Part shown: positions 1 to 64,000 of the stretch, in pieces
Position numbering within the stretch: the first letter of the stretch is position 1
Layout: the number at the start of each line of letters is the position of its first letter
Source: Tsuneonella deserti
Lineage (GTDB): Bacteria > Pseudomonadota > Alphaproteobacteria > Sphingomonadales > Sphingomonadaceae
Assembly: GCF_014644315.1 (NCBI RefSeq)
Contig: NZ_BMKL01000001.1
Span: 1,623,001-1,687,000, forward strand
Length of the DNA: 64,000 nt
Direction of reading: 5' to 3'
Translations under genes and position numbers: made by a program
The notes under the pieces: model-generated
Databases searched by the model: none
The model's input: only the letters and a program-made list of their open reading frames with translations
Told to the model about the DNA's origin: nothing

Positions 1-982
1 GCCCGCTTTCGAGCAGTTCGATGAGCCCCCGCTCCTCGCGGGTGAGCCAGCGCGTAGCGCGCGGCAGCTTGAGCGCGGCGCGCCATTTGATCTGCCGATC
101 CACCAGCGCGATCACCGCGGGGTGAACGTAGCTGCGCCGCGTCACGGCGGGCGTGTTGCCGAGATGCTGCGCCACGTCGTCGAGCAGCATCTTCAGGCTC
201 AGCACTCCGTCGGCTTCCGCCAGCAGCTTGAAGGCCAGGACGCTGGCGTGCCAGGTGCGGAAATTCTTGGCGGTGAAATGCTCGCCCATCGTCTCGCACA
301 GGTACTCATTGACGTCCGCCGAACCCACCGGATGAAGCTCGCCCCCGTCATCCCGATACTGGAACAGTCGCTGGCCCGGCAGGTCCTGCATCGCCCGGAC
401 GACCCGGCTGAGGTTGCGGTCGCTCAACACCACCTCGTGCTCGATCCCGTGCTTGCCCTTGAAGCGCAGTCGGAGCGACTTGCCCTGAACTTTCGCGTGC
501 TTCTGTCGCAGCGTGGTGGCGCCGAAACTCTTGTTCTCCTTGGCGTAGGCGTCATTCCCGATGCGGATCGCGCCGAGATCGAGCAGGCGCACCACGCTCG
601 CGATAGCGCGTTCCCGCGTGAGTTTGCTGGCGGAAAGATCGCTTTCCACCCGCTTGCGAACCAGCGGCAGGAGCTTGCCGAAGGAGACGCAGCCATCGAA
701 TTTCTCGCTTTCGCGCGCGGTGCGGAAATCCGGGTGATAGCGGTATTGCTTGCGCCCCTTGGCATCGACCCCGGTCGCGAGGATGTGTCCGTTGGGCGCG
801 GGGCAGAACCACGCATCGACGTAAGCCGGCGGCAGGGCGACGGAATTCAGCCGGTCGCGCTCGTCCGGATCGGTGATCAGCTCGCCGTGGGGGTCGTAAT
901 AGGCCCAGCCCTTGCCGCTTCGCTTGCGGGTGATGCCTGGCATCTCGTCGTCGATGTAGATGAGCTTGGATGGAGCTGACAT
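1..982 (-). CDS. DNA topoisomerase IB (3' end beyond the window)
   Basis: Type IB topoisomerases nick one DNA strand through a 3'-phosphotyrosine and relax supercoils. The ATG at 982 opens a frame that stays open to the window edge (about 327 codons), so only the extreme C-terminus is missing. The protein begins with a short IYIDDE-type segment typical of bacterial/poxvirus TopIB. Further on are the basic core with a KGKHGIEHEV stretch and the catalytic SYVHP motif, with the nucleophile at about Tyr285. Bacterial TopIB proteins are usually 330-370 residues, so the gene is nearly complete. It diverges from the glutathione transferase gene, with about 80 bp between them. Confidence 0.9.
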   Translation of the reverse strand, partial: MSAPSKLIYIDDEMPGITRKRSGKGWAYYDPHGELITDPDERDRLNSVALPPAYVDAWFCPAPNGHILATGVDAKGRKQYRYHPDFRTARESEKFDGCVSFGKLLPLVRKRVESDLSASKLTRERAIASVVRLLDLGAIRIGNDAYAKENKSFGATTLRQKHAKVQGKSLRLRFKGKHGIEHEVVLSDRNLSRVVRAMQDLPGQRLFQYRDDGGELHPVGSADVNEYLCETMGEHFTAKNFRTWHASVLAFKLLAEADGVLSLKMLLDDVAQHLGNTPAVTRRSYVHPAVIALVDRQIKWRAALKLPRATRWLTREERGLIELLESG

Positions 983-1064
983 ATCCCGCGCAACGTGGCG
1001 CGCATCCTTGCGGTTCCGGCGGGCCTCGACCATCTGGACGTGAAACATGCATCGGAGAAACCGC

Positions 1065-1940
1065 GTGGCCGACGATACCTACACCCCGCCCAAGGTCTGG
1101 ACCAACGACACCGAGAACGGCGGGGCGTTCGCCTCGATCAACCGCCCCACGGCGGGCGCGCGCCACGAAAAGGATCTGCCGGTCGGCGAGCATCCCTTCC
1201 AGCTCTACTCGCTCGGCACGCCCAACGGGCAAAAGGTGACGATCATGTTCGAGGAGCTGCTCGCCGCCGGCCATCCGGCCGAGTACGACGCCTGGATTGT
1301 CAACATCCGCGATGGCGATCAGTTCGGCAGCGGCTTCACCGCGCTCAATCCGAACGGCAAGATCCCGGCCCTGGAGGATCGCACCGGCCCCGCGCCTTTC
1401 CGCGTATTCGAGAGCGGCGCGATCCTGCTGCACCTGGCCGAAAAATTCGATTTCCTTCTCCCGCGCGAGAACCCGGCTAGGGCCGAAGTGCTGAGCTGGC
1501 TGATGTGGCAGATGGGCACCGCACCCTTCATCGGCGGCGGGTTCGGGCACTTCTACGCCTATGCGCCGGCCAAGTTCGAATATCCCATCAACCGCTACAC
1601 GATGGAAACCAAGCGGATCTTCTCGGTCGCCGACCTTCGGCTGGGCGAGACGGAATTTTTGGCGGGGAACGACTATTCGATCGCCGATATCGCGTCCTAT
1701 GGATGGCTGTCGGCGATCATGCACGGCGATGCGTACAATGACGCGGCGACGTTCCTGTCGATCCATGAATACCCCAATGTCGAACGGTGGGTGCGCGCCA
1801 TCGACGATCGCCCGGCGGTGCGCCGCGGCCGCATCGTCAACACCGCCGCCATGCGCGAACGCCACTCCGCGGCGGACTTCGACGCGGTGGAGGACCAGGG
1901 CGTGCTTGAACGCGTCGAATGGAAAAGCGCCAGCGGTTGA
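1065..1940 (+). CDS. yghU: YghU-like glutathione S-transferase (disulfide-bond oxidoreductase)
   Basis: This is a member of the Nu-class glutathione transferases, which reduce organic peroxides and disulfides with glutathione. The N-terminus (TYTPPKVW, then a long extension with HEKDLPVG and LYSLGTPNGQKVTI) follows E. coli YghU closely. The thioredoxin-fold signature NPNGKIPAL and the glutathione-contact VFESGAILLHLAEKF motif are present, followed by the helical C-terminal domain ending in the family-typical RPAVRRGRIVN and HERH-like tail. I chose the GTG at 1065 because it gives the conserved N-terminus and has a GGAGA Shine-Dalgarno about 8 bases upstream; the ATG at 1047 would add six unconserved residues. 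Confidence 0.9.
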   Translation: MADDTYTPPKVWTNDTENGGAFASINRPTAGARHEKDLPVGEHPFQLYSLGTPNGQKVTIMFEELLAAGHPAEYDAWIVNIRDGDQFGSGFTALNPNGKIPALEDRTGPAPFRVFESGAILLHLAEKFDFLLPRENPARAEVLSWLMWQMGTAPFIGGGFGHFYAYAPAKFEYPINRYTMETKRIFSVADLRLGETEFLAGNDYSIADIASYGWLSAIMHGDAYNDAATFLSIHEYPNVERWVRAIDDRPAVRRGRIVNTAAMRERHSAADFDAVEDQGVLERVEWKSASG

Positions 1941-1955
1941 CGCTCCGGCGGCCAG

Positions 1956-2318
1956 CTACTCCGCGTCAGGCTCGCCCCGGCGCAAAGTCAGCATGTAGGC
2001 GGCAAGATCGTCGATATGCTCGGCCGGGATCTCGAAGTACATTTCGTCCGGATAGTTCCGGTGATCCCTTAGCCACTGCGCGAGCTTCGCGGCATCCAGC
2101 CCGGGTGAGGCGGCGATCGCGGAAAAGCTCGGAGCATCGGGGCGCGGCGAGGTTTCACCGTAACCGACCGAGTGACAATCGGAGCAGCGGTTCTGCGCAA
2201 ACCGCTGCCCCCGCCATTCCGGGGAGCTTCTGACCAACCCGTTCGCGGGGTCCACCGACGGAACGGGTTGGCAGGCGCCGAGCACGATAGCGAACAATAG
2301 CGGGATCGCGACCTTCAT
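1956..2318 (-). CDS. Lipoprotein c-type cytochrome, single heme
   Basis: A 120-residue exported protein. The N-terminal signal ends in a lipobox (VLGAC, Cys16), so it should be lipid-anchored and face the periplasm. One heme-attachment motif CSDCH (residues 45-49) and a downstream Met near EMYFEIP, a likely sixth ligand, mark it as a small class I cytochrome c. The C-terminal AEHIDDLAAYMLTL helix is typical of this fold. It probably shuttles electrons between periplasmic redox partners; the partner is not evident from the neighbours. It is convergent with the glutathione transferase gene. Confidence 0.8.
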   Translation of the reverse strand: MKVAIPLLFAIVLGACQPVPSVDPANGLVRSSPEWRGQRFAQNRCSDCHSVGYGETSPRPDAPSFSAIAASPGLDAAKLAQWLRDHRNYPDEMYFEIPAEHIDDLAAYMLTLRRGEPDAE

Positions 2319-2482
2319 CGCCTCACGCTACGCCCGAGTCCCTTGGTGTGGAAGGGGCAATGCGAAGGCAGGCCGGGGCGGCAGGATTGGCCTTGCGGCC
2401 ATCTCCGCCGCTGTCGCGGCTCCGATTTCAAAACCTGCGGACTTTCTTTCCGGAAAGGTGACGCTATAGCGCGCCGGTCTGC

Positions 2483-2557
2483 TGGGGCGTCGCCAAGTGG
2501 TAAGGCACCGGTTTTTGGTACCGGCATTCGCAGGTTCGAATCCTGCCGCCCCAGCCA
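2483..2557 (+). tRNA. tRNA-Gln (anticodon TTG)
   Basis: A full cloverleaf can be drawn: acceptor TGGGGCG paired with CGCCCCA, D-arm GCC/GGC, anticodon stem CCGGT/ACCGG with loop TTTTGGT (anticodon TTG, reading CAA), and T-arm GCAGG-TTCGAAT-CCTGC. The discriminator is G2554 and CCA is encoded at 2555-2557. Its 3' end is the integration target of the element downstream, and the gene remains intact. Confidence 0.95.
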
Positions 2558-2558
2558 G
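2541..2558 (+). repeat. attL: 18-bp direct repeat at the tRNA-Gln 3' end
   Basis: TCCTGCCGCCCCAGCCAG covers part of the T-stem, the acceptor 3' strand and CCA of tRNA-Gln. An identical copy lies at 10382-10399 in the same orientation. Confidence 0.85.
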
Positions 2559-2648
2559 CTTCGTCGCAACTCATTACCAGCAATAGATTTTTTGACGGAG
2601 CCTGTAGCACGGTGGGGTTTTGCTACAGGATCCTGCTACTGTGGGCGC

Positions 2649-2890
2649 ATGGGTTCGGTCCCAAATACAGTGCGACGGCGAGGGATCTTTCACTTCCGTC
2701 GTGCTGTCCCCACAGTGCTTCAAGAACTCTTCAACCGAGTTAAACGTGCAGTCTGCGGACGTCGCCGCCGCTCGCCGCCTGTCGCGTACTCTTTACGTCT
2801 GCACTGAGGAACTGTTCGAAAATTCCCTGCAGCAACTGTTCCGCGAGCATCTGCTGGCCAAATCTGTGATGATTTGCGGCAACTATGCCG
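2649..2890 (+). pseudogene. Tyrosine integrase N-terminus, frameshifted remnant
   Basis: From the ATG at 2649 the frame reads RRRGIFHFRRAVPTVLQELF, the N-terminal (DUF6538-like) signature of alphaproteobacterial tyrosine recombinases. The frame is lost around 2735-2745 and the homology resumes in another frame as QSADVAAARRLSRTLYVCTEELFE. No catalytic domain with the Arg-His-Arg-Tyr residues follows. Its position 92 bp inside attL next to the intact tRNA is where the element's integrase is expected. The family call rests on motif memory. Confidence 0.6.
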
Positions 2891-2899
2891 AGGCCTACT

Positions 2900-3305
2900 T
2901 TGCTGGTCGCGCCGCGCCTCAACCACCTCGTGCAGAACAGCGCGTCACTCTACGCCAGCTCCCCCGCCAAGCCGACCACGGGACAGGTGCCCTTGATCAA
3001 CGTCGAACTCGGGCTGCTGGTCGATATGTTCGGCTGGTCGGGCGCTCACGAGCACGCCGCTGCGCTCAACGGGCGTTATCTGGACTGGGGCGGGGTGGAC
3101 AAACTCGTGCGCGCGGCGCTCAAGGCCACGAGCAAGACGTGACAGACCGAGCAAGCCGCACCGGCCAAGCCGGCGGTTATTCGCAGCTCTAAGCCGAAGG
3201 GGGCCTGATACGTGGCGGGCGGCGCGCCCTGCGTTAATCGACGAAGCCTCCTTCGCACATCTCCTCCCCAGCGGTCACTGCACCGCCGACAGGTAGACCG
3301 TCGCC
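2900..3305. other. Decayed stretch without a convincing gene
   Basis: Between the integrase and DUF2958 remnants several short frames exist. One plus-strand frame (about 2970-3142) encodes a protein-like tail with DMFGWSGAHEHAAALNGRYL, perhaps the C-terminus of another element gene, but I do not recognise the family and see no start site. The rest looks like scrambled coding sequence. Confidence 0.4.
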
Positions 3306-3475
3306 CCCTGTCCGGTGATCAAGCAGTTCACTCCCGACGCGGGCGCTACCTGGCTCCTGACCGAGATCGACCCCGACGATGAAGACCGCGCCTTCGGGCT
3401 GTGCGATCTTGGCCAGAGCTGGGCTACGTTTCGCCTCAGCGAACTCGAAGACCTACGTGGATCCGCGGCGGAGCG
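3306..3475 (+). pseudogene. DUF2958 protein remnant
   Basis: The frame reads FTPDAGATWLLTEIDPDDED followed by AFGLCDLG and RLSELEDLRG, close to the core of DUF2958, a small family of unknown function common on conjugative plasmids and ICEs of Alphaproteobacteria. The usual N-terminal 30 residues are missing and the sequence degenerates after DLRG, so it is a fragment. It supports the reading of the surrounding 8 kb as a plasmid- or ICE-derived element. Confidence 0.6.
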
Positions 3476-3602
3476 GCCGAGCGCAATCCCTAGACGCTGG
3501 TCGCGGCCGTCGTTCCCTTCGAATCGGACGCTAGATTTTTCACTTGCGGCACCAATCTAGCGCGGACCCCGCCGAAAAATCCTGCAGCCGTTTGCCACCG
3601 TA

Positions 3603-4508
3603 TCAGGGCTGCCTTGTGCCGGAGAATATGCTGATTGTTTGCCCAGATTTCAAAACGGTGAGCGCGATGAATTCCTCGCCGCTCGGGCCCATGAACATGC
3701 CCTGGATTGTGCCCTCAGGCGATCCATCCGGCGGTAGCAGACGGCCGCTGAAGCTCGCGCCGTCCGCGCTGATCACAACCTCTTTCAGTTGGCTGGACAG
3801 GGTCGGGCCGTTCACGAAGAACGGGATCGTGCCGGTAATTGCTTTCGTCGCGTAATCGGCGTGGAAGGCGAAGCCCTTGTCGTTGTACGACATCGCGTAA
3901 TCGGCCGCGCCACTTGCGGGAAGTGCGCTCGGCGGGGTTGGAATGCCATATGCAAACGTCAGCAGCAGAGTGGACTGTGATTGGTTCGCTTCGGGGGCAC
4001 TGACAAAGTACCCTTGCATCACATATTGCTGAAGCTTCTCCGCTACGATTGGTCGGACCAGCTGGCATATGCCGCCCAGCACATCGAAGGTCACGTCAAC
4101 CAGTTCACCGCGGAAGGACCCGCCTACGGTGCGCGGAACGAGTTTTCCTTCGCCGAGCGTCGGAAGCTTGAGAAAAAGGCGGTTGGGCGCCTCAAACCGC
4201 ATGCTGTGCCCAGGCTGAGACGTTAGTGAACCGGCTTCTGGAATGAAGTCCCAACCGCTTCCGCGCCCGCGCTCAGAATACCCGAGGGAGGCGAAAGCCT
4301 GCGAGCTCGACGCTCCGAGAGTGCCGAACGATCCCACATTCGGCGGTGGGGTCGGGGTCGGGGTCGTGGTCGGGGTCGGGGTCGGAGTGGGCGCGGGGGT
4401 TGGGCCTGAGCTGGTCGGTGGCGGAGAGCTACTATCTCCTCCGCCACATCCGGTCAGTAACACGGCTCCCACACCGACGAGCGCATCGCGTCGACTCAGT
4501 TGCACCAT
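3603..4508 (-). CDS. Surface lipoprotein with PT-rich linker and transferrin-binding-protein-like barrel
   Basis: A 301-residue lipoprotein: SRRDAL then a hydrophobic stretch and lipobox LLTGC, then a Gly/Ser/Pro/Thr linker (about residues 25-56). The C-terminal half carries patterns of the TbpB/HpuA-type beta-barrel family: YGIPT..SALP.SGAADY, a FSGRL strand and G(T)IQGMFMGPSGEEF, matching the family's GxFxGPxAxE signature. Such lipoproteins present ligands to a TonB receptor, and a TonB receptor heads the same run. A strong Shine-Dalgarno (AGGAGGTGA, 4-6 bases upstream) fixes the start at 4508. The stop of the sulfotransferase is 17 bp upstream. The barrel assignment is by pattern only. Confidence 0.7.
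   Translation of the reverse strand: MVQLSRRDALVGVGAVLLTGCGGGDSSSPPPTSSGPTPAPTPTPTPTTTPTPTPPPNVGSFGTLGASSSQAFASLGYSERGRGSGWDFIPEAGSLTSQPGHSMRFEAPNRLFLKLPTLGEGKLVPRTVGGSFRGELVDVTFDVLGGICQLVRPIVAEKLQQYVMQGYFVSAPEANQSQSTLLLTFAYGIPTPPSALPASGAADYAMSYNDKGFAFHADYATKAITGTIPFFVNGPTLSSQLKEVVISADGASFSGRLLPPDGSPEGTIQGMFMGPSGEEFIALTVLKSGQTISIFSGTRQP
4348..4390. repeat. GGGGTC hexanucleotide repeat (codes for the Pro/Thr linker)
   Basis: About seven copies of GGGGTC with two substitutions encode the alternating Pro-Thr linker of the surface lipoprotein on the minus strand. Because the unit is six bases, copy-number change would alter linker length without a frameshift. Confidence 0.75.
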
Positions 4509-4525
4509 AAGTCACCTCCTGCTGA

Positions 4526-5305
4526 TCACCCTGTTCGAGGACTCCGCGGAGGTGAATGATGGCGACCCGATGGGTTGCCGATGTTGTGCCGATGATTGGC
4601 TCCCGCGCCGGTTCGCGAGGCGAACGCGCGGTCGCGCATCTGCTCGATGTAGAGGCGCGCGAAGACCTCGCGCGTCTGCGGATCCCGCGAAACCGTGCCC
4701 GCCCCATTTGCGGCGCCGAGCTCGGCGCGGCTGTTAATGTGGGGAAAAGGCCGGCTGGGGACGGGCACACCCAAAAAGTTGCTCAGTGGCTCCCAACCCT
4801 CGCGAACGTCGAATTGGAGGATGCGCTCCGGTGCAATCCCTTCGATCACCGCGCGGTTACGCGCCCGATACCAACTGGTCACGAACTCCTTGTCGGCGAC
4901 ATCGCCGCCGATCGGGTCGTAGACGGTGGCCTGCATCAGCGCGCCAAGCGGCGTGCCATCGTGTGCCTGTTGCATCCAGGGCGACAAGATCGTCGTCGAA
5001 ACCGAATCGAACCAGGATTCTGGCTCCCGCGTCGTCAGCACCACCTTGGCATCGGGATAGAAGGCTGCAATTTCGCGCCAGTAAGTGGCTGAGGGGTAGT
5101 CGCTGGTGGAGGCGAATCCGTCGAATATCGCGTCCCATTGTGGGCGCCCCCTTACCGCCTCGAGCCAGAGGGGCACCTGTTGCCGTTCGGCCGCGAAGAC
5201 TTCGGTCATGTGATGGCAAGGCCCGAACCCGAGCGCCTCGAGCGCGAACTTCATCGACAGCGTCGCGTTGCGGCCCAACCCTGCGGCGATGACCCTGATC
5301 GTCAT
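4526..5305 (-). CDS. Sulfotransferase family protein
   Basis: A 259-residue soluble protein of the Sulfotransfer_4 type. The N-terminus IRVIAAGLGRNATLSMKFAL is the 5'-phosphosulfate (PAPS) loop, in the Gly-x-Gly-Arg-(Asn/Thr) form of this family. ALGFGPCHHMTEVF follows, then the 3'-phosphate-contact segment around KVVLTTREPESWFDS. The C-terminal part (WEPLSNFLGVPVP, PFPHINSRAE) is also conserved. These enzymes transfer sulfate from PAPS to hydroxyls of small molecules or glycans; the acceptor here is unknown. The start at 5305 is the first Met giving the conserved N-terminus. The gene sits between a small ORF and the surface lipoprotein, all on the minus strand with tiny gaps. Confidence 0.85.
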   Translation of the reverse strand: MTIRVIAAGLGRNATLSMKFALEALGFGPCHHMTEVFAAERQQVPLWLEAVRGRPQWDAIFDGFASTSDYPSATYWREIAAFYPDAKVVLTTREPESWFDSVSTTILSPWMQQAHDGTPLGALMQATVYDPIGGDVADKEFVTSWYRARNRAVIEGIAPERILQFDVREGWEPLSNFLGVPVPSRPFPHINSRAELGAANGAGTVSRDPQTREVFARLYIEQMRDRAFASRTGAGANHRHNIGNPSGRHHSPPRSPRTG

Positions 5306-5315
5306 GCGGTTGCCG

Positions 5316-5543
5316 TCATTGGCCGGACCGCGCCGTAGACGACTGACAGTCCGCTTGCCGTACCGCGAAGTCGAGCAACTGCCGAATGTTGGCTCGCTCG
5401 CGCAGCAATCTGGTGCGGTCGTCCGAGTCCAGGCAGGTCTCGAGCCGAGCCGTGATTGCCGTGATCTCGCGTTCGCACACCGCGGCGATCCGGGCCGATT
5501 TGGACGCGCTCGCCGACGCGCCATGGGACGTTTGTTCGATCAC
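5316..5543 (-). CDS. Small helical protein of unknown function
   Basis: A 75-residue frame starting with GTG at 5543, only 3 bp after the stop of the secreted protein gene and ending 10 bp before the sulfotransferase start. The composition (ARIAAVCEREITAITARLE...RLLRERANIRQLLD) predicts a charged, amphipathic helical hairpin without signal or membrane segment. I do not recognise it. Tight packing between two likely genes is the main support, and there is no strong Shine-Dalgarno. Confidence 0.5.
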   Translation of the reverse strand: MIEQTSHGASASASKSARIAAVCEREITAITARLETCLDSDDRTRLLRERANIRQLLDFAVRQADCQSSTARSGQ

Positions 5544-5546
5544 GCC

Positions 5547-5861
5547 CTATTGCCGGCGCTTGAACCATTCGCTCGCGATCACCTCGCGGCGGTGGTCGGT
5601 GAGATACCAATAGCCGTCGTCCTCATCGTATTCGCAGGTGAATGCGCGAGTCATGAAGCTGCGTGCTTCGCCCAGGCTCGAGAAGAGATCAGGCCGCAAG
5701 GAAAACTGTCGCTCCGCGTCGTCATTGCTGAGCCGCGCATTTTCCGCCTCGCATTCGCCCCGCGTGGGAAACGGGGTCGGGGTGTAGATGTGATTGGCCG
5801 CCGCCGGGCTGGCGAGAAGCGTGGCCGCCAGAATGGCGGAAGGGATAGGCCTTTTCATCAA
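5547..5861 (-). CDS. Small secreted protein of unknown function
   Basis: A 104-residue protein with a clear Sec signal (MMKRPIPSAILAATLLASPAAA, cleavage after about Ala22) and a mature part holding only two Cys (GECEAENARL and FTCEYDEDD), which could form one disulfide. The tail DDGYWYLTDHRREVIASEWF is hydrophilic and aromatic. A GGAGT-like ribosome site precedes the start. No family recognised. It follows the membrane regulator after a 145-bp gap and leads the group of small ORF, sulfotransferase and lipoprotein, so a separate promoter may lie in the gap. Confidence 0.65.
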   Translation of the reverse strand: MMKRPIPSAILAATLLASPAAANHIYTPTPFPTRGECEAENARLSNDDAERQFSLRPDLFSSLGEARSFMTRAFTCEYDEDDGYWYLTDHRREVIASEWFKRRQ

Positions 5862-6006
5862 AGACTCCTGTAATGGTCTTCCGAAACATGCGGTCGACTG
5901 ACAGGTACCGGCTCCGGACGCACACCGGCCATGATGGCGTCCCGACGAACAGCCGATGTTTTGCTGATGATTGTGGGATCGCGGGGTTTTTCCGCTCAGG
6001 GGCGGC

Positions 6007-7548
6007 CTAGAGGCTGAGCGAGCCTTTGACGAAAGGATCGGGTTCGACGCCGCGAGCTTTCCAATAGGCTAGGTGACCGGTGCGCCGACACAGCTCCGTG
6101 AACCGCGCATCGGCGCGCAAGTTGGCGCAAGCCGGCACGAAAACGAACTGGGTCCGCCCCCAAACCGGCCCGGAGTAGAGGTCCCGGACCAGCAAACCTC
6201 GGGCACCTTGGACGAAACGACCCTTCTGGGTCAGCAACCCGTCGGCAACGCCGTAAGCCATATCGACCAGGCCAAGGTACGAAAACGCCATCACCGCATT
6301 CGCGGCCATTCCGGGCGATTGTGTGGCAGCGGCCATCATCGCAGGTTCTGCCCTGCGCGCGCCATCCGCGGTGTGGTCAGCGATCGCCTCGATCGTCGCG
6401 CGCCAGGCGGCGATTGTCCCTTGATGAAGGTCGCCCGGCCTTCGCTGATCATCATAGAGCAGGGAGCGAGCTGCTTCCGGTCTGCCAGTAAAGGCCAGCG
6501 TGATCATCCGCGCGTTCCATACACTCGGATTTCCGGGCCAGAGTTGGAGCGCGCGGTTGGCGACTTGGTCGGCCTTGGCGAGGTCGCCGAAAATCCAGTG
6601 CTTCATCGCACGTCGCGCCTGATGCGCGGGGTTGAACGGCTCAACTGCGATGGCGCGCTCGTTGAAGCGGAGCGACTCACGGCAGCGCCCCATGCCCTGA
6701 TAGAATAGCGTAAGCTGGGCTAGTGCGAGCGCGCACTCGGGAGCATCGCGGATTATGTCTAGCAGTGTGACTTCGTAGGTGACCCAATCGTCGAGATCGA
6801 GCCGCTGGCTTGCCATCACCGCACGCGCATTAGGCTCTCGCGGATGGAGGTCGAGAGCACGTTGCGCCGCCACGAGCGATGCAGGCTGGCTTGTTTCGAC
6901 GGCAGCGAGCCACCCCCACGCATCCGCCCGCTCGGGATCCGCCATGACGACCTGGCGAAATAGCGAAGTCGCGCGCTCGCGCGATTGCGGCTCTCCAGAG
7001 GCTTGCAACATCCGGCCACGTTCGACCAGCGCATCGAGTTCGCGATCGCGCTGTAATGACCGATAAAGAGCGCCGGCGGCGACGGCAGCGACAGTCAGTG
7101 CCGCTCCGCCCGCGAGGAGGGCTCTGCGCCGCACCGGCTGGGATGCGGCCTGGTGTGCTGCGACGGGCGCCGTGCGTAGGGTGGCATCAGTACTCTTCAA
7201 ACGGTAGCCGACACGCGGCACGGTCTCGATCTCGATGTCGCCACCGGTCACTACCACCAGCCTGCGTAACTCGCCGACCGCGCGATTGATCGCGTCGTCG
7301 CCGACGATGAGACCGTCCCAGCATTGATCGAGGAGAACTTCGCGCGAAAGCACCGACCCTTGTGCGTCCGAAAGGGCGAGCAAGACGCGGATCACTCGCG
7401 GCTCTCCTTTCGCCGCACCGTCAGGCCCTTCGATCGTGAGCAGTGACGGCCGGACTACCAGATTGCCGAGGTGAAAATCCTCACGCTCCGCCAACGGCCT
7501 GGCGCTCGTCCGCCGCCCTGGCGCCAGATGAGGATCAGCGTTGTTCAT
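6007..7548 (-). CDS. Membrane-bound winged-helix (OmpR/CadC-type) regulator with TPR domain
   Basis: A 513-residue protein in three parts. Residues about 25-120 form an OmpR-type winged helix (FHLGNLVVRPSLLTIEG, VLSREVLLDQCW, ending in VPRVGYRL). One membrane segment follows (LLAGGAALTVAAVAAGALY, about 144-162). The remaining 330 residues are Ala-rich helical repeats (LFRQVVMADPERADAWGWLA, CRESLRFNERAIAVEPFNPA) of TPR type, probably periplasmic. The architecture resembles CadC, where the outer domain senses a signal and the winged helix stays on the inner face. It starts 40 bp after the TonB receptor gene, so co-transcription and control of that receptor are likely (inference). Confidence 0.8.
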   Translation of the reverse strand: MNNADPHLAPGRRTSARPLAEREDFHLGNLVVRPSLLTIEGPDGAAKGEPRVIRVLLALSDAQGSVLSREVLLDQCWDGLIVGDDAINRAVGELRRLVVVTGGDIEIETVPRVGYRLKSTDATLRTAPVAAHQAASQPVRRRALLAGGAALTVAAVAAGALYRSLQRDRELDALVERGRMLQASGEPQSRERATSLFRQVVMADPERADAWGWLAAVETSQPASLVAAQRALDLHPREPNARAVMASQRLDLDDWVTYEVTLLDIIRDAPECALALAQLTLFYQGMGRCRESLRFNERAIAVEPFNPAHQARRAMKHWIFGDLAKADQVANRALQLWPGNPSVWNARMITLAFTGRPEAARSLLYDDQRRPGDLHQGTIAAWRATIEAIADHTADGARRAEPAMMAAATQSPGMAANAVMAFSYLGLVDMAYGVADGLLTQKGRFVQGARGLLVRDLYSGPVWGRTQFVFVPACANLRADARFTELCRRTGHLAYWKARGVEPDPFVKGSLSL

Positions 7549-7588
7549 CGCCGCACGATTAGCGAAAGGACCGGAGATGCGCGAGGGG

Positions 7589-9649
7589 TCAGAACCGCAT
7601 GTCCGCCGACAAGCCGAACTCGCGTGGATCGCCGGCGGTCGCCAGCCGGGAGCCCGGTCCGCTGTGATAGGTCAGGTAGAAGGCGTTCAGTGCATTGTGC
7701 AGGTATGCGGAGACGGTGAGAGGTCCGTGGGTCCAATTGGCGCCGGCATCGACCACCTCCGCCCCGGCAACACGGCGGGCCGGATCGTTCAGATCATCGC
7801 TGAAATAACCGCTGTGATGACGCGCCCGGAGCGAAAATCGCAGCGCATTGGTTGGACGCCAATCGGCGGCAAGCGATGCGGTCAGGTGTGGCGAAAGCTG
7901 GAATTCGTTGCCGAGCAGCGGATCCGTCGGCGAGAGCGTACGGGTCAACTTGGTGCGCAGGATACCGACCCCGCTGGAAAGCGTAAGTCGTGGCGTGGCC
8001 CGCCAACTCCCCTCCAACTCCGCGCCGTAGTTATAGCCGGCGAGCGCATTGCCGACCTCCGCTATCGTTACGACCCCGCCCGGAGTGATTATTTGACGCT
8101 GTAGCGTGCGCTGCAAGTTTTCCTGGTCGTAATAGAAGGCATTGATTGACGCCGTGAATGACCTGCCGGGCGGCGCGGCGCGGAGGAACAGTTCGTAGTC
8201 CCACAGCGTCTCCGCGCCAAAGGTCTGCACCACCCTCCGGCGCGCGTCCAGGCTCACTCCGCCCGGGTTGTACGCCCGTTGGACCAGAGCGCCGCCCCTC
8301 ACCCCGTCGAATACTTCCCAACTCGCGCTGATCTTGGGAAGCATACGTTCGAATCGTTGATTGTAATCGATCGACTGCGGCAGCCCCGCGCCGGCTCCAA
8401 GCGTGCCGATGCGGTCCTGACCATCGCGCTGATAACGGACCCCTGCGGTGAGGGTCAGACGTTGCACCGGTTGCCACTCGCCTTGGCCAAACAACCCGAG
8501 CGACGATTGGCGGTCGTAAAACTCGCCTCGCCCCAACTGCGCGGCGCGCAAGTCGATGCGCTGTTCCAGCTTCGACCTCGTGATGTTCGCGCCCGCGAGC
8601 AGGCTCAGGGATGGGGCAGGTCGCCAGGTCAAAACTCCCTCGGTCCCTGCATCGCGACCGGTGACGCGGGTTACGCCGAAGCCTGGCGGCGCGGTGCGGC
8701 GGATCAGGGCGTCGCCGCCTGTGGTGGTCAGCTTCGCGCTCCAGCCGGTCGCGAAATCCCATACGCCTTCGATTACGCCAGAATTGGTGCGAACATCGAA
8801 GAAGCCGTATGTTGCTTCCGGGTCGCGCCGCTCCTTGAAGGGTTCGCGCACACCTTCAAACTGCGGCGCGGCCGAACGGTTGTGCGTGGCCGTGGCCGAC
8901 ACCTGAAGGCCCGGCAACGCGGTAGGCGTGGCGAGCAGTTTTAGGCGAACGACGGCGTAGCGGTCGCGGTTGTAACTTATCCCGGTTCCGGGCGCGGTGA
9001 TCACGCTGGCCGGTCGGCTGGTCCGAAAGTCCGCAGACAATCGCATGGCGACGGTATCGGCGATGATGGGTCCTGACACCGTGGCCGAGACTTGGCGCGT
9101 GTCATAGTTGCCAACAATACCGCGGGCGCGCGCTTCCAACTGGAAAGTCGGCGCGCGGGTATAGGCGAAAATCGCACCAGCAATCGCGTTACGACCCTGC
9201 GTGGTGGTTTGGGGGCTGCGGTACACTTCGATCCGTTCGAGATCCCACAGATTGGTCACACCGTAGGCAAGCTCATTGTACGTGACCGGTCGGCCGTCGA
9301 TCTGCAAAGTTACACGCGGCCGGTTGCCGCTGAGAAATGCCGGAAGATCGCGCAAGGGGCCGTTCCCGTCCTGGCCGCGGATTGTCGGGCCTTCGCTTCC
9401 AGATCCGAGGCGGACGTTGGCAAGGCTCGACAAGATGTCCTCGAGCCGCGGGCTGCCGATAGCATCCTCCAGTTCTTCTCCGGTGATCACGACCAGGCTC
9501 GAAGGAGTTTCAGCGGCCGTGCGTTGCACCCGCTCACCGGTAACTACCAGTACCGGCTCGGCCCCCTTTGCCAGAGTCCCGAAGCAGAGCGCAGGCACAA
9601 GGAAGATCAGGCCTGAGAGGCGGGCGGCCAGGGCGACACGTAAATTCAA
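7589..9649 (-). CDS. TonB-dependent outer-membrane receptor
   Basis: A receptor of about 686 residues with an N-terminal signal (hydrophobic LSGLIFLVPALCFGTLAKGA). The TonB-box region EPVLVVTGERVQRTAAETPSS and the plug domain (ITGEELEDAIGSPRLEDIL, TIRGQDGNGP, VTLQIDGRPV, LERIEVYRSPQT) follow. The 22-strand barrel ends in aromatic F (LSADMRF). The TTG at 9649 puts the signal peptide at the N-terminus with an AGGGA site upstream; the same frame extends to an ATG-like start at 9736 but adds 29 residues unlike an export signal. It lacks an extra N-terminal signalling domain. It heads the minus-strand run. Substrate unknown. Confidence 0.85.
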   Translation of the reverse strand: MNLRVALAARLSGLIFLVPALCFGTLAKGAEPVLVVTGERVQRTAAETPSSLVVITGEELEDAIGSPRLEDILSSLANVRLGSGSEGPTIRGQDGNGPLRDLPAFLSGNRPRVTLQIDGRPVTYNELAYGVTNLWDLERIEVYRSPQTTTQGRNAIAGAIFAYTRAPTFQLEARARGIVGNYDTRQVSATVSGPIIADTVAMRLSADFRTSRPASVITAPGTGISYNRDRYAVVRLKLLATPTALPGLQVSATATHNRSAAPQFEGVREPFKERRDPEATYGFFDVRTNSGVIEGVWDFATGWSAKLTTTGGDALIRRTAPPGFGVTRVTGRDAGTEGVLTWRPAPSLSLLAGANITRSKLEQRIDLRAAQLGRGEFYDRQSSLGLFGQGEWQPVQRLTLTAGVRYQRDGQDRIGTLGAGAGLPQSIDYNQRFERMLPKISASWEVFDGVRGGALVQRAYNPGGVSLDARRRVVQTFGAETLWDYELFLRAAPPGRSFTASINAFYYDQENLQRTLQRQIITPGGVVTIAEVGNALAGYNYGAELEGSWRATPRLTLSSGVGILRTKLTRTLSPTDPLLGNEFQLSPHLTASLAADWRPTNALRFSLRARHHSGYFSDDLNDPARRVAGAEVVDAGANWTHGPLTVSAYLHNALNAFYLTYHSGPGSRLATAGDPREFGLSADMRF

Positions 9650-9958
9650 AGGACGATCCCTGGCGTGGAGAATCTCGACGCTGCTCGGGTCACCCAAACG
9701 CCCTTTCTCGTTACATTTGGAGCTATAGCGCACCATGCACTACGCCGAAAGAATGCAGTACTTGTGATTGGTTAGGTGCACGGGGACTATCGCGTAGCTG
9801 CCATCCGTTCGATCGCGCACTGACGACAGCTTTAGGCACGAAGGGCAAACCGCTCGAATGACAGGGAGGGGCCGCGCAGCCGACGTTGCTAACTCGTCAC
9901 CGCAACTTCAACCTCGGTAAAATGAACTAAGCCTCGCGACACCAAGCGAGGCGGCCTT

Positions 9959-10178
9959 GTGAAACTCAGCATCTTCGAGCGCATCACCAACCAGATCGTC
10001 GATACGATAGAGTCAGGCGCGGGCGATTCCATCATGCCTTCATCGCGTCGGCAAGGCGCTGGACTGTCCGACCAATGCCATCACCGGCGGGGCCTACCGC
10101 GGGCTCAACGTCTTGAGCCTGTGGATCGTCGGAGAGATACCCTCAAGTGTCCAGCTTGCGGCAGGCATGTCTCAGTAA
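9959..10178 (+). pseudogene. ArdC-like antirestriction/ssDNA-binding protein, truncated and frameshifted
   Basis: The frame from GTG 9959 reads FERITNQIVDTIESGAGD, the start of the ArdC N-terminal (DUF1738) domain. After a frame change near 10045 the homology continues as GKALDCPTNAITGGAYRGLN and VLSLW, the family's next conserved block, then runs to a stop at 10176. The C-terminal metallopeptidase domain is absent. ArdC proteins protect incoming conjugative DNA, so this is a mobility relic near attR. Confidence 0.65.
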
Positions 10179-10381
10179 TCGCCCCTGTTTTGCACGGATA
10201 GCGGGCAAACAAAGAGATTGGAAAGGCCGTGTACAGAGGCGGCGATTCAGCCGGAAAGCGCCGCGAACTTCGCCCCCCGTGACCAACTGCAACAGTGAAC
10301 TGCTACAGAGAAATCTCGAGCGGCGCCGCTTGAAAGGCCAAGAATGGCGGAATTGCTGGGGTGCGGATTTCTGGCTAAGGC

Positions 10382-10399
10382 TCCTGCCGCCCCAGCCAG
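10382..10399 (+). repeat. attR: 18-bp direct repeat of the tRNA-Gln 3' end
   Basis: Exact copy of 2541-2558, lying 31 bp from the stop codon of the nitronate monooxygenase gene. The 25 bases before it also hold GCTGGGG (10355-10361), as at the 5' end of tRNA-Gln. Segments 10357-10363 and 10388-10394 can pair like an acceptor stem, so this may be a collapsed partial tRNA copy. Confidence 0.8.
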
Positions 10400-10430
10400 G
10401 CTATCGGACAACGTAGCGAATCGAGCGCGT

Positions 10431-11411
10431 CTAGCCTGCGATCTGGTTGATCCGGGCGCGGGTCGCCTCTGCCTGCGCCATGATGTTCGCGACGAGCTGC
10501 TTGCAGGTCGGGATGTCGTGAACCAGCGCCTGGCTTTGCCCAGAGCTCCAGATGCCGCCGTCCATGTTCCCTTGGCCGTAGACGAGGTCGCGCCCCCGTG
10601 CCCCGGCCATAAGATGCTTCACTTCCTCGAACGTGGTGTCGGGATTGCGCTGGATCGTCGCGACCTCCTCTGAAACCGCGTTGCGGGCGACGCGCGCGGT
10701 GTTGCGGAAGGGACGCCCGACGAGGACGGTGTCGAGTTCGGTATTCTCGACGATCTTCTGCTTCACGTTCGGATGGATGGCCGCCTCCTGAGTGGCGCAG
10801 AAGCGCGTGCCCATGTTGACCGCGTCCGCCCCCAACGCGAGCGCGGCGATCAGGCTGCGCCCGTCCGCCATCCCGCCGCTGGCGACGATCGGCACGTCTG
10901 GCAGCGCGTCCACCGTGGCGGGCAGAAGCACGACCAAGCCGACATCGTCTTCGCCCGGGTGCCCTGCGCATTCGAAGCCGTCGATGCTGATGACATCCAC
11001 GCCCTTGCGTACGGCGCTCTCGGAATGGCGGACGCTGGTGCACTTGTGGATCACCTTGACCCCCGCTTCCTTGAAGGCGGGCAGATGGTCGGTCGGTGCA
11101 CGGCCCGCGGTCTCGACGATCTTGAGCCCGCTCTCGATTATCGCTTCGCGGTACTCGTCGTAAGGGATCGGATTGATCGAGGGGAGGAGCGTGAGGTTCA
11201 CTCCGAACGGCTTGCTGGTGAGCGAGCGGACCTTGTCGATTTCCTCCTTCAGCGCAGCGCCCGAGGGGAACATGTGCGCCGTGATGAAGCCAAGCGCTCC
11301 CGCCTCGGCCACAGCCGCGACCAGCTCTCCGTAACCGACGCCGGTCATCCCGCCCATCAGGATCGGTGTATCGATGCCGAACATCTCGGTAATCCGGGTC
11401 TTGAAGGCCAC
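10431..11411 (-). CDS. Nitronate monooxygenase / FabK-like FMN oxidoreductase
   Basis: A 326-residue TIM-barrel flavoprotein of the 2-nitropropane dioxygenase family. Visible blocks are PILMGGMTGVGYGELVAAVA at the first strand, the FGVNLTLLP strand, DGFECAGHPGEDD (position of the conserved active-site His segment), and the FMN phosphate site VPIVASGGMADGRSL with ALGADAVNMGTRF. Such enzymes oxidise alkyl nitronates, or in FabK relatives reduce enoyl thioesters; the exact substrate cannot be told. I chose the GTG at 11411 because a GGGAGAG site lies seven bases upstream; longer frames start within unrelated sequence. It diverges from the AraC gene with about 115 bp between starts. It lies just outside the tRNA-Gln element. 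Confidence 0.85.
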   Translation of the reverse strand: MAFKTRITEMFGIDTPILMGGMTGVGYGELVAAVAEAGALGFITAHMFPSGAALKEEIDKVRSLTSKPFGVNLTLLPSINPIPYDEYREAIIESGLKIVETAGRAPTDHLPAFKEAGVKVIHKCTSVRHSESAVRKGVDVISIDGFECAGHPGEDDVGLVVLLPATVDALPDVPIVASGGMADGRSLIAALALGADAVNMGTRFCATQEAAIHPNVKQKIVENTELDTVLVGRPFRNTARVARNAVSEEVATIQRNPDTTFEEVKHLMAGARGRDLVYGQGNMDGGIWSSGQSQALVHDIPTCKQLVANIMAQAEATRARINQIAG

Positions 11412-11525
11412 GTTGCTCTCTCCCATCCGCTTTACGTTTGCGTCAACCTGCCGCCCGGCGGGGCATCTGGCAAGCGATTCGAGCCGACTGGACAGCCGCG
11501 CGGGGTTGAGACACAAACATCAGCG

Positions 11526-12467
11526 ATGGCGGGGGACAATTCGGCTCAGGTCGCGGACGACGCTTTGCGGGCCCGCAAGCTCACCCGGGCTGGGCTGGTA
11601 AGGGTCGAGTTGATACCTCCCCCCGCCTCTGCCTCACCGTTCGTCACCACCTTCTTTCGCGTGCAGTGCGACGAGACTGAAATCCGCGACGTGCAGCCCT
11701 CGTCCATCGGGCTGGTGGCGGTGATGGCCCGCGGCAGCGGCCACATGCACTTCCTGGACGGACGGGTCGAGGCCAGCCACCCTCTGATGGTGCTGACGCC
11801 GACCAGCGCGGCGACCACTTTCGAGGTGGCAGGGCCATGGGACGCATTCGGCGCCATGCTGAGCCCGGCCGGATGGGCCGCGTTGACAGGCCTGTCCGCG
11901 ACTGTTCACGGCAACCGGATGATGGCGGCCGCCGACGTGCTTCCGCCGCGCCTGGTGGCCGCTTGCGAACGCTTGCGTGAAGAGTTCGGCTCTCTGGAAA
12001 ACCATCAGATGGCCGACCTGCTGTGCGAAGCTCTCATGCCATCCTTGCGCCGGCTGCCGCCGGGGCATGCCGAACTGATCGGCACTGTAGCCGAATGGCT
12101 CGCGCAGTCGCTGTCGCCAGAGCTTGCCGAACTGTTCGCGCGCTGCCGCTACGGCGAGCGCCAGGTCCAGCGACTGGTAGAGCGCTATTTCGGGTTGGCT
12201 CCGAGAACACTGGCGCGCAAATATCGCGCCCTGCGCGCGGCCGTCCTGCTATCGCGCCCGGGCGTCACCGCCGACGACATTGCCGCGGTTCAGGACCACT
12301 TCTACGATCAACCTCACATGATCCGCGAGATGCGGCTGTTTGCGGGCCGGACCCCCGCGCGCATTGCCGATCCAGATACGCCTTACCTTTCGGCTTTTCT
12401 CGATCTTCGGGATTTCAGCGAGGGTGGATCGCGCATGGCACCAATCCCGGACGACTTGCGCGCCTGA
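11526..12467 (+). CDS. AraC-family transcriptional regulator
   Basis: A 313-residue regulator. The N-terminal 200 residues form a cupin-like sensing domain (VAVMARGSGHMHFLDGR, PLMVLTPTSAATTFEVAGPW). The C-terminal third carries the two-helix-turn-helix domain, with RYGERQVQRLVERYFGLAPR as the first HTH and DDIAAVQDHFYDQPHMIREM then RLFAGRTPARI as the second. The gene diverges from the nitronate monooxygenase gene, so that enzyme is a natural candidate target (inference). The ATG at 11526 gives an N-terminus without homology to judge by. Confidence 0.8.
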   Translation: MAGDNSAQVADDALRARKLTRAGLVRVELIPPPASASPFVTTFFRVQCDETEIRDVQPSSIGLVAVMARGSGHMHFLDGRVEASHPLMVLTPTSAATTFEVAGPWDAFGAMLSPAGWAALTGLSATVHGNRMMAAADVLPPRLVAACERLREEFGSLENHQMADLLCEALMPSLRRLPPGHAELIGTVAEWLAQSLSPELAELFARCRYGERQVQRLVERYFGLAPRTLARKYRALRAAVLLSRPGVTADDIAAVQDHFYDQPHMIREMRLFAGRTPARIADPDTPYLSAFLDLRDFSEGGSRMAPIPDDLRA

Positions 12468-12733
12468 AACCCCAGCACTTTTATCCGAAGCGGCTCGGCA
12501 ATTTATCAAGTCGCCGCAGCAAGTCATTGAAAGACTGGTCTTGTTGAACCGAATAGACCTGCTTCAGGCTACTCTGGAGCATGATCAGGTGCGCATCGAG
12601 ACGCGACCTGGAGCGTAAGTCTGGCTGGTAATGCATGATACACCTGTTTCAACGCCAAGCGCCGTTAAGCAGATGAAGTTCCAAACTTAACTTCGGATCG
12701 AAAACGTTGCAGCGATGCAACAACCGCTCGCGT

Positions 12734-15594
12734 ATGGAATGGCGACCCGATATAGCAGCGGCGATGAGGTCCCCGCCCTTGGACGAATTTCGCAACAGCA
12801 AGGGTCCGGTAGCGGATTTGATGCGGGTCCACGATTGGTCCGCTTCCCCCCTTGGCAACCCCGCCGGCTGGCCGCGCACGCTGCAGCTGGTGGTGGAGCT
12901 GATGCTTTCCTCCAAGTTCCCCATGTTCGTCGCCTGGGGGCCGAAGCTCGGGTTTCTCTACAACGATGCCTACTCCGAAATCCTGCAGGAGAAGCATCCC
13001 GCTGCACTGGGCCGGCGGTTCGATGATGTCTGGCGGGAAATCTGGCCCGATGTTTCGCCCCTGGTCGATGCGACCCTGAAAGGAGAAGCGGTATACCGGG
13101 AAAACCTCCCGCTCCTCATGAACCGGAAGGGGTTCGAGGAGGAAACCTGGTTCACGTTCTCCTATTCTCCCGTGCGCGACGAGCAGGGCGAGATTGCCGG
13201 CCTGTTCTGTGCGGTTGCCGAGACCACAACCGCGGTCGTTGCCGAGCGCAACCTTCGTGATAGCGAATCGCGCTTAAGGCTTGCCATCGATGGAGCGCGG
13301 ATCGGTACATGGGACTGGGATCTCAAGACATCCCGGGGGACATGGTCGCCCCGAACGATGGAAATACTCGGCTCCGACGTCGGGGAGAACATCACCCTCG
13401 ACCAGCGCATAGCCACAATCCATCCGGATGATCGTGAACGGGTCTGGCAGGAATACAAGGACGCGCTCAAGGCCCACGGGGATCTCGTCAGCGAATACCG
13501 GGCGGTCCGGCCGAACGGCGAGGTGCGCTGGATTTCTTCGCGCGGAGCGTTCGAGCGGGACGCGGAACGATGGGCCGTCCGCACCGCGGGCATCGTCATC
13601 GACATCACCGAGAGCAAGGTGGCCGAGACGGCGCTACGCGAAAGCGAGGCGCGTTTTCGCCTGATGGCCGACGCGGTCCCGCAGATCGTGTGGATCACCG
13701 ACGCCCAGGGCCGTGCCGAGTTCTTCAACAAGCAGTGGGCCAATTACACGGGCATCGATCCGGCGCCGTCTTCGGTCGAGAGAGCAGCGGACCACATTCA
13801 CCCCGACGACGCAGGAGCCACGCTCGCCGCGTTCCAGCAATGCACCGTCAGCGGAGAGCCCTTCCGCGTCGAACACCGGATTCGCTCGCGAACGGGCGAA
13901 TACCGCTGGTTCCTCGTAAGAGCGGAAGCCTATCGCGATCCCGTGACCGGCAAAATCGCGCGCTGGTTCGGCGCGTCCGTCGATATCCACGACCGAAAGC
14001 TCGCCGAGGCACGCCTCCACCTCCTCAACGAAAATCTCGAGGACCAGGTCGCGGAGCGCTCGGCCGAGCGTGAGCGGCTGTGGAACCTGTCGCAGGACAT
14101 GCTGGCCCGGGCCGATTTCAGCGGGATGATGTCCGCTGTAAGCCCGGCATGGGGCAGAGTACTTGGATGGAGCGAAGCTGAACTGCTCGCGCGTCCCTAC
14201 CGCAGCCTGATCCATCCGGACGACCTGCCCGCGACGATGGCTGCCATCGACGACATGGACCGCTCGGGGCAACCGGCCCGCTTCGAGAACCGGATCGCGA
14301 CCAAGAGTGGCGAATTCAAGCCCATCGAGTGGACTGTCACGCCCGAACCGGACGGCAAGAACTTCATCGCCGTCGGGCGGGACCTGACCGACAGCAAGAT
14401 GCGGGAAGTGGAGCTGGAGAGGACGCAGGAGGCTCTTCGCCAGGCGCAGAAGATGGAGGCGGTGGGGCAGCTCACGGGCGGTCTCGCGCACGATTTCAAC
14501 AACCTCTTGATGGGAGTGTCAGGCGCTCTTGAGCTGATGTCCCGCAGGTTGCAGCAGGGGAGAGCCGACGAGGTTGGACGCTATATCGAGATGGCGGAAG
14601 CAGGCGTTTCGCGCGCCGCGTCGCTCACCCATCGTCTGCTGGCTTTTTCCCGCCGGCAGACGCTGGACCCGCAGCCAACCGACCTTGGGCAGGTCATCGG
14701 CAACATTCTCGACCTGCTGAAGCGATCGGTCGGCCCCACGATCCGCATCGACGCCAGCGGAGTGGAAGCGGTGTGGCCCACGCTGCTCGATCAGAACCAG
14801 TTCGAGAACGCGCTCCTTAACCTGAGCATCAATGCGCGCGACGCGATGCCCAACGGCGGAGTAATCCGGATCGGGGCCGAAAATTGGTCGGCCGGTGTGG
14901 CGGACGAAAGCGATCCGGAACTGAACCTGGGCGATTATGTCAGGGTATGGGTAACAGATTCTGGCGAAGGCATGAGCCAGGAAACGATTGCACGCGCATT
15001 CGATCCCTTCTTCACAACCAAGCCGATCGGGGAAGAACCGGGCTTGGCCTGTCGATGGTGTACGGGTTCGTCCGCCAATCCGGAGGCGAAGTTAGGATCA
15101 CCTCCATCCCGAGCGAAGGGACAAGAGTCGACCTTTATTTCCCGCGGTCAGCAAGGGTACAGCTGGCCGGGGCCAAGGATGAAGCCGCGGGATCCCTCCC
15201 TGTTCGAACCGAAGCCGGAACGATCATGATCGTTGATGACGAAGCGGTAATCCGCTCTCTCGTCGGCGAGGAGCTGGGCGATCGCGGGTATACCACGCTG
15301 GAAGCGAACGACGGAATCGAGGCTCTGTCGCTGCTCGATGACAGCGGTCCCATCGATCTGCTGATCACCGACGTCGGCCTGCCCAATGGATTGAACGGGC
15401 GACAGCTGGCGGATGCTGCGCGGGTTCGCCAGCCAGGCCTCCAGGTCCTTTTCATCACCGGTTACGCGGAGACTTCGGTAATCGGGGACACCCAACTCGA
15501 TCCGGGTATGCACGTTCTGACAAAGCCGTTCGAAATGGACGTGCTGGCAAACCGGGTGATGGACCTGATGGCCCGCAACCAGGCCGCCAACTGA
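12734..15594 (+). pseudogene. PAS-containing hybrid histidine kinase, interrupted by one frameshift
   Basis: Frame one (to about 15035) holds four PAS units, with PAC-type signatures near HPDDRERVWQEY, HPDDAGATLAAF and HPDDLPATMAAI, then the phospho-acceptor block GGLAHDFNNLLMGV and the ATPase N box (ENALLNLSINARDAM), G1 (VTDSGEGM) and FDPFFTTK. Then the frame is lost. The next frame resumes TGLGLSMVYGFVRQSGG (G2 box) and a full receiver domain with IVDDE, phospho-acceptor ITDVGLP and TKPFEMD, ending at 15594. Restoring one G in GGGGAAGAACCGGG (about 15029-15041) would make one reading frame. It is either a sequencing error or a real inactivating mutation. The start is uncertain (TTG 12707, ATG 12734 or ATG 12764). 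Confidence 0.8.
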
Positions 15595-15624
15595 CGCGGG
15601 GCGCGCCGCGCGTCGTCAATCCGC

Positions 15625-15861
15625 TCAGTAAGCTATCGAGATCCGGGATCGCGCCCCGCCGCATGATCGTCCACTGGGCAACCTGGTGGCCCTTGACCGC
15701 CGAGTCCGCCGGCGACAGGCCGTTAAGGCGGCCACCGCCAGTTCGCGGCCGTTGAGGGTCGCGTCGCCGATCCCGTAAATGCCTTGGTCGGTCTCTATCC
15801 TGAGGGTGACGAAGTTGCGTCCCGGACACGTGACGATCACCCTTGCCGACTGGATTTTCAT
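15625..15861 (-). pseudogene. N-terminal fragment of a mannonate dehydratase-like enolase-superfamily gene
   Basis: From the ATG at 15861 the frame reads [20 protein letters not shown], then [21 protein letters not shown] and AVAAL. This is the capping-domain start of D-mannonate/altronate dehydratases of the ManD type, enzymes of about 400 residues. Homology stops after some 45 codons (near 15725). The following 100 bp read in another frame as [20 protein letters not shown], which I cannot assign. The barrel with the metal ligands is missing, so this is a deletion remnant between the kinase and the ligase gene. Confidence 0.65.
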
Positions 15862-15870
15862 ACGGTGCTC

Positions 15871-16929
15871 CTAGCCTGGCACTCCGGAAAGAACGGTCTC
15901 CAGCTCTGCCGGTCCGAGTTCGGCGGATAGCTGGTCTAAGGTGCACTGGGTGGGGGACTTGTCAGGTCGCCAGCGAAGAAAGGTCGTGCCGTGGCGAAAG
16001 CGGCCTCCGGTCACCTGGTCGTAGCGGACTTCGGCAACGAGCTTCGGCTCGACCGCCATCCATTCGCTGCTTCGCCCGTTCTTCGACCATCGGCTGGCTC
16101 CGCCTGGCGCGCTGCCCGTGAAGGCAGAGGCGCCTTTCAACGGCTCCAGCAGCGCGCGGAGCTCCGCTCGCTGGTCCTCGTTGAACGACGAGGTGAAACC
16201 GACATGGTGGAGAAGCCCTTCCCCGTCATGGAGACCCAGCAGAAGCGATGCGATCTTGGTTCCCTTCGCGTCGTAGCGGAAACCGCCGATCACGCAGTCG
16301 GCCGTGCGCTCGACCTTGTGCTTGAACATGGCGCGTTCGCCTGGCTGGTAAGCCTGATCGCGGCGCTTGGCGATGACGCCGTCCAGTGCTCCGCCGCTTC
16401 GGGCAAGCCAATCGCGAGCGACGTCCGCTTTCAGCGTGACCGGGGAGAGCATGATCGATTCTGGCAAGCCGGCGGCGAACTTCTCCAATGCAGCGCGGCG
16501 GTTCGCGAGCGGCTCATCGATGAGCACTTGTGAGCCAAGCTGGAGGCAGTCGAAAAGCATGAGCTGCGCAGGCGTTTCTCTCGAAAGGCGTTCGATGCGT
16601 GAGGCCGCCGGGTGAAGGCGGCTCTGCAGCGCGGCGAACGACAGCACCCCGTTGATCGGCAGGACGATCTCCCCGTCTACGACGAATTGCTTCTGGCGCA
16701 CGCTGCCGAGCGCTGCCGCCAGTTCAGGGAAATAGCGATGCAGCGGCTTTCCCGACTTGGACATAAGCGCGACATCCGCGTGATCGCGGAAGACGAGGCA
16801 GCGGAAGCCGTCCCACTTGGGCTCGTACTGCAGGTCATCGCCCTGCGGCAGATGATCCACCAACCGCGCCTCCATCGGCGGAGTGGAGAGTGGAATCTCC
16901 AGGCCATCCATGGAGCGCACGGTGTTCAT
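15871..16929 (-). CDS. ATP-dependent DNA ligase (LigC/LigD ligase-domain type)
   Basis: A 352-residue ligase. The adenylation motif I is EPKWDGFRCLVF with the lysine that carries AMP. Further motifs are SKSGKPLHRYFPEL, FVVDGEIVLP (motif III-like), LDGVIAKRRDQAYQPGER (motif IV) and FKHKVERTADCVIGGF (motif V). An OB-fold domain follows, with VEPKLVAEVRYDQVTGGRFRH. The length fits stand-alone LigC proteins acting in repair and end joining; no Ku or polymerase gene is adjacent. The start at 16929 is the first Met after an unrelated upstream frame; 16908 is the alternative. Confidence 0.85.
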   Translation of the reverse strand: MNTVRSMDGLEIPLSTPPMEARLVDHLPQGDDLQYEPKWDGFRCLVFRDHADVALMSKSGKPLHRYFPELAAALGSVRQKQFVVDGEIVLPINGVLSFAALQSRLHPAASRIERLSRETPAQLMLFDCLQLGSQVLIDEPLANRRAALEKFAAGLPESIMLSPVTLKADVARDWLARSGGALDGVIAKRRDQAYQPGERAMFKHKVERTADCVIGGFRYDAKGTKIASLLLGLHDGEGLLHHVGFTSSFNEDQRAELRALLEPLKGASAFTGSAPGGASRWSKNGRSSEWMAVEPKLVAEVRYDQVTGGRFRHGTTFLRWRPDKSPTQCTLDQLSAELGPAELETVLSGVPG

Positions 16930-17319
16930 AGCGGGTTTCGGGAGCGCGACGGGTGCATCGGGACGGGAAACGCACCGGGGCCCCGGACTATCCCGGGGGC
17001 CCCAATCCTTCTCACATGGCTCCCGCACACCGCGGCGCCCATCAGCGCAGTCTGGCGAGGATCGTTGACGCCTACCCTCCAATCGGCACTCCGACGAAAG
17101 CAGGTTCAGGCAATGTTGTGGCGGTGAAGGCAGTCAGTCAGCAACCGGTCTCCGAACAGCGACTGCTTTGCGCCCCCATTGCGGAAGTCTAGAGCGCGAG
17201 CAACCTTCCCCTCCAAAGCTGCCATTGCAAGGGACGCCCCTAGTCTGGCGCGATGCGTCGCTACCAGTTATCATGCGAATGGTCGCGAGCGGCTGGTCCG
17301 CAAGTTTTGAGGATCCGAC
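16930..17319. other. Intergenic region without a convincing gene
   Basis: It contains a GC-rich self-complementary stretch near 16977-17003 (CCGGGGCCCCGG followed by CCCGGGGGCCCC) that could fold into a hairpin. A segment around 17130-17205 resembles dispersed intergenic sequence I also see around 27550-27620 (sharing a GCAGTCAGTC-type core). No ORF of credible composition was found. The region separates the ligase from the metal island. Confidence 0.4.
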
Positions 17320-17532
17320 ATGAGAACTTGCCTCATCTCCCTGGCGCTGATGTCCCTCGCAGGATGCGCGACGACATCTAGCCGAAGCGCCGCTGGACTC
17401 TCTTACTGTCAGAAGATGGAGCGGGAGATGGGCACAGCCCACGTCCACGATCATGCCGAAGAAAAGGGCATGGGACTCAATCCGATGAATGTGACACATG
17501 CGCGTTGTCGGAGCATGCTCGGAATAAGATAA
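17320..17532 (+). CDS. Small Cys/His-containing lipoprotein at the head of the copper cluster
   Basis: A 70-residue lipoprotein with a signal and lipobox SLAGC (Cys15). The mature part has Cys31, a HVHDHAEEKGMG segment and a C-terminal VTHARCRSMLGIR. The His/Met/Cys side chains could bind copper, and it lies directly upstream of the CueR-type promoter of the Cu ATPase on the same strand. The ATG at 17320 is preceded by a GAGGAT site. Function unproven; the family is unnamed as far as I know. Confidence 0.65.
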   Translation: MRTCLISLALMSLAGCATTSSRSAAGLSYCQKMEREMGTAHVHDHAEEKGMGLNPMNVTHARCRSMLGIR

Positions 17533-17557
17533 CTTCGCGGCGCCTTCCGAATAGCGC

Positions 17558-17588
17558 TTGACCCTGACACGGTGTCAGACTCCATTGT
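17558..17588 (+). promoter_or_regulatory. MerR/CueR-type promoter and operator
   Basis: TTGACC (-35, 17558-17563) and CATTGT (-10-like, 17583-17588) are separated by 19 bp, the over-long spacer typical of MerR-activated promoters. The spacer starts with the perfect inverted repeat CTGACAC-G-GTGTCAG (17564-17578), a likely site for the CueR encoded downstream at 20275. Confidence 0.8.
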
Positions 17589-17624
17589 CGATTGTGACGA
17601 GTCGCATCGATGAAGGGACTGGCA

Positions 17625-19979
17625 ATGGCTAATAGTTGCCACAGCGCTGACGGCATGCACCACGGGCACGATAGCGACGGGGAAGGAGCGCTCGTAACGG
17701 ATCCGGTCTGTGGGATGAAAGTGGACGCCCGCACGGCTGAACATCGGCACGAGCATGGCCGCACTGTTCACTATTTCTGTAGCGCAGGATGCCTTCAGAA
17801 ATTCACGGCTGACCCGTCCAAGTATCTGATCGCGGAGCGACCGGACCCCGCCGTGATCGCTGCAGCGCCCGGCACGATCTGGACCTGCCCGATGCATCCG
17901 GAAATCCGGCGCGATGGGCCGGGAAGCTGCCCAATCTGCGGCATGGCGCTCGAGCCTCTTGAGCCGACGCTCGAGGAGGGACCCAACCCCGAACTCGCCG
18001 ACATGACAAGGCGGTTCTGGATCAGTGCCGTGTTCACCGTGCCGCTGGCGCTGCTCGTGGTTGCGCAGGAGCTCATAGGCATCGAGCTGCTGCCCATGCG
18101 CACGTTCGTGTGGGTTCAATTCGTCCTGGCCACGCCAGTAGTACTGTGGGGCGGCTGGCCATTCTTTGAGCGGTTCTGGGCTTCTCTCAAGACCCGCAAA
18201 CTCAACATGTTCACCTTGATCGGCCTCGGTATCGGGGTTGCCTATGGCTACAGCGTCGTCGCGACACTCGCGCCAGATGATTTTCCAGCCTCGCTGCGCA
18301 CGATGGGCGGGCTCGTCCCCGTCTATTTCGAGGCGGCGGCGGTCATCACCACGCTGGTTCTGCTCGGGCAAGTGCTTGAGCTGCGAGCCCGGTCGGCCAC
18401 CGGGCAAGCGATCCGTTCCTTACTCGGACTGGCCCCGAAGACGGCGCGCCGGGTCCATCCCGACGGGTCCGAGGAGGATATTCCTCTCGATCACGTGCAG
18501 GTGGGCGATCTCCTGCGCATTCGACCGGGCGAAAAAGTGCCGGTCGATGGCTTGGTGTCCGACGGCCGCAGTTCGGTCGACGAGTCTATGATCAGCGGTG
18601 AACCGGTCCCGGTCGAAAAGACCGCTGGCGACCGCGTGATCGGTGCGACGGTCAACGGGACAGGCAGCCTCGTGATGAAGGCCGACCGGGTGGGGCGGGA
18701 CACCGTTCTTTCCCAGATCGTGCGCATGGTGGCCGAAGCGCAGCGTTCGCGAGCACCGATCCAGGCGCTGGCTGATAAGGTATCTGCATGGTTCGTGCCT
18801 GCGGTGGTGCTGGTCGCGCTCATTGCGTTCGCGGTGTGGAACTTCGTCGGCCCCGAGCCGCGAGTGGCGCACGCCTTGGTCAACGGGGTTGCGGTCCTGA
18901 TCATCGCCTGCCCTTGCGCTCTCGGTCTCGCCACCCCGATGTCGATCATGGTCGGCACGGGGCGCGGCGCGATGGCCGGCGTTCTCGTCAAGAACGCCGA
19001 AGCACTCGAACTTATGGAGAAGATCGACACCCTGGTGGTGGACAAGACCGGAACGCTGACGCTGGGCAAGCCCAAGCTTGTCGGGGTTACGGCTTCTGGC
19101 GATTTCGTCCAAGATGATGTCCTCAAACTTGCCGCAGCGCTCGAACGCGGCAGTGAGCATCCGCTGGCGGCGGCCATCGTCGAAGGAGCGCAGGAGCGAG
19201 GCCTTGCTATACCTGTCTCTTCCGATTTCCAGTCGCACACCGGCAAGGGTGTGAGCGGGAAGGTCGGTGGCCGCGCGGTGTTCCTTGGCAACAAGGCGAT
19301 GCTGGCGGACAACGGCATCTCGACCCAAGCTTTGGAAGGCAAGGCCGACGAGCACCGGGCCGATGGCGAGGGGGTGATGTTTCTCGGCGTCGATGGAGCA
19401 CTGGCCGGGCTCGTCGTGGTGGCCGATCCGATCAAGGAAAGCGCCGTGGAAGCAGTCGCGGAGCTCCGCCGGGCAAATATCCACGTCGTGATGATGACCG
19501 GCGATAATCGCCGCACCGCCGAAGCGGTCGCGCGGCGCGTGGGAATCGACGAAGTCCTGTCGGAAGTGCTTCCCGACCAGAAGCAGGCGAAGGTGGAGGA
19601 TCTGCGCCGGGCCGGGCGCCGGGTGGCCATGGCAGGTGACGGCATAAACGATGCGCCCGCGCTTGCAGCTGCCGACGTCGGCATCGCGATGGGAACCGGA
19701 ACCGACGTGGCTATGGAAAGCGCCGCGGTGACGCTCGTGAAGGGCGACCTAAGCGGGATCGTCCGCGCGCGGCACCTAAGCCGAGCGACGATGCGCAACA
19801 TCCGCCAGAACCTTTTCTTCTCGTTCGTCTTTAATGCCGCAGGCGTGCCGATCGCAGCCGGGGTTCTCTACCCTTGGTTCGGCATACTGCTCAGCCCGAT
19901 CATTGCCGGGGCAGCGATGGCCTTCAGCTCGGTGGCGGTCATCGGCAATTCGCTCCTGCTCAAGAAGGTGCGACTGTGA
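17625..19979 (+). CDS. Copper/silver-exporting P1B-type ATPase
   Basis: A 784-residue cation pump. The N-terminus has a His-rich stretch, a YHS-type domain (TDPVCGMKV, about residues 25-70) and a heavy-metal-binding domain ([20 protein letters not shown]). The transmembrane metal site is C429-P-C431 in [13 protein letters not shown], typical of Cu(I)/Ag(I) pumps, and the phosphorylated aspartate is D473 in [18 protein letters not shown] holds the nucleotide-contact His-Pro, and the hinge is [10 protein letters not shown]. It exports Cu(I) from the cytoplasm. The start at 17625 is favoured by an AAGGGA site; ATG 17610 adds five residues. It is driven by the CueR-type promoter 40 bp upstream and overlaps the next gene. 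Confidence 0.92.
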
Positions 19980-20278
19980 TGGCGGCCATTGGCATGGAGA
20001 GGGACCGCACGCTAACGATGCTGGGTTCGCTATCCTCGATCGGAGCGGCCGTTGCGGGGGTGGGCGTTGGGATCCTCTTCGCTAGCGAGCTTGCACCCGT
20101 GGCATGGCCTGCTCTCGCCATCGGGGTGATCGTCCATCTTTACGGAATGGTAGGCGGGGTGAGAGTTCGCGGACGGCATGGCTATCGCCCCGGATCGCTA
20201 GAGACTGCCGGTTTTTGGGCCTGTTGGGCGATCGTTGCCGGATTGCTCGTCTACGCTGCCATCGAGCTGGCGGCATGA
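19979..20278 (+). CDS. Small inner-membrane protein of the copper operon
   Basis: A 99-residue protein with three likely hydrophobic helices (TMLGSLSSIGAAVAGVGVGI, PALAIGVIVHLYGMVG, FWACWAIVAGLLVYAAIELA). It starts at an ATG overlapping the ATPase stop by one base and ends overlapping the cueR start in ATGA, so it is translationally coupled to both. I know no function; similar small membrane ORFs sit between Cu-ATPase and MerR genes in sphingomonads. It has no Cys and a single His, so a direct metal-relay role is not obvious. Confidence 0.75.
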   Translation: MAAIGMERDRTLTMLGSLSSIGAAVAGVGVGILFASELAPVAWPALAIGVIVHLYGMVGGVRVRGRHGYRPGSLETAGFWACWAIVAGLLVYAAIELAA

Positions 20279-20664
20279 AGATCGGTGAAGCCTCATCGGC
20301 CTCCGGGATCAGCCCGAGGATGATCCGCCATTACGAAAAGATCGGACTGATGCCTGCGGCGATCCGGCGCGATTCCGGTTATCGCGACTACGATGAGGAC
20401 GATGTTCACACCCTGCGCTTCATCGGACATGCTCGTGACTTGGGTTTTCCGACCGATGAGATTGCCCAGTTGCTCGCGCTGTGGCGCGACCGGGCCCGGT
20501 CAAGCGCCGACGTGAAAACGTTGGCGCTCGCTCGCGCAGCTGAACTCGAGCGCAAGGCGCGCCAGCTCGATGAAATGCGTGAGGCACTTGTCGCGCTTGC
20601 GACGCAGTGCCATGGAGACAGCCGTCCCGATTGCCCGATACTGGGCGGACTAGAGGCGATTTGA
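20275..20664 (+). CDS. cueR: CueR-type MerR copper-responsive activator
   Basis: A 129-residue MerR protein. The winged helix-turn-helix is MKIGEASSASGISPRMIRHY and EKIGLMP...GYRDYDEDDV. A long coiled dimerisation helix and a C-terminal metal loop follow. The loop reads CHGDSRPDCPIL with cysteines at 112 and 120, exactly the positions and spacing of Cu(I)-binding CueR. It should sense Cu(I), Ag(I) or Au(I) and activate the 19-bp-spacer promoter at 17558, giving autoregulation through its own operon. It overlaps both neighbours in ATGA arrangements. Confidence 0.9.
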   Translation: MKIGEASSASGISPRMIRHYEKIGLMPAAIRRDSGYRDYDEDDVHTLRFIGHARDLGFPTDEIAQLLALWRDRARSSADVKTLALARAAELERKARQLDEMREALVALATQCHGDSRPDCPILGGLEAI

Positions 20665-21023
20665 TGCGGGTCAATGCGGCCAAGCGCGGGATGAAGCAAA
20701 AGCGCGGCATGTTCGCTGCGCTCATACGACTGCTCATGATCGCGTCGTTCATTCTCATGCCGCTTAGCATGTTGGGAACGCCGGCCGTGGCGGTCGAACA
20801 CGCGCCTGCCGCCGCATCCGTTCCCTGCGAAAGCCACGGCGAGCCATCCAAGGCTCAGCACGAGAACCGCGCACACTGCGCTTCTTGTGTCGGGATTGCA
20901 CAGCCCCAGACACCCTTGCCGCCGGCCATTCTCCAGCTGGCTCCCGACTTGAACGAGGGTGCTACCCCATTCCTGCTAGGGCATCTCAACGACGTGGCAA
21001 CGCCCCCTCCGAAGGCCGCCTGA
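20664..21023 (+). CDS. Exported DUF2946-like protein
   Basis: A 119-residue protein with a basic N-terminus and a hydrophobic signal or anchor (LIRLLMIASFILMPLSMLG). The mature part carries CESHGEPSKAQHENRAHCASC, a Cys/His cluster, and a Pro-rich tail. The pattern resembles DUF2946-type proteins found beside copper genes. Metal binding is plausible but not shown. The start at 20664 overlaps the cueR stop by one base (TGATG), so it belongs to the same operon. Confidence 0.65.
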   Translation: MRVNAAKRGMKQKRGMFAALIRLLMIASFILMPLSMLGTPAVAVEHAPAAASVPCESHGEPSKAQHENRAHCASCVGIAQPQTPLPPAILQLAPDLNEGATPFLLGHLNDVATPPPKAA

Positions 21024-21060
21024 AGTTCGCTTTCGCCAACTTCAATTTCGGAGAACAGAC

Positions 21061-21330
21061 ATGCTGAAATATATTCTGGGCGCTGCGGCGCTGACGTTTG
21101 CCGCCCCCGTCTTCGCCCAATCCGCTCCCGTGGCTGACCCACATGCCGGCCATGCCCAGCATGCGCAAGCCGCGCAAACTGAGCAGCAGGGTGGACACGC
21201 CGGTCACGCAGCCATGATGATGGATTGCTGCAAGAAGTGCTGCGAAGACAGCAAGGCCGATGCCAAGATGGACTGCTGCGACAAGCCCAAGGAGGGCGCG
21301 CCTGAAGCGCCTGCCGGGCACCAGCACTGA
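21061..21330 (+). CDS. Small periplasmic His/Met/Cys-rich metal-binding protein
   Basis: An 89-residue protein with a Sec signal cleaved after VFAQ (about residue 20). The mature part reads HAGHAQHAQAAQ, then HAGHAAMMMDCCKKCCED, DCCDKP and a terminal GHQH, giving six Cys, many His and several Met in under 70 residues. It is a likely periplasmic copper buffer. A GGAGAACAG site lies upstream. Followed at once by a strong hairpin with a T-rich tail. Confidence 0.8.
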   Translation: MLKYILGAAALTFAAPVFAQSAPVADPHAGHAQHAQAAQTEQQGGHAGHAAMMMDCCKKCCEDSKADAKMDCCDKPKEGAPEAPAGHQH

Positions 21331-21345
21331 TATCCTGAAACTCCG

Positions 21346-21379
21346 GGGCGCCGCGCAGAGCGGCGCCCGTCTTTCTTCC
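21346..21379 (+). terminator. Hairpin terminator or attenuator before copA
   Basis: GGGCGCCGC (21346-21354), loop GCAGA, then GCGGCGCCC (21360-21368) form a perfect 9-bp stem followed by GTCTTTCTT. It lies 8 bp before the copA oxidase start, so it either ends the ATPase operon or lowers read-through into copA/copB. Confidence 0.7.
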
Positions 21380-21386
21380 AGGGATA

Positions 21387-23171
21387 ATGCACATGAGTAA
21401 TGCTTTGCCGCTGTCCCGGCGGCGGTTTGTTATGGGTAGCGCTGCGCTTGCCGGGCTGGCGGGCGCTGTTCCCGCTTGGGCGAAGACCACCAGCCATGGG
21501 TCGGCCGCCAAGGGATTCGACACGCTGACGGGTCCCGAAATCGACCTTGCGATCGCTGCTTCCGACTTTCTCGTTAACGGAAGGACCGGTCATGCGGTCA
21601 CCATCAACGGGTCGGTCCCAGCCCCTTTGATTCGACTGAAAGAAGGCCAGAACGTCCGTCTTCGAGTGACCAACCATCTAGACGAGGACACTTCGATCCA
21701 TTGGCACGGCTTGATCGTGCCATTCCAGATGGACGGCGTGCCGGGGGTGAGCTTCCCTGGGATCAAGCCGCATTCGACTTTCACCTACGAATTCCCCGTC
21801 AGGCAAGCGGGCACCTATTGGTATCACAGTCACAGCGGGCTTCAGGAGCAGCTGGGCCATTACGGACCGATCGTCATCGATCCGGCCGATGCCGATCCTG
21901 TCGCACACGACCGCGAGCATGTGCTCGTGCTCTCCGATTGGAGCTTCCTGCATCCTCACACGATCTTCACCCGGCTGAAGCAGGAAGGCGGCTTCTTTAA
22001 CCGGCAGAAGCTGACCCTCGCCGACCGCTTGAGCGGCAAGAACCAGCACTTGTCACCCGCAGACCGCGAGATGTTTGCGCGCATGCGGATGGACCCCACC
22101 GACATTTCGGACGTGACGGCCGCGGCCTACGATTTCCTGATCAACGGCCATAGCCCCGCCGAGAACTGGACCGGTCTGTTCCGGCCCGGTGAACGCGTGC
22201 GGCTGAGGATCATCAACGCGGCAGCGCAGACGACGTTTAACCTGCGCATCCCCGGTCTGCCGATGATTGTCGTCGCGACGGATGGCATCAACGTGCGTCC
22301 GGTCGAGACCGACGAGTTCCAGATCGGCAATGCCGAAACCTACGACGTGATCGTCCAGCCGGGCGACCAGCCATACAGTATCGTCGCGGAGGCGATCGAC
22401 CGGTCCGGCATGGGTGTGGCGACCCTGGCTCCCCGCGCCGGAATGCGCGCCGCAGTCCCGCCTCTAAGAGAGCGGCCGACGCTAGACATGACCGACATGG
22501 GCATGAGCATGGACCACTCAGCCGCTCCTGCGACCGACGGAGCGGTCGATCATGCAGCGATGGGACATGGCGGTGACGCCCCGACTGCGAACCCGCCGGC
22601 GATGGACCACGGCAAGATGGATATGCGCGACGCCTCCAGCGTCGATTTCGCCGTCGGTCCCGCCGTGGATATGATTGCGCCGATGCCGATGGACCGCACC
22701 GGGCATCCTGGCGTCGGTCTCGACGATGTCGGCCACCGCGTGCTCACCTACCGGGACCTCGTATCTTTGAAACCGCGTTCCGATACGCGAACGCCGACCC
22801 GCATGGTCGAAATTCACCTAACCGGAAACATGGAGAGGTTCATGTGGTCGCTCGATGGGGAACGGCTTTCGGAGAACCCCGAGCCGTATCGCTTCGCCCG
22901 GAACGAGCGAGTGCGAATGCGGCTGGTGAACGACACCATGATGACGCACCCCATGCACCTCCACGGCCACTTCTGGGAACTCGTGAACGGCCAGGGGATC
23001 CATCAGCCCCTCAAGCACACCGTCCGCGTGCTGCCGGGTGGTTATGTCGATCTCGATCTCACGGCCGATGCCCCCGGCGACTGGGCGTTTCACTGCCATC
23101 TGCTCTACCACATGCACGCCGGAATGATGCGCATCGTGAAGATCCGGCCGATGGAAGGAGAGGGGGCATGA
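21387..23171 (+). CDS. copA: CopA/PcoA-type periplasmic multicopper oxidase
   Basis: A 594-residue multicopper oxidase exported by the Tat pathway (SRRRFVMGSAALAGLAGA). Four copper-ligand blocks are visible: SIHWHGLIVP, TYWYHSHSGLQEQ, MTHPMHLHGHFWEL and FHCHLLYHMHAGMM, which together make the T1 and trinuclear sites. A Met/His-rich insert (about residues 370-415: MTDMGMSMDHS, DHAAMGHGGD, MDHGKMDMRD) marks the copper-resistance CopA/PcoA group, which oxidises Cu(I) and binds many copper ions. The start is ATG 21387 or 21393; AGGGAT lies just upstream. The stop overlaps the copB start in ATGA. Confidence 0.93.
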   Translation: MHMSNALPLSRRRFVMGSAALAGLAGAVPAWAKTTSHGSAAKGFDTLTGPEIDLAIAASDFLVNGRTGHAVTINGSVPAPLIRLKEGQNVRLRVTNHLDEDTSIHWHGLIVPFQMDGVPGVSFPGIKPHSTFTYEFPVRQAGTYWYHSHSGLQEQLGHYGPIVIDPADADPVAHDREHVLVLSDWSFLHPHTIFTRLKQEGGFFNRQKLTLADRLSGKNQHLSPADREMFARMRMDPTDISDVTAAAYDFLINGHSPAENWTGLFRPGERVRLRIINAAAQTTFNLRIPGLPMIVVATDGINVRPVETDEFQIGNAETYDVIVQPGDQPYSIVAEAIDRSGMGVATLAPRAGMRAAVPPLRERPTLDMTDMGMSMDHSAAPATDGAVDHAAMGHGGDAPTANPPAMDHGKMDMRDASSVDFAVGPAVDMIAPMPMDRTGHPGVGLDDVGHRVLTYRDLVSLKPRSDTRTPTRMVEIHLTGNMERFMWSLDGERLSENPEPYRFARNERVRMRLVNDTMMTHPMHLHGHFWELVNGQGIHQPLKHTVRVLPGGYVDLDLTADAPGDWAFHCHLLYHMHAGMMRIVKIRPMEGEGA

Positions 23172-24418
23172 AGGCTCTTCTTCTCCTGTTGGTGGCTTTC
23201 GCGGCAGGACCGGCGATGGCCCAATCGGCTGCTGCACCGGCGGGTGCGCAGGCAGCCGCATCTACCTGTCTCCCCGAACACGCCGCCATGGGTCACTGCA
23301 GTCTGCCAGCCCCCGCTGCTCCGGTTTCGGCACCGGCGCCAAAGCCTGCGCCGGTTTGCCTGCCCGAGCACGCAGCCATGGGCCACTGCACTTTGCCGGC
23401 CTCGCCTGCCCCGAGCCCCGCACCGGCCCCACCAGCAGTTGCCTGCTCGCCGGAACATGCGGCCATGGGCCACTGCACGTTACCCCCACCGCCAGAGGCC
23501 ACCAAACCAGCCACGCCCGAATGTCTTCCGGAACATGCGGCAATGGGTCATTGCTCCATCACCGCCCCGGTATCTTCGGCCCAAGCGTCTCCGACTCCGA
23601 CCGCTCCTGGTCCTAGATGCTTGCCGGAGCATGCGGCCATGGGCCACTGCACGCTCCCCGTGGGCGAGCCCCCGGTAGCCCCGCCACCGACCGCAGCCTT
23701 CGAGGGGCCGCAAGACGCTGCCGACGCGATTTACGGCAGCGGCGCTATGGCGGCCGCGCGCGATGCGATGCGGAAGGCTCACGGCGGTGTGGCCGTTCAC
23801 AAAATGCTGCTCGACCGGGCGGAAGCCCGGCTGCGCGACGGTGAGGACGGCTACCTGATTGACGGCCAGGCGTGGTTTGGCGGCGACATCGACAAGGCCT
23901 GGTTCAAGACCGAGCTGGAGGGCGGCTTTGACGAGGGCGTGGATGAGGCCGAGATCCAGGCACTATGGAGCCACGCGATCGGCCCCTGGTTCGATCTGCA
24001 GACGGGGGTTCGCTATGATGCTCGGTCCGGATCTGATCGCGCGCATCTGGTGCTCGGCGTCCAGGGCCTCGCCCCCTACTGGTTGGAAACGGAGGCAGCT
24101 GTCTTTCTCTCGACCAAGGGAGACATCACGGCGCGGGCCGAGGCCGAACACGATGTGCGGGTCACGCAGACCGTCATCTTGCAGCCGCGGGCGGAGCTCA
24201 ACTTCTCTCTTCAGGATGTCCCGGAACTCGCTCTTGGCTCCGGCCTGACGAATGTCGCTCTTGGGGCCCGCCTGCGTTATCAGGTCACCCCGACGTTCGC
24301 CCCTTATGTGGGCGTCGAGTATGATCGAGCCTTTGGCGATACGGGACGATTTCGGACGGCCCGCGGAGAGAGTCGCGGTGGCTGGAATATCCTTCTGGGG
24401 GTGCGGACATGGTTTTAA
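23168..24418 (+). CDS. copB: CopB outer-membrane copper protein with five Cys/His/Met repeats
   Basis: A 416-residue protein with a Sec signal (to about residue 19). The C-terminal part from about residue 178 is the CopB/PcoB beta-barrel domain (DAADAIYGSGAMAAARDAM, MLLDRAEARL, DGYLIDGQAWFGGDIDKAW, ending in LLGVRTWF). Between signal and barrel lie five copies of C-x-PEHAAMGHC (residues 34-161) spaced by Pro/Ala linkers. CopB proteins usually have a Met/His-rich N-terminus, but this exact Cys-bracketed repeat is unusual. It probably binds copper arriving from CopA at the outer membrane. The start overlaps the copA stop; the end overlaps the DUF2231 gene. Confidence 0.88.
   Translation: MKALLLLLVAFAAGPAMAQSAAAPAGAQAAASTCLPEHAAMGHCSLPAPAAPVSAPAPKPAPVCLPEHAAMGHCTLPASPAPSPAPAPPAVACSPEHAAMGHCTLPPPPEATKPATPECLPEHAAMGHCSITAPVSSAQASPTPTAPGPRCLPEHAAMGHCTLPVGEPPVAPPPTAAFEGPQDAADAIYGSGAMAAARDAMRKAHGGVAVHKMLLDRAEARLRDGEDGYLIDGQAWFGGDIDKAWFKTELEGGFDEGVDEAEIQALWSHAIGPWFDLQTGVRYDARSGSDRAHLVLGVQGLAPYWLETEAAVFLSTKGDITARAEAEHDVRVTQTVILQPRAELNFSLQDVPELALGSGLTNVALGARLRYQVTPTFAPYVGVEYDRAFGDTGRFRTARGESRGGWNILLGVRTWF
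23267..23650 (+). repeat. Five CxPEHAAMGHC coding repeats within copB
   Basis: Units begin at 23267 (CLPEHAAMGHC) and end at 23650. The five differ only at the second residue (Leu or Ser) and in the linkers, which are Pro/Ala-rich and of unequal length. The DNA of the units has diverged at third positions, so protein-level selection rather than recent duplication is suggested. Confidence 0.85.
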
Positions 24419-25047
24419 TTCGCCGCATGCTGGCGTTTTTGATGCTGGCAAGTCTCAGCGCCTCGGTGCCGGCCTTCGCTCACAAGGATCACGATAGAAA
24501 ACAGCACGCGGCCGAGGCCATGCATAATTCCGCGCATCAGGAGGGCGCGCCAGCCGCAAGCAGGATGCACCAGGAACCGATGCACGGCGCGATGGAGATG
24601 GAGCATTCGGCGGACGAGCCGCCACTGACCTTCACGGATCGCCTTCTCAGCTGGATCGGGCGACTGCATCCAATCATCGTGCACTTTCCGCTCGCGTTCT
24701 TCCCCGCAGCATTGTTCACCGCAACCATCGGCCGGCGGCGGGCCTCGTTCGCAACGCCGGTGCAGTTCCTGGTCGTCGCAGGTGGCGCATTGGCGCCTTT
24801 GTCGGCGCTGCTAGGGTGGCTCGATGCAATAGGCATGGACCCGGATCCGCTCCTGACCGTTCATCGCTGGCTCGGCACGATGATTGGCGCGCTGGGCGCC
24901 GCTCTTGCGGTCTGGGCGTGGCGAAAACCCGATCAGGATCGCAGCGGGCTGATGATGGCTGCATTGACTGTGCTCACCGCGGCGATCGTCGTCCAAGGGT
25001 GGTTCGGCGGTGCGCTGGTGCACGGCGTGGACCACATGAACTGGTGA
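24409..25047 (+). CDS. DUF2231 membrane protein with His/Met-rich N-terminus
   Basis: A 212-residue protein. A signal-like segment is followed by a His/Met-rich region (HKDHDRKQHAAEAMHNSAHQ, MHQEPMHGAMEMEHS). Four hydrophobic helices of the DUF2231 type follow (LHPIIVHFPLAFFPAALFTA and three more), ending in GALVHGVDHMNW. DUF2231 proteins are predicted integral membrane proteins of unknown role. The extra metal-binding-like N-terminus and its position in the cop operon suggest a copper function. The start at ATG 24409 overlaps the copB stop. Confidence 0.75.
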   Translation: MVLIRRMLAFLMLASLSASVPAFAHKDHDRKQHAAEAMHNSAHQEGAPAASRMHQEPMHGAMEMEHSADEPPLTFTDRLLSWIGRLHPIIVHFPLAFFPAALFTATIGRRRASFATPVQFLVVAGGALAPLSALLGWLDAIGMDPDPLLTVHRWLGTMIGALGAALAVWAWRKPDQDRSGLMMAALTVLTAAIVVQGWFGGALVHGVDHMNW

Positions 25048-25081
25048 ATTAGGCGAGCCGCGGCTCGCGAAAGGTATCAAG

Positions 25082-25912
25082 ATGCTCAAAACACGACACG
25101 TGCTTTTCACATTGGTCGCCACCGCCGCGCTTGCTGCCTGCGGGGCGCCGTCCGATCAGCCCTCGGACGATGCCACCTCCGCGGCGGCGCCCGCGGAAGC
25201 CGCCGCTGACCCATACGCGGAATCCGAGAAGCGGATGGACGATGCGATGACGGCGGCGGTCGGCACCGACGTGGGCGACAACTGGGCCCGCAAGATGATC
25301 GCGCACCACCAGGGAGCGATCGACATGTCGCAGGTCGTGCTCAAGCTCGACCCGAGCCCGGACGTTGCCGAGATGGCGCGGATGACGATCGACAAGCAGG
25401 GGAAGGAGATCGAGGCGATCCGAAAGCTTCTGAAGGACGGCGTTCCGGACCAGAAGGCGGCCGAACTTTATCGACCTGTCATGACCGACATGCACCAAAA
25501 GATGATGGCCGCCAGCGGGGCGGATTCATCGGAGACGTTCCTGCGCAAGATGCTCGAGCATCACAAGGGCGCGGTCGCAATGTCCGACGTCGCCCTGCGG
25601 AACGGCGTGAGCGGAGCCGTTCGCACGCGGGTTCAGGCTACGCGGGCCGACCAGGTCAAGGAAGTCGCCATGGTCGAGGCAATGCTGCGCGGCGAGACGA
25701 TGGATCACTCGGCTGAGCCGGCGGCCAAGGCCTCTGTCGCTAGCCCTGCGCCGGCCCCGAAGCCGACGCCCGTTGCCGCGCCAGTCGCGAAGCCAACCAA
25801 GGCAGCCAAGGTTGCCCCAAAGGCGACGGTCGCTCCTGCGCCTGCGGCTCAGCCTTCGCCGTCGGCTACCGCCTCGTGTTCGCCCGAACACCACGCGATG
25901 GGTCATTGCTGA
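25082..25912 (+). CDS. DUF305 lipoprotein with two metal-binding units and a CxPEHHAMGHC tail
   Basis: A 276-residue lipoprotein with lipobox LAAC (about Cys20). Two ferritin-like DUF305 units are visible, marked by MIAHHQGAIDMSQV and MLEHHKGAVAMSDV, the paired-His helices of this family. Then comes a Pro/Ala/Lys-rich linker of some 60 residues. The last eleven residues are CSPEHHAMGHC, the same motif that is repeated five times in the CopB two genes upstream. This suggests both proteins handle the same metal or partner. A GAAAGG site precedes the start. Confidence 0.82.
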   Translation: MLKTRHVLFTLVATAALAACGAPSDQPSDDATSAAAPAEAAADPYAESEKRMDDAMTAAVGTDVGDNWARKMIAHHQGAIDMSQVVLKLDPSPDVAEMARMTIDKQGKEIEAIRKLLKDGVPDQKAAELYRPVMTDMHQKMMAASGADSSETFLRKMLEHHKGAVAMSDVALRNGVSGAVRTRVQATRADQVKEVAMVEAMLRGETMDHSAEPAAKASVASPAPAPKPTPVAAPVAKPTKAAKVAPKATVAPAPAAQPSPSATASCSPEHHAMGHC

Positions 25913-26030
25913 GGCAACTTGCATGAGGGGGGGCGGCGAGAGAGTTGCCGCCCCCGCAATTTTACTGCAATCGCGCGACCGTTGTCGGTGGGAGGGCGTA
26001 AAGGCGCCTTGCCGGGTCAGGGGTTCGCGC

Positions 26031-26741
26031 TTGCGCTTTCGTCCACACATCTTGTCGCGAAGGGTGCACAAGTGGCTCGCCCTCGCAATCGGTGTTCAGG
26101 CCGTCATCTGGACCCTGAGCGGTCTCTACATGACGGTCGTGCATATCGACACGATTCACGGCGACCATCTCGTCCGATCGGCGTTGCCCGCGCCTACTTC
26201 TGCTCGAGATCTTGCCAGCCCGATAGCGGCAGCGGCCGCGCTCCCAGGGGCGACGTCGGTGCGGCTGACCCGCGTCCTTGAACGCCCCATCTATGTCGTG
26301 ACGACCGGACAAGGCGAATACCGCTTCGATGCCCAGACCGCGAGGCCCTTGCCGCCCCCTACGCAAGACGAAATTAGGCGCGCCGCAGAATACTGGTTCA
26401 CCGGTCCCGGGCAGCTTTCGACGATCGCATTGATCGATCAGATTCCAAGCGAACTGCGGGGCCGCAAGCCGCCTCTTTGGCGGGTGGATTTCGAAGGTTG
26501 GAACCAGCCGACACTCTATTTTGCACCATCGACAGGCGAGCTCGTGAGCCGACGTCACGAACTGTGGCGAGTGTTCGACTTCCTGTGGATGATGCACATC
26601 ATGGATTACGAAACCCGCGATAATGTGAACAACCTGCTCCTGCGTGCATTCACGCTGGCCGCTCTCGCAACGGGAGCCTTCGGGGTGTGGCTGCTTTGGT
26701 TCGCCTTCTCGCGGCCCCGGCGGAAGGCCAGGGCTCGGTGA
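26031..26741 (+). CDS. PepSY-domain membrane protein, first of a tandem pair
   Basis: About 236 residues. An N-terminal membrane helix (RVHKWLALAIGVQAVIWTLS) and a periplasmic PepSY-like part (IYVVTTGQGEYRFDAQTARP, LWRVDFEGWNQPTLYFAPST) are followed by FLWMMHIMDYETRDN and a C-terminal helix (LAALATGAFGVWLLWFAF). PepSY proteins of this type accompany metal or siderophore reductase systems. I chose the TTG at 26031 (LRFRPHILSRRVHKW) with an AGGGG site; an ATG at 25923 is possible but adds an unlikely leader. It overlaps its paralog by one base. Confidence 0.75.
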   Translation: MRFRPHILSRRVHKWLALAIGVQAVIWTLSGLYMTVVHIDTIHGDHLVRSALPAPTSARDLASPIAAAAALPGATSVRLTRVLERPIYVVTTGQGEYRFDAQTARPLPPPTQDEIRRAAEYWFTGPGQLSTIALIDQIPSELRGRKPPLWRVDFEGWNQPTLYFAPSTGELVSRRHELWRVFDFLWMMHIMDYETRDNVNNLLLRAFTLAALATGAFGVWLLWFAFSRPRRKARAR

Positions 26742-27469
26742 TGGGCGTGCACACGCATACGCTGCGCGTGATCCACAAGTGGATCGGCCTAGTGATTGGC
26801 GCGCAATTTCTGCTCTGGACCCTCAGTGGGGCCGCGATGGCCCTCCTACCGATGGACGAAGTAGCCGGGGGCCCTGCGCGCAACCAAGATACTCGGCCAA
26901 ACCTCAGCACGATCGATCGCTGGCCGGAAGTCCAGAAACAGCTTGGCGGAATTGCCGTTGAAAGCTTGAAGGTGCGCACCCTGCTTGGCCGGGAGGTTTA
27001 TGAGATCTCCACTCCAACTCGCACACTACTGTTTGATGCCAAGAGCGCGACGACCATTCGCGTCGATGAACAAACCGCACGCGACATCGCCCTCTCATCG
27101 CACCCTGCCGCGGCGCCAGTGAAATCCGTCGATGCCCTCACCGAATTGCCAATGGCTGTGCGCGAACATAAGCTCCCGATCTGGCGCGTGAATTTCGCCG
27201 ACGACAGGGGCAGCAGCTATTTCGTCTCGGGTTCAACCGGAGAAGTGCTGGAGCGCCGAACCTCAGCATGGAGGCTGTGGGACTTCTTCTGGATGCTGCA
27301 CATCATGGACTACGGGGAGAGGGCGAGTTTCAACCACCCGCTCATAATAGTGGTTGGTTTCGCGGCGGTGTGGCTCGCGATCACGGGAACCTGGCTGCTA
27401 TTGCGGACTGGTTGGCGCACGGATTTCAAGCGGCTGCATCGCAAGAGTAGTCCTAGCCGGCCGTTGTGA
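26741..27469 (+). CDS. PepSY-domain membrane protein, second of a tandem pair
   Basis: A 242-residue paralog of the preceding protein with the same plan: RVIHKWIGLVIGAQFLLWTL helix, PepSY-like periplasmic part (REVYEISTPTRTLLFDAKSA, LPIWRVNFADDRGSSYFVSG), FFWMLHIMDYGERAS and a C-terminal helix (IIVVGFAAVWLAITGTWLLL). The ATG overlaps the upstream TGA. It is the last gene of the copper run before a 364-bp gap. The role is inferred only from location. Confidence 0.75.
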   Translation: MGVHTHTLRVIHKWIGLVIGAQFLLWTLSGAAMALLPMDEVAGGPARNQDTRPNLSTIDRWPEVQKQLGGIAVESLKVRTLLGREVYEISTPTRTLLFDAKSATTIRVDEQTARDIALSSHPAAAPVKSVDALTELPMAVREHKLPIWRVNFADDRGSSYFVSGSTGEVLERRTSAWRLWDFFWMLHIMDYGERASFNHPLIIVVGFAAVWLAITGTWLLLRTGWRTDFKRLHRKSSPSRPL

Positions 27470-27833
27470 GGCGAGAGGTTAGCAAGGGGCCTGTATGCAG
27501 GAGCTCCGCTTAGGCGGGTTGCGGAATGGCAACTTTGCGCGGCGCGAGCTCATAAGCAGTCAGTCTGCTACCGGCCCAATTCCTGCCATTCACACCACGA
27601 GCGGAGTGGGGTCCGCTTCTGGGCCGATTTCTGCCTGTCTGCTTATAAAGGGAGAATGGGACAAGCTGACTCTATCACGCTCGGTCGGGAACGTTTCCCT
27701 CTGCCTCGGCTGGTCGCGCAAGGAATGACGAACATCTGGCCACGGCTCGACGAAGGCCAGCACATTGTCGTCCAGGACGCACGCAGACCCAAATTCAGGC
27801 TAAGTTACTGGCGAACCTGGCCTGCAATTAGGT
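27470..27833. other. Intergenic region between the copper and the second metal cluster
   Basis: No credible gene. A part around 27550-27625 (AAGCAGTCAGTCTGCTACCG onward) resembles degenerate intergenic sequence near 17130-17205. It separates the convergent ends of the PepSY gene and the merR gene; a clear terminator hairpin was not found. Confidence 0.4.
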
Positions 27834-28244
27834 TCACAACGGACTCTGCGAGGCAGGTGCCAGAGCTTCGATGATTCGGCAGTCGGTCACAGAACCACCC
27901 GAACAGGATGAAATCACCGCAGCCAACTCCCGACGCAGTGCGGTCAAGTCAGCGAGTTTACGGTCCACCTCCTCCAAGTGCCTTGCAGCGATGCCATCCA
28001 CGCTTGAACAGTCAGGCCCCCTAGCGTCAGCCAGCTCCAATAACTGCCTGACTTGATCCAAGTTGAAACCAAGCTTCCGCGCTCTGCATATGAACGATAG
28101 CCGTGCAAGCTCGGCGCTGCCGTAGGACCGGTAGTTGCCTCCGGTTCGGCTTGGCGACCCCATCAGCCCGTTCTTCTCATAGAACCGTATCGTCACAGGC
28201 TTCACGCCCGTGGCCTTGCTCATCTGACCGATCGTGAGGCCCAT
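27834..28244 (-). CDS. MerR-family divalent-metal-responsive regulator (ZntR/CadR/PbrR type)
   Basis: A 136-residue MerR protein with HTH IGQMSKATGVKPVTIRFYEK and NYRSYGSAELARL. Cysteines lie at 79 (ARGPDCSS), 114 and 122 (SSCSGGSVTDC). Cys79 at the head of the dimer helix together with the C-terminal pair matches Zn/Cd/Pb sensors rather than CueR, where position 79 is Ser. It is divergent from the CDF carrier; the 19-bp-spacer promoter lies in the 70-bp gap with its -35 box only 3 bp from this start codon. Confidence 0.85.
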   Translation of the reverse strand: MGLTIGQMSKATGVKPVTIRFYEKNGLMGSPSRTGGNYRSYGSAELARLSFICRARKLGFNLDQVRQLLELADARGPDCSSVDGIAARHLEEVDRKLADLTALRRELAAVISSCSGGSVTDCRIIEALAPASQSPL

Positions 28245-28247
28245 CGC

Positions 28248-28278
28248 TTGACCCTATAGCTGGTATAAGGTGCATATG
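28248..28278 (+). promoter_or_regulatory. MerR-type promoter and operator for the CDF operon
   Basis: TTGACC (28248-28253) and CATATG (28273-28278) are 19 bp apart. The near-perfect inverted repeat ACCCTATA-N5-TATAAGGT (28251-28271) fills the spacer, as in ZntR/CadR/PbrR promoters. Confidence 0.8.
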
Positions 28279-28314
28279 AGCTGCCGACTCGGATTTTGTC
28301 GAGAAGGATCAGGT

Positions 28315-28950
28315 ATGAGCGCTAGTTGCTGCAGCCATAACTCCATGGATCAATCAATGAATGATCCAAGATGGCGCAGAGCGCTATGGATCGCGCTCAT
28401 ACTCAATGCGGGTATGTTCGGACTGGAGATCGTCGCAGGTCTGACCGCAGACTCACGCGCCCTCATGGCCGACGCGATCGACTTTTTGGGCGACAGTGGA
28501 AATTACGCACTGAGCCTCGCGGTGGCTTCCATGGCGTTGGCGTGGCGAGCGCGCGCCGCTGTGGTGAAGGCCGCAACGATGCTGGTGTTCGGACTTAGCG
28601 TTGTTGGAGTCACTGCATGGAGCGCGCTTTTCGGCACATCTCCGCAAGCCGAGACAATGGGACTGGTCGGTTTGCTGGCGCTCGGCGTCAATGTGTTTGT
28701 GGCGGCAATCTTGTATCGCTTTCGCGCGGGCGACTCAAACATGCGGTCGGTATGGATCTGCTCGCGAAACGATGCGATCGGTAACCTGGCCGTGATGCTC
28801 GCGGCGCTCGGCGTGTTCGGCACCGGCCAGGCTTGGCCAGATTTGCTAGTTGCCTCGATCATGGCGGTCCTCGCAGTCTGGGGAAGCATCAGCATCTTTC
28901 GCCAGGCGCGGGATGAGCTTCGTGCCTCGCCGCAGGTGAGCCATGCCTAA
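28315..28950 (+). CDS. Cation transporter of the CDF type
   Basis: A 211-residue membrane protein. The N-terminus has a Cys/His patch (SASCCSHNS). Five to six helices follow, with the CDF-like metal-site segments ALMADAIDFLGDSGNYAL (Asp-x3-Asp) and SRNDAIGNLAVML (Asn-Asp). It lacks the usual cytoplasmic C-terminal domain. It probably expels Zn(II), Cd(II) or a related ion. The start at 28315 has AAGGATC upstream; the frame extends further but overlaps the operator. Its expression should depend on the divergent MerR. Confidence 0.8.
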   Translation: MSASCCSHNSMDQSMNDPRWRRALWIALILNAGMFGLEIVAGLTADSRALMADAIDFLGDSGNYALSLAVASMALAWRARAAVVKAATMLVFGLSVVGVTAWSALFGTSPQAETMGLVGLLALGVNVFVAAILYRFRAGDSNMRSVWICSRNDAIGNLAVMLAALGVFGTGQAWPDLLVASIMAVLAVWGSISIFRQARDELRASPQVSHA

Positions 28951-29290
28951 ACACAACCGTTCGCGTCTCGTGGATCGTGAGTTGTCGCAGTTTGCCTCGG
29001 CTCGTTACGAGGGCGATGTCGCTGGGGCGTGGCGCGCGTTGGAACGCGCCCACATCCTGGGACAGACGGTTATACTGCTGCACTTCGTCGTGCACATGCG
29101 TATGCTATCATTTGCCTTGCAAACTCGAGATTTTCGCGAAACTGGGGGACAGCTTTTCAGATTGGCCTTGATACCGATCGGGCACGCTCTCAGGCGGCTG
29201 CCTTCAGGAAATACCGGAAGATCTGACGTGTCGGCTTTCGCAATTATGCCGGTCCCCAAAGATGTCGCGGTCGAACTTGCGCAAGACTGA
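28943..29290 (+). CDS. DUF3703 protein
   Basis: A 115-residue protein with the features of DUF3703: AWRALERAHILGQ, HFVVHMRMLSFA, RDFRETGGQLFRL and the terminal RRLPSGNTGRSDVSAF. This small family has no assigned function and is often next to MerR and CDF genes in metal clusters. The His and Met residues in two helices could bind a metal. The start overlaps the CDF stop, so it is in the same operon. Confidence 0.8.
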   Translation: MPKHNRSRLVDRELSQFASARYEGDVAGAWRALERAHILGQTVILLHFVVHMRMLSFALQTRDFRETGGQLFRLALIPIGHALRRLPSGNTGRSDVSAFAIMPVPKDVAVELAQD

Positions 29291-29351
29291 GGCCAACCAT
29301 CTCAATGGTTAGGGCCTTTCCGTTTGAAGTCGTTGCTGCTAGCGCCGCCGC

Positions 29352-29687
29352 GTGATCCATCGCGCGCTTCTCTTGCTGGCGACAATCGCATTCGCGGTTG
29401 GCGCGGTCGTATGCCAACCGGCCACGGCAGCGAGCGATGCCGATTGTATCCCGGAGATCAGCGAAGCCACCGGGCACTATGACGGCGATAGCGATCAGTC
29501 TTCGCATAGCGGGGGCAAGGAAGCAGCGCATCATCATGCGCCATGCTCCGGCCACTACGCAGCATCGTCGCGGCTTGAGTCGGTCGGGTTTGCTCGCTCC
29601 TTGTTGCTCGGCTTTGGGTCGCCATTATCTGATGATTGGCGTCCGCTCGCGCACGGCTTCGAGCAGTTGAGGCCACCGATCGCCTGA
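29352..29687 (+). CDS. Small exported His-rich protein upstream of czcC (possible leader)
   Basis: A 111-residue protein starting with GTG 29352, with a Sec signal (RALLLLATIAFAVGAVVC). The mature part has two Cys and a His/Ser cluster (SHSGGKEAAHHHAPCSGHY), typical of small periplasmic proteins that precede czc operons. Its stop codon lies inside the 5' arm of a long hairpin whose 3' arm covers the czcC ribosome site, so its translation may open czcC to ribosomes. The protein may bind Zn, Co or Cd in the periplasm (inference). Confidence 0.7.
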   Translation: MIHRALLLLATIAFAVGAVVCQPATAASDADCIPEISEATGHYDGDSDQSSHSGGKEAAHHHAPCSGHYAASSRLESVGFARSLLLGFGSPLSDDWRPLAHGFEQLRPPIA

Positions 29688-29733
29688 CGAACTCCGCGCG
29701 CCGCACCCAGCGGCGCTGAGAGTGTTCGTCAGG
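29683..29733 (+). promoter_or_regulatory. Long hairpin joining a stop codon to the czcC Shine-Dalgarno
   Basis: CCTGACGAAC (29683-29692) pairs perfectly with GTTCGTCAGG (29724-29733). Inside it GCGCCGC (29698-29704) pairs with GCGGCGC (29710-29716). The 5' arm contains the upstream TGA (29685-29687), and the 3' arm overlaps AGGAG (29731-29735), the czcC ribosome site. Confidence 0.75.
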
Positions 29734-29742
29734 AGCTAATCA

Positions 29743-31065
29743 ATGAAATCGATGTTCGCTGCGGCATGTGCCGTGGCTGCGGTCGGGGCACATTGCTCCG
29801 CGGCCGCGCAAGTCCCGAACGTGGCGACCCCACGGATGGGCACCGAAGCTGCCGGTCCCCCGGCACCCGAAACGGCATATGAACCACTTGCGTCCGTGCG
29901 CACCGGTCCGCTGCCCCCATCCTTGTCCCTGGCAGATGCCCTGTCCGAAGGACTAGCACGTTCGCAGGCCATCATTGCCGCCGAGGCTGACGTGCGAGCA
30001 GCCCGTGGGCGTCTGCGTCAGGCTGGTTATCGAGCCAATCCCGAATTGAGCCTGGAAGTCGAGAATGTTCTCGGCACCGGCGAACTGGCGGGACTTCGGG
30101 CGATGGAGACGACGCTCTCCGTCAATCAGAGGCTCGATCTCGCCGGGCGACGGGGTGCGCGAGTGCGGTTCGCACAAGCCGAGCTGATCGTTCAGCAACT
30201 GCGCCTGGCGATAGTTCAGGCCGATCTGCAGTTTACCGTCCGAGAACAATTTGCTCGCGCGGTCGCGGCCCGAGAAAAGCTCGCGCAGGCCAGCGATACA
30301 GTGGCCCGAGCTCGTGAGCTATCTCGTGTAGCCGGTGTCTTGGTAGAAGTGGGTCGCGATCCTCCGCTTCGGGCGATCCGCGCTCGATCGGCGTTGGCCC
30401 AAGCCGTTGCCGATGAAGAAGCAGCTCGTGCCGAAGACTTGGCTGCACGTTCGTTGCTTGCAGCAGCTTTGGGATCCAGTCGCGCCATAGCGTTCGTCGA
30501 GGGCGACATGAGCCTCCCGCCACCAAGCGTCGTGGGCAGTCCACTCGAATTGCGATTGGCCGATGCTGAAAGAGCATCCGCGGAGGCTTCGCTGGCAATT
30601 GAGCTGACCGCTAACCGCCTTGATCCTGCAGTTGGGCTGGGAGTGCGGCACATTCGCGAGACCGGGGACATTGGCCTGGTCGGCGGTGTATCAATTCCGT
30701 TGCCCGTATTTGACCGCAATCGTGGCGGGATCTCCGCTGCGCGTGCCGCGCTCGAAGGTGCCGAAGCTCGGCGGGCAGGAGCGGAAATCGCGGCGGATGC
30801 TCGTGCCCGGAACGCGCGCGGCGCGGTGGACGCGAACTTGCGCAGGGTCGAAGCATTAGAGCAGTCGGCCATCCCCGAGGCTGCTGAAGCCTTACGCTTG
30901 GCCGAACTCTCGTATCGCGAAGGACGAGCGACCCTCCTCGAACTTCTCGACACCCAAGAATCCTACACAGCCGCGCGTGCCGCACTGACGGATGCACGCC
31001 TCGCGCTGGCGCTCGCGCAAGCAGAACTCGCCCGAGCCGTTGCTACCGGAGACACCGAATCATGA
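29743..31065 (+). CDS. czcC: CzcC-type outer-membrane factor (TolC family)
   Basis: A 440-residue outer-membrane efflux channel with a signal (cleaved near HCSAAAQ). Two TolC-type repeats of long helices follow (SLADALSEGLARSQAIIAAE, EALRLAELSYREGRATLLEL), with the canonical YREGRATLLELLDTQ in the second. It forms the outer-membrane exit of a tripartite heavy-metal pump with the CzcB and CzcA encoded next. A good AGGAG site lies 7 bases upstream but is partly sequestered in a hairpin. The end overlaps czcB by four bases. Confidence 0.9.
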   Translation: MKSMFAAACAVAAVGAHCSAAAQVPNVATPRMGTEAAGPPAPETAYEPLASVRTGPLPPSLSLADALSEGLARSQAIIAAEADVRAARGRLRQAGYRANPELSLEVENVLGTGELAGLRAMETTLSVNQRLDLAGRRGARVRFAQAELIVQQLRLAIVQADLQFTVREQFARAVAAREKLAQASDTVARARELSRVAGVLVEVGRDPPLRAIRARSALAQAVADEEAARAEDLAARSLLAAALGSSRAIAFVEGDMSLPPPSVVGSPLELRLADAERASAEASLAIELTANRLDPAVGLGVRHIRETGDIGLVGGVSIPLPVFDRNRGGISAARAALEGAEARRAGAEIAADARARNARGAVDANLRRVEALEQSAIPEAAEALRLAELSYREGRATLLELLDTQESYTAARAALTDARLALALAQAELARAVATGDTES

Positions 31066-32255
31066 ACACAATCGTCGAACGCGTCCGCATACTGCGCGAC
31101 GAGCCAAAGGCCCGCCTATGGGCGGGGGTCGCGGCCGTGGCCTTGGTCGCCGGGATTGGGGGACTCCTCATCGGACGATCGTCCGCTCCTCAGCCGGAAG
31201 TGCCGACCGCACCTGCAGAAGAAGATCACGCCGAAGGCCCAGAAGGCTTTATCGCCATCGCTCGCGAGCAGCTTGCACCGAACGGAATCGTGGTGGAACG
31301 GGTCACGGCTGGCTCCCTCACGGATGAGATTATTGCGCAGGCCACCGTCGGTGCGCCGCCTGAAGGGGCCGGGGTGCTGACGGCACGGGCGGACGGCGCA
31401 GTGGTGCGCATGTTCAAGCAGCTCGGCGACCCCGTCGGGACAGGTGAGACCATAGCCCTCCTCGAAAGCAGGGAAGCGGCAAGCTTTGTCGCCGAGCGGA
31501 ACACGGCCGCAGCACAGGCCCAGGCTGCAAGGGCTGCCGCCGCACGAGAACAACGCCTGTTCGACGCTAAGATCACCGCTCGGCAGGACTTGGAAGCGGC
31601 GATTGCCGCGCGCCGCATAGCCGAAGCGGAACTTCAGCGCGCAGACGCCGCTGTCAGCGCGGCAGGGGTTGCGGGGGGCGGGCGATACCTTGCTGTCCGC
31701 AGTCCGATTGGCGGTCGCATCACCGAGGTCAACACTCGGCTCGGCGCGTTCGTCACCGCAGGGGCGGAACTGTTCAACGTCGCGGACCCGACCCGCATCC
31801 AGGTCGAAGCTGCCGTCCCCGTGGCTGACGCCCGGCGGCTTGCACCTGGCGACAGGGCCTTTGTTGAGTTGTCGAACGGTGAGCGGACCGAAGCCGTCGT
31901 TCGTTCTTCAACCCCAGCGCTCGATCCGGAAAGCCGCGCAGCCACCGTGGTGCTTCGTGTGATCGGCCCAGCAGGCGGCCTGACACAAGGTCAGGCCGTG
32001 CGCGTGCGCATCGTGCCCAGCGGCAGCGTGGCTGGCGGAATTGTCCTGCCTGAAGAGGCGATCCAGCAGATAGAAGGCAAGGACAGTGTGTTCGTGGCGG
32101 TCAAGGGCGGATTTCGCGCTGTGCCTGTCGCAACGGGACAGCGTAGCGGCGGCCGGGTCGAGATCGTTTCGGGACTGAAGGAAGGCCAAACGGTCGTCAC
32201 CCGCGGCGCGTTCGCGCTGAAGTCACAGCTCGGGGCCAGCGAGGCTGAGCATTAG
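31062..32255 (+). CDS. czcB: CzcB-type periplasmic adaptor (membrane fusion protein)
   Basis: A 397-residue adaptor. A membrane anchor at residues about 24-41 is followed by an acidic/His stretch (EEDHAEGPEGF). The lipoyl-type halves are GVLTARADGAVVRMFKQLGD and VRSPIGGRITEVNTRLGAFV, flanking a coiled-coil hairpin (NTAAAQAQAARAAAAREQRL). The barrel and proximal domains (VLPEEAIQQIEGKDSVFVAV, GLKEGQTVVTRGAF) finish the protein. It links CzcA and CzcC. The ATG overlaps the czcC stop. Confidence 0.9.
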   Translation: MNTIVERVRILRDEPKARLWAGVAAVALVAGIGGLLIGRSSAPQPEVPTAPAEEDHAEGPEGFIAIAREQLAPNGIVVERVTAGSLTDEIIAQATVGAPPEGAGVLTARADGAVVRMFKQLGDPVGTGETIALLESREAASFVAERNTAAAQAQAARAAAAREQRLFDAKITARQDLEAAIAARRIAEAELQRADAAVSAAGVAGGGRYLAVRSPIGGRITEVNTRLGAFVTAGAELFNVADPTRIQVEAAVPVADARRLAPGDRAFVELSNGERTEAVVRSSTPALDPESRAATVVLRVIGPAGGLTQGQAVRVRIVPSGSVAGGIVLPEEAIQQIEGKDSVFVAVKGGFRAVPVATGQRSGGRVEIVSGLKEGQTVVTRGAFALKSQLGASEAEH

Positions 32256-32663
32256 GTGCGTGCTCTGTTCGTCGCGACAGCCGTGATGACATTGGCTACG
32301 GGTTGCGCAGCGACCAAGGCGTTGCAGAACCCTGCGCGGGTCGAAGTCCTGCCCAACGACGACTTCGAGCTTTCCGGCGTGCGTGTCGGCATTCGGGGTA
32401 GCTCACTGGAAGTCATCGGGGCCGTCCGACGACGGCACCCGCTAGCTCGCGCGATCGGCGCCCACCTTGTCGTGGAGGCCTTTCGCGGGAATGAGCGTCT
32501 GGCTGGCAAACGGGCCTGGTGGTCTGTGATGTCCATGCACCGGCTACCCGGGGGCCGCTTCCAGTCGCTGCTGGCCGGTGACGCGCTTCGCGCCGACCGC
32601 GTGCGCATCGCAATTCATCCTTTTCACCGGCGTGAAGCCGAACAGGACAACCTAAATGATTGA
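32256..32663 (+). CDS. Small lipoprotein between czcB and czcA
   Basis: A 135-residue lipoprotein with lipobox LATGC (about Cys17). It starts with GTG immediately after the czcB stop and overlaps the czcA start by eight bases. The mature part (RVEVLPNDDFELSGVRVGIR, HPLARAIGAHLVVEAFRGNE) looks like a small beta-rich fold with few metal ligands. I do not recognise it; classical czcCBA operons have no gene here. It may be an accessory subunit of the pump (inference). Confidence 0.7.
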   Translation: MRALFVATAVMTLATGCAATKALQNPARVEVLPNDDFELSGVRVGIRGSSLEVIGAVRRRHPLARAIGAHLVVEAFRGNERLAGKRAWWSVMSMHRLPGGRFQSLLAGDALRADRVRIAIHPFHRREAEQDNLND

Positions 32664-35600
32664 CCGTCTCTTGGACGCTTCCGTCCGATTTCGCTGGGTA
32701 GTGCTCGCCGTAACCGCCCTCGTTGCTCTCTACGGAGCGTTTCAACTCGCCCGACTTCCGATCGATGCGGTGCCAGACATCACCAACAAGCAGGTCCAAG
32801 TGAACATTTCGGCCGGGCAGTTCAGTCCGGTCGATATGGAACGCCTAGTGACATTTCCGGTCGAGAACTCCCTCGCCGGGATTCCTGGCCTTGATTACAC
32901 TCGCTCCATATCTCGGAACGGCTTCGCGCAAGTCACCGCTGTGTTCGACGAGAGCGCAGACCTCTACTTTGCCCGACAACAGGTGGCCGAGCGGTTGGCA
33001 CAAGCGGCGGAAAGCCTGCCTGACGGTGTGCAGCCTCAGATGGGCCCCGTTTCGACTGGCCTCGGCGAGGTGTTGATGTGGTCGGTCGATTACGAATCAA
33101 GTGCCTCGCGTCAGTCACCCAAGATTTCAGGGCGTCCTGGCTTCCAGCCTGACGGCAGCTACCTCACCGTGGATGGTGAACTGCTAACAGATGAAACAGC
33201 GCGACTGGCATATCTGCGCACGGTGCAGGACTGGGTCATTCGCCCACAACTGCGTGCAGTCGATGGCGTAGCTGGGATCGATAGCATCGGCGGTTTCGAG
33301 AAGCAGTTCGTCGTCCAGCCCGACCCAAGTAAATTGGCGGGCTACGGTGTGTCTTTTAGCGAACTGGCTGATGCGCTCGAACGGGCCAACTTGTCGGTGG
33401 GGGCGAATTTCATCCAGCGTGGCGGCGAGGCCTTTCTCGTGCGCGCGGATGCTCGCATCCGGCATATCGACGAGATCGGCAGGACGGTAATCGCCAACCG
33501 AGGTGGGTTGCCCATCACGGTCGCGGACGTCGCCGCAGTCCGACTCGGCGGGGAATTACGCACTGGTGCCGCCTCCTACAACGGCAAGGAAGTGGTGATT
33601 GGAACCGCCCTCATGTTGGCGGGCGAGAACAGCCGCATCGTCGCTCAAGCGGTGTCGGAAAGACTGGGCGAGATCACAAAATCTCTGCCGCCGGGCGTTC
33701 GCCTCACTCCACTTTACAATCGCTCGGCGCTCGTGGACGCCACGATTGCCACGGTCGAGAAGAACCTGGTCGAAGGCGCGCTTCTAGTCATTGTCGCGCT
33801 ATTCTGGCTGCTCGGCAATATCCGCGCGGCGGTCATCGCCGCGCTGGTCATACCGCTCTCGTTTCTCATGATGGCGATCGGGATGAACCGCTACGGCGTC
33901 TCCGGTAACCTCATGAGCCTTGGCGCGCTCGACTTCGGTCTGATCGTCGATGGTTCAATCATCATCATCGAAAACTGCCTACGTCGGCTCGCCGAAAGGC
34001 AGCATCACGAAGGTAGACTACTCGACCTAAGCGAGAGGCTCCATGAGGTGTTCGAGGCCGCCAAGGAAATGGTCCGTCCGACGTTGTTCGGACAAGCCAT
34101 CATCCTGCTCGTTTTCGCTCCGCTGCTGACCTTCAATGGGGTCGAGGGCAAGATGTTCACGCCGATGGCTATCACGGTCATCTTGGCGTTGGTCGCAGCG
34201 TTCATCCTCTCGCTGACTTTCGTGCCCGCAATGGTGGCCGTGTTGATCCGAAACCGCGTGTCCGAAGAGGACGTGTCGGCAATCCGCTGGATCAAGGATC
34301 GATATCGTCCCCGGCTCAACCATGTGCTGGCCGCGCCGAAGAAGTTCGCCTTGGCCGGTGTAGGAGCATTCGCGCTCGCGGGCGTGCTATTCATGACGCT
34401 TGGACAGGAGTTCATCCCACAGCTCGACGAGGGCGACCTTGCGATGCAGGCCATCCGCATTCCCTCCACCTCGCTCGACCAGTCGCTCACCATGCAGCGG
34501 CGGGTCGAAGGAGCCATCGCGTCGTTGCCTGAAGTCTCGTTTATCTACTCGAAGACGGGCACCGCCGAGGTGGCCACCGATCCGATGCCGCAGAACGCAT
34601 CAGACGCGTTTGTCATCCTCAAACCGAAGGAAAAGTGGCCTGACGGCGTGAACTCGAAGGAAGACGTCGTCGAACGCATCGAGGCAAAGATGAAGACGCT
34701 CACCGGCAATGGCTTTGAAGTAAGCCAGCCGATCGAGATGCGGTTCAACGAATTGATTGCCGGTGTTCGGGGAGACGTAGCGATCAAGCTTTTCGGCGAT
34801 GATCTTGAACAGCTCGAACAGCTTGCCGGACAGGTAGCGCGAGCGATCGGGGACGTGGAAGGAACCGCAGATTTGCGCGTCGAGCAAACCGGTGGATTTC
34901 CCACGCTCGACGTGCAGTTCGATCGCGATGCAATTTCGCGCTACGGGCTGTCTGCCGAGGACGTTGCCGACACCGTCGCTGCTGCCTTGGGTGGGCGGGA
35001 AGCGGGTCTCGTGTTTGAAGGTGACCGCCGGTTCGATATCGTGGTCAGGCTGGACAACGCTACGCGCGACAGTCTTGACGCTATCGGCGCGTTACCCGTC
35101 ATGCTCGAAGGCGGTTCCGGACCCCGTGCATCAGTTCCGCTGCGCGAAGTTGCCCGATTCACTTACAGCGAAGGCGTGAACCAGGTTAGCCGCGAAAACG
35201 GTCAGCGGCGCATCGTGGTTCAGGCCAACGTCCGTGGACGAGACCTCGGCTCCTATGTCGAGGCGGCACGCACTGCCGTGAACGAGAAGGTGAAAGTGCC
35301 ACCTGGCGTCTTCATCACTTGGGGCGGGCAATACGAGAATCTTCAAGCGGCTTCGCAGCGCCTAATGATCGTTATTCCTCTCGTTTTCGCGTTGATCTTC
35401 GGAATTCTCTTCCTCGCACTGCGGAGCCTCAGTTCCGCGCTAACGGTATATTCCGCAGTTCCGCTCGGACTCGCCGGGGGCGTTTACGGGCTCTTCCTGG
35501 CAGGTTTGCCTTTCTCGATTTCCGCGGCAGTCGGCTTCATCGTGTTGTCCGGTGTTACCGTGCTCAACGGGTTGGTCGTGATGAGCGGCATTACCCAACG

Positions 35601-35943
35601 ACTAGACCGGGGCGTTCCGATCGACGCAGCAATCTCAGAAGGGATGATGGAGCGGGTCCGCGCGGTGATCATCACCGGCGTTGTTCCAGCGATAGGCTTC
35701 GTGCCGATGGCGATCGCCACCGGACGTGGAGCAGAGGTCCAAAAGCCATTGGCGATCGTTGTGATTGCCGGGCTGGTCGTGGCCACGCTGCTGACACTGT
35801 TCGTCTTGCCCGCCATCGGCAAGCTCCTGCTCCATCGCAAGCGGGAGGATCACGTCCAAGGCAATTACGCCCACGAGGATCGGTTCGGGCGCGAACCGGA
35901 GGCCGCGGCCGCAAATCAAGGAGCACTTCCCAATGCGACCTAA
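32656..35943 (+). CDS. czcA: CzcA-type heavy-metal RND efflux pump
   Basis: A 1095-residue RND transporter of the heavy-metal subfamily. The N-terminal helix is followed by RLPIDAVPDITNKQVQV, the standard HME start. The signature helix 4 reads LGALDFGLIVDGSIIIIENC, with the Asp/Asp/Glu proton-relay residues of HME-RND proteins. A second half-repeat starts around 540, and the protein ends in FVLPAIGKLLLHRKRE. It drives export of divalent cations (Zn, Co, Cd or Ni) from the periplasm using proton flow. The stop overlaps the next gene. Confidence 0.93.
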   Translation: MIDRLLDASVRFRWVVLAVTALVALYGAFQLARLPIDAVPDITNKQVQVNISAGQFSPVDMERLVTFPVENSLAGIPGLDYTRSISRNGFAQVTAVFDESADLYFARQQVAERLAQAAESLPDGVQPQMGPVSTGLGEVLMWSVDYESSASRQSPKISGRPGFQPDGSYLTVDGELLTDETARLAYLRTVQDWVIRPQLRAVDGVAGIDSIGGFEKQFVVQPDPSKLAGYGVSFSELADALERANLSVGANFIQRGGEAFLVRADARIRHIDEIGRTVIANRGGLPITVADVAAVRLGGELRTGAASYNGKEVVIGTALMLAGENSRIVAQAVSERLGEITKSLPPGVRLTPLYNRSALVDATIATVEKNLVEGALLVIVALFWLLGNIRAAVIAALVIPLSFLMMAIGMNRYGVSGNLMSLGALDFGLIVDGSIIIIENCLRRLAERQHHEGRLLDLSERLHEVFEAAKEMVRPTLFGQAIILLVFAPLLTFNGVEGKMFTPMAITVILALVAAFILSLTFVPAMVAVLIRNRVSEEDVSAIRWIKDRYRPRLNHVLAAPKKFALAGVGAFALAGVLFMTLGQEFIPQLDEGDLAMQAIRIPSTSLDQSLTMQRRVEGAIASLPEVSFIYSKTGTAEVATDPMPQNASDAFVILKPKEKWPDGVNSKEDVVERIEAKMKTLTGNGFEVSQPIEMRFNELIAGVRGDVAIKLFGDDLEQLEQLAGQVARAIGDVEGTADLRVEQTGGFPTLDVQFDRDAISRYGLSAEDVADTVAAALGGREAGLVFEGDRRFDIVVRLDNATRDSLDAIGALPVMLEGGSGPRASVPLREVARFTYSEGVNQVSRENGQRRIVVQANVRGRDLGSYVEAARTAVNEKVKVPPGVFITWGGQYENLQAASQRLMIVIPLVFALIFGILFLALRSLSSALTVYSAVPLGLAGGVYGLFLAGLPFSISAAVGFIVLSGVTVLNGLVVMSGITQRLDRGVPIDAAISEGMMERVRAVIITGVVPAIGFVPMAIATGRGAEVQKPLAIVVIAGLVVATLLTLFVLPAIGKLLLHRKREDHVQGNYAHEDRFGREPEAAAANQGALPNAT

Positions 35944-36286
35944 TTTCAAACGTCTCGGAGGCGCTCTCGCTTTGACGATGGTTGCGACCATCTCCGCATG
36001 TGGCCCCAAGACCACCACCCCGAGCTCAGATGGCCATTTAGCATCGCCCCACTCTTCCGACATGGCGATGAACACCACTGGCGACCCTGACACGGATTTC
36101 CTGAAGGCAATGATCCCTCATCACGAGGGCGCGATTGACATGGCGCGTCAGGAACTTGCGGCGGGTACCGACCCCCAAGTCCGGCAACTCGCCAAGGACA
36201 TCATCGCGGCGCAAGAATCCGAAATACGACTGATGAAGGCTTGGATCACCGAGCGTGAAGGCCGCGCAAAGAAGGGAACCAACTGA
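35933..36286 (+). CDS. DUF305 lipoprotein, single unit
   Basis: A 117-residue lipoprotein with lipobox ISAC. One DUF305 unit is present: FLKAMIPHHEGAIDMARQEL, then QLAKDIIAAQESEIRLMKAW, the typical ferritin-like two-helix signature with paired His and Met/Glu. It is preceded by AAGGAG and starts within the last codons of czcA. It may capture metals released in the periplasm. It is related to but shorter than the DUF305 protein at 25082, and has no CxPEHxAMGHC tail. Confidence 0.82.
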   Translation: MRPNFKRLGGALALTMVATISACGPKTTTPSSDGHLASPHSSDMAMNTTGDPDTDFLKAMIPHHEGAIDMARQELAAGTDPQVRQLAKDIIAAQESEIRLMKAWITEREGRAKKGTN

Positions 36287-37200
36287 TGGGGCAGGAACAC
36301 GCGGGTCACTCGCACGATCACACCGCTGGCGCGAATGCCAAAATGCTAGGCTGGGCTCTGGCGCTTACGTTCACCTACCTGGTCGCCGAAGTCGTCGGCG
36401 GCCTCGTCTTCAACAGCCTCGCGTTACTTTCGGACGCGGCGCACATGCTCACGGACGTTGCCGCTCTAGTGATCGCGCTAATGGCGATAAAGCTTGGTCA
36501 GAAGGCGCCAGACGAGAAGCGCACTTACGGGTATCGGCGTTTCGAGATTCTGGCGGCCGCGTTCAACTCGGTGCTACTCTTCGTCATTGCAATCTACGTG
36601 TTCGTGGAGGCCATCAAGCGCTTTGCGAACCCCGAACCGATACAGTCTTGGGGTATGTTGGCCGTCGCAAGTGTCGGCCTGGTCGTAAACCTAATCTCCA
36701 TGCGCTTGCTCTCAGCGGGCAAGGACAAGAGCTTCAACGTCAAGGGCGCTTATCTCGAGGTATGGGCCGACATGATCGGCTCTGTCGGCGTGATCATCGG
36801 CGCGCTAATCATCCGCTACACCGGCTGGACATGGGTGGACGCGGTGGTGGCGGTGGGTATCGGCTTGTGGGTGCTTCCGCGCACTTGGGTGCTACTGCGC
36901 GATACCACCAATGTGCTATTGCAGGGCGTCCCGGCGGGGCTCGCCCTTAGCGAGCTTCGATCCTCGGTGGTCGCTGTGCCCGGCGTCGAAGGAGTGCATG
37001 ATCTGCACGTCTGGTCGATCAGCAACGACGACGTGAGTTGCACGATGCATATTAGCCTGAGGGCACAGGAAAGCGCTAGCGAAGTTCGCCGTAACGTCGA
37101 ACGATTGCTCCGAGAAAAGTTCGCAATCGTCCATGCGACGATCCAGACCGAGCAAGCAGGCGAACCTTGCGAGCTGACTGGGTCTGGCGCTCATGTCTAA
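36286..37200 (+). CDS. czcD: CzcD-type cation diffusion facilitator
   Basis: A 304-residue carrier with a His-rich N-terminus (HAGHSHDHTAG) and six helices. The metal-site motif is LLSDAAHMLTD in helix 2 and YLEVWADMIGSVGV in helix 5. The cytoplasmic C-terminal domain (VEGVHDLHVWSISNDDVSCT) has the conserved His of the dimer site. It exchanges Zn(II), Co(II) or Cd(II) against protons at the inner membrane and supplies the periplasmic pump CzcCBA. The start overlaps the DUF305 stop by one base. Last gene of the metal island. Confidence 0.9.
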   Translation: MGQEHAGHSHDHTAGANAKMLGWALALTFTYLVAEVVGGLVFNSLALLSDAAHMLTDVAALVIALMAIKLGQKAPDEKRTYGYRRFEILAAAFNSVLLFVIAIYVFVEAIKRFANPEPIQSWGMLAVASVGLVVNLISMRLLSAGKDKSFNVKGAYLEVWADMIGSVGVIIGALIIRYTGWTWVDAVVAVGIGLWVLPRTWVLLRDTTNVLLQGVPAGLALSELRSSVVAVPGVEGVHDLHVWSISNDDVSCTMHISLRAQESASEVRRNVERLLREKFAIVHATIQTEQAGEPCELTGSGAHV

Positions 37201-37368
37201 AGCGCTTCGAAGAGCCGCCGTTGAGTATAAGTCTCAGCCGCACTTCTCGCCAAAGATGAGACGCGTGTTTGTCCGCCGTCTCGTTTAAACGTGATGCTTT
37301 TAGCGTGTCCGCTTTTCACGCTCCATTCTACGTTGCTCAATGACTGAAGTTGGGCGCAAAGCTGTCGT

Positions 37369-37950
37369 TCAGCTCCGGACAGACCACCAGCTGGGCCAGT
37401 TGACCTTCTCGGGCGTGCGGGTGTTGTTCCAGACCTCCTGCTGCTGGTCCGTGTTCAGCTCGCGCTTGCCTATTCGCTTCAGCGCGGCCTCGACGATCCA
37501 AGGCTGAAGCTCCCAGCGTACGCGCTGTTCGTCGCGCGGGAACTTCTTCACCGCCATTCCCAGCGTGTCCAGAATGGCATCGATCCCTTCGCCTATGACA
37601 GTTAGGCGGATTGTGCCGATCCGCGGCGAGTTGCGTTGCTGCTTTGCCCGGGCCGCTTCGATCGCGTCGAGCGAGGCTCGTGCAGCGGCGCTGTCGCCCG
37701 CGAGCCCCTTCTGCGTGAGCTGCAGAAGGAACGCTTCAGCGGCCGTCACTCTCCGCTCACGGCCCTCTTCGCGGATGGTGACCATCTGGCCGAGGACGCC
37801 GTTATAAGGGATCTCACTGCGCCTTCCGCGAGGCCGACCCTTCGGATTGCCAGACCTGCCCTTCTGGAACCGAGTTGCACGCGGAGGTCGGCCAAAGCCG
37901 GCGCGCTCCTCCGCTCGTCTCAGCTCATCAGCTGACTCGGGATCGCTCAC
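37369..37950 (-). CDS. DUF5681 protein
   Basis: A 193-residue protein with the DUF5681 signature RFQKGRSGNPKGRPRGRR near the N-terminus, an Arg/Lys-rich motif resembling DNA-binding tails. A helical part (YNGVLGQMVTIREEGRERRV, EAFLLQLTQKGLAGD) follows. DUF5681 proteins occur on prophages and integrated elements and have no known function. The GTG at 37950 overlaps the stop of its paralog upstream (GTGA), so the two are co-translated. Confidence 0.75.
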   Translation of the reverse strand: MSDPESADELRRAEERAGFGRPPRATRFQKGRSGNPKGRPRGRRSEIPYNGVLGQMVTIREEGRERRVTAAEAFLLQLTQKGLAGDSAAARASLDAIEAARAKQQRNSPRIGTIRLTVIGEGIDAILDTLGMAVKKFPRDEQRVRWELQPWIVEAALKRIGKRELNTDQQQEVWNNTRTPEKVNWPSWWSVRS

Positions 37951-38477
37951 GCGGATCTGCCCCGAGGCCACTTCAGCGCTTCCGAGTTCATGGTGAAGAA
38001 CTTGATGTTCTGCACCTCCCGCTCGCTGAACTTGCGCCGGCCAGGCCGGCTCAGCGCAGCCTGGGTCGCCCAGGTCGCCATCCGCATCCGCGGGTGCTCG
38101 TCGCCCCAAGCCGGATCATAAGGTGCGATCTCAAGTATGCGAAGAGCCTCGTTGGTATTGGACGAGCAGTGCTCGATGACCATTTTCGCACCACGACCAG
38201 TGGGCTTGCCCTGCCTGGCGAGCGCAGCCTCGCGCTTCTCGATCATCTTGAGCACCTTGCGGATCGCCATCTTGCTCCCCTTGAGGGCCGCCTGGTACGT
38301 CTGCAGCTCCAGTGCCTCCTCGATCGTCAGCTCACGTTCGGCCCCGCCTTGCGTGACCGTGAGCGTCTTGTCGAAGATGATGTCGAACGCTGAGACATTG
38401 AGCCGCCGCTTCTTCGGCCTTCCGTTCGGGTTGCCCGAGCGGCCCTTCTCGAACCGCGTGTCGCCGCCACGGCTCAT
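37947..38477 (-). CDS. DUF5681 protein, second copy
   Basis: A 176-residue paralog with RFEKGRSGNPNGRPKKRR at residues 8-25, then NVSAFDIIFDKTLTVTQGGA and a helical body (EEALELQTYQAALKGSKMAI). It overlaps the methyltransferase stop at its own start (ATGA) and the next DUF5681 start at its end, so the three form one minus-strand operon. Function unknown. Confidence 0.75.
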   Translation of the reverse strand: MSRGGDTRFEKGRSGNPNGRPKKRRLNVSAFDIIFDKTLTVTQGGAERELTIEEALELQTYQAALKGSKMAIRKVLKMIEKREAALARQGKPTGRGAKMVIEHCSSNTNEALRILEIAPYDPAWGDEHPRMRMATWATQAALSRPGRRKFSEREVQNIKFFTMNSEALKWPRGRSA

Positions 38478-39778
38478 GCCGCCTCGTCCTGGCTGTCGCG
38501 GTGCACGAGCTCGGGCTCCCTGCCAGTGATCTCGGACCAGCGGGTCATCGCCACCTCGACATAGGCCGGGTCGATGTCGAGCCCGCGGAAAGCGCGGCCC
38601 ACGCGTTCAGCAGCGATCAGGCTGGTGCCGGAGCCGAGAAAGATGTCGAGCACCAGCTCGCCCTGGCGGGTCACGTCGCAGATCGCATCGGCAACCATGG
38701 CAACCGGCTTGACCGTCGGGTGCAGCGCAAGGTCCTCGCGCCGGCTTCCGCGCATCGAGTTGACGCTCGGGTAGTCCCACACGTTGGTGCGGTTGCGACC
38801 GTGTTTGCCGAGCTCGACTGCATTGGTGTGGGGGCCGGTCCCGACCTTGTAGACGAACACCATCTCGTGCTTCGAGCGATAGAGCGAGCCCATCCCGGCG
38901 TTGCTCTTGTTCCACACGCAGATGTTGAGCAGGTCCGAGTAGATGCCGGGGATGGATGCGGTGACGTCGTCCATGTGGCGCCAGTCCATGCACACGAAGT
39001 GGACAGCGCCGTCGCGCGACACCGAAGCGCAGGCGCCCAAGGTATCGGCGAGGAAGGTACGGAACTCGGTCGTGGTCATCTCGCCCGAGGCCATCGCGAA
39101 CTCGCGGTGCCGGCCCTTGGCATTGGCGTGCCCGTTGATCTTCACGTTGTAGGGCGGATCGAGGAACGCGCAGTCGATCTGTTGATCCTCGCCGATCAGC
39201 TGGCGCAGGAACGCGACATCGCGTCCGTCGCCGCAGCCGACCCGGTGTTCGCCCAGCTGCCAGATGTCGCCAGGGTGCACGCGGCTCACCTCGGGAACCG
39301 CGGGGATCACCTCGTCGTCGGGATCGGGAGTGTCACCGAGCACGACATCGATCTCGCCCGAGCTGAACCCGGTGAGCGAGATGTCGATGTCGAACTCGGG
39401 CAGCGAGAGATCGGCGAGCTCGAGCTTGAGGATTTCCAGGTCCCACCCGGCATTGAGCGCGATCTTGTTGTCGGCAAGGCGCAGCGCCTTCTTCTGGGCC
39501 TCGGTAAGGCTGGCAAGTTCGATGACCGGCACCTCGGCAAGTCCCATCTCCTTTGCCGCGCGCAATCGGCCGTGACCGGCGATGAGGTTGCCCGCCTCGT
39601 CGGCGAGCACCGGGTTGGTGAACCCGAACGCGCGGATCGACTGGACGATCTGTTCGATCTGCCGCTTTGGATGCGTGCGCGCGTTGCGGGGATCGGGGGT
39701 CAGGCTCGCGATCGGCTTGTAGACGACCGCGAGCGGGCGATGGGCAGCGCCGGCTGCCTCCATGGGTTGGGTAGCCAT
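38474..39778 (-). CDS. ParB-domain DNA methyltransferase
   Basis: A 434-residue two-domain protein. Residues about 15-110 are a ParB/Srx-like domain (PIASLTPDPRNARTHPKRQI, NLIAGHGRLRAAKEMGL). From about 185 comes an amino-methyltransferase of the N6/N4 class, with FLDPPYN as the catalytic DPPY motif and LDIFLGSGTSLIAAERVGR as the AdoMet pocket, in the beta order (DPPY before FxGxG). It probably methylates adenine or cytosine N4. No restriction enzyme is adjacent. It is divergent from the DUF3489-DUF2924-recombinase operon, with a 190-bp shared promoter gap. Confidence 0.88.
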   Translation of the reverse strand: MATQPMEAAGAAHRPLAVVYKPIASLTPDPRNARTHPKRQIEQIVQSIRAFGFTNPVLADEAGNLIAGHGRLRAAKEMGLAEVPVIELASLTEAQKKALRLADNKIALNAGWDLEILKLELADLSLPEFDIDISLTGFSSGEIDVVLGDTPDPDDEVIPAVPEVSRVHPGDIWQLGEHRVGCGDGRDVAFLRQLIGEDQQIDCAFLDPPYNVKINGHANAKGRHREFAMASGEMTTTEFRTFLADTLGACASVSRDGAVHFVCMDWRHMDDVTASIPGIYSDLLNICVWNKSNAGMGSLYRSKHEMVFVYKVGTGPHTNAVELGKHGRNRTNVWDYPSVNSMRGSRREDLALHPTVKPVAMVADAICDVTRQGELVLDIFLGSGTSLIAAERVGRAFRGLDIDPAYVEVAMTRWSEITGREPELVHRDSQDEAA

Positions 39779-39970
39779 GGCAGGTACATTACAGGAACAT
39801 CGCGCGATTCCCCACCCCGCCGCGACCTGAGTTATCCCCAGTGGATTATGGGTCCACTTCGGACTGGACTGTGCCCGCAACCCGAGCATTGCTGCCCCCG
39901 CGCCCGGCCTGTTCGGGCTCGAACCGGTAGCGGCGGAGACTGTCTCCGCCGCGCGAACCGGAGAACAAGC

Positions 39971-40267
39971 ATGACAACGACCACCCACAAGCCCGCCGCC
40001 AGGCGCCGCATGGCGCGCGAGCCGAAGACCACGAGCACCGCCGCTACGCCGGAGAACACCACGGCGCCTTCGCGAATCGACCAGCTCGAAGCCCTGCTCA
40101 TGCGCGAGCATGGCGCAACCATCGCCGAGATGGTCGATGCAACCGGATGGCAGCAGCACTCGGTCCGCGGCGCGATGGCGGGCGCGCTCAAGAAAAAGCG
40201 GGGGCTCGTCATCACCTCGGAGAAGATCGACGGCGTTCGCCGCTACCGCGCGAGCAAGCCCGCATGA
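39971..40267 (+). CDS. DUF3489 protein
   Basis: A 98-residue protein. A basic, Thr/Ala-rich N-terminus is followed by the DUF3489 winged-helix-like core (RIDQLEALLMREHGATIAEM, TGWQQHSVRGAMAGALKKKR). The family is small and usually found just before DUF2924 and a serine recombinase. A GGAGAACAAGC site precedes the ATG. The stop overlaps the DUF2924 start (ATGA). Confidence 0.82.
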   Translation: MTTTTHKPAARRRMAREPKTTSTAATPENTTAPSRIDQLEALLMREHGATIAEMVDATGWQQHSVRGAMAGALKKKRGLVITSEKIDGVRRYRASKPA

Positions 40268-40671
40268 CCACCGATGTCGCAGAGCTCGTGGCCGAGATCG
40301 CTCGCATGAACCTCGAGCAGCTGCGGGCAGAGTGGAGGCGGCGCTACGGCCCGCCTCCTCGCCTGCGCTCGGTCCCGATCCTGCAGCAGCTGCTTGCCTG
40401 GCGTATGCAGGCCGAGGCCCATGGCGGGCTCGACGCCGATACGCGCAAGGCACTGGCGCGTACCGGTGCCGCTGCACCCGAAGGCCAGCACCTTGGGATC
40501 GGTGCACGGCTGACGCGCAAGTGGAAGGGCCGTTCGGTCGAGGTAATTGTCGAGGAGCAGGGGTTCCGTTTCGAGGACCGGCTGTTCCCGAGCCTGTCAG
40601 CTGCCGCCACTGCGATCGCCGGCTCCAAGTGGAACGGGCCGCGCTTTTTCGGGCTGCGGAACGCGTCATGA
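40264..40671 (+). CDS. DUF2924 protein
   Basis: A 135-residue DUF2924 member: LEQLRAEWRRRYGPPPRLRS, ILQQLLAWRMQAEAHGGL, then RLTRKWKGRSVEVIVEEQGF and SLSAAATAIAGSKWNGPRFF. The second half resembles RAMA-type nucleic-acid modules. Its constant pairing with large serine recombinases suggests an accessory DNA-binding role (inference). Coupled to both neighbours by ATGA overlaps. Confidence 0.82.
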   Translation: MTTDVAELVAEIARMNLEQLRAEWRRRYGPPPRLRSVPILQQLLAWRMQAEAHGGLDADTRKALARTGAAAPEGQHLGIGARLTRKWKGRSVEVIVEEQGFRFEDRLFPSLSAAATAIAGSKWNGPRFFGLRNAS

Positions 40672-42251
40672 GCGGCAGGACGCTGCGCTGCGCGGTCTAC
40701 ACCCGCAAAAGCTCGGACGAGGGTCTCGACCAGTCGTTCAATTCGCTCGATGCGCAGCGCGAGGCGGGCGAGGCGTACGTCAAGAGCCAGGCGCATGAAG
40801 GCTGGAAGCTGCTGCGAGAGCGCTACGACGACGGCGGGTTTTCGGGCGGCTCGATGGAGCGGCCCGGTCTCAAGCGTCTGCTCGAGGACGTCGATGCCGG
40901 ACTGGTTGACGTGGTGGTCGTCTACAAGATCGACCGGCTCACCCGAAGCCTTGCCGACTTTGCGCGGATCGTCGAGGCGTTCGACAGGCGCGAGGTGAGT
41001 TTTGTCTCGGTGACGCAGGCGTTCAACACCACCTCCTCCATGGGCCGGCTCACATTGAACGTGCTCCTGAGCTTTGCGCAGTTCGAGCGCGAGGTGACCG
41101 GCGAGCGCATCCGGGACAAGATCGCCGCCTCCAAGGCCAAGGGCATGTGGATGGGCGGCATCCCCCCATTGGGATACGACGTACCCAAAACGGGCTCGCG
41201 CAAACTGCGGGTCAACCATGCCGAGGCCGAGACCGTGCGGCACATCTTCAGCAGGTACCTCGATCTCGGGTCGGTCCACGCCCTCCAGCGGGAGCTGACA
41301 GGCCAGGGTATCCACTCCAAGCTCCACCTTACGCGAAGCGGCAAGCACCTCGGCGGGACCCCGTTCAGCCGCGGGGCGCTGTTCCACCTGCTGCGCAACC
41401 GCATCTACCTCGGCCAGATCGTTCACCGCGGAACGGTGCACGATGGCGAGCACGCGGGCGTGATCGACGCAGACCTGTTCGAAGCCGTCCAGCGCTCGCT
41501 CGATGCCAATGCCCGCCGTCATGGCGCGAGGAGCGAACAGCGGATGGTCCGCGCGCCCCTGACCGGCAAGCTCTTCGATGCGGCGGGCGATCCGATGAGT
41601 CCGTCGTTTTCCCGCGGGCGATCGGGACGAAGCTACCGCTACTACGTCTCGGGCTTGCTCCAGCAGGGAGACCGGATCGAACGCGATGACGCAGTGGTCC
41701 GACGGCTCCCTGCATCAGAAGTCGAGAAGCTGCTCGAGACATGCATCGGGCGATGGTTGCCGGCATGCCCTGGTCCAATCGATCTCATCGAGGCCGTTCG
41801 GCTGACGGGTGATGGGCTACTCGTCACGCTGACCGGTGATCTGGCAGCGGAGATTACCGCGAGACTAAGTGAGAGCGAGACGATCGTGCGCGCGACGCGT
41901 CAGCGCACCATCGTCCAGCTCGACGTGGCCCTTCCTTTGCGCGGTGGTCGGCGGATGGTCTTTGCCGGTGACCGCTCGCAAGTGCGCATCGATCCGGTGC
42001 TCGTTGCCGCGCTGCGCAAGGCGCATCGGTGCATCCGGCGCGATCGCAGTGGACTACCGCTTCTCGATGATGCTCCGCGCACTGCCTACGAGCGCAAGCT
42101 CCTGCGGCTCGCGTTCCTCGCTCCCGAGCTCCAGCGCGACATCCTGGCCGGCCGCCAACCGCCATCGCTCAACCTCGAGGGATTCCTTCGCAGCGAGCTC
42201 CCACTGGACTGGAAAGAGCAGCGAGTTGCTCTCGGTTGGCCGCGCACCTGA
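40668..42251 (+). CDS. Large serine recombinase
   Basis: A 527-residue site-specific recombinase. The N-terminal resolvase domain has AVYTRKSSDEGLDQSFNSLD with the catalytic Ser, then VYKIDRLTRSLADFARIVEA and SFAQFEREVTGERIRDKIAA. The recombinase domain (GMWMGGIPPLGYDV, NHAEAETVRHIFSRYLDLGS) follows. A ribbon-like segment (LTGKLFDAAGDPM, SYRYYVSGLL) lacks the zinc cysteines of many relatives. Such enzymes integrate or excise DNA without an obligatory partner. The target may lie in the repeat cluster between it and tRNA-Ser. Last gene of its operon. Confidence 0.9.
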   Translation: MSGRTLRCAVYTRKSSDEGLDQSFNSLDAQREAGEAYVKSQAHEGWKLLRERYDDGGFSGGSMERPGLKRLLEDVDAGLVDVVVVYKIDRLTRSLADFARIVEAFDRREVSFVSVTQAFNTTSSMGRLTLNVLLSFAQFEREVTGERIRDKIAASKAKGMWMGGIPPLGYDVPKTGSRKLRVNHAEAETVRHIFSRYLDLGSVHALQRELTGQGIHSKLHLTRSGKHLGGTPFSRGALFHLLRNRIYLGQIVHRGTVHDGEHAGVIDADLFEAVQRSLDANARRHGARSEQRMVRAPLTGKLFDAAGDPMSPSFSRGRSGRSYRYYVSGLLQQGDRIERDDAVVRRLPASEVEKLLETCIGRWLPACPGPIDLIEAVRLTGDGLLVTLTGDLAAEITARLSESETIVRATRQRTIVQLDVALPLRGGRRMVFAGDRSQVRIDPVLVAALRKAHRCIRRDRSGLPLLDDAPRTAYERKLLRLAFLAPELQRDILAGRQPPSLNLEGFLRSELPLDWKEQRVALGWPRT

Positions 42252-42646
42252 GCTACCCTGTTATGACGATCAATTAGCCTGTTACAGGCGAATTCGCTCC
42301 CTGTTACGGGCGATTAAACGCCCTGTTCCGGCGAATAACAGGGAAAGGGTATTTTGCCGCCCGTAAGCCACGGAAAGAAGGCAGATTTCTCCGAAACGAA
42401 ATCGCTCGATCAGGCGAAATCAGCCTGTTTTGGCCCTGAAATTTGCATTTTTCCCTGTTCTTCCCTGTTTTGCAGGGAAACCGTACCGATGGCGATCGGC
42501 GCAGAGACCGGCGCGACGAAACGGCCCTGATAGTGGCGGAGACAAGCTCCACGTGCGCCGCCTGTTACCGAATGAACCCCTCAGTCCCGCTTGCTCCGCG
42601 GCTTTGCGCGGAGACCCTGTTAGTGGAGACTGGTGCTGGGGGTGAC
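42252..42646. repeat. CCTGTTA motif cluster between the recombinase and tRNA-Ser
   Basis: No gene. CCTGTTA occurs at 42257-42263, 42278-42284 and 42300-42306, as CCTGTTC at 42322-42328, and inverted (TAACAGG) at 42336-42342. More CCCTGTT copies lie at 42453-42459 and 42463-42469, the last continuing as CCCTGTTTTGCAGGGA. It may hold the recombinase attachment region. Confidence 0.7.
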
Positions 42647-42737
42647 TGGCGGAGCGGGAGGGATTCGAACCCTCGATACGCTTTTGGCGTATACTCACTT
42701 TCCAGGCGAGCGCCTTCGACCACTCGGCCACCGCTCC
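42647..42737 (-). tRNA. tRNA-Ser (anticodon GGA)
   Basis: On the minus strand the acceptor GGAGCGG (42737-42731) pairs with CCGCTCC. The anticodon stem-loop reads CTCGC-CTGGAAA-GTGAG, giving GGA (reads UCC/UCU). A long class II variable arm (TATACGCCAAAAGCGTAT) and the T-arm GAGGG-TTCGAAT-CCCTC follow. CCA is encoded (42647-42649). Confidence 0.95.
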
Positions 42738-42813
42738 GCATGTCCTGGTCAAGGAACGCGGGCACCTAGCGGGGCGCATCCCCGCTGACAAGCGCCGCGA
42801 CAACCTCTAACGA

Positions 42814-43221
42814 ATGCGGATGAGCCGCACCTTCGGTCCCCCGCCTTCCGCCGCCGAAATGGAAGCCATCGCTCGCGCCGCGCTGGACAGGTTGCCGAGC
42901 GATTTTGCGCGTCACGCCCGCGATGTCGCCCTGATGGTCGAGGAATTCGCCGATGCCGAGACACTCGCCGCTCTAGGCCTCGACGATCCTTTCGAACTGA
43001 CGGGTCTGTTCGAAGGGGTCAGCCTGCCCGAGCAGTCGATCGAAGACAGTGGGCGGCTGCCGAACCGGGTTCGACTGTTCCGGCAACCCATCCTCGACGA
43101 ATGGATCGCCGACGGGCACGATCTCGAGCATCTCATCACCCATGTGGTCGTGCACGAGATCGGGCATCACTTCGGCCTGTCAGACGAGGACATGCACGCG
43201 CTGGAGAGTGCAGACGATTGA
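42814..43221 (+). CDS. Small zincin-like metallopeptidase family protein
   Basis: A 135-residue protein of the possible-metal-dependent-protease family (DUF1025/zincin-like). The motif VVHEIGHHFGLSDEDMHALE is the HExxH zinc site with the extra His typical of this family. The N-terminal part (EMEAIARAALDRLPSDFARH) is also conserved. Substrate unknown; the protein is small and cytoplasmic. Two ATGs (42814, 42820) can start it. Confidence 0.82.
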   Translation: MRMSRTFGPPPSAAEMEAIARAALDRLPSDFARHARDVALMVEEFADAETLAALGLDDPFELTGLFEGVSLPEQSIEDSGRLPNRVRLFRQPILDEWIADGHDLEHLITHVVVHEIGHHFGLSDEDMHALESADD

Positions 43222-43260
43222 CGGCTTGCCTTGCGCTCGGCGCGTGGCACAACGCGGCGC

Positions 43261-44208
43261 ATGAAATCGCTTCTCGCATGCGCCGCCCTTTTCGCCGTCC
43301 CCGCATATGCCGCGGAGGAGACGCGATCTCTCTCACCAGCCGAGATTGTCGCGGCCGCCCCGCAGGAGGCATGGAGCGAGATCGCGGCGGACGACCTCCT
43401 GGTGATGACGCTGGCGCCCGATCGGAATGGCACTCCACGACGGGTGGTAATCCAGTTGATCGCGGAGCCCTACAGCGAGGCCTGGACAGCCAACATCCGG
43501 ACATTGGCGAAGGCGCACTGGTGGGATGGTCTCGCGATCGTTCGCGCGCAGGACAACTACGTCGTCCAGTGGGGCGATCCCGATGGCGAGGAGGCGGGCA
43601 AGGCGCGCCCTCTCCCGCAAGGCCTGCGCACGACCAGCGAAAGCCAGTACACCGTATCGGGTGACGCGCCCGGCTGGACCCGGTTCAAGGATGTCACCTG
43701 GCCACGCGGAGACGTAAGCCATTATGTCTCGTTCGATCGCGGCTGGCCGATCGAGGGTGCAGGCACCCCGGACAGCGCATCCCATTGGCCGGTTCACTGT
43801 TACGGCTCGGTCGGCGTCGGCCGAAACTTGTCGCCCGATGCGGGGACCGGTGCCGAACTCTACGCGGTGATCGGCCACGCACCACGCCAACTGGACCGCA
43901 ACATCGCGGTCGTCGGACGTGTAGTCGAAGGCATCGAACACCTGTCGGTCCTGCCGCGCGGGACGGGTCCGCTCGGGTTCTATGCGACCCCGGGCGAGCG
44001 CACGGGCATCGTTTCGATCAGGCTGGCGAGCGACCTGTCGGAGGCGGAGCGACCGAGGTTTGAATACCTCATCAGTGATACGCCGGCGTTCGCCCGCTAC
44101 GTCGATGCCCGGGCCAACCGGCGCGACGAGTTCTTCATCGCACCTGCGGGCGGCGTGGATGTGTGCAATGCGCCAGTGCCGGTGAGGAAACTTCCGACCC
44201 ATCCGTGA
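43261..44208 (+). CDS. Periplasmic cyclophilin-type peptidyl-prolyl isomerase
   Basis: A 315-residue exported protein with a short signal ([19 protein letters not shown]). The cyclophilin fold is recognised from [52 protein letters not shown], and later [20 protein letters not shown] with [13 protein letters not shown]. It is longer than simple cyclophilins because of a 60-residue insert. It should help fold periplasmic proteins by proline isomerisation. The ATG at 43261 gives the signal peptide; a longer frame exists upstream without support. Confidence 0.82.
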
Positions 44209-44214
44209 GCTGGC

Positions 44215-44940
44215 TCATGCAGGCGGAGACAAGCCGAAAATGTCGCCGCCGCTGACAGACCCCACATGGAACCAGGGCTCGCGCCCGAACAGCTCGGGCG
44301 CCCGCGGGTTGATATAGATTACCCGAATCGTGCGCGGTTGCGCCCGCGCGGAGTCGACCAGGCGCGCGGCAATCCGTTCCACGAGAACAGGATCGAACGG
44401 GTTGTTCATGAAGACGACGAGATCGGTTCCGGGAAACCGGAATTGCGCGGCGTCGCCCAGTTCACAGGAGATCCGACGGTTGCCCAGCCGTTCCAGGTTG
44501 GTGCGGCAGATGGCATCGAGCTCGGCCGCAAACTCCACTCCGACGATCTTCGGGAAAGGATATTCGGCGGCCATCATCAGCGCCCGCCCCTTGCCAGAGC
44601 CGAGATCGACAAAGGTGGCGTCCGCGACATCGATGTCGAGGCCCTCCATGGCGGAATGGAACTGTCGCGGCACGGTGGCGATATGCGAACCGCCGAGAGC
44701 GGCGTTGGGAGAGTCGATCGTAAGGTCGAACAGCAACTGCGTCCCTCCGGTATCGACCCCGTGCGTCTCGTCGTACTCGCGGTCCATCGCCGCCTTGAAC
44801 CGGCGATATTCGCGCATGTCTTTCGATGGCAAACCGATCATGAAGCGCACGTATTTGACGATGCGCTGGAACGTGCCCCATGGCCCTTCGCGTCGCATCA
44901 CCGCGACTAACCGGCCGGTAATCCACTTCAGGTTGATCAT
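44215..44940 (-). CDS. Class I SAM-dependent methyltransferase
   Basis: A 241-residue protein. Motif I of the Rossmann methyltransferase fold is ATFVDLGSGKGRALMMAAEY (about residues 107-126), followed by KIVGVEFAAELDAICRTNLE (acidic ribose ligand) and DLVVFMNNPFDPVLV (motif IV position). The N-terminal 90 residues are helical and basic. The acceptor substrate cannot be told. It is convergent with the cyclophilin gene, six bases apart. Confidence 0.78.
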   Translation of the reverse strand: MINLKWITGRLVAVMRREGPWGTFQRIVKYVRFMIGLPSKDMREYRRFKAAMDREYDETHGVDTGGTQLLFDLTIDSPNAALGGSHIATVPRQFHSAMEGLDIDVADATFVDLGSGKGRALMMAAEYPFPKIVGVEFAAELDAICRTNLERLGNRRISCELGDAAQFRFPGTDLVVFMNNPFDPVLVERIAARLVDSARAQPRTIRVIYINPRAPELFGREPWFHVGSVSGGDIFGLSPPA

Positions 44941-44978
44941 CGGCGGCTCCCCCTCACCTCTGCAAACCTCCCATTTCG

Positions 44979-45365
44979 TCAGCCATCAGTTCCGCTGGAC
45001 GAGCCGTCTCCGATCTTTTGCATCAGTTCGATCCGGTTGCCGAATGGGTCGCGGACATCCCCGCGCACATAGCCCGGCAGTGGGATACCCTCGGTAAAAG
45101 GAACCCCCGTCCGATCAAATGCAGCACGAAGGGCGTCGAGATCGCTGACCAGCAGGGCTGGATGGGCTTTCGCCGATGGATGGAAAGGATCTGCCACCCC
45201 CAGGTGGAGTTCGGCCCCAGCTGACTGGAACCAGCACCCGCCACGCCCGGCGAGGGCGGCAGGCTTTTCCCGCTCGGTGAAACCCAGCACGCCGCAATAG
45301 AAGGCTCGGGCTTGCTCCTCCCCTCCCGTCGGCATCGAGAGTTGCACGTGATCGAATCCGACGAT
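44979..45365 (-). CDS. VOC-family (glyoxalase-like) protein
   Basis: A 128-residue vicinal-oxygen-chelate protein: GFDHVQLSMPTGGEEQARAF with a metal His, GFTEREKPAAL, ELHLGVADPFHPSAKAHPAL with the second His, and YVRGDVRDPFGNRIELMQK with the Glu ligand near the end. Substrates of this broad family include glyoxals, epoxides and antibiotics. The GTG at 45365 starts right before the conserved first strand and lies 10 bp after the rel stop; the longer frame would run into rel. Confidence 0.78.
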   Translation of the reverse strand: MVGFDHVQLSMPTGGEEQARAFYCGVLGFTEREKPAALAGRGGCWFQSAGAELHLGVADPFHPSAKAHPALLVSDLDALRAAFDRTGVPFTEGIPLPGYVRGDVRDPFGNRIELMQKIGDGSSSGTDG

Positions 45366-45375
45366 CACCTCGGCA

Positions 45376-47466
45376 TCACATGCGTTCGGCTTGCGCGACC
45401 GCGTCACTGGCGCGCAGCGCGCTCAGGATTCGCGTCAGGTGCGCAAGATCCTTCACGTCGAGTTCGACGTCGTAGGTGGTGAACGGGTGATCCTTCTGCG
45501 TCTGGTCGAGCGAAACCACGTTCGCATGGTTTTGAGCGAACAACCCCGCCATCTCGGCCAGCGTGCCGGGCCGATCGTAAAGAATCACCCGCAGCCGACC
45601 CGTGGCGCCCTGGCTGCGCTTGCCCCAGGAAAGATCGATCCAGTCGGCATCGATGCCACTGGCGAGTTGCAGGCAGTCGATCGCATGGACCTCGACCGCC
45701 TCTCCGGGCTTCCGAAGGCCGACGATCCGGTCGCCGGGCACCGGATGGCAGCATTCGGCGAGTCGAAAGCCGACCCCGGCCGTCAGCCCGCGGATCGAGA
45801 TCGCCCGCTCCTGCCGCGGCCATTCCGATTGCTCTTCCAGGTTGGCGGTGCTGCCGGGAAGAAGAGCTTCCATGATCTCGCGGTCAGGCAGCTTGTTGGC
45901 CCCGATAGCATAGAGCAGTTCGTCCTCGTCTTCGAGTTCGAGCCGCCGAACCGCATCCTGCACCGCTTTCTTTCCGATCTTTGCCGGCAACCGCGCGGCG
46001 ATCTCGTCGAAGAGCTTCCGGCCCAGAGCGGCGATTTCGTCGCGCTCTTTCAACCTGACCGCACGCCGGATGGACGCGCGCGCCTTGCCGGTGGTCACGA
46101 ACCCCAGCCAGGAAAGCTGGGGTTCCGCATGCTTGCCCTTGATGATCTCGACGACGTCGCCGTTGTTGAGCGCCGTTCGCAGCGGCATGTGGCGCCCGTT
46201 TATCTTGGCGCCCACTGTCTGCGCGCCAAGATCAGTATGAACGGCGAACGCGAAATCTACCGGGGTCGCGCCCTTGGGCAGCTGGAACAGCGAGCCCTTG
46301 GGAGTGAAAGCGAAGATGCGATCCTGGTAGATCGCCATTCGCGTGTGCTCGAGCAGTTCCTCGGCATCGTGGCTGGCATCGACGATCTCGATCAGATCGC
46401 GCAGCCACCCGACCTGACCATCGGGACGGTCACCCTGCTTGTACGCCCAGTGCGCGGCGAGGCCGAACTCGTTCGTCCGATGCATCGCGCTGGTGCGGAT
46501 CTGCACTTCGACCCGCATCGAATTCTCATAGATCAAGCTGGTGTGCAGGCTTCGATAGCCGTTGTTCTTGGGCGTCGAGATATAATCCTTGAAGCGGCCG
46601 GGGATGAATTGCCACGTGGTGTGCAGCACGCCGAGCGCACGGTAGCAATCGGCCTCGCTTTCGGTGATCACCCGGAAAGCCATGATGTCCGTGACCTGCT
46701 CGAAGTTCACGTGACGCTCGGCCATCTTGCGCCAGATCGAATAGGGGTGCTTCTCGCGCCCGGTCACTTCAACTTTCAGCCCGGCTTCCGCCAACGCCTG
46801 CTTGATGGCAAGGGCAATGGCATCGACCTGCCCGTGGTCGGCGCTGCGGATCTGGGCAAGTCGCCCGGTAATCGTAGCATATGCCTCGGGCTCGATCTGC
46901 TCGAACGCGAGCATCTGCATCTCGCGCATGTACTCGTACATGCCCACGCGTTCGGCGAGAGGCGCGTAGATCTCCATCGTTTCGCGGGCGATGCGCTGGC
47001 GCTTTTCCGGACTCTTGATGAAGTGCAGCGTGCGCATGTTGTGCAGGCGATCGCCCAGCTTCACGAGCAGGACGCGGATGTCCTCGCTCATGGCGAGCAG
47101 GAACTTGCGCAGGTTTTCGGCCGCGCGCTCGTTCTCGGGCATGGCCTCGATCTTCGATAGCTTGGTCACCCCGTCGACTAGGCGCGCTACTTCCTCTCCG
47201 AACAGCGTCTCGACATCCTCGATAGTCGCGAGAGTGTCCTCGACGGTGTCGTGGAGCAGCGCGGTGATGATCGTTTCCTGGTCGAGCTTCAGGTCGGTCA
47301 TCAGCCCGGCGACTTCCACCGGATGACTGAAATATGGATCGCCGCTCGCGCGCTTCTGGGTGCCGTGCTTCTGCACGGTGTAGACGTAGGCGCGGTTCAG
47401 CAGCGCCTCGTCGGCGTCCGGGTCGTACTCCTTGACCCGCTCAACCAGTTCATATTGTCGCAGCAT
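45376..47466 (-). CDS. Bifunctional (p)ppGpp synthetase/hydrolase
   Basis: A 696-residue Rel/SpoT homolog. The hydrolase domain has ALLHDTVEDT (His72-Asp73 and Glu77-Asp78) and a preceding KHGTQKRASGDPYFSHP. The synthetase domain has MAFRVITESEADCYRALGVL, RFKDYISTPKNNGYRSLHTS and HWAYK. A TGS domain (FAFTPKGSLFQLPKGATPVD) and a C-terminal ACT domain (RLRVILYDRPGTLAEMAGLF) complete it. Both catalytic halves look intact, as expected for the single stringent-response enzyme of Alphaproteobacteria. Confidence 0.95.
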   Translation of the reverse strand: MLRQYELVERVKEYDPDADEALLNRAYVYTVQKHGTQKRASGDPYFSHPVEVAGLMTDLKLDQETIITALLHDTVEDTLATIEDVETLFGEEVARLVDGVTKLSKIEAMPENERAAENLRKFLLAMSEDIRVLLVKLGDRLHNMRTLHFIKSPEKRQRIARETMEIYAPLAERVGMYEYMREMQMLAFEQIEPEAYATITGRLAQIRSADHGQVDAIALAIKQALAEAGLKVEVTGREKHPYSIWRKMAERHVNFEQVTDIMAFRVITESEADCYRALGVLHTTWQFIPGRFKDYISTPKNNGYRSLHTSLIYENSMRVEVQIRTSAMHRTNEFGLAAHWAYKQGDRPDGQVGWLRDLIEIVDASHDAEELLEHTRMAIYQDRIFAFTPKGSLFQLPKGATPVDFAFAVHTDLGAQTVGAKINGRHMPLRTALNNGDVVEIIKGKHAEPQLSWLGFVTTGKARASIRRAVRLKERDEIAALGRKLFDEIAARLPAKIGKKAVQDAVRRLELEDEDELLYAIGANKLPDREIMEALLPGSTANLEEQSEWPRQERAISIRGLTAGVGFRLAECCHPVPGDRIVGLRKPGEAVEVHAIDCLQLASGIDADWIDLSWGKRSQGATGRLRVILYDRPGTLAEMAGLFAQNHANVVSLDQTQKDHPFTTYDVELDVKDLAHLTRILSALRASDAVAQAERM

Positions 47467-47617
47467 CCTGTGTTGTGATGTGCGGATTGATCGGGCGGGA
47501 GCAAGCCTTTTCGCCAGCCCGTCGCCGATAACACAGGCAGGACCGATGCATTAAGCTCAACCCATGATGGCAAATGCGCCATTGAGAGTGCTCCCGCTCA
47601 GGCCCATATCGCCCGCG

Positions 47618-49030
47618 ATGCCAGATTTCGACGCCCTGTTCCTGGCGCGGCTGCAGTTCGCCTTCACGGTGAGCTTCCACTTCATCTTTCCGGCCCTGAC
47701 GATCGGCCTGGCGAGCTATCTCGCCGTGCTGGAAGGCCTGTGGCTGCGGACCGGAAAGCAGCTTTACCTCGATCTCTTCCGCTACTGGGTGAAGATCTTC
47801 GCGGTCAATTTCGGGATGGGCGTCGTCTCGGGGATCGTACTCTCATACCAGTTCGGCACAAACTGGGCGGTGTTCTCGGACAAGGCGGGGCCAGTCATCG
47901 GACCGCTGATGGCTTACGAGGTGCTCACGGCTTTCTTCCTCGAGGCCGGGTTCCTTGGCGTCATGCTCTTCGGGATGGAAAAGGTTGGCAGGAAACTTCA
48001 TTTCGCGGCGACGCTGGCAGTCGCGCTCGGAACGCTTCTTTCTTCGTTCTGGATCCTGGCTGCGAATAGCTGGATGCACACCCCCCAAGGGTACGAAATG
48101 GCCGCCAATGGCCAGTTCCTGCCCGGTCCGAGTTGGTGGACGATAATCTTCAACCCCAGCTTGCCCTATCGTCTCACGCACACGGTCATCGCAGCCTATC
48201 TCACCACGGCTTTGGTCGTCGGCGCTGTGGGCGCATGGCACCTCTTGCGCGGACGGGCGACGCCGCAGGTGCGCAAGATGTTCTCGATGGCGATGTGGAT
48301 GGCGGCGCTGGTGGCGCCGGTGCAGATCTTCGTCGGCGACCAGCACGGCCTCAACACCCTGCAGCACCAGCCGGTTAAGGTGATGGCAATGGAGGGTCAT
48401 TATGAGAGCCACGCCGATGGCGCGCCCCTTTACCTGTTCGGGATCCCCAACGATCGGGAACAGCGGCTGGACTATGCGGTTGGCATTCCCAAGCTCGGCA
48501 GCCTGATCCTCAAGCACAGTCTCAATGGCTCGATGCCGGGGCTCGATACCGTGCCAGACGCGGACCAGCCGCCGGTCGCCGTGGTGTTCTGGTCTTTCCG
48601 CATCATGGTGGGCCTTGGACTTCTCATGCTGGCACTCGGCCTGTTGAGCCTCTGGACGCGCTGGCGCGGGACTCTTTACGAGTCCCGCCTTCTCCAGAGG
48701 TTCGCCCTCGCCATGGGGCCGGCCGGCTTCGTCGCGGTGATTGCGGGCTGGGTGACGACTGAAGTCGGCCGCCAGCCCTTCATCATTTATGGACTGTTGC
48801 GCACCAGCGATGGCGTCAGCGCGGTTGGCGCGCCGGCGGTTGCTACTTCGCTGCTGGCATTCATCGGCGTCTACTTCGCGGTCTTCGGAGTAGGCATCTG
48901 GTACATCCTGCGGCTGATGAGCGATCCTCCCACGGCGCGCGAGCCGGGAGCAGAAGCCGAGGACGAGCCGATCCGGTCCGCCGGGACCACGCCCGCCGCC
49001 CAAGCTGCTCACGGCGGGGAAGGCGCATGA
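47618..49030 (+). CDS. cioA: Cytochrome bd-type quinol oxidase subunit I (CioA type)
   Basis: A 470-residue membrane protein with RLQFAFTVSFHFIFPALTIG (heme ligand His near residue 21), GNWAVF-type segments (GTNWAVFSDKAGPVIGPLMA), NSWMHTPQGYEM, and WVTTEVGRQPFIIYGLLRT with the conserved GRQPW-like motif. The loop between helices 6 and 7 is short, as in cyanide-insensitive oxidases, instead of the long Q-loop of E. coli CydA. It reduces O2 with quinol. The ATG at 47618 matches the family N-terminus; an earlier in-frame ATG at 47564 adds 18 residues. The stop overlaps cioB. Confidence 0.9.
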   Translation: MPDFDALFLARLQFAFTVSFHFIFPALTIGLASYLAVLEGLWLRTGKQLYLDLFRYWVKIFAVNFGMGVVSGIVLSYQFGTNWAVFSDKAGPVIGPLMAYEVLTAFFLEAGFLGVMLFGMEKVGRKLHFAATLAVALGTLLSSFWILAANSWMHTPQGYEMAANGQFLPGPSWWTIIFNPSLPYRLTHTVIAAYLTTALVVGAVGAWHLLRGRATPQVRKMFSMAMWMAALVAPVQIFVGDQHGLNTLQHQPVKVMAMEGHYESHADGAPLYLFGIPNDREQRLDYAVGIPKLGSLILKHSLNGSMPGLDTVPDADQPPVAVVFWSFRIMVGLGLLMLALGLLSLWTRWRGTLYESRLLQRFALAMGPAGFVAVIAGWVTTEVGRQPFIIYGLLRTSDGVSAVGAPAVATSLLAFIGVYFAVFGVGIWYILRLMSDPPTAREPGAEAEDEPIRSAGTTPAAQAAHGGEGA

Positions 49031-50034
49031 GCGTCAACTTCGATCTCACTGCCATCTGGGCCTTCATCATCGCCTTTGCAGTGTTCGCCTATGTGGTGAT
49101 GGACGGGTTCGACCTGGGCATAGGCATCCTCTTCCCCACGCTGACCGTCGGCCACGGCCGGAACCGGGCGATGAATTCGATCGCGCCCGTGTGGGACGGC
49201 AACGAAACCTGGCTGGTAATGGGCGGCGGGGGGCTCCTGGCAGCGTTCCCGCTCGCCTACTCGGTCATCCTCCCGGCGACCTATCCGTTGATCATCGCCA
49301 TGCTGCTCGGCCTGGTCTTCCGCGGCGTTGCGTTCGAATTCCGCCTCCGCGACGAAAGGCACCGCGCGCTTTGGGATGCCGGGTTCTTCGGCGGATCGCT
49401 GGTGGCGGCGCTGTCGCAAGGCATGGTGCTCGGCGCGATCCTGCAGGGCATCGCGGTCGAGAACAGGCACTATGCCGGCAGCTGGTGGGACTGGCTGACG
49501 CCCTACACCTTGCTGACAGGCCTTGGCGTGGTCGCAGGATACACCCTGCTTGGCGCATGCTGGCTCATCTGGAAGACGCAGGACGACCTGCAGGCCAAGG
49601 CCTACCGAATTGCCACCCGCGCGGGGATCGCCACCCTGGTGCTCATGGGCGCGGTCAGCGCGTACAACCTGGCGCTCCTGCCGCAGTATCGTGAACGCTG
49701 GCTGGAGATGCCGAACATCCTGTTCGCCAGTCAGGTGCCGTTGCTGACGGCGATCATCGCGGTGTGGCTGTTCCGCGCCATCCGCAAACGGCGCCAGCTT
49801 GCCCCCTTCATGCTTTCGCTGACGCTGTTCCTGCTCGGCATGGCGGGGCTTGGCGTGACTATCTGGCCTTATGTCCTGCCCGGCCAACTGACCATCTGGG
49901 ATGCCGCCGCGCCGGAACGGAGCCAGGTGTTCATGCTCATCGGCGCGGCGATCACCATCCCGCTCATCCTCGGTTACACTGCGTGGTCGTACTGGGTCTT
50001 CCGCGGCAAGGTGGGCGACGAGGGATACCATTGA
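49027..50034 (+). CDS. cioB: Cytochrome bd-type quinol oxidase subunit II (CioB type)
   Basis: A 335-residue membrane protein: IWAFIIAFAVFAYVVMDGFD with DLGIGILFP, the conserved start of CydB/CioB, then WDGNETWLVMGGGGLLAAFP and GLVFRGVAFEFR. The last helices end at YWVFRGKVG. It pairs with subunit I to form the oxidase core. It starts in ATGA overlap with cioA and overlaps the small DUF2474 gene at its end. Confidence 0.92.
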   Translation: MSVNFDLTAIWAFIIAFAVFAYVVMDGFDLGIGILFPTLTVGHGRNRAMNSIAPVWDGNETWLVMGGGGLLAAFPLAYSVILPATYPLIIAMLLGLVFRGVAFEFRLRDERHRALWDAGFFGGSLVAALSQGMVLGAILQGIAVENRHYAGSWWDWLTPYTLLTGLGVVAGYTLLGACWLIWKTQDDLQAKAYRIATRAGIATLVLMGAVSAYNLALLPQYRERWLEMPNILFASQVPLLTAIIAVWLFRAIRKRRQLAPFMLSLTLFLLGMAGLGVTIWPYVLPGQLTIWDAAAPERSQVFMLIGAAITIPLILGYTAWSYWVFRGKVGDEGYH

Positions 50035-50171
50035 GCACTCCGCCATCAGCCGAGCCTCCGCCCGGCCCGCTTTGGCGGCGGCTCGCTTGGATGGCCGCAA
50101 TCTGGGCGACGAGCGTCGCGGCGCTCGGCGTCGTTGCCTTCGTGCTCAGGCTGTGGATCACTCCTTCTTAA
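50031..50171 (+). CDS. DUF2474 small membrane protein of the CioAB oxidase
   Basis: A 46-residue protein starting with TTG 50031, whose start overlaps the cioB stop (TTGA). It has a Pro-rich N-terminus, then PLWRRLAWMAAIWATSVAAL and GVVAFVLRLWI, a single membrane helix with flanking Trp/Arg. This matches DUF2474 proteins, often third in cio operons, and parallels CydX/CydS small subunits in E. coli and Geobacillus oxidases. It may stabilise the haem centre (inference). Its end overlaps the convergent aminopeptidase stop by 14 bases. Confidence 0.75.
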   Translation: MSTPPSAEPPPGPLWRRLAWMAAIWATSVAALGVVAFVLRLWITPS

Positions 50172-52065
50172 GCACGACCTTGTCCACGCTGCCCGTCGTC
50201 ACCGCATGGTATCCGGGGCGCGTCTTCGCGTAGATCCGGCGGGCGATGGTGGTTCCCCACTCGCCTTCACCCATCAGGGTCGCGAACAGCGGCTGGACGA
50301 ACTTGCGGCGGCCCACCCGCTCAAGGAACCGGTCGGCCACCGGCACCGCGGGTTCGTAGCGATTGGCCAGAGCGAGCTGGAGCCAGGCGAAAAGGATTTC
50401 GTCGTTTCCTTCGCCGGAGAGCCCCAGCGCCTGATCGAGCGCGGCAAGCTGCGCGGCAGTTCGTTCGGAAGGAGCCTTGGCCATGAAGCGCAGCCGTTCG
50501 GCCGTGGTCCAGTCGCGCCACGCGGCGGCGGGGATGGCCCCGCCCTGTCCGTAGGCAGCAGCCGCCGCATCGACGGCGGCGAATGCCGCGGGATCGGGGC
50601 GGGCCACGTTTGCAGGCAAGCCGGGTTGGTAGATCCATTCCTCGAGCATCAGCTTTTGCCCGAGCGCTGCGTCGCTGCCGACGAGATTTGCATTCATATC
50701 GGCCAGGATCATCGCGCTGGTGGCGGGCTGGAAGGCGTGATTGTCGAACCATTGGCGCAGCCAGGCATCGAAGCGCTCTCGCCCGGCGATGGTTTCGACC
50801 GTGCGCATGAAGGTTGCGCCCTTGTCGTAAATCACCCCGCCGAGGCCGCCATCGGGCCCGGCGACGCCGTCAGGCAGGTGGAGCGCGGTCGCCGGGTTGC
50901 TTGCTCCTGCACCGGCCAGTTCCCGCTCCATCTCGCCGAAGCTCAGAGCCGCTTCCTGCTGCGCGCGATGCTTGCCGTAGAGCGCCTCGATGATGCGGTT
51001 TTCGAAGTAGCTGGTGACGCCCTCGTTAAGCCAGGAATCCGACCAGTTGGCGTTGGTTACAAGGTTGCCGGACCACGAGTGCGCGAGTTCGTGCGCGACC
51101 AGCCCGTTGAGGCTGCGATCGCCCGCGATGAAGGTCGGCGTCAGGAAAGTGAGAGTGGGGTTCTCCATGCCGCCGTAGGGGAAGCTCGGCGGCAGGACGA
51201 TCATGTCGTAGCGGCCCCAGCGGTAAGGGCCATAAAGCTTCTCGGCCGCCTCGACCATTTTCTCCGTGTCGGCCGTTTCGTAAGCCGCCGCTTCGAGCGT
51301 CGCCGGCTCCGCCCACACGCCGGTGCGGGGGCCAAGCTCGCGGAAAGCGATGTCGCCCGCCGCGATCGCGATCAGGTAGGGCGCGACCGGCTTGTCCATG
51401 GCGTAAGTGAAAGCGCGGCGATCGCCGAGATCCTCTGGCTCGCCCTGCTTCAGGCCGGACATGACGACCGTCAACGGCTTGGGCGCAGTAATGCGCGCGC
51501 GCCAGGTCTGGCGGATGCCGGGGCTATCCTGCGTCGGGATCCAGGTCCGGTTGAGGATCGCCTGGCCCTGGCTGAACAGGAACGGGTGTACCTTGCCGGC
51601 GGTCTGTTCCGGTGCGAGCCACTGAAGCGCCTCCGCGCCAGGCGCGGCGATGTACTGGATCGTAATCCGGCGGCGCTCCGGGCCTGGCCCCAAATCGATC
51701 GTCAGCGGCGCGCCCTTCCCTTCGGCCGCGGTACCCAGCTCAAACGGAAGCTGGGCCCCGCTCGCGTCGGTGATCCGCTTTATTTGCAGGCCCCGGCTGT
51801 CGAGGACCAGAGTTCGTGCATCAGGCGCCGCCAGCACATCGAGCATGGCCGTGCCGCTCACGGTCCTTCCCGCGAAGTCCAGCGCGAGGTCCAGGTCGAC
51901 GTGCGTCACGCGCGCCACTTCGGGCTGGGCGTACGACGCGGTATCGCGCGCGTCCGCAGTGGTGAGAATCGGCGCCACCCGCGCACTCTCGGGCGCGGCA
52001 GGCGTCATCGTGGTGCAGGCGGCGGTAGCGGTGGACAGCAGGAGGGCGGCGGCAAGACGGCGCAT
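50158..52065 (-). CDS. M1-family metallo-aminopeptidase, lipoprotein
   Basis: A 635-residue exported peptidase. The N-terminal signal has a lipobox (TATAAC, about Cys17). The exopeptidase motif GGMEN and the zinc motif VAHELAHSWSGN with the downstream Glu in WLNEGVTSYFEN are present, matching leukotriene A4 hydrolase-type M1 enzymes, and the C-terminal helical domain is complete. It cleaves N-terminal residues from periplasmic peptides. The ATG at 52065 follows a GGAGAA site; a longer upstream frame is unsupported. Confidence 0.9.
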   Translation of the reverse strand: MRRLAAALLLSTATAACTTMTPAAPESARVAPILTTADARDTASYAQPEVARVTHVDLDLALDFAGRTVSGTAMLDVLAAPDARTLVLDSRGLQIKRITDASGAQLPFELGTAAEGKGAPLTIDLGPGPERRRITIQYIAAPGAEALQWLAPEQTAGKVHPFLFSQGQAILNRTWIPTQDSPGIRQTWRARITAPKPLTVVMSGLKQGEPEDLGDRRAFTYAMDKPVAPYLIAIAAGDIAFRELGPRTGVWAEPATLEAAAYETADTEKMVEAAEKLYGPYRWGRYDMIVLPPSFPYGGMENPTLTFLTPTFIAGDRSLNGLVAHELAHSWSGNLVTNANWSDSWLNEGVTSYFENRIIEALYGKHRAQQEAALSFGEMERELAGAGASNPATALHLPDGVAGPDGGLGGVIYDKGATFMRTVETIAGRERFDAWLRQWFDNHAFQPATSAMILADMNANLVGSDAALGQKLMLEEWIYQPGLPANVARPDPAAFAAVDAAAAAYGQGGAIPAAAWRDWTTAERLRFMAKAPSERTAAQLAALDQALGLSGEGNDEILFAWLQLALANRYEPAVPVADRFLERVGRRKFVQPLFATLMGEGEWGTTIARRIYAKTRPGYHAVTTGSVDKVVLKKE

Positions 52066-52121
52066 GATTTTCTCCGGGGAGGATTTATGGCAAAAATGGT
52101 GATCGAGGGGAGAGGCGGGGC

Positions 52122-52979
52122 TCAGCTCCACACCGCCTCGGGCGGCAGGCTCATCAGGATGGCATCGATGTTGCCGCCAGTCCGGAGGCCGAAGAGAGTT
52201 CCCCGGTCATACACCAGGTTGAATTCGGCATAGCGGCCACGCCATTCGAGTTGCTGGAGCTTGTCCTGTTCGGTGAACAGCGAGTCCATTCGGCGGCGGA
52301 CGATCTTGGGAAATACGTCGAGAAATGCGCGCCCGACATCCTGGGTGAAGGCGAAGTTCCGCTCCCACGCGGCCTCGTCGGCGCACTCCATGTGATCATA
52401 GAAGATACCGCCGACGCCCCGGTGCACCTTGCGATGGGGGATGTAGAAGTAATCGTCGGCCCACTTCTTGAACCGGTCGTAATATGTGGGATTGTGTCCG
52501 GCACAGGCGGCCCGGAAGGCTGCGTGGAACTGCTCCGTATCCTCGTCGTAGGGGATCGGGGGGTTGAGATCCGCGCCTCCCCCGAACCATGCCTTCGACG
52601 TGGTGAGGAAGCGAGTGTTCATGTGCACCGCCGGCACATGCGGGTTTGCCATGTGGGCCACCAGGCTGATGCCAGTCGCGGTGAAGCCGGGATTCTCCTC
52701 GCTCGCGCCGTTGATCGTGGCGGCGAAACCGGGCGCGAAATTGCCGTGAACGGTCGAGACGTTGACACCGACCTTTTCGAACACCTTGCCTTTCATGGCG
52801 CCGCGCGTGCCGCCGCCCGGTTCGGCCAGACCTTCTTCCTCGCGCGTCCAGCTGGCGTATTCGAAAGCGGCATCGGATCCGGCCTCGCGCTCGATTGCCT
52901 CGAACTCGGCGCAGATATCGTCGCGCAAGGTTTCGAACCAATCCTTCGCGCGGGCGGTGTAAGGGGTCCAAACGGTCAT
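52122..52979 (-). CDS. hemF: Oxygen-dependent coproporphyrinogen III oxidase
   Basis: A 285-residue enzyme that decarboxylates coproporphyrinogen III to protoporphyrinogen IX with O2. Conserved blocks: GGGTRGAMKGKVFEKVGVNV, GISLVAHMANPHVPAVHMNT, WFGGGADLNPPIPY, FYIPHRKVHRGVGGIFYDH and RRGRY-like GRYAEFNLVYDRGTLFGLRT. The length is normal for HemF. It diverges from pdeM with about 45 bp between starts. Confidence 0.95.
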   Translation of the reverse strand: MTVWTPYTARAKDWFETLRDDICAEFEAIEREAGSDAAFEYASWTREEEGLAEPGGGTRGAMKGKVFEKVGVNVSTVHGNFAPGFAATINGASEENPGFTATGISLVAHMANPHVPAVHMNTRFLTTSKAWFGGGADLNPPIPYDEDTEQFHAAFRAACAGHNPTYYDRFKKWADDYFYIPHRKVHRGVGGIFYDHMECADEAAWERNFAFTQDVGRAFLDVFPKIVRRRMDSLFTEQDKLQQLEWRGRYAEFNLVYDRGTLFGLRTGGNIDAILMSLPPEAVWS

Positions 52980-53023
52980 CCCCTCCCCTTGCCAAGCGGA
53001 ATCGGCTCGGGCAAGAGCGCGCC

Positions 53024-53731
53024 ATGGTTCCCCTTTCGTTCGCTGGCGAGGAATTTGCCATCACGCAGGGCCGCGCGCTCTACTGGCCGCGTGAACGCGC
53101 GCTGCTGGTGGCCGACCTGCACCTTGAGAAAGCGAGCTTCTTTGCCCGCCATGGACAAATGCTGCCGCCGTACGACAGCCGCGAGACGCTGGAACGGCTG
53201 GCATTGGCGATCCGCGAAACGGGCGCGAGGCGGGTTTACACGCTGGGCGACAATTTCCATGATTCGAGCGGTGCCGAGCGGCTTGAACCGCATGCCGCGG
53301 GAATGCTTGCCGCGCTGACCCGGGCCACCGATTGGGTGTGGATCACCGGCAATCATGACATCGGCAAGGACGGCAAGGTCGCAGAAGCCACGGCTGGCGG
53401 CACCCTGGCCGACGAACTCGAGATCGCAGGCATCGTGCTTCGCCACCGGGCGCTGCGCGGTGAGACTCGCGCGGAGCTATCGGGGCACTTCCACCCCCGC
53501 CTGCAGGTGACGGTTCGGGAGCGCCGCATCCGCCGGGCCTGCGCGGTCGTCAGCGGTGACGGACGCGGTTCGGGAAGGATGATCCTGCCTGCTTTCGGCG
53601 CGTTGACCGGGGGAATGGACGCAGGCGATCCGGAGATCCTCAAGGCCCTTCAACCGGCTCGCGCGATCGATGCGGTGGTGCCTGCGGGTGGCAAGCTTGC
53701 CACATTCCCGCTCTGGCGCGCAGCCGCCTGA
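53024..53731 (+). CDS. pdeM: Ligase-associated DNA damage response endonuclease PdeM
   Basis: A 235-residue calcineurin-like metallophosphoesterase. Metal motifs: VADLHLEKA (Asp-x-His), TLGDNFHD (Gly-Asp), ITGNHDIG (Gly-Asn-His-Asp) and LSGHFHPR (Gly-His-x-His). The close match to the PdeM family, usually clustered with a ligase and an Lhr helicase, suggests a role in DNA repair, but here those partners are not adjacent (the ligase at 15.9 kb is distant). The ATG at 53024 is the first in-frame start that does not overlap hemF. Confidence 0.85.
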   Translation: MVPLSFAGEEFAITQGRALYWPRERALLVADLHLEKASFFARHGQMLPPYDSRETLERLALAIRETGARRVYTLGDNFHDSSGAERLEPHAAGMLAALTRATDWVWITGNHDIGKDGKVAEATAGGTLADELEIAGIVLRHRALRGETRAELSGHFHPRLQVTVRERRIRRACAVVSGDGRGSGRMILPAFGALTGGMDAGDPEILKALQPARAIDAVVPAGGKLATFPLWRAAA

Positions 53732-53805
53732 ATTGCGGCCCCTTCCGTCGCGGGCGATTCAGCACTAAGTAGCCTCCGACGATACAACCTTCAGGAGAAC
53801 GCCCC

Positions 53806-54348
53806 ATAGCCCGTCCCCCCCGTCGCATGCTGGCCCCGCCCGTAAAGAGCGGCCCCCGCTACGACAATCTGATCCAGTCCGATAAAGTCCGCGTGATCGA
53901 CGAGAACGGCGAGAACCTCGGCGTCATGTACACGCGCGAAGCGATCGAGCAGGCCAATGGCATCGGCCTCAACCTGGTCGAGATCTCGCCTAACGCCGAT
54001 CCGCCGGTCGCCAAGTTCCTCGATGTCGGCAAGCACCGCTACGAAGCGCAGAAGAAGGCGAACGCCGCGCGCAAGACCCAGCGGACCCAGGACATCAAGG
54101 AAATCAAGATGCGCCCGAACATCGACGATCACGATTACGATGTGAAGATGCGCAACGTCCGCAAGTTCATCGAGGAAGGCGACAAGGTGAAGATGACCCT
54201 GCGCTTCCGCGGCCGCGAAATGGCGCACCAGGAACTGGGCATGGACCTTTTGAAGCGGGTGCAGGAAGACACTGCGGAGATCGCCAAGGTCGAGGCCTAT
54301 CCGCGCCTCGAAGGCCGGCAGATGCTGATGGTGATTTCGCCCAAGTAA
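53806..54348 (+). CDS. infC: Translation initiation factor IF-3
   Basis: A protein of about 180 residues: DKVRVIDENGENLGVMYTRE, LVEISPNADPPVAKFLDVGK, the linker AQKKANAARKTQRTQDIKEI, and MRPNIDDHDYDVKMRNVRKF with TLRFRGREMAHQ. IF-3 binds the 30S subunit and checks the start codon. The AGGAG at 53793-53797 sits 8 bases before an ATA at 53806 that is in frame, while the first ATG (53827) is 29 bases away. ATA start would mirror the autoregulatory AUU start of E. coli infC. The conservative start is 53827. Confidence 0.9.
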   Translation: MARPPRRMLAPPVKSGPRYDNLIQSDKVRVIDENGENLGVMYTREAIEQANGIGLNLVEISPNADPPVAKFLDVGKHRYEAQKKANAARKTQRTQDIKEIKMRPNIDDHDYDVKMRNVRKFIEEGDKVKMTLRFRGREMAHQELGMDLLKRVQEDTAEIAKVEAYPRLEGRQMLMVISPK

Positions 54349-54356
54349 GGAACCTC

Positions 54357-54392
54357 GTCGCGGCCCTGCCGGTTTGAATGGCAGGCCGCGAC
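54357..54392 (+). terminator. GC-rich hairpin downstream of infC
   Basis: GTCGCGGCCCTGCC (54357-54370) pairs with GGCAGGCCGCGAC (54380-54392) with one bulged C and a 9-base loop. No T-tract follows. The end of the stem touches the ribosome site (AGGAAAG) of the next gene, so it may end infC transcription or limit translation of that gene. Confidence 0.6.
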
Positions 54393-54404
54393 AGGAAAGT
54401 CCTT

Positions 54405-55022
54405 ATGATCCGGAAGTCTCATGCGGTGCTGGTACTCGGCGCTCTATCGATCGTCTCCTGCCAACAAGGCGCCAACCAGCAAGGCGAAGGTAAACTCGAT
54501 GCTGGGACCGCCGCAGAGGTTCCGGCTCCTGCCGGGTACCCTGCACGGCAGAGTTCCACGCCCGCACCTGCGCCGACAACGGTGGTCGCAAGCCCGGACA
54601 CGGGCGAGAACGACGGCTCGCCCGACATCACGCCGGCCGCGCTCAGCGGCGACGCGGCGAAAGGCGTGAAAGGCGCGCGCAACCTACTCCTCGCCTGGGC
54701 GCGCGGCATAGAATTGCGCGAGTTCGACCAGGCGTGGAGCCTGATGGGCGATGCGGCAAAGGCGAAGATTTCCAGGCAGGCCTTCAACGCCATGTTCGCC
54801 CCGCTGCGCGATATCAGCGTCGCCGTCCCCGGCGGCACCCTGGAGGGGGCCGCCGGATCGAGTTACTACACCGTTCCCGCCACCGTCACGGGAACCCTTG
54901 CCGGCGGCAGCGGAGCCACTCTGCGCGGGGAGGTGATCTTGCGGCGGGTGAACGACGTGCCGGGCGCGACGCCGGAACAACTCCGCTGGCACATCGAGAG
55001 CATCGACCTGCGCCCGGCCTAG
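54405..55022 (+). CDS. Lipoprotein of unknown function
   Basis: A 205-residue lipoprotein with lipobox LSIVSC (about Cys19), then a Pro/Ala/Thr-rich linker. The body reads NLLLAWARGIELREFDQAWS, AKAKISRQAFNAMFAPLRDI and HIESIDLRP, and looks like a small mixed alpha/beta domain of the NTF2/DUF type. An AGGAAAG site 7 bases upstream supports ATG 54405. No family name recognised. Confidence 0.65.
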   Translation: MIRKSHAVLVLGALSIVSCQQGANQQGEGKLDAGTAAEVPAPAGYPARQSSTPAPAPTTVVASPDTGENDGSPDITPAALSGDAAKGVKGARNLLLAWARGIELREFDQAWSLMGDAAKAKISRQAFNAMFAPLRDISVAVPGGTLEGAAGSSYYTVPATVTGTLAGGSGATLRGEVILRRVNDVPGATPEQLRWHIESIDLRPA

Positions 55023-55087
55023 CGAGGCTTCCTCGCCGCCGCCTTCCGGTCTAAGCGCCGCAAGGGTAGAGGGACGGGGGCTTGGGA

Positions 55088-56371
55088 ATGGCAAGACTGG
55101 CGATACCGCGCCGGCGGCTCGTATCGATCATGGGGGGCTCGGCGGGCAATCTGGTCGAATGGTACGACTGGTTCGCCTATGCCTCGTTCGCGATCTACTT
55201 CGCGCCGGTCTTTTTCCCGAAAGCGGACCCGACCGCACAATTGCTCAGCACGGCCGCGATCTTCGCCGCCGGTTTCGTCATGCGCCCTGTCGGTGCGTGG
55301 GTCATGGGCCGCTTCGCCGATGCGCGGGGGCGGAAGGCCGGCCTGACGCTTTCGGTGGCGCTGATGTTCTCCGGCTCGATCCTGATCGCGTTGGCGCCAA
55401 CTTACGCCACCGCCGGCCTACTCGGTCCCGCCACCTTGCTACTGGCTCGCGTGGTCCAGGGCTTGTCGCTTGGCGGCGAATATGGCGCGAGCGCCACATA
55501 TCTGTCGGAAATGGCTCCCAAGGAGAACCGCGGCTTCTGGGCAAGCTTCCAATACATGACCCTGTGCGGAGGGCAGCTCGCGGCGATTGCGGTCGCTGTC
55601 ATCCTCCAGGGCTTCCTCAGCGAGGCACAGCTTACCGCCTGGGGTTGGCGCATCCCGTTCGTGATCGGGGCGATCCTGGCGCTTGGTGTATACCTGCTGC
55701 GCCGGAACCTGGCCGAAACGCCAACCTTCGAGAACCAGGCAGTCGACCGCCCGGTCTCCACCGCACGTCTCCTCTGGCGCGAACACCGGCGCGAGAGCAT
55801 CCTCGTCGCCATGCTGTCCGCTGGCGGGGGGCTCGGCGCCTATACTTATACCAGCTACATGCAGAAGTACCTGTTCAACACGGTAGGCTTCGACAAGGCG
55901 ACCGCCACTTACATCGTGGCCGCCGGGTTGCTGTGGTTCACCGCGATGCAGCCTCTTTTCGGGGCACTGGCCGACCGTTTCGGGCGCAAGCCGATGCTGC
56001 TCTTGTTCGGGATCGGCGGGGCGGTGGCCGCCATCCCGGTATTCATGACCCTGGAACGGACGAGTTCTCCGGTCATGGCCGCGCTCATACTTCTCATTCC
56101 GCTGACCTTGCAATCGGGCTACAGTGCCAACAACGCGCTGGTGAAGGCCGAACTGTTCCCCGCCCACATTCGGGGGCTCGGGGTCGCTCTGCCGTACGCA
56201 ATTGGCAACGCGGCGTTTGCAGGCACGCTGGAAATGGTCGCGCTGGCCCTAAAGGGAGCGGGCCTCGAGCGATGGTTCTATCTCTACGTCGCCGTGGTCA
56301 TCGCCATGGCCGGGGTCGCCACTTTGCTCCTGCCCGAGACCCGTGAGCGCAGCCTGATCGAAGACGACTGA
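55088..56371 (+). CDS. MFS transporter, metabolite:H+ symporter (KgtP/ProP) group
   Basis: A 427-residue carrier with twelve helices. GNLVEWYDWFAYASFAIYFA opens it, typical of the MHS family, followed by the loop 2-3 motif GRFADARGRKAGLTLSV and LARVVQGLSLGGEYGASATY. The second-half motif ALADRFGRKPMLLL and ending TLLLPETRERSL are family features. It imports an organic acid, betaine or similar solute with protons. The ATG at 55088 is used. No adjacent gene identifies the substrate. Confidence 0.88.
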   Translation: MARLAIPRRRLVSIMGGSAGNLVEWYDWFAYASFAIYFAPVFFPKADPTAQLLSTAAIFAAGFVMRPVGAWVMGRFADARGRKAGLTLSVALMFSGSILIALAPTYATAGLLGPATLLLARVVQGLSLGGEYGASATYLSEMAPKENRGFWASFQYMTLCGGQLAAIAVAVILQGFLSEAQLTAWGWRIPFVIGAILALGVYLLRRNLAETPTFENQAVDRPVSTARLLWREHRRESILVAMLSAGGGLGAYTYTSYMQKYLFNTVGFDKATATYIVAAGLLWFTAMQPLFGALADRFGRKPMLLLFGIGGAVAAIPVFMTLERTSSPVMAALILLIPLTLQSGYSANNALVKAELFPAHIRGLGVALPYAIGNAAFAGTLEMVALALKGAGLERWFYLYVAVVIAMAGVATLLLPETRERSLIEDD

Positions 56372-56532
56372 GAACATATCCGGTTACGGTTGAAATCAAT
56401 CACGCGCGCGATTAGTCGCGGCGGTCAACGGCGAGCCGGTGGAGATGCGTCCTGCGGAGGTTAGGACGCGAGCGCCCCGGCCCCCTTGCGCGGCTCCCGC
56501 CTCCCTGGGAGCGTTCGGCCCGAGGATGCCAA
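56372..56532 (+). promoter_or_regulatory. Leader of the cystathionine gamma-synthase family gene with two hairpins
   Basis: This 161-bp gap has GCGTCCT/AGGACGC (56447-56453 with 56463-56469, loop of nine) and GCTCCC/GGGAGC (56493-56498 with 56507-56512). GAGGA precedes the start codon. The sequence does not match the SAM-II, SAM-V or SAH consensus as I know them, so the call is only a structured 5' region. Confidence 0.4.
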
Positions 56533-57831
56533 ATGACTGACACCACTTCCCCAAACCGCAAGCCAAAGGCCGCCATCACCGCGATCGGCGACCACCAGCT
56601 TAAGCCGTCCACCCTGATGATGGGCGCGGGATACGATCCGGCGCTTTCGGAGGGCAGCCTCAAGCCGCCGATCTTCCTGACCAGCACGTTCGCGTTCGAA
56701 AACGCCGCGGCGGGCAAGCGCCACTTCGAAGGCATCACCGGCAAGCGTCCGGGCGGCTCGGAAGGGCTCGTCTATTCGCGCTTCAACGGTCCAAACCAGG
56801 AAATCCTCGAGGCGCGCCTGTCGATCTGGGACGGCGCCGAGGAGACGCTGTGCTTCTCTAGCGGCATGACCGCCATCTGCGTGCTGATGTTGGCGCTGTG
56901 TTCGGCGGGTGACGTGATCGTCCATTCGGGCCCGCTCTACGCCGCGAGCGAGGGCTTCGTCGCCAAGACCCTGAGCCGCTTCGGAGTCACCTACATCGAC
57001 TTCCCCGCCGGCGCCGATCGTGCCGAGCTGGACTCGGTAATGGCGAGGGCCAAGGCCCAGGCCGAGAGCCAGGGCGGCAAGGTCGCGCTGATCTATCTGG
57101 AAAGCCCGGCCAACCCGACCAACGCCCTCGTCGATGTGGAGGCAGTGCGCGACGCCCGCGACGCCGCGCTCGGGGCGGATTGCCCGATCGCGATCGACAA
57201 TACCTTTCTCGGTCCACTGTGGTCGCGTCCGCTCGACCACGGGGCGGACATGGTGGTCTATTCGCTCACCAAGTACGTCGGCGGTCATTCCGACCTCGTA
57301 GCCGGTAGCGTATCGGGTGCGAAGAAGTGGATCACGCCGATCCGCATGCTCCGCAACACGATGGGCGGCATAGCCGATCCAAACACTGCCTGGATGCTTC
57401 TGCGCAGCCTCGAGACGGTCGAACTGCGCATGGACCGCGCCGGCCAGAACGCCGCCAAGGTGTGTGAATTCCTCGCCGCTCACCCCAAGGTAGAGAAGCT
57501 CGGCTATCTCGGGATGATCGACGACCCGCGCCAGCAGGACATCTTCGATCGTCATTGCACCGGCGCAGGCAGCACCTTTTCCGTGTTCATCAAGGGCGGC
57601 GAAGCAGAATGCTTCCGGTTCCTCGATGCGCTGACGATCGCCAAGCTCGCGGTCAGCCTTGGCGGCACCGAGACCCTTGCCAGCCACCCCGCGTCGATGA
57701 CCCATCTTTCGGTGCCCGATGAGCGCAAGACTGCCCTCGGCATCACGGACAACCTCGTGCGGATCAGCATCGGGATCGAGGACCCCGACGACCTGATCGC
57801 CGATTTCAGGCAGGCCCTCGAAGGGGTCTAG
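56533..57831 (+). CDS. Cystathionine gamma-synthase family PLP enzyme
   Basis: A 432-residue Cys/Met metabolism PLP enzyme. Signature blocks: KPPIFLTSTFAFENAAAG, YSRFNGPNQEILEARLSIWD, LCFSSGMTAICVLMLALCSA (phosphate loop), DNTFLGPLWSRPLDHGADMV and YSLTKYVGGHSDLVAG with the PLP lysine. The C-terminus has SLGGTETLASHPASMTH and VRISIGIEDPDDLIADF. Such enzymes make cystathionine or split methionine; this long version is often just annotated as a family protein. A structured leader precedes it. Convergent with the phytanoyl-CoA dioxygenase-like gene, overlapping by four bases. Confidence 0.9.
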   Translation: MTDTTSPNRKPKAAITAIGDHQLKPSTLMMGAGYDPALSEGSLKPPIFLTSTFAFENAAAGKRHFEGITGKRPGGSEGLVYSRFNGPNQEILEARLSIWDGAEETLCFSSGMTAICVLMLALCSAGDVIVHSGPLYAASEGFVAKTLSRFGVTYIDFPAGADRAELDSVMARAKAQAESQGGKVALIYLESPANPTNALVDVEAVRDARDAALGADCPIAIDNTFLGPLWSRPLDHGADMVVYSLTKYVGGHSDLVAGSVSGAKKWITPIRMLRNTMGGIADPNTAWMLLRSLETVELRMDRAGQNAAKVCEFLAAHPKVEKLGYLGMIDDPRQQDIFDRHCTGAGSTFSVFIKGGEAECFRFLDALTIAKLAVSLGGTETLASHPASMTHLSVPDERKTALGITDNLVRISIGIEDPDDLIADFRQALEGV

Positions 57832-58655
57832 CCAGCGGGCTGCTCGCCGACCTTGCGCAGCACCTTGCCAAGGCCGGCGTGCACCCACCTTCCTCCGCCA
57901 CTCGCCCTCGCGAAGCGCCGGTCGAGCAGCGGGACGACATCCTCGTCGACCATCAGTCGGGTGCGCGCGGTGCCGCCAAAGTTGGTCATGTCGGTCCAGA
58001 ACGGACGGCACAGGGTCAGATAGAGCGCGGGTCGCGGACGGTCGCTGCGATTGGGAAGGCCCCAATGCAACGTCTCGTAGTTCCACGCGATGAGGGAACC
58101 CCGCGGCAGCGGGGCCATAGCTGGCTCGGGAAGGGAATCCGGCGGGGGATAGCGATGCGTTCCCAGGTGAAAGCCTGTGGCGCCATTGTCGCTATCGACG
58201 TCCACAAGTGGAATGAGCACGGTCAGAGCGAAAGGGGGCAGGATCTTGGCGAGTTGTGTTCCGGGAAAAAGCTCGGTCCCGTCCCGATGATGATGCTGCT
58301 CGGTACAACCCGGAAACGCCATGAGCATGCCGAATCCATCGACCACCCAATCCGGACCCAGCGCTCCTTCGGCCAAGGCCATCAAGGCCGGCAGATGGAG
58401 CACTCCGCTGTCGTAGACGGCACGGCTGATTGCGACCGGCGCGATGAAGCGCCCTTCGCCGTTGTTCTGGAAATCCGTCAGCAGAGCCTTGTCGGCAAAT
58501 TCCGGGTGCCGGCGCATCACCGCTTCGCGCAGGGCATCGACCGTGTCGGAGGTCAGCAACCCGTCAAGTACGACGACCCCGTCACTGCGAAGAGCCGCGT
58601 TCGCGGGGGCCGGATCGGCTGCCGCGAATCGGGCAATCGACCTTACCCCTTCCAC
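57828..58655 (-). CDS. Phytanoyl-CoA dioxygenase-like Fe(II)/2-oxoglutarate enzyme
   Basis: A 275-residue protein. The metal-binding motif is HHHRDGTELF (His-x-Asp) and the distal His in WNYETLHWGLPNRS, with the 2-oxoglutarate Arg segment RPRPALYLTLCRPFW. N-terminal DGVVVLDGLLTSDTVDAL is typical of the PhyH family. Hydroxylation target unknown. The GTG at 58655 has GAAGAGA upstream and overlaps the J-domain stop by 13 bases; the longer frame starting at 58778 lies wholly inside that gene. Confidence 0.78.
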   Translation of the reverse strand: MEGVRSIARFAAADPAPANAALRSDGVVVLDGLLTSDTVDALREAVMRRHPEFADKALLTDFQNNGEGRFIAPVAISRAVYDSGVLHLPALMALAEGALGPDWVVDGFGMLMAFPGCTEQHHHRDGTELFPGTQLAKILPPFALTVLIPLVDVDSDNGATGFHLGTHRYPPPDSLPEPAMAPLPRGSLIAWNYETLHWGLPNRSDRPRPALYLTLCRPFWTDMTNFGGTARTRLMVDEDVVPLLDRRFARASGGGRWVHAGLGKVLRKVGEQPAG

Positions 58656-59176
58656 TCTCTTCGCTCTTCGGCCTGTCGCAACACCTCGTAGGCGACCTGG
58701 AACTTCTGGAATTCGGCTGCGGCTGCCTTGTCTCCGGGCTTCACGTCCGGGTGCACCTGCTTGGCTTTCTCGCGCCACGCTTTCTTGACGGCTGCAAAGT
58801 CCGCGTCGGCCTCCAGTTCCAGAAGCTCGAGAGCGCGCATTTCATCGCCGCTGCGGCTGCCGTCGCCGCTGCCGGCCCAGCCGTAGTGGGCCGACTCTGC
58901 ATAACCGGCGTTGTCGCGCTGTTCGGTGCGCGCACGCTCGGCCGCCTCCTCCTTGTCGAGGCCCTCGAAATAATCCCACTTGCTGTTGTATTCGGCCGCA
59001 TGGCGCTGGCAAAAATGCCAACGGTCGGGGTTGTTCGGGCTCTTGGGCGCGGGACAATTGCCCGGCTCGTCACACCCATGGCGATCGCACAAGCGTACCT
59101 CGACCGCCTCTCGCGCACCGCCGTAGCTGCGCCAGCGCGGGAAGCCCCAGTCCATCGATCGGCGAGCGCCTGTCAT
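58643..59176 (-). CDS. J-domain protein with Cys-rich N-terminus
   Basis: A 177-residue protein. The C-terminal 65 residues form a J domain (MRALELLELEADADFAAVKK, then KAKQVHPDVKPGDK with the HPD tripeptide), which stimulates Hsp70 DnaK. The N-terminal part has CDRHGCDEPGNCPAPKSP and HFCQRHAAEYNSKWDYFEGL, five Cys/His pairs that may bind zinc. This arrangement, a J domain at the C-terminus, is common in Alphaproteobacteria. Co-transcribed with the dioxygenase. Confidence 0.82.
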   Translation of the reverse strand: MTGARRSMDWGFPRWRSYGGAREAVEVRLCDRHGCDEPGNCPAPKSPNNPDRWHFCQRHAAEYNSKWDYFEGLDKEEAAERARTEQRDNAGYAESAHYGWAGSGDGSRSGDEMRALELLELEADADFAAVKKAWREKAKQVHPDVKPGDKAAAAEFQKFQVAYEVLRQAEERREWKG

Positions 59177-59287
59177 GTGGTTAGGATCACGTTCACGAGT
59201 TGAAATCTAGGAGGCGCGGACCGGCTTGGGAAGCACCCTCGCCGTGACCCTTGCAGAAATGTTGCACTGCAGCAATAAAGTCTCTAT

Positions 59288-59482
59288 ATGAAACCGGTCA
59301 TGCCGAAAATGAGCCCCCAGTTGATGCTTTCCGCAGCTGCCTCGGTGCTGGCAATGGCGGCGTTTGCTGTGAGCGGACCGGGGGGCGATAGAGACCTTAC
59401 TCTGGGCGCAGGCGCCAGCCCGATCATGGCCAGCTTGCCCGCGCCCTCGTTCTCGCTGCCTTCGCCCTTCAGCCTCCGCTAG
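59288..59482 (+). CDS. Short exported peptide, hypothetical
   Basis: A 64-residue frame with a signal-like N-terminus (LMLSAAASVLAMAAFAVSG) and a short Pro/Ser/Leu-rich tail. It lies alone on the plus strand between two minus-strand genes and overlaps the pal stop by four bases. The composition is credible for a secreted peptide, but no family is known and it may not be expressed. Confidence 0.4.
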   Translation: MKPVMPKMSPQLMLSAAASVLAMAAFAVSGPGGDRDLTLGAGASPIMASLPAPSFSLPSPFSLR

Positions 59483-59994
59483 TTGACGACGACTGACACG
59501 GCGCGGCGGTTCTGCGCCCACGCGGCCTCGTTCGAACCGAGCGCAACAGGGCGTTCCTTGCCATAGCTCACGGTACTAATGCGGCTTGCTGCCACCCCAA
59601 GGCTGACCAGGTAGTTCTTCGCGGCGTTCGCGCGCCGCTCGCCCAGCGCGAGATTGTATTCGCGCGTCCCGCGTTCGTCGGCATGCCCTTCGACGGTGAT
59701 CGAAATCTGCGGGTACTGGGTCAGATAGGCCGCCTGCGTCTGCAGCGCGGCGGCGTCGGCGCTGTCCACGTTGTACTGGTCGGTATCGAAGTAGATCACG
59801 TTCTGGCCGTTCACGGCGTTCACGAAGTGCTGCTGGCTGCCAAGCACCGCCGCGCCGGTCTCGTTGCCCATATCGCCAGAGCTGGTTGACGTCGGCGTCG
59901 GTTCGGGCGGGAGCGAAGCCGGCGGCTCCTTCTTGCAGGCGCCCAGCGCGGCCGTGCCTGCAAGCAGCGCGGCGATGACGATGTGGCGGTTCAT
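59479..59994 (-). CDS. pal: Peptidoglycan-associated lipoprotein Pal
   Basis: A 171-residue outer-membrane lipoprotein with lipobox ALGAC (about Cys20) and a Pro/Thr/Ser linker. The OmpA-like domain has VIYFDTDQYNVDSADAAALQ, ITVEGHADERGTREYNLALG with the diaminopimelate-binding Asp/Arg, and YGKERPVALGSNEAAWAQNR. It tethers the outer membrane to peptidoglycan and works with TolB. 63 bp after tolB, same strand. Confidence 0.95.
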   Translation of the reverse strand: MNRHIVIAALLAGTAALGACKKEPPASLPPEPTPTSTSSGDMGNETGAAVLGSQQHFVNAVNGQNVIYFDTDQYNVDSADAAALQTQAAYLTQYPQISITVEGHADERGTREYNLALGERRANAAKNYLVSLGVAASRISTVSYGKERPVALGSNEAAWAQNRRAVSVVVN

Positions 59995-60057
59995 GTTTCT
60001 CTCCTATCGGACTTAAACGGTGCGACCCGTCGTTTCGTGTCAGTGGATCGAATGCGC

Positions 60058-61434
60058 TTATGGCAGGATCGGTCCCCAGGCGGGGTCCGAACCATCGACC
60101 GGAGTCGCGAGGCGGCGTTCGTTTCGACCGGTCAGATCGACCTGGTAAAGTGCTGTCTTGCCCGTATTCCGCTCGGTGCGGAAGAACTGGATGACCCGCC
60201 CGTTCGGCGCCCAGGTGGGCGCTTCGTCCTGCCAGCCATGCGTCAGGGTGCGGACGCCACCGCCAGAGGGGTTCATGACCGAAATGTTGAAGCTGCTCGC
60301 GTTGGTGAAGGCGATCTGGTCGCCGCGCGGGCTCCATTCCGGCGTCGCGCACCGTCCACCGCCGAAGCTGATCCGCCGCTGGTTCGATCCGTCGGCGTTC
60401 ATCACATAGCACTGCTGGCTGCCGGAACGGTCGCTTTCGAACACGATCTGCCTGCCATCGGGCGAATAGGAGCCACCAATGTCGATGCCGGGAGTGTCGG
60501 TCAGGCGGACACTCTGCCCACCCTGCGCCGACACGCGGTAGATGTCGGTATTGCCCGCCACCGCCATCGAATAGAGCACCCACTTTCCGTCGGGCGACCA
60601 GCGCGGCGCGAATGTCGGATTGGTGGATTGGGTCACAAGTGTCTGCCGCCCGGTACCGATGTCGTAGACATAGATGCGCGGGTTCTTGTCCACGTACGAA
60701 AGGTACATCAGCTTGCGGTAGTCCGGCGAATACCGGGGCGTGAGCGCGGTCGCCCGGCCGTTGGTGATGAAGCGGTGGTTGGCCCCATCCGAATCCATGA
60801 TCGCCAGCCGCTTGACCCGGTTCCCCTTGGGTCCGGTCTCGGCGATATAGGCGATCCGGCTGTCGAAGAACGGGCTTTCGCCGGACAGTCGCGAATACAC
60901 CAGGTCCGCGCACTTGTGAGCGGCGCGCCGCCAGTCTGCCGGAGGTACGACCCATCCGGCCCGGGCCAGTTCCTTTTGAAGTTGCACGTCGTACAGGTAG
61001 CAGCCGACCGTCAACCGGCCGTCCGCCCCGGCGCGGACGTAGCCTTCGACCAGCATTTCGGCGCTGCGGCCCGACCAGATGCCCCACGCGGGTGCGGTGA
61101 TCTCCCCGAAGCTCGGCTGGGGCAGTGCCGATGGGCCGACCGGCTTGAACAACCCGTTGTTCTTCAGATCGTTGTACACGACCTGGGCCAGCTCGCGTCC
61201 CAGGGCAGCGGTGCCGCCGGAATTGGCTGGGGTCGGCGCATCGCGGTCCGTGGCGAACGACGGGATCGCGATGCCGAGGTCTTCGAGGTTGCCCTCGAAG
61301 CTCACCGAGCCGGAGAGCCCCTCCTCCTCGGTCACTTCCACCGGCGTATCGCTCGGCGGTTTCTGGCCCAGGTCCTGCGCGGCCACAGGCAGGGATACAG
61401 TCAGCATCAGGAGAGCGGCGAATGTCTTCTTCAT
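60058..61434 (-). CDS. tolB: Tol-Pal system beta-propeller protein TolB
   Basis: A 458-residue periplasmic protein. Signal KKTFAALLMLTVSLPVAAQD, then the N-terminal alpha/beta domain (AQVVYNDLKNNGLFKPVG). Six propeller repeats follow, marked by YSPDYRKLMYLS, WSPDGKWVLYSMA, YSPDGRQIVFESDR, WSPRGDQIAFTN and WAPNGRVIQFF. It binds Pal at the outer membrane and TolA during division. GGAAG lies before ATG 61434, which overlaps the tolA stop in ATGA. Confidence 0.95.
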   Translation of the reverse strand: MKKTFAALLMLTVSLPVAAQDLGQKPPSDTPVEVTEEEGLSGSVSFEGNLEDLGIAIPSFATDRDAPTPANSGGTAALGRELAQVVYNDLKNNGLFKPVGPSALPQPSFGEITAPAWGIWSGRSAEMLVEGYVRAGADGRLTVGCYLYDVQLQKELARAGWVVPPADWRRAAHKCADLVYSRLSGESPFFDSRIAYIAETGPKGNRVKRLAIMDSDGANHRFITNGRATALTPRYSPDYRKLMYLSYVDKNPRIYVYDIGTGRQTLVTQSTNPTFAPRWSPDGKWVLYSMAVAGNTDIYRVSAQGGQSVRLTDTPGIDIGGSYSPDGRQIVFESDRSGSQQCYVMNADGSNQRRISFGGGRCATPEWSPRGDQIAFTNASSFNISVMNPSGGGVRTLTHGWQDEAPTWAPNGRVIQFFRTERNTGKTALYQVDLTGRNERRLATPVDGSDPAWGPILP

Positions 61435-62288
61435 TGCGATAGCTTCCAATCGAAATCGACGGTGACGACCTTCCAGGCCTCGTAATATTCTTCCGGCAGA
61501 TCGAACGGCGCGGCAAGTTGGACAGCGCGGATGGCGAGCTCTCCGTGACGCCCTGCCTGCGGCTGGTTCGTCTCGTTTATTCCGCTCTGCCGCACGATCT
61601 CAGGTCGACCTGCAAGACTGCCATCGGGATTGAGCCGGAAACGCACCTTGGTCACCAGTTCCTCGACGTCAGGACCGCTCGGCGGCTGCCACTTGGGGCG
61701 CAGCTGGCGGGCTACAGCCTGAAACAGGCTCGCCTTGGCGCTGGCTCCGATCTGGTTTGCGGGCGTGCGCGTTTCGCGGGTGGTGGTACTGCTCCCCGCG
61801 CCCGGCAGGAAGTCCGCCCCGATCCGGCTTCCACCGGCCGGCTTCGGCTTGGCGACGGGTTTCGGCGTCGAACGCGTCTTGCTCGCCGGAGCATCCGGAC
61901 GGCGACGGGGTTCGCTCGAGGACGTCGTTTGTCTGGGCCTTGGGGCGGCGGTAGCGCGCGGAACGGGCCTGGGTTTGGGCGGCGTCGTGGCGACCGGGCG
62001 TGGAGCCTCTACGGGCCTGGCAATTTCAGGCTGCGGCGCGGCTTCGACGGGTGGCGCGGGCTCGGGAGCCAATGTCGGCGCGATCGCGGCGGCGCTTTCC
62101 GGCACAGGCTCCGGAGCCGTCGCTTCGAGACCGACTTCGGTCGAAAGATTGACCGTCATCTTCTCGACCGGCGGCAGCGGCTTGCGGTTTGCCGGCTGGA
62201 CCAGCAGCGCGGCGGCGAGCGCCACGTGCAGCGCCAGCGCGATGCCAAGGCCAATGCGTTCTTCGCGGCGGAGATCGGCAAGAACCAT
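61431..62288 (-). CDS. tolA: TolA-like TonB-family protein
   Basis: A 285-residue protein with one N-terminal membrane helix (IGLGIALALHVALAAALLVQ), a long Pro/Ala/Arg-rich spacer, and a C-terminal domain (AVARQLRPKWQPPSGPDVEE, VTKVRFRLNPDGSLAGRPEI) that contacts TolB/Pal. It transmits the proton-motive force from TolQR across the periplasm. The spacer is shorter and richer in Pro than E. coli TolA, as usual in Sphingomonadales. The ATG at 62288 is inside a frame that could extend to 62357 into tolR. Confidence 0.88.
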   Translation of the reverse strand: MVLADLRREERIGLGIALALHVALAAALLVQPANRKPLPPVEKMTVNLSTEVGLEATAPEPVPESAAAIAPTLAPEPAPPVEAAPQPEIARPVEAPRPVATTPPKPRPVPRATAAPRPRQTTSSSEPRRRPDAPASKTRSTPKPVAKPKPAGGSRIGADFLPGAGSSTTTRETRTPANQIGASAKASLFQAVARQLRPKWQPPSGPDVEELVTKVRFRLNPDGSLAGRPEIVRQSGINETNQPQAGRHGELAIRAVQLAAPFDLPEEYYEAWKVVTVDFDWKLSQ

Positions 62289-62301
62289 CGTAGCCGCGGG
62301 G

Positions 62302-62739
<438 letters not shown>

Positions 62740-62741
62740 CG

Positions 62742-63449
62742 TCAGAGGGTCTCCAGCTCGCGGCTGAGGCTGCCGTGCAGGCGATCGGCAAAGCGCTGCA
62801 AGCGTCCCTCCAGGCCGTTCACCGAATGGCTGAAGCGGTTGTAGGCGATCACCGCGGGGATCGCGGCGAACAGGCCGATCGCGGTGGCGAACAGCGCTTC
62901 CGAGATGCCCGGCGCGACCACCGCCAGAGAGGAGTTCTGCTGCTGCCCGATCTGGAAGAAGCTGTTCATGATGCCCCAGACGGTGCCGAACAGACCCACG
63001 AAGGGCGCCACCGAGCCGACCGTGGCCAGGAAATTGAGGCGGTTCGACAGTTCATCGGCCTCCGCCGAAACCTGGCTCTCCATCGTCGCAGCAAGGCGCT
63101 GGCGCAGTCCGTCGCGGTCTATCACCCGGCCGCCCTTGGTCGAGTGGCGCCATTCGCGCATTCCCGCGGCGGCGACGCGGGCGCTGGCGATGTCCTTCTT
63201 GCCGCGCTCCTTCATCAGCGCGTCGAAGTTTTCCGCCTGCCAGAAGTCGTCCTCGTAATCACGGCAGCGGCGTCGCACCGCGCCCATCCGCAGCGAGAAG
63301 CTGACAATGATCATCCAGGTCCACACGCTCGCCAATAACAGGCCGATCATCACTGCCTGGACGACGATGTCGGCATCGAGGAACAGTTGAACCGGATTGA
63401 GGCGGCCCGGTGCTGCGCCGGCCGCGGCGAGTATTTCAAGCTGTGTCAT
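62742..63449 (-). CDS. tolQ: TolQ (ExbB-family) proton-channel subunit
   Basis: A 235-residue inner-membrane protein with three helices (VQAVMIGLLLASVWTWMIIV, LATVGSVAPFVGLFGTVWGI and GISEALFATAIGLFAAIPAV), the family order of MotA/TolQ/ExbB. It powers the Tol-Pal system in division. ATG 63449 overlaps the ybgC stop in ATGA. Confidence 0.94.
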   Translation of the reverse strand: MTQLEILAAAGAAPGRLNPVQLFLDADIVVQAVMIGLLLASVWTWMIIVSFSLRMGAVRRRCRDYEDDFWQAENFDALMKERGKKDIASARVAAAGMREWRHSTKGGRVIDRDGLRQRLAATMESQVSAEADELSNRLNFLATVGSVAPFVGLFGTVWGIMNSFFQIGQQQNSSLAVVAPGISEALFATAIGLFAAIPAVIAYNRFSHSVNGLEGRLQRFADRLHGSLSRELETL

Positions 63450-63898
63450 TCGGCACTTTCTGAAAATTGGGCAAACGCCGCGCGCCACGCGGCGGGCTGC
63501 CGGCGCGGACGGCCGGCGGGATCGATGAAGCCGACGCGGGCCGTCTGCTCGGCGAGCAGTTCGCCGTCGCGGGTTGCGCGCTGGCGGATCTTCACGCTGG
63601 CCGCCCCAAGCTCGACGCAGCGGGTCTCGATAAGCACCGCATCGTCCAGCCGCGCTGGACGGGCGTAGCGGATATGCAGGTCGGCCACCGCGTAGGCGCC
63701 CTCGCCGGCTTCAACCGCTGCGCGCTGATCGATGCCGAGCACGCGCAGGAGGTCGCTCCGCGCCCGTTCGAACCAGCGCAGGTAGTTGGCATGATAGACG
63801 ATCCCCGAAAGATCCGTGTCTTCGTAATAGGCGCGCACCGCGAACAAATGGCGCGGCCCGTCGATCACGCCGCCGGGAGGTTGAGGCTGCTCGCTCAT
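63446..63898 (-). CDS. ybgC: YbgC-type acyl-CoA thioesterase
   Basis: A 150-residue hot-dog-fold protein. The active-site stretch is AYYEDTDLSGIVYHANYLRW with the catalytic Asp and the conserved His-Ala-Asn-Tyr. YARPARLDDAVLIETRCVEL follows. It hydrolyses short acyl-CoA or acyl-ACP and is regularly the first gene of tol-pal operons. The operon promoter is probably in 63899-64000, where I see no clear boxes. Confidence 0.93.
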   Translation of the reverse strand: MSEQPQPPGGVIDGPRHLFAVRAYYEDTDLSGIVYHANYLRWFERARSDLLRVLGIDQRAAVEAGEGAYAVADLHIRYARPARLDDAVLIETRCVELGAASVKIRQRATRDGELLAEQTARVGFIDPAGRPRRQPAAWRAAFAQFSESAE

Positions 63899-64000
63899 CG
63901 CGAGGGGCCTTAGCCCTGACGCGAGTCGGCTGGCAACCTGCCGAAAGTCAGCCGGTGCCGCTCAGCCGACCATCCGTCCCAATGGCCGCCCGCCAAAGAT

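Follow-up and report, generated by a model that had tools for sequence, protein, structure and literature searches.

An 11-residue Cys2His2 unit shared by CopB, CopA and lipoproteins of copper clusters, with a proposed role in periplasmic copper binding

CxPEHxAMGHC is an 11-residue unit that is present in five copies in CopB and once more at the end of a DUF305 lipoprotein in the window, the 64,000-nucleotide stretch of DNA analysed here (G000:C1:1623001-1687000 within a 2.78 Mb genome, probably of a sphingomonad to judge by its relatives); these six are the only matches in the window. The unit is shared by otherwise unrelated proteins, as the initial annotation had proposed, and its range is wider than was claimed there, extending to the multicopper oxidase CopA and to bare lipoproteins. 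It is highly conserved at both Cys and both His and is linked to cop genes; it probably acts as a self-contained periplasmic copper-binding cassette of Cys2His2 type, used in place of Met-rich arms.

The copper cluster of the window contains genes for a copper-type P-type ATPase, a MerR regulator, a Cys/His-rich protein, CopA, CopB, a DUF2231 protein, a DUF305/CopM lipoprotein and two PepSY-type proteins (Table 1). CopB starts at the ATG at 23168; its barrel scores 266.6 bits against PF05275 (cut-off 27), residues 206-416 match PDB 7pge, and all 10 of its Cys lie inside the units. The lipoprotein body scores 83.7 bits against PF03713 (cut-off 27) and 96.5 bits against the NCBIfam CopM family NF049983 (cut-off 90), with HHQGAIDMS at residue 75 and HHKGAVAMS at residue 160; of its three Cys, Cys20 belongs to the lipobox and the other two to the unit. 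Its gene does lie two genes after copB, as had been noted, with the DUF2231 gene alone between them. The CopA of the window has no Cys unit, and displays DHAAMGHG at 22548-22571, in the region that carries the unit in CopA of relatives. The 89-residue protein upstream of copA contains CCKKCC and HAGH stretches and gave no match in a Pfam search; a comparable Cys/His-rich protein is also encoded upstream of copA in locus L017 (4058-4429, minus strand). The first PepSY-type gene scores below its own Pfam cut-off, and the efflux and RND genes are preceded by a MerR gene and a cation efflux gene. The same genome contains a second copper operon (L225:517-6115, from the stretch C1:1957500-1968500) with genes, named by sequence likeness, for a P-type ATPase, MerR, CopA without the unit and CopB with two units; a DUF305 gene is not found directly 3' of this operon.

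Table 1. Features of the copper cluster and neighbouring genes, in window positions
Feature	Position	Strand	Basis or placement
Copper-type P-type ATPase with YHS and HMBD domains	17610-19979		
MerR regulator			copper cluster, listed between P-type ATPase and copA
Small secreted Cys/His-rich protein, 89 residues	21061-21330	+	directly upstream of copA
copA, multicopper oxidase	21387..23171	+	TIGR01480, 793.9 bits
copB: signal peptide, five units on a flexible arm, outer membrane barrel	23168..24418	+	PF05275, residues 211-416
Unit 1, CLPEHAAMGHC (CopB)	23267..23299	+	motif scan
Unit 2, CLPEHAAMGHC (CopB)	23357..23389	+	motif scan
Unit 3, CSPEHAAMGHC (CopB)	23444..23476	+	motif scan
Unit 4, CLPEHAAMGHC (CopB)	23522..23554	+	motif scan
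Unit 5, CLPEHAAMGHC (CopB)	23618..23650	+	motif scan
DUF2231 membrane protein, between both unit-bearing genes	24409..25047	+	PF09990, 39.6 bits
DUF305/CopM-type lipoprotein, two HH-containing DUF305 stretches	25082..25912	+	PF03713 and NF049983
Pro/Ala/Lys-rich linker, DUF305 domain to unit	25694..25876	+	sequence
C-terminal unit of DUF305 lipoprotein, CSPEHHAMGHC	25877..25909	+	motif scan; stop codon immediately 3'
Two PepSY-type membrane proteins	26055-26741 and 26687-27469	+	3' of lipoprotein gene
Outer membrane efflux protein, CusB/HlyD-type fusion protein, RND pump	29743-35943	+	

A chance origin of the unit is rejected: CxPEHxxMGHC has six matches in the window against a mean of 0.00 in 100 dinucleotide shuffles, and in 298 genomes of the family a backward control pattern gave 0 against 48 for the forward pattern. 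One of these 48 genomes holds only a chance match (L167, one of 36 loci examined), which has odd spacing and lies 5' of a transhydrogenase-like frame. Of 398 genomes of the phylum, 4 contain an exact match, and three of these belong to the family of the window; this pattern requires Met8 and therefore misses most DUF305 tails.

Conservation within the unit was followed with an unanchored scan that accepts 11-residue windows having at least five of the eight fixed positions (seven where Met is not scored); the homologue lists among the sets scanned lean towards the query, as they contain the best 120 of 2687 matches for CopB and the best 120 of 643 for DUF305. Among 838 such windows, drawn from five partly overlapping sets, Cys1 is lost once, Cys11 never, His10 once and His5 three times. 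By set, the mismatches are P3 (8) and E4 (2) in CopA (70 proteins, 100 windows); P3 (25), E4 (7), M8 (7), G9 (2) and H5 (1) in CopB of the loci (79 proteins, 186 windows); P3 (49), M8 (31), E4 (5), G9 (3), H5 (2) and H10 (1) in the CopB protein set (121 proteins, 411 windows); and, with Met not scored, P3 (8) and C1 (1) in DUF305 proteins (121 proteins, 120 windows) and E4 (1) in the bare lipoproteins (21 proteins, 21 windows). Both Cys and both His are thus the most constrained residues and Met8 is optional. The composition first described for the unit, two Cys, two His and one Met, holds for its Cys and His; Met8 is no obligate part, being present in 11 of 121 DUF305 proteins, query included. 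When DUF305 proteins are clustered at 80% identity, C1, H5, H10 and C11 are each found in 49 of 50 clusters and M8 in 7 of 50; the tail of the fiftieth cluster is DPHAGHDMNKM. The dispensable Met leaves Cys-His-His-Cys as the likely ligands.

The two Cys come and go together. In windows anchored without regard to Cys, both, neither or one are present in 376, 49 and 0 windows of the CopB protein set, in 100, 53 and 0 of CopA, and in 183, 73 and 0 of CopB of the loci; among the windows with neither are D-H-x-x-M octapeptides and a site close to the barrel that is itself conserved. Unit spacing agrees in 540 of 540 protein matches and in 479 of 480 locus matches, where overlapping stretches are counted repeatedly and the exception is the chance match L167. 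Several positions outside the ligand set are also strongly kept, namely P3, E4, G9 and mostly Ala at 6 and 7. All-or-none Cys, invariant spacing, kept non-ligand positions and a dispensable Met8 would also suit a recognition tag, in which a Cys1-Cys11 disulfide loop docks a shared cop partner and metal binding plays a lesser part or none; in Caulobacter, the disordered PcoB arm stabilises PcoA, perhaps through docking (PMC12509749). This alternative is considered unlikely, as His5 and His10 are kept nearly as well as the Cys, an HAGHxM-type sequence is able to replace the unit, and repeats of up to seven per protein fit a binding array better than a single docking site. Strict Cys pairing, and the location of the unit beside a copper oxidase, could likewise point to a redox element whose Cys pair cycles between thiol and disulfide, reducing Cu(II) or protecting the proteins of the cluster, with only transient metal contact; CxxC spacing is absent, however, and neither the bare lipoproteins nor the unit array contain a known redox domain over cut-off, which makes such a function very unlikely.

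The five CopB units of the window, compared pairwise, differ by 51 synonymous and 4 non-synonymous codon changes over 110 codon pairs, so that selection, and not a recent duplication of DNA, accounts for the shared peptide; between the CopB units and the DUF305 unit there are 23 synonymous and 9 non-synonymous differences (55 pairs). A neutral spread, in which low-complexity arms merely tolerate the repeat, would account for the variable, Pro/Ala-rich linkers around the units and for the coming and going of the unit itself, yet it is highly improbable given the excess of synonymous changes and a Cys pair that is nearly invariant although P3, E4 and M8 vary.

The unit is tied to cop genes, as is supported by a scan of species genomes for CxPEHxxMGHC. 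The check on linkage called for by the initial annotation gave CopA and/or CopB in 117 of the 120 stretches listed (both in 93, CopA only in 18, CopB only in 6); the scan yielded at least 120 stretches, so that the linkage figures rest partly on a portion of the existing cases, and the 120 are not independent, as several genomes contribute two. The 164 unit-bearing frames in these stretches are assigned to the CopB barrel (83), CopA (72), DUF305 (1) or none of these (8); by inspection the last eight comprise five arms of CopB-like proteins truncated where the stretch ends, a pair of small lipoproteins (L017 and L098) and an unplaced Rhodothermales protein (L095). The three stretches with neither a CopA nor a CopB match are L037, L095 and L098; in L037 a DUF305 protein ending in the unit is encoded about 1 kb from a P-type ATPase resembling that of the window. 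The Rhodothermales protein (L095:4740-6638, minus strand) has two units in its N-terminal part; it matched nothing in Pfam and NCBIfam searches, and CopA, CopB and DUF305 matches are absent from its stretch. Most listed stretches are from Sphingomonadales, with others from Lysobacteraceae, a few marine gammaproteobacteria, Tistrella and one member of the Rhodothermales; plasmid searches place CopB and DUF305 relatives on sphingomonad plasmids as well. CopB is present in 117 of 149 family genomes, and all 22 pattern-bearing genomes, matched to the CopB genomes by handle, are among these 117 (p = 0.003). Cys2His2 ligand sets suit zinc, and zinc or another metal may be conceived as the true ligand, or the site as purely structural; the CopA/CopB linkage in 117 of the 120 listed stretches speaks against either, and both are judged most improbable.

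The arms of CopA and of CopB/PcoB are known to be Met/His-rich and to contain octapeptides of the pattern D-H-x-x-M-x-G-M, such as D-H-S-x-M-x-G-M. The unit is found in the same proteins and regions, on the same disordered arms, and its CopA and CopB versions share the H-x-x-M core; it differs from the octapeptides in having Cys at both ends, E for D, H10 and a fixed 11-residue frame. Units adjoin D-H-x-x-M octapeptides in both CopA and CopB. When 283 Cys-bearing windows of the loci were examined for a D-H start and a Met end, E was found in 279 and D in 4, and all ended in Cys; a continuum with the D-H-x-x-M repeats was set aside, as single-Cys windows number 0 in the Cys-blind scans.

Replacement of Met-rich arms by units is partly shown. 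When CopB of the family was sampled by barrel score regardless of the unit (30 loci, 28 usable CopB), arms with units (n = 8) have on average 6.8 Met and 5.8 Cys, and arms without (n = 20) 13.4 Met and 0.1 Cys; Met per residue differs between the two (p = 0.0005). Stretches selected for the unit (87 usable CopB) run against such a trade-off, with 10.8 Met in arms with units (72) and 2.9 in those without (15), a comparison in which the rule for picking protein starts may have shortened a number of arms and 9 or more of the 15 unit-less CopB belong to one clade with a distinct CopB type; the trade-off thus rests on the smaller, 28-protein sample. On a tree of 111 CopB barrels, from which arms were excluded and in which some long branches are flagged, the unit changes at least 12 times, and branches with good support require 8 of these changes; shuffles need 29. 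This indicates repeated but non-random gain or loss. A single protein has up to 7 units. In the Sandarakinorhabdus stretches L009 and L018 units are present in CopA and not in CopB, so that gain and loss proceed separately in each protein.

The unit is also carried by small lipoproteins. The L017 protein consists of a lipobox, a Pro/Ala/Glu-rich stretch and CTPEHEAMGHC-KQ, and is encoded 3' of copA-copB-DUF2231, the position held by DUF305 in the window; among 5.8 billion proteins searched, 21 relatives were found (116-147 residues long), and in all of them just two residues follow the unit. These bare lipoproteins (21 and the query) have little beyond lipid anchor, linker and unit, which suggests that the unit is their working part; they match no curated Pfam or NCBIfam family over cut-off. 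From the lipid-bearing Cys to the unit they measure 84-105 residues (21 proteins), whereas in DUF305 proteins the linker between domain and unit spans 53-69 residues (49 clusters). Gly, Ser or Ala follows the lipidated Cys in every DUF305 cluster (50 of 50) and in every bare lipoprotein (21 of 21); under the E. coli sorting rule, such a residue directs a lipoprotein to the outer membrane, so that the unit-bearing lipoproteins are predicted to reside in the membrane of CopB. The C-terminus of DUF305 proteins is formed either by the unit or by an HAGHxM-type sequence, and in L140, L141 and P0218 the latter takes the position that the unit has in relatives. PepSY-type genes occur together with unit-ending DUF305 genes in the stretches L001, L046, L103, L105 and L135-L138, on the opposite strand in L136, and also in the stretch of the L098 bare lipoprotein, of which an identical sequence is found in L188; PepSY-type proteins may be partners of the unit-ending lipoprotein.

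CopA, CopB, CopM and Met-rich arms are already known; the unit is regarded as a new type of copper-arm repeat, found in four kinds of protein. The view that no named domain exists for it is borne out by the curated families, as the unit array has no match over cut-off in Pfam (best Defensin_beta, E 0.028, 14.9 bits, cut-off 21) or NCBIfam (best E 4.8), and none in the PDB at E 10. Neither a description of the unit nor a mention of PEHAAMGHC was found in the literature searched, most subscription journals being outside its scope. The type-1 copper ligand loop of cupredoxins combines Cys, His and Met, with Met an obligate ligand; mimicry of this loop was set aside, as only 7 of 50 DUF305 clusters have Met8 and 31 of 411 CopB windows have another residue there, a distinction drawn by the Met criterion. 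The body of the window's lipoprotein scores above the CopM cut-off and matches solved DUF305 chains (PDB 5fej, 7vw0), to which it adds a lipobox, a long Pro/Ala/Lys arm and the C-terminal unit. The CopM of Synechocystis is a tight Cu(I) binder that is said to be devoid of Cys, and periplasmic Cu(I) proteins are described as Cys-free and dependent on Met and His (PMC4335983). In the CxxxM-HxM site of OprC, Cys and His bind Cu(II) (PMC11836926); an outer membrane protein there binds copper jointly through Cys and His, as proposed for the unit, however the OprC site is folded, at the outer surface and within a transporter, whereas the unit is a repeated 11-residue element on arms. Bufferins, copper peptides modified by MNIO enzymes, are secreted, Cys-bearing and copper-chelating (PMC12452194). 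MNIO modification is rejected for this genome, where the enzyme family PF05114 was not found (0 of 1; control genomes 2 of 14).

Metal, coordination, oxidation state, hand-over and location are what we infer. It is hypothesized that the two Cys and two His of C-x3-H-x4-H-C coordinate a single copper ion, most probably as Cu(I), and that Met8 assists where it is present. The unit is mounted on flexible Pro/Ala-rich arms of proteins concerned with copper in the periplasm. These are the arm next to the CopB barrel, a loop in the CopA oxidase, the tail of the CopM-type lipoprotein, and the bare lipoprotein tethers. Copper released into the periplasm by the P-type ATPase would be caught by the units and passed on, either to be oxidised by CopA or to be exported through CopB; as the site is the same on all carriers, copper could move from one to another at similar affinity. 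The contour length of some 90 residues is near 30 nm, sufficient to span the periplasm, and bare tethers in the outer membrane may enlarge the copper catchment. The PcoB arm of Caulobacter is required for copper efflux, and changes to its His or Met raise cell copper while growth is normal (PMC12509749). The unit has the same place and partners as such Met/His arms, and the simplest reading is that it does their work through thiolate and imidazole.

Certain points weigh against the copper-binding cassette: the periplasm is oxidising and the Cys pair may exist as a disulfide; P3, E4, G9 and Ala 6/7 seem to be kept more strictly than chelation needs; and the CopA proteins of the window and of the second copper operon have no unit. 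A docking role, suggested by the non-ligand conservation, can exist alongside a copper role, the two being compatible. A fuller proposal, offered as a tentative possibility, is a mobile Cys2His2 cassette that substitutes for Met arms and is also borne on tethers sweeping the periplasm, the members of the relay being chemically equivalent and docking on a shared partner. The initial interpretation, a common metal-handling module perhaps handing copper between the inner and outer membrane sides, is as a whole partly supported.

The unit departs from the Cys-free habit of periplasmic Cu(I) proteins in being strict, paired, repeated and present in four protein kinds. It also provides a short, defined peptide with which the copper route to the CopB/PcoB barrel can be probed, and its motif is usable for annotating proteins that are now counted as hypothetical.
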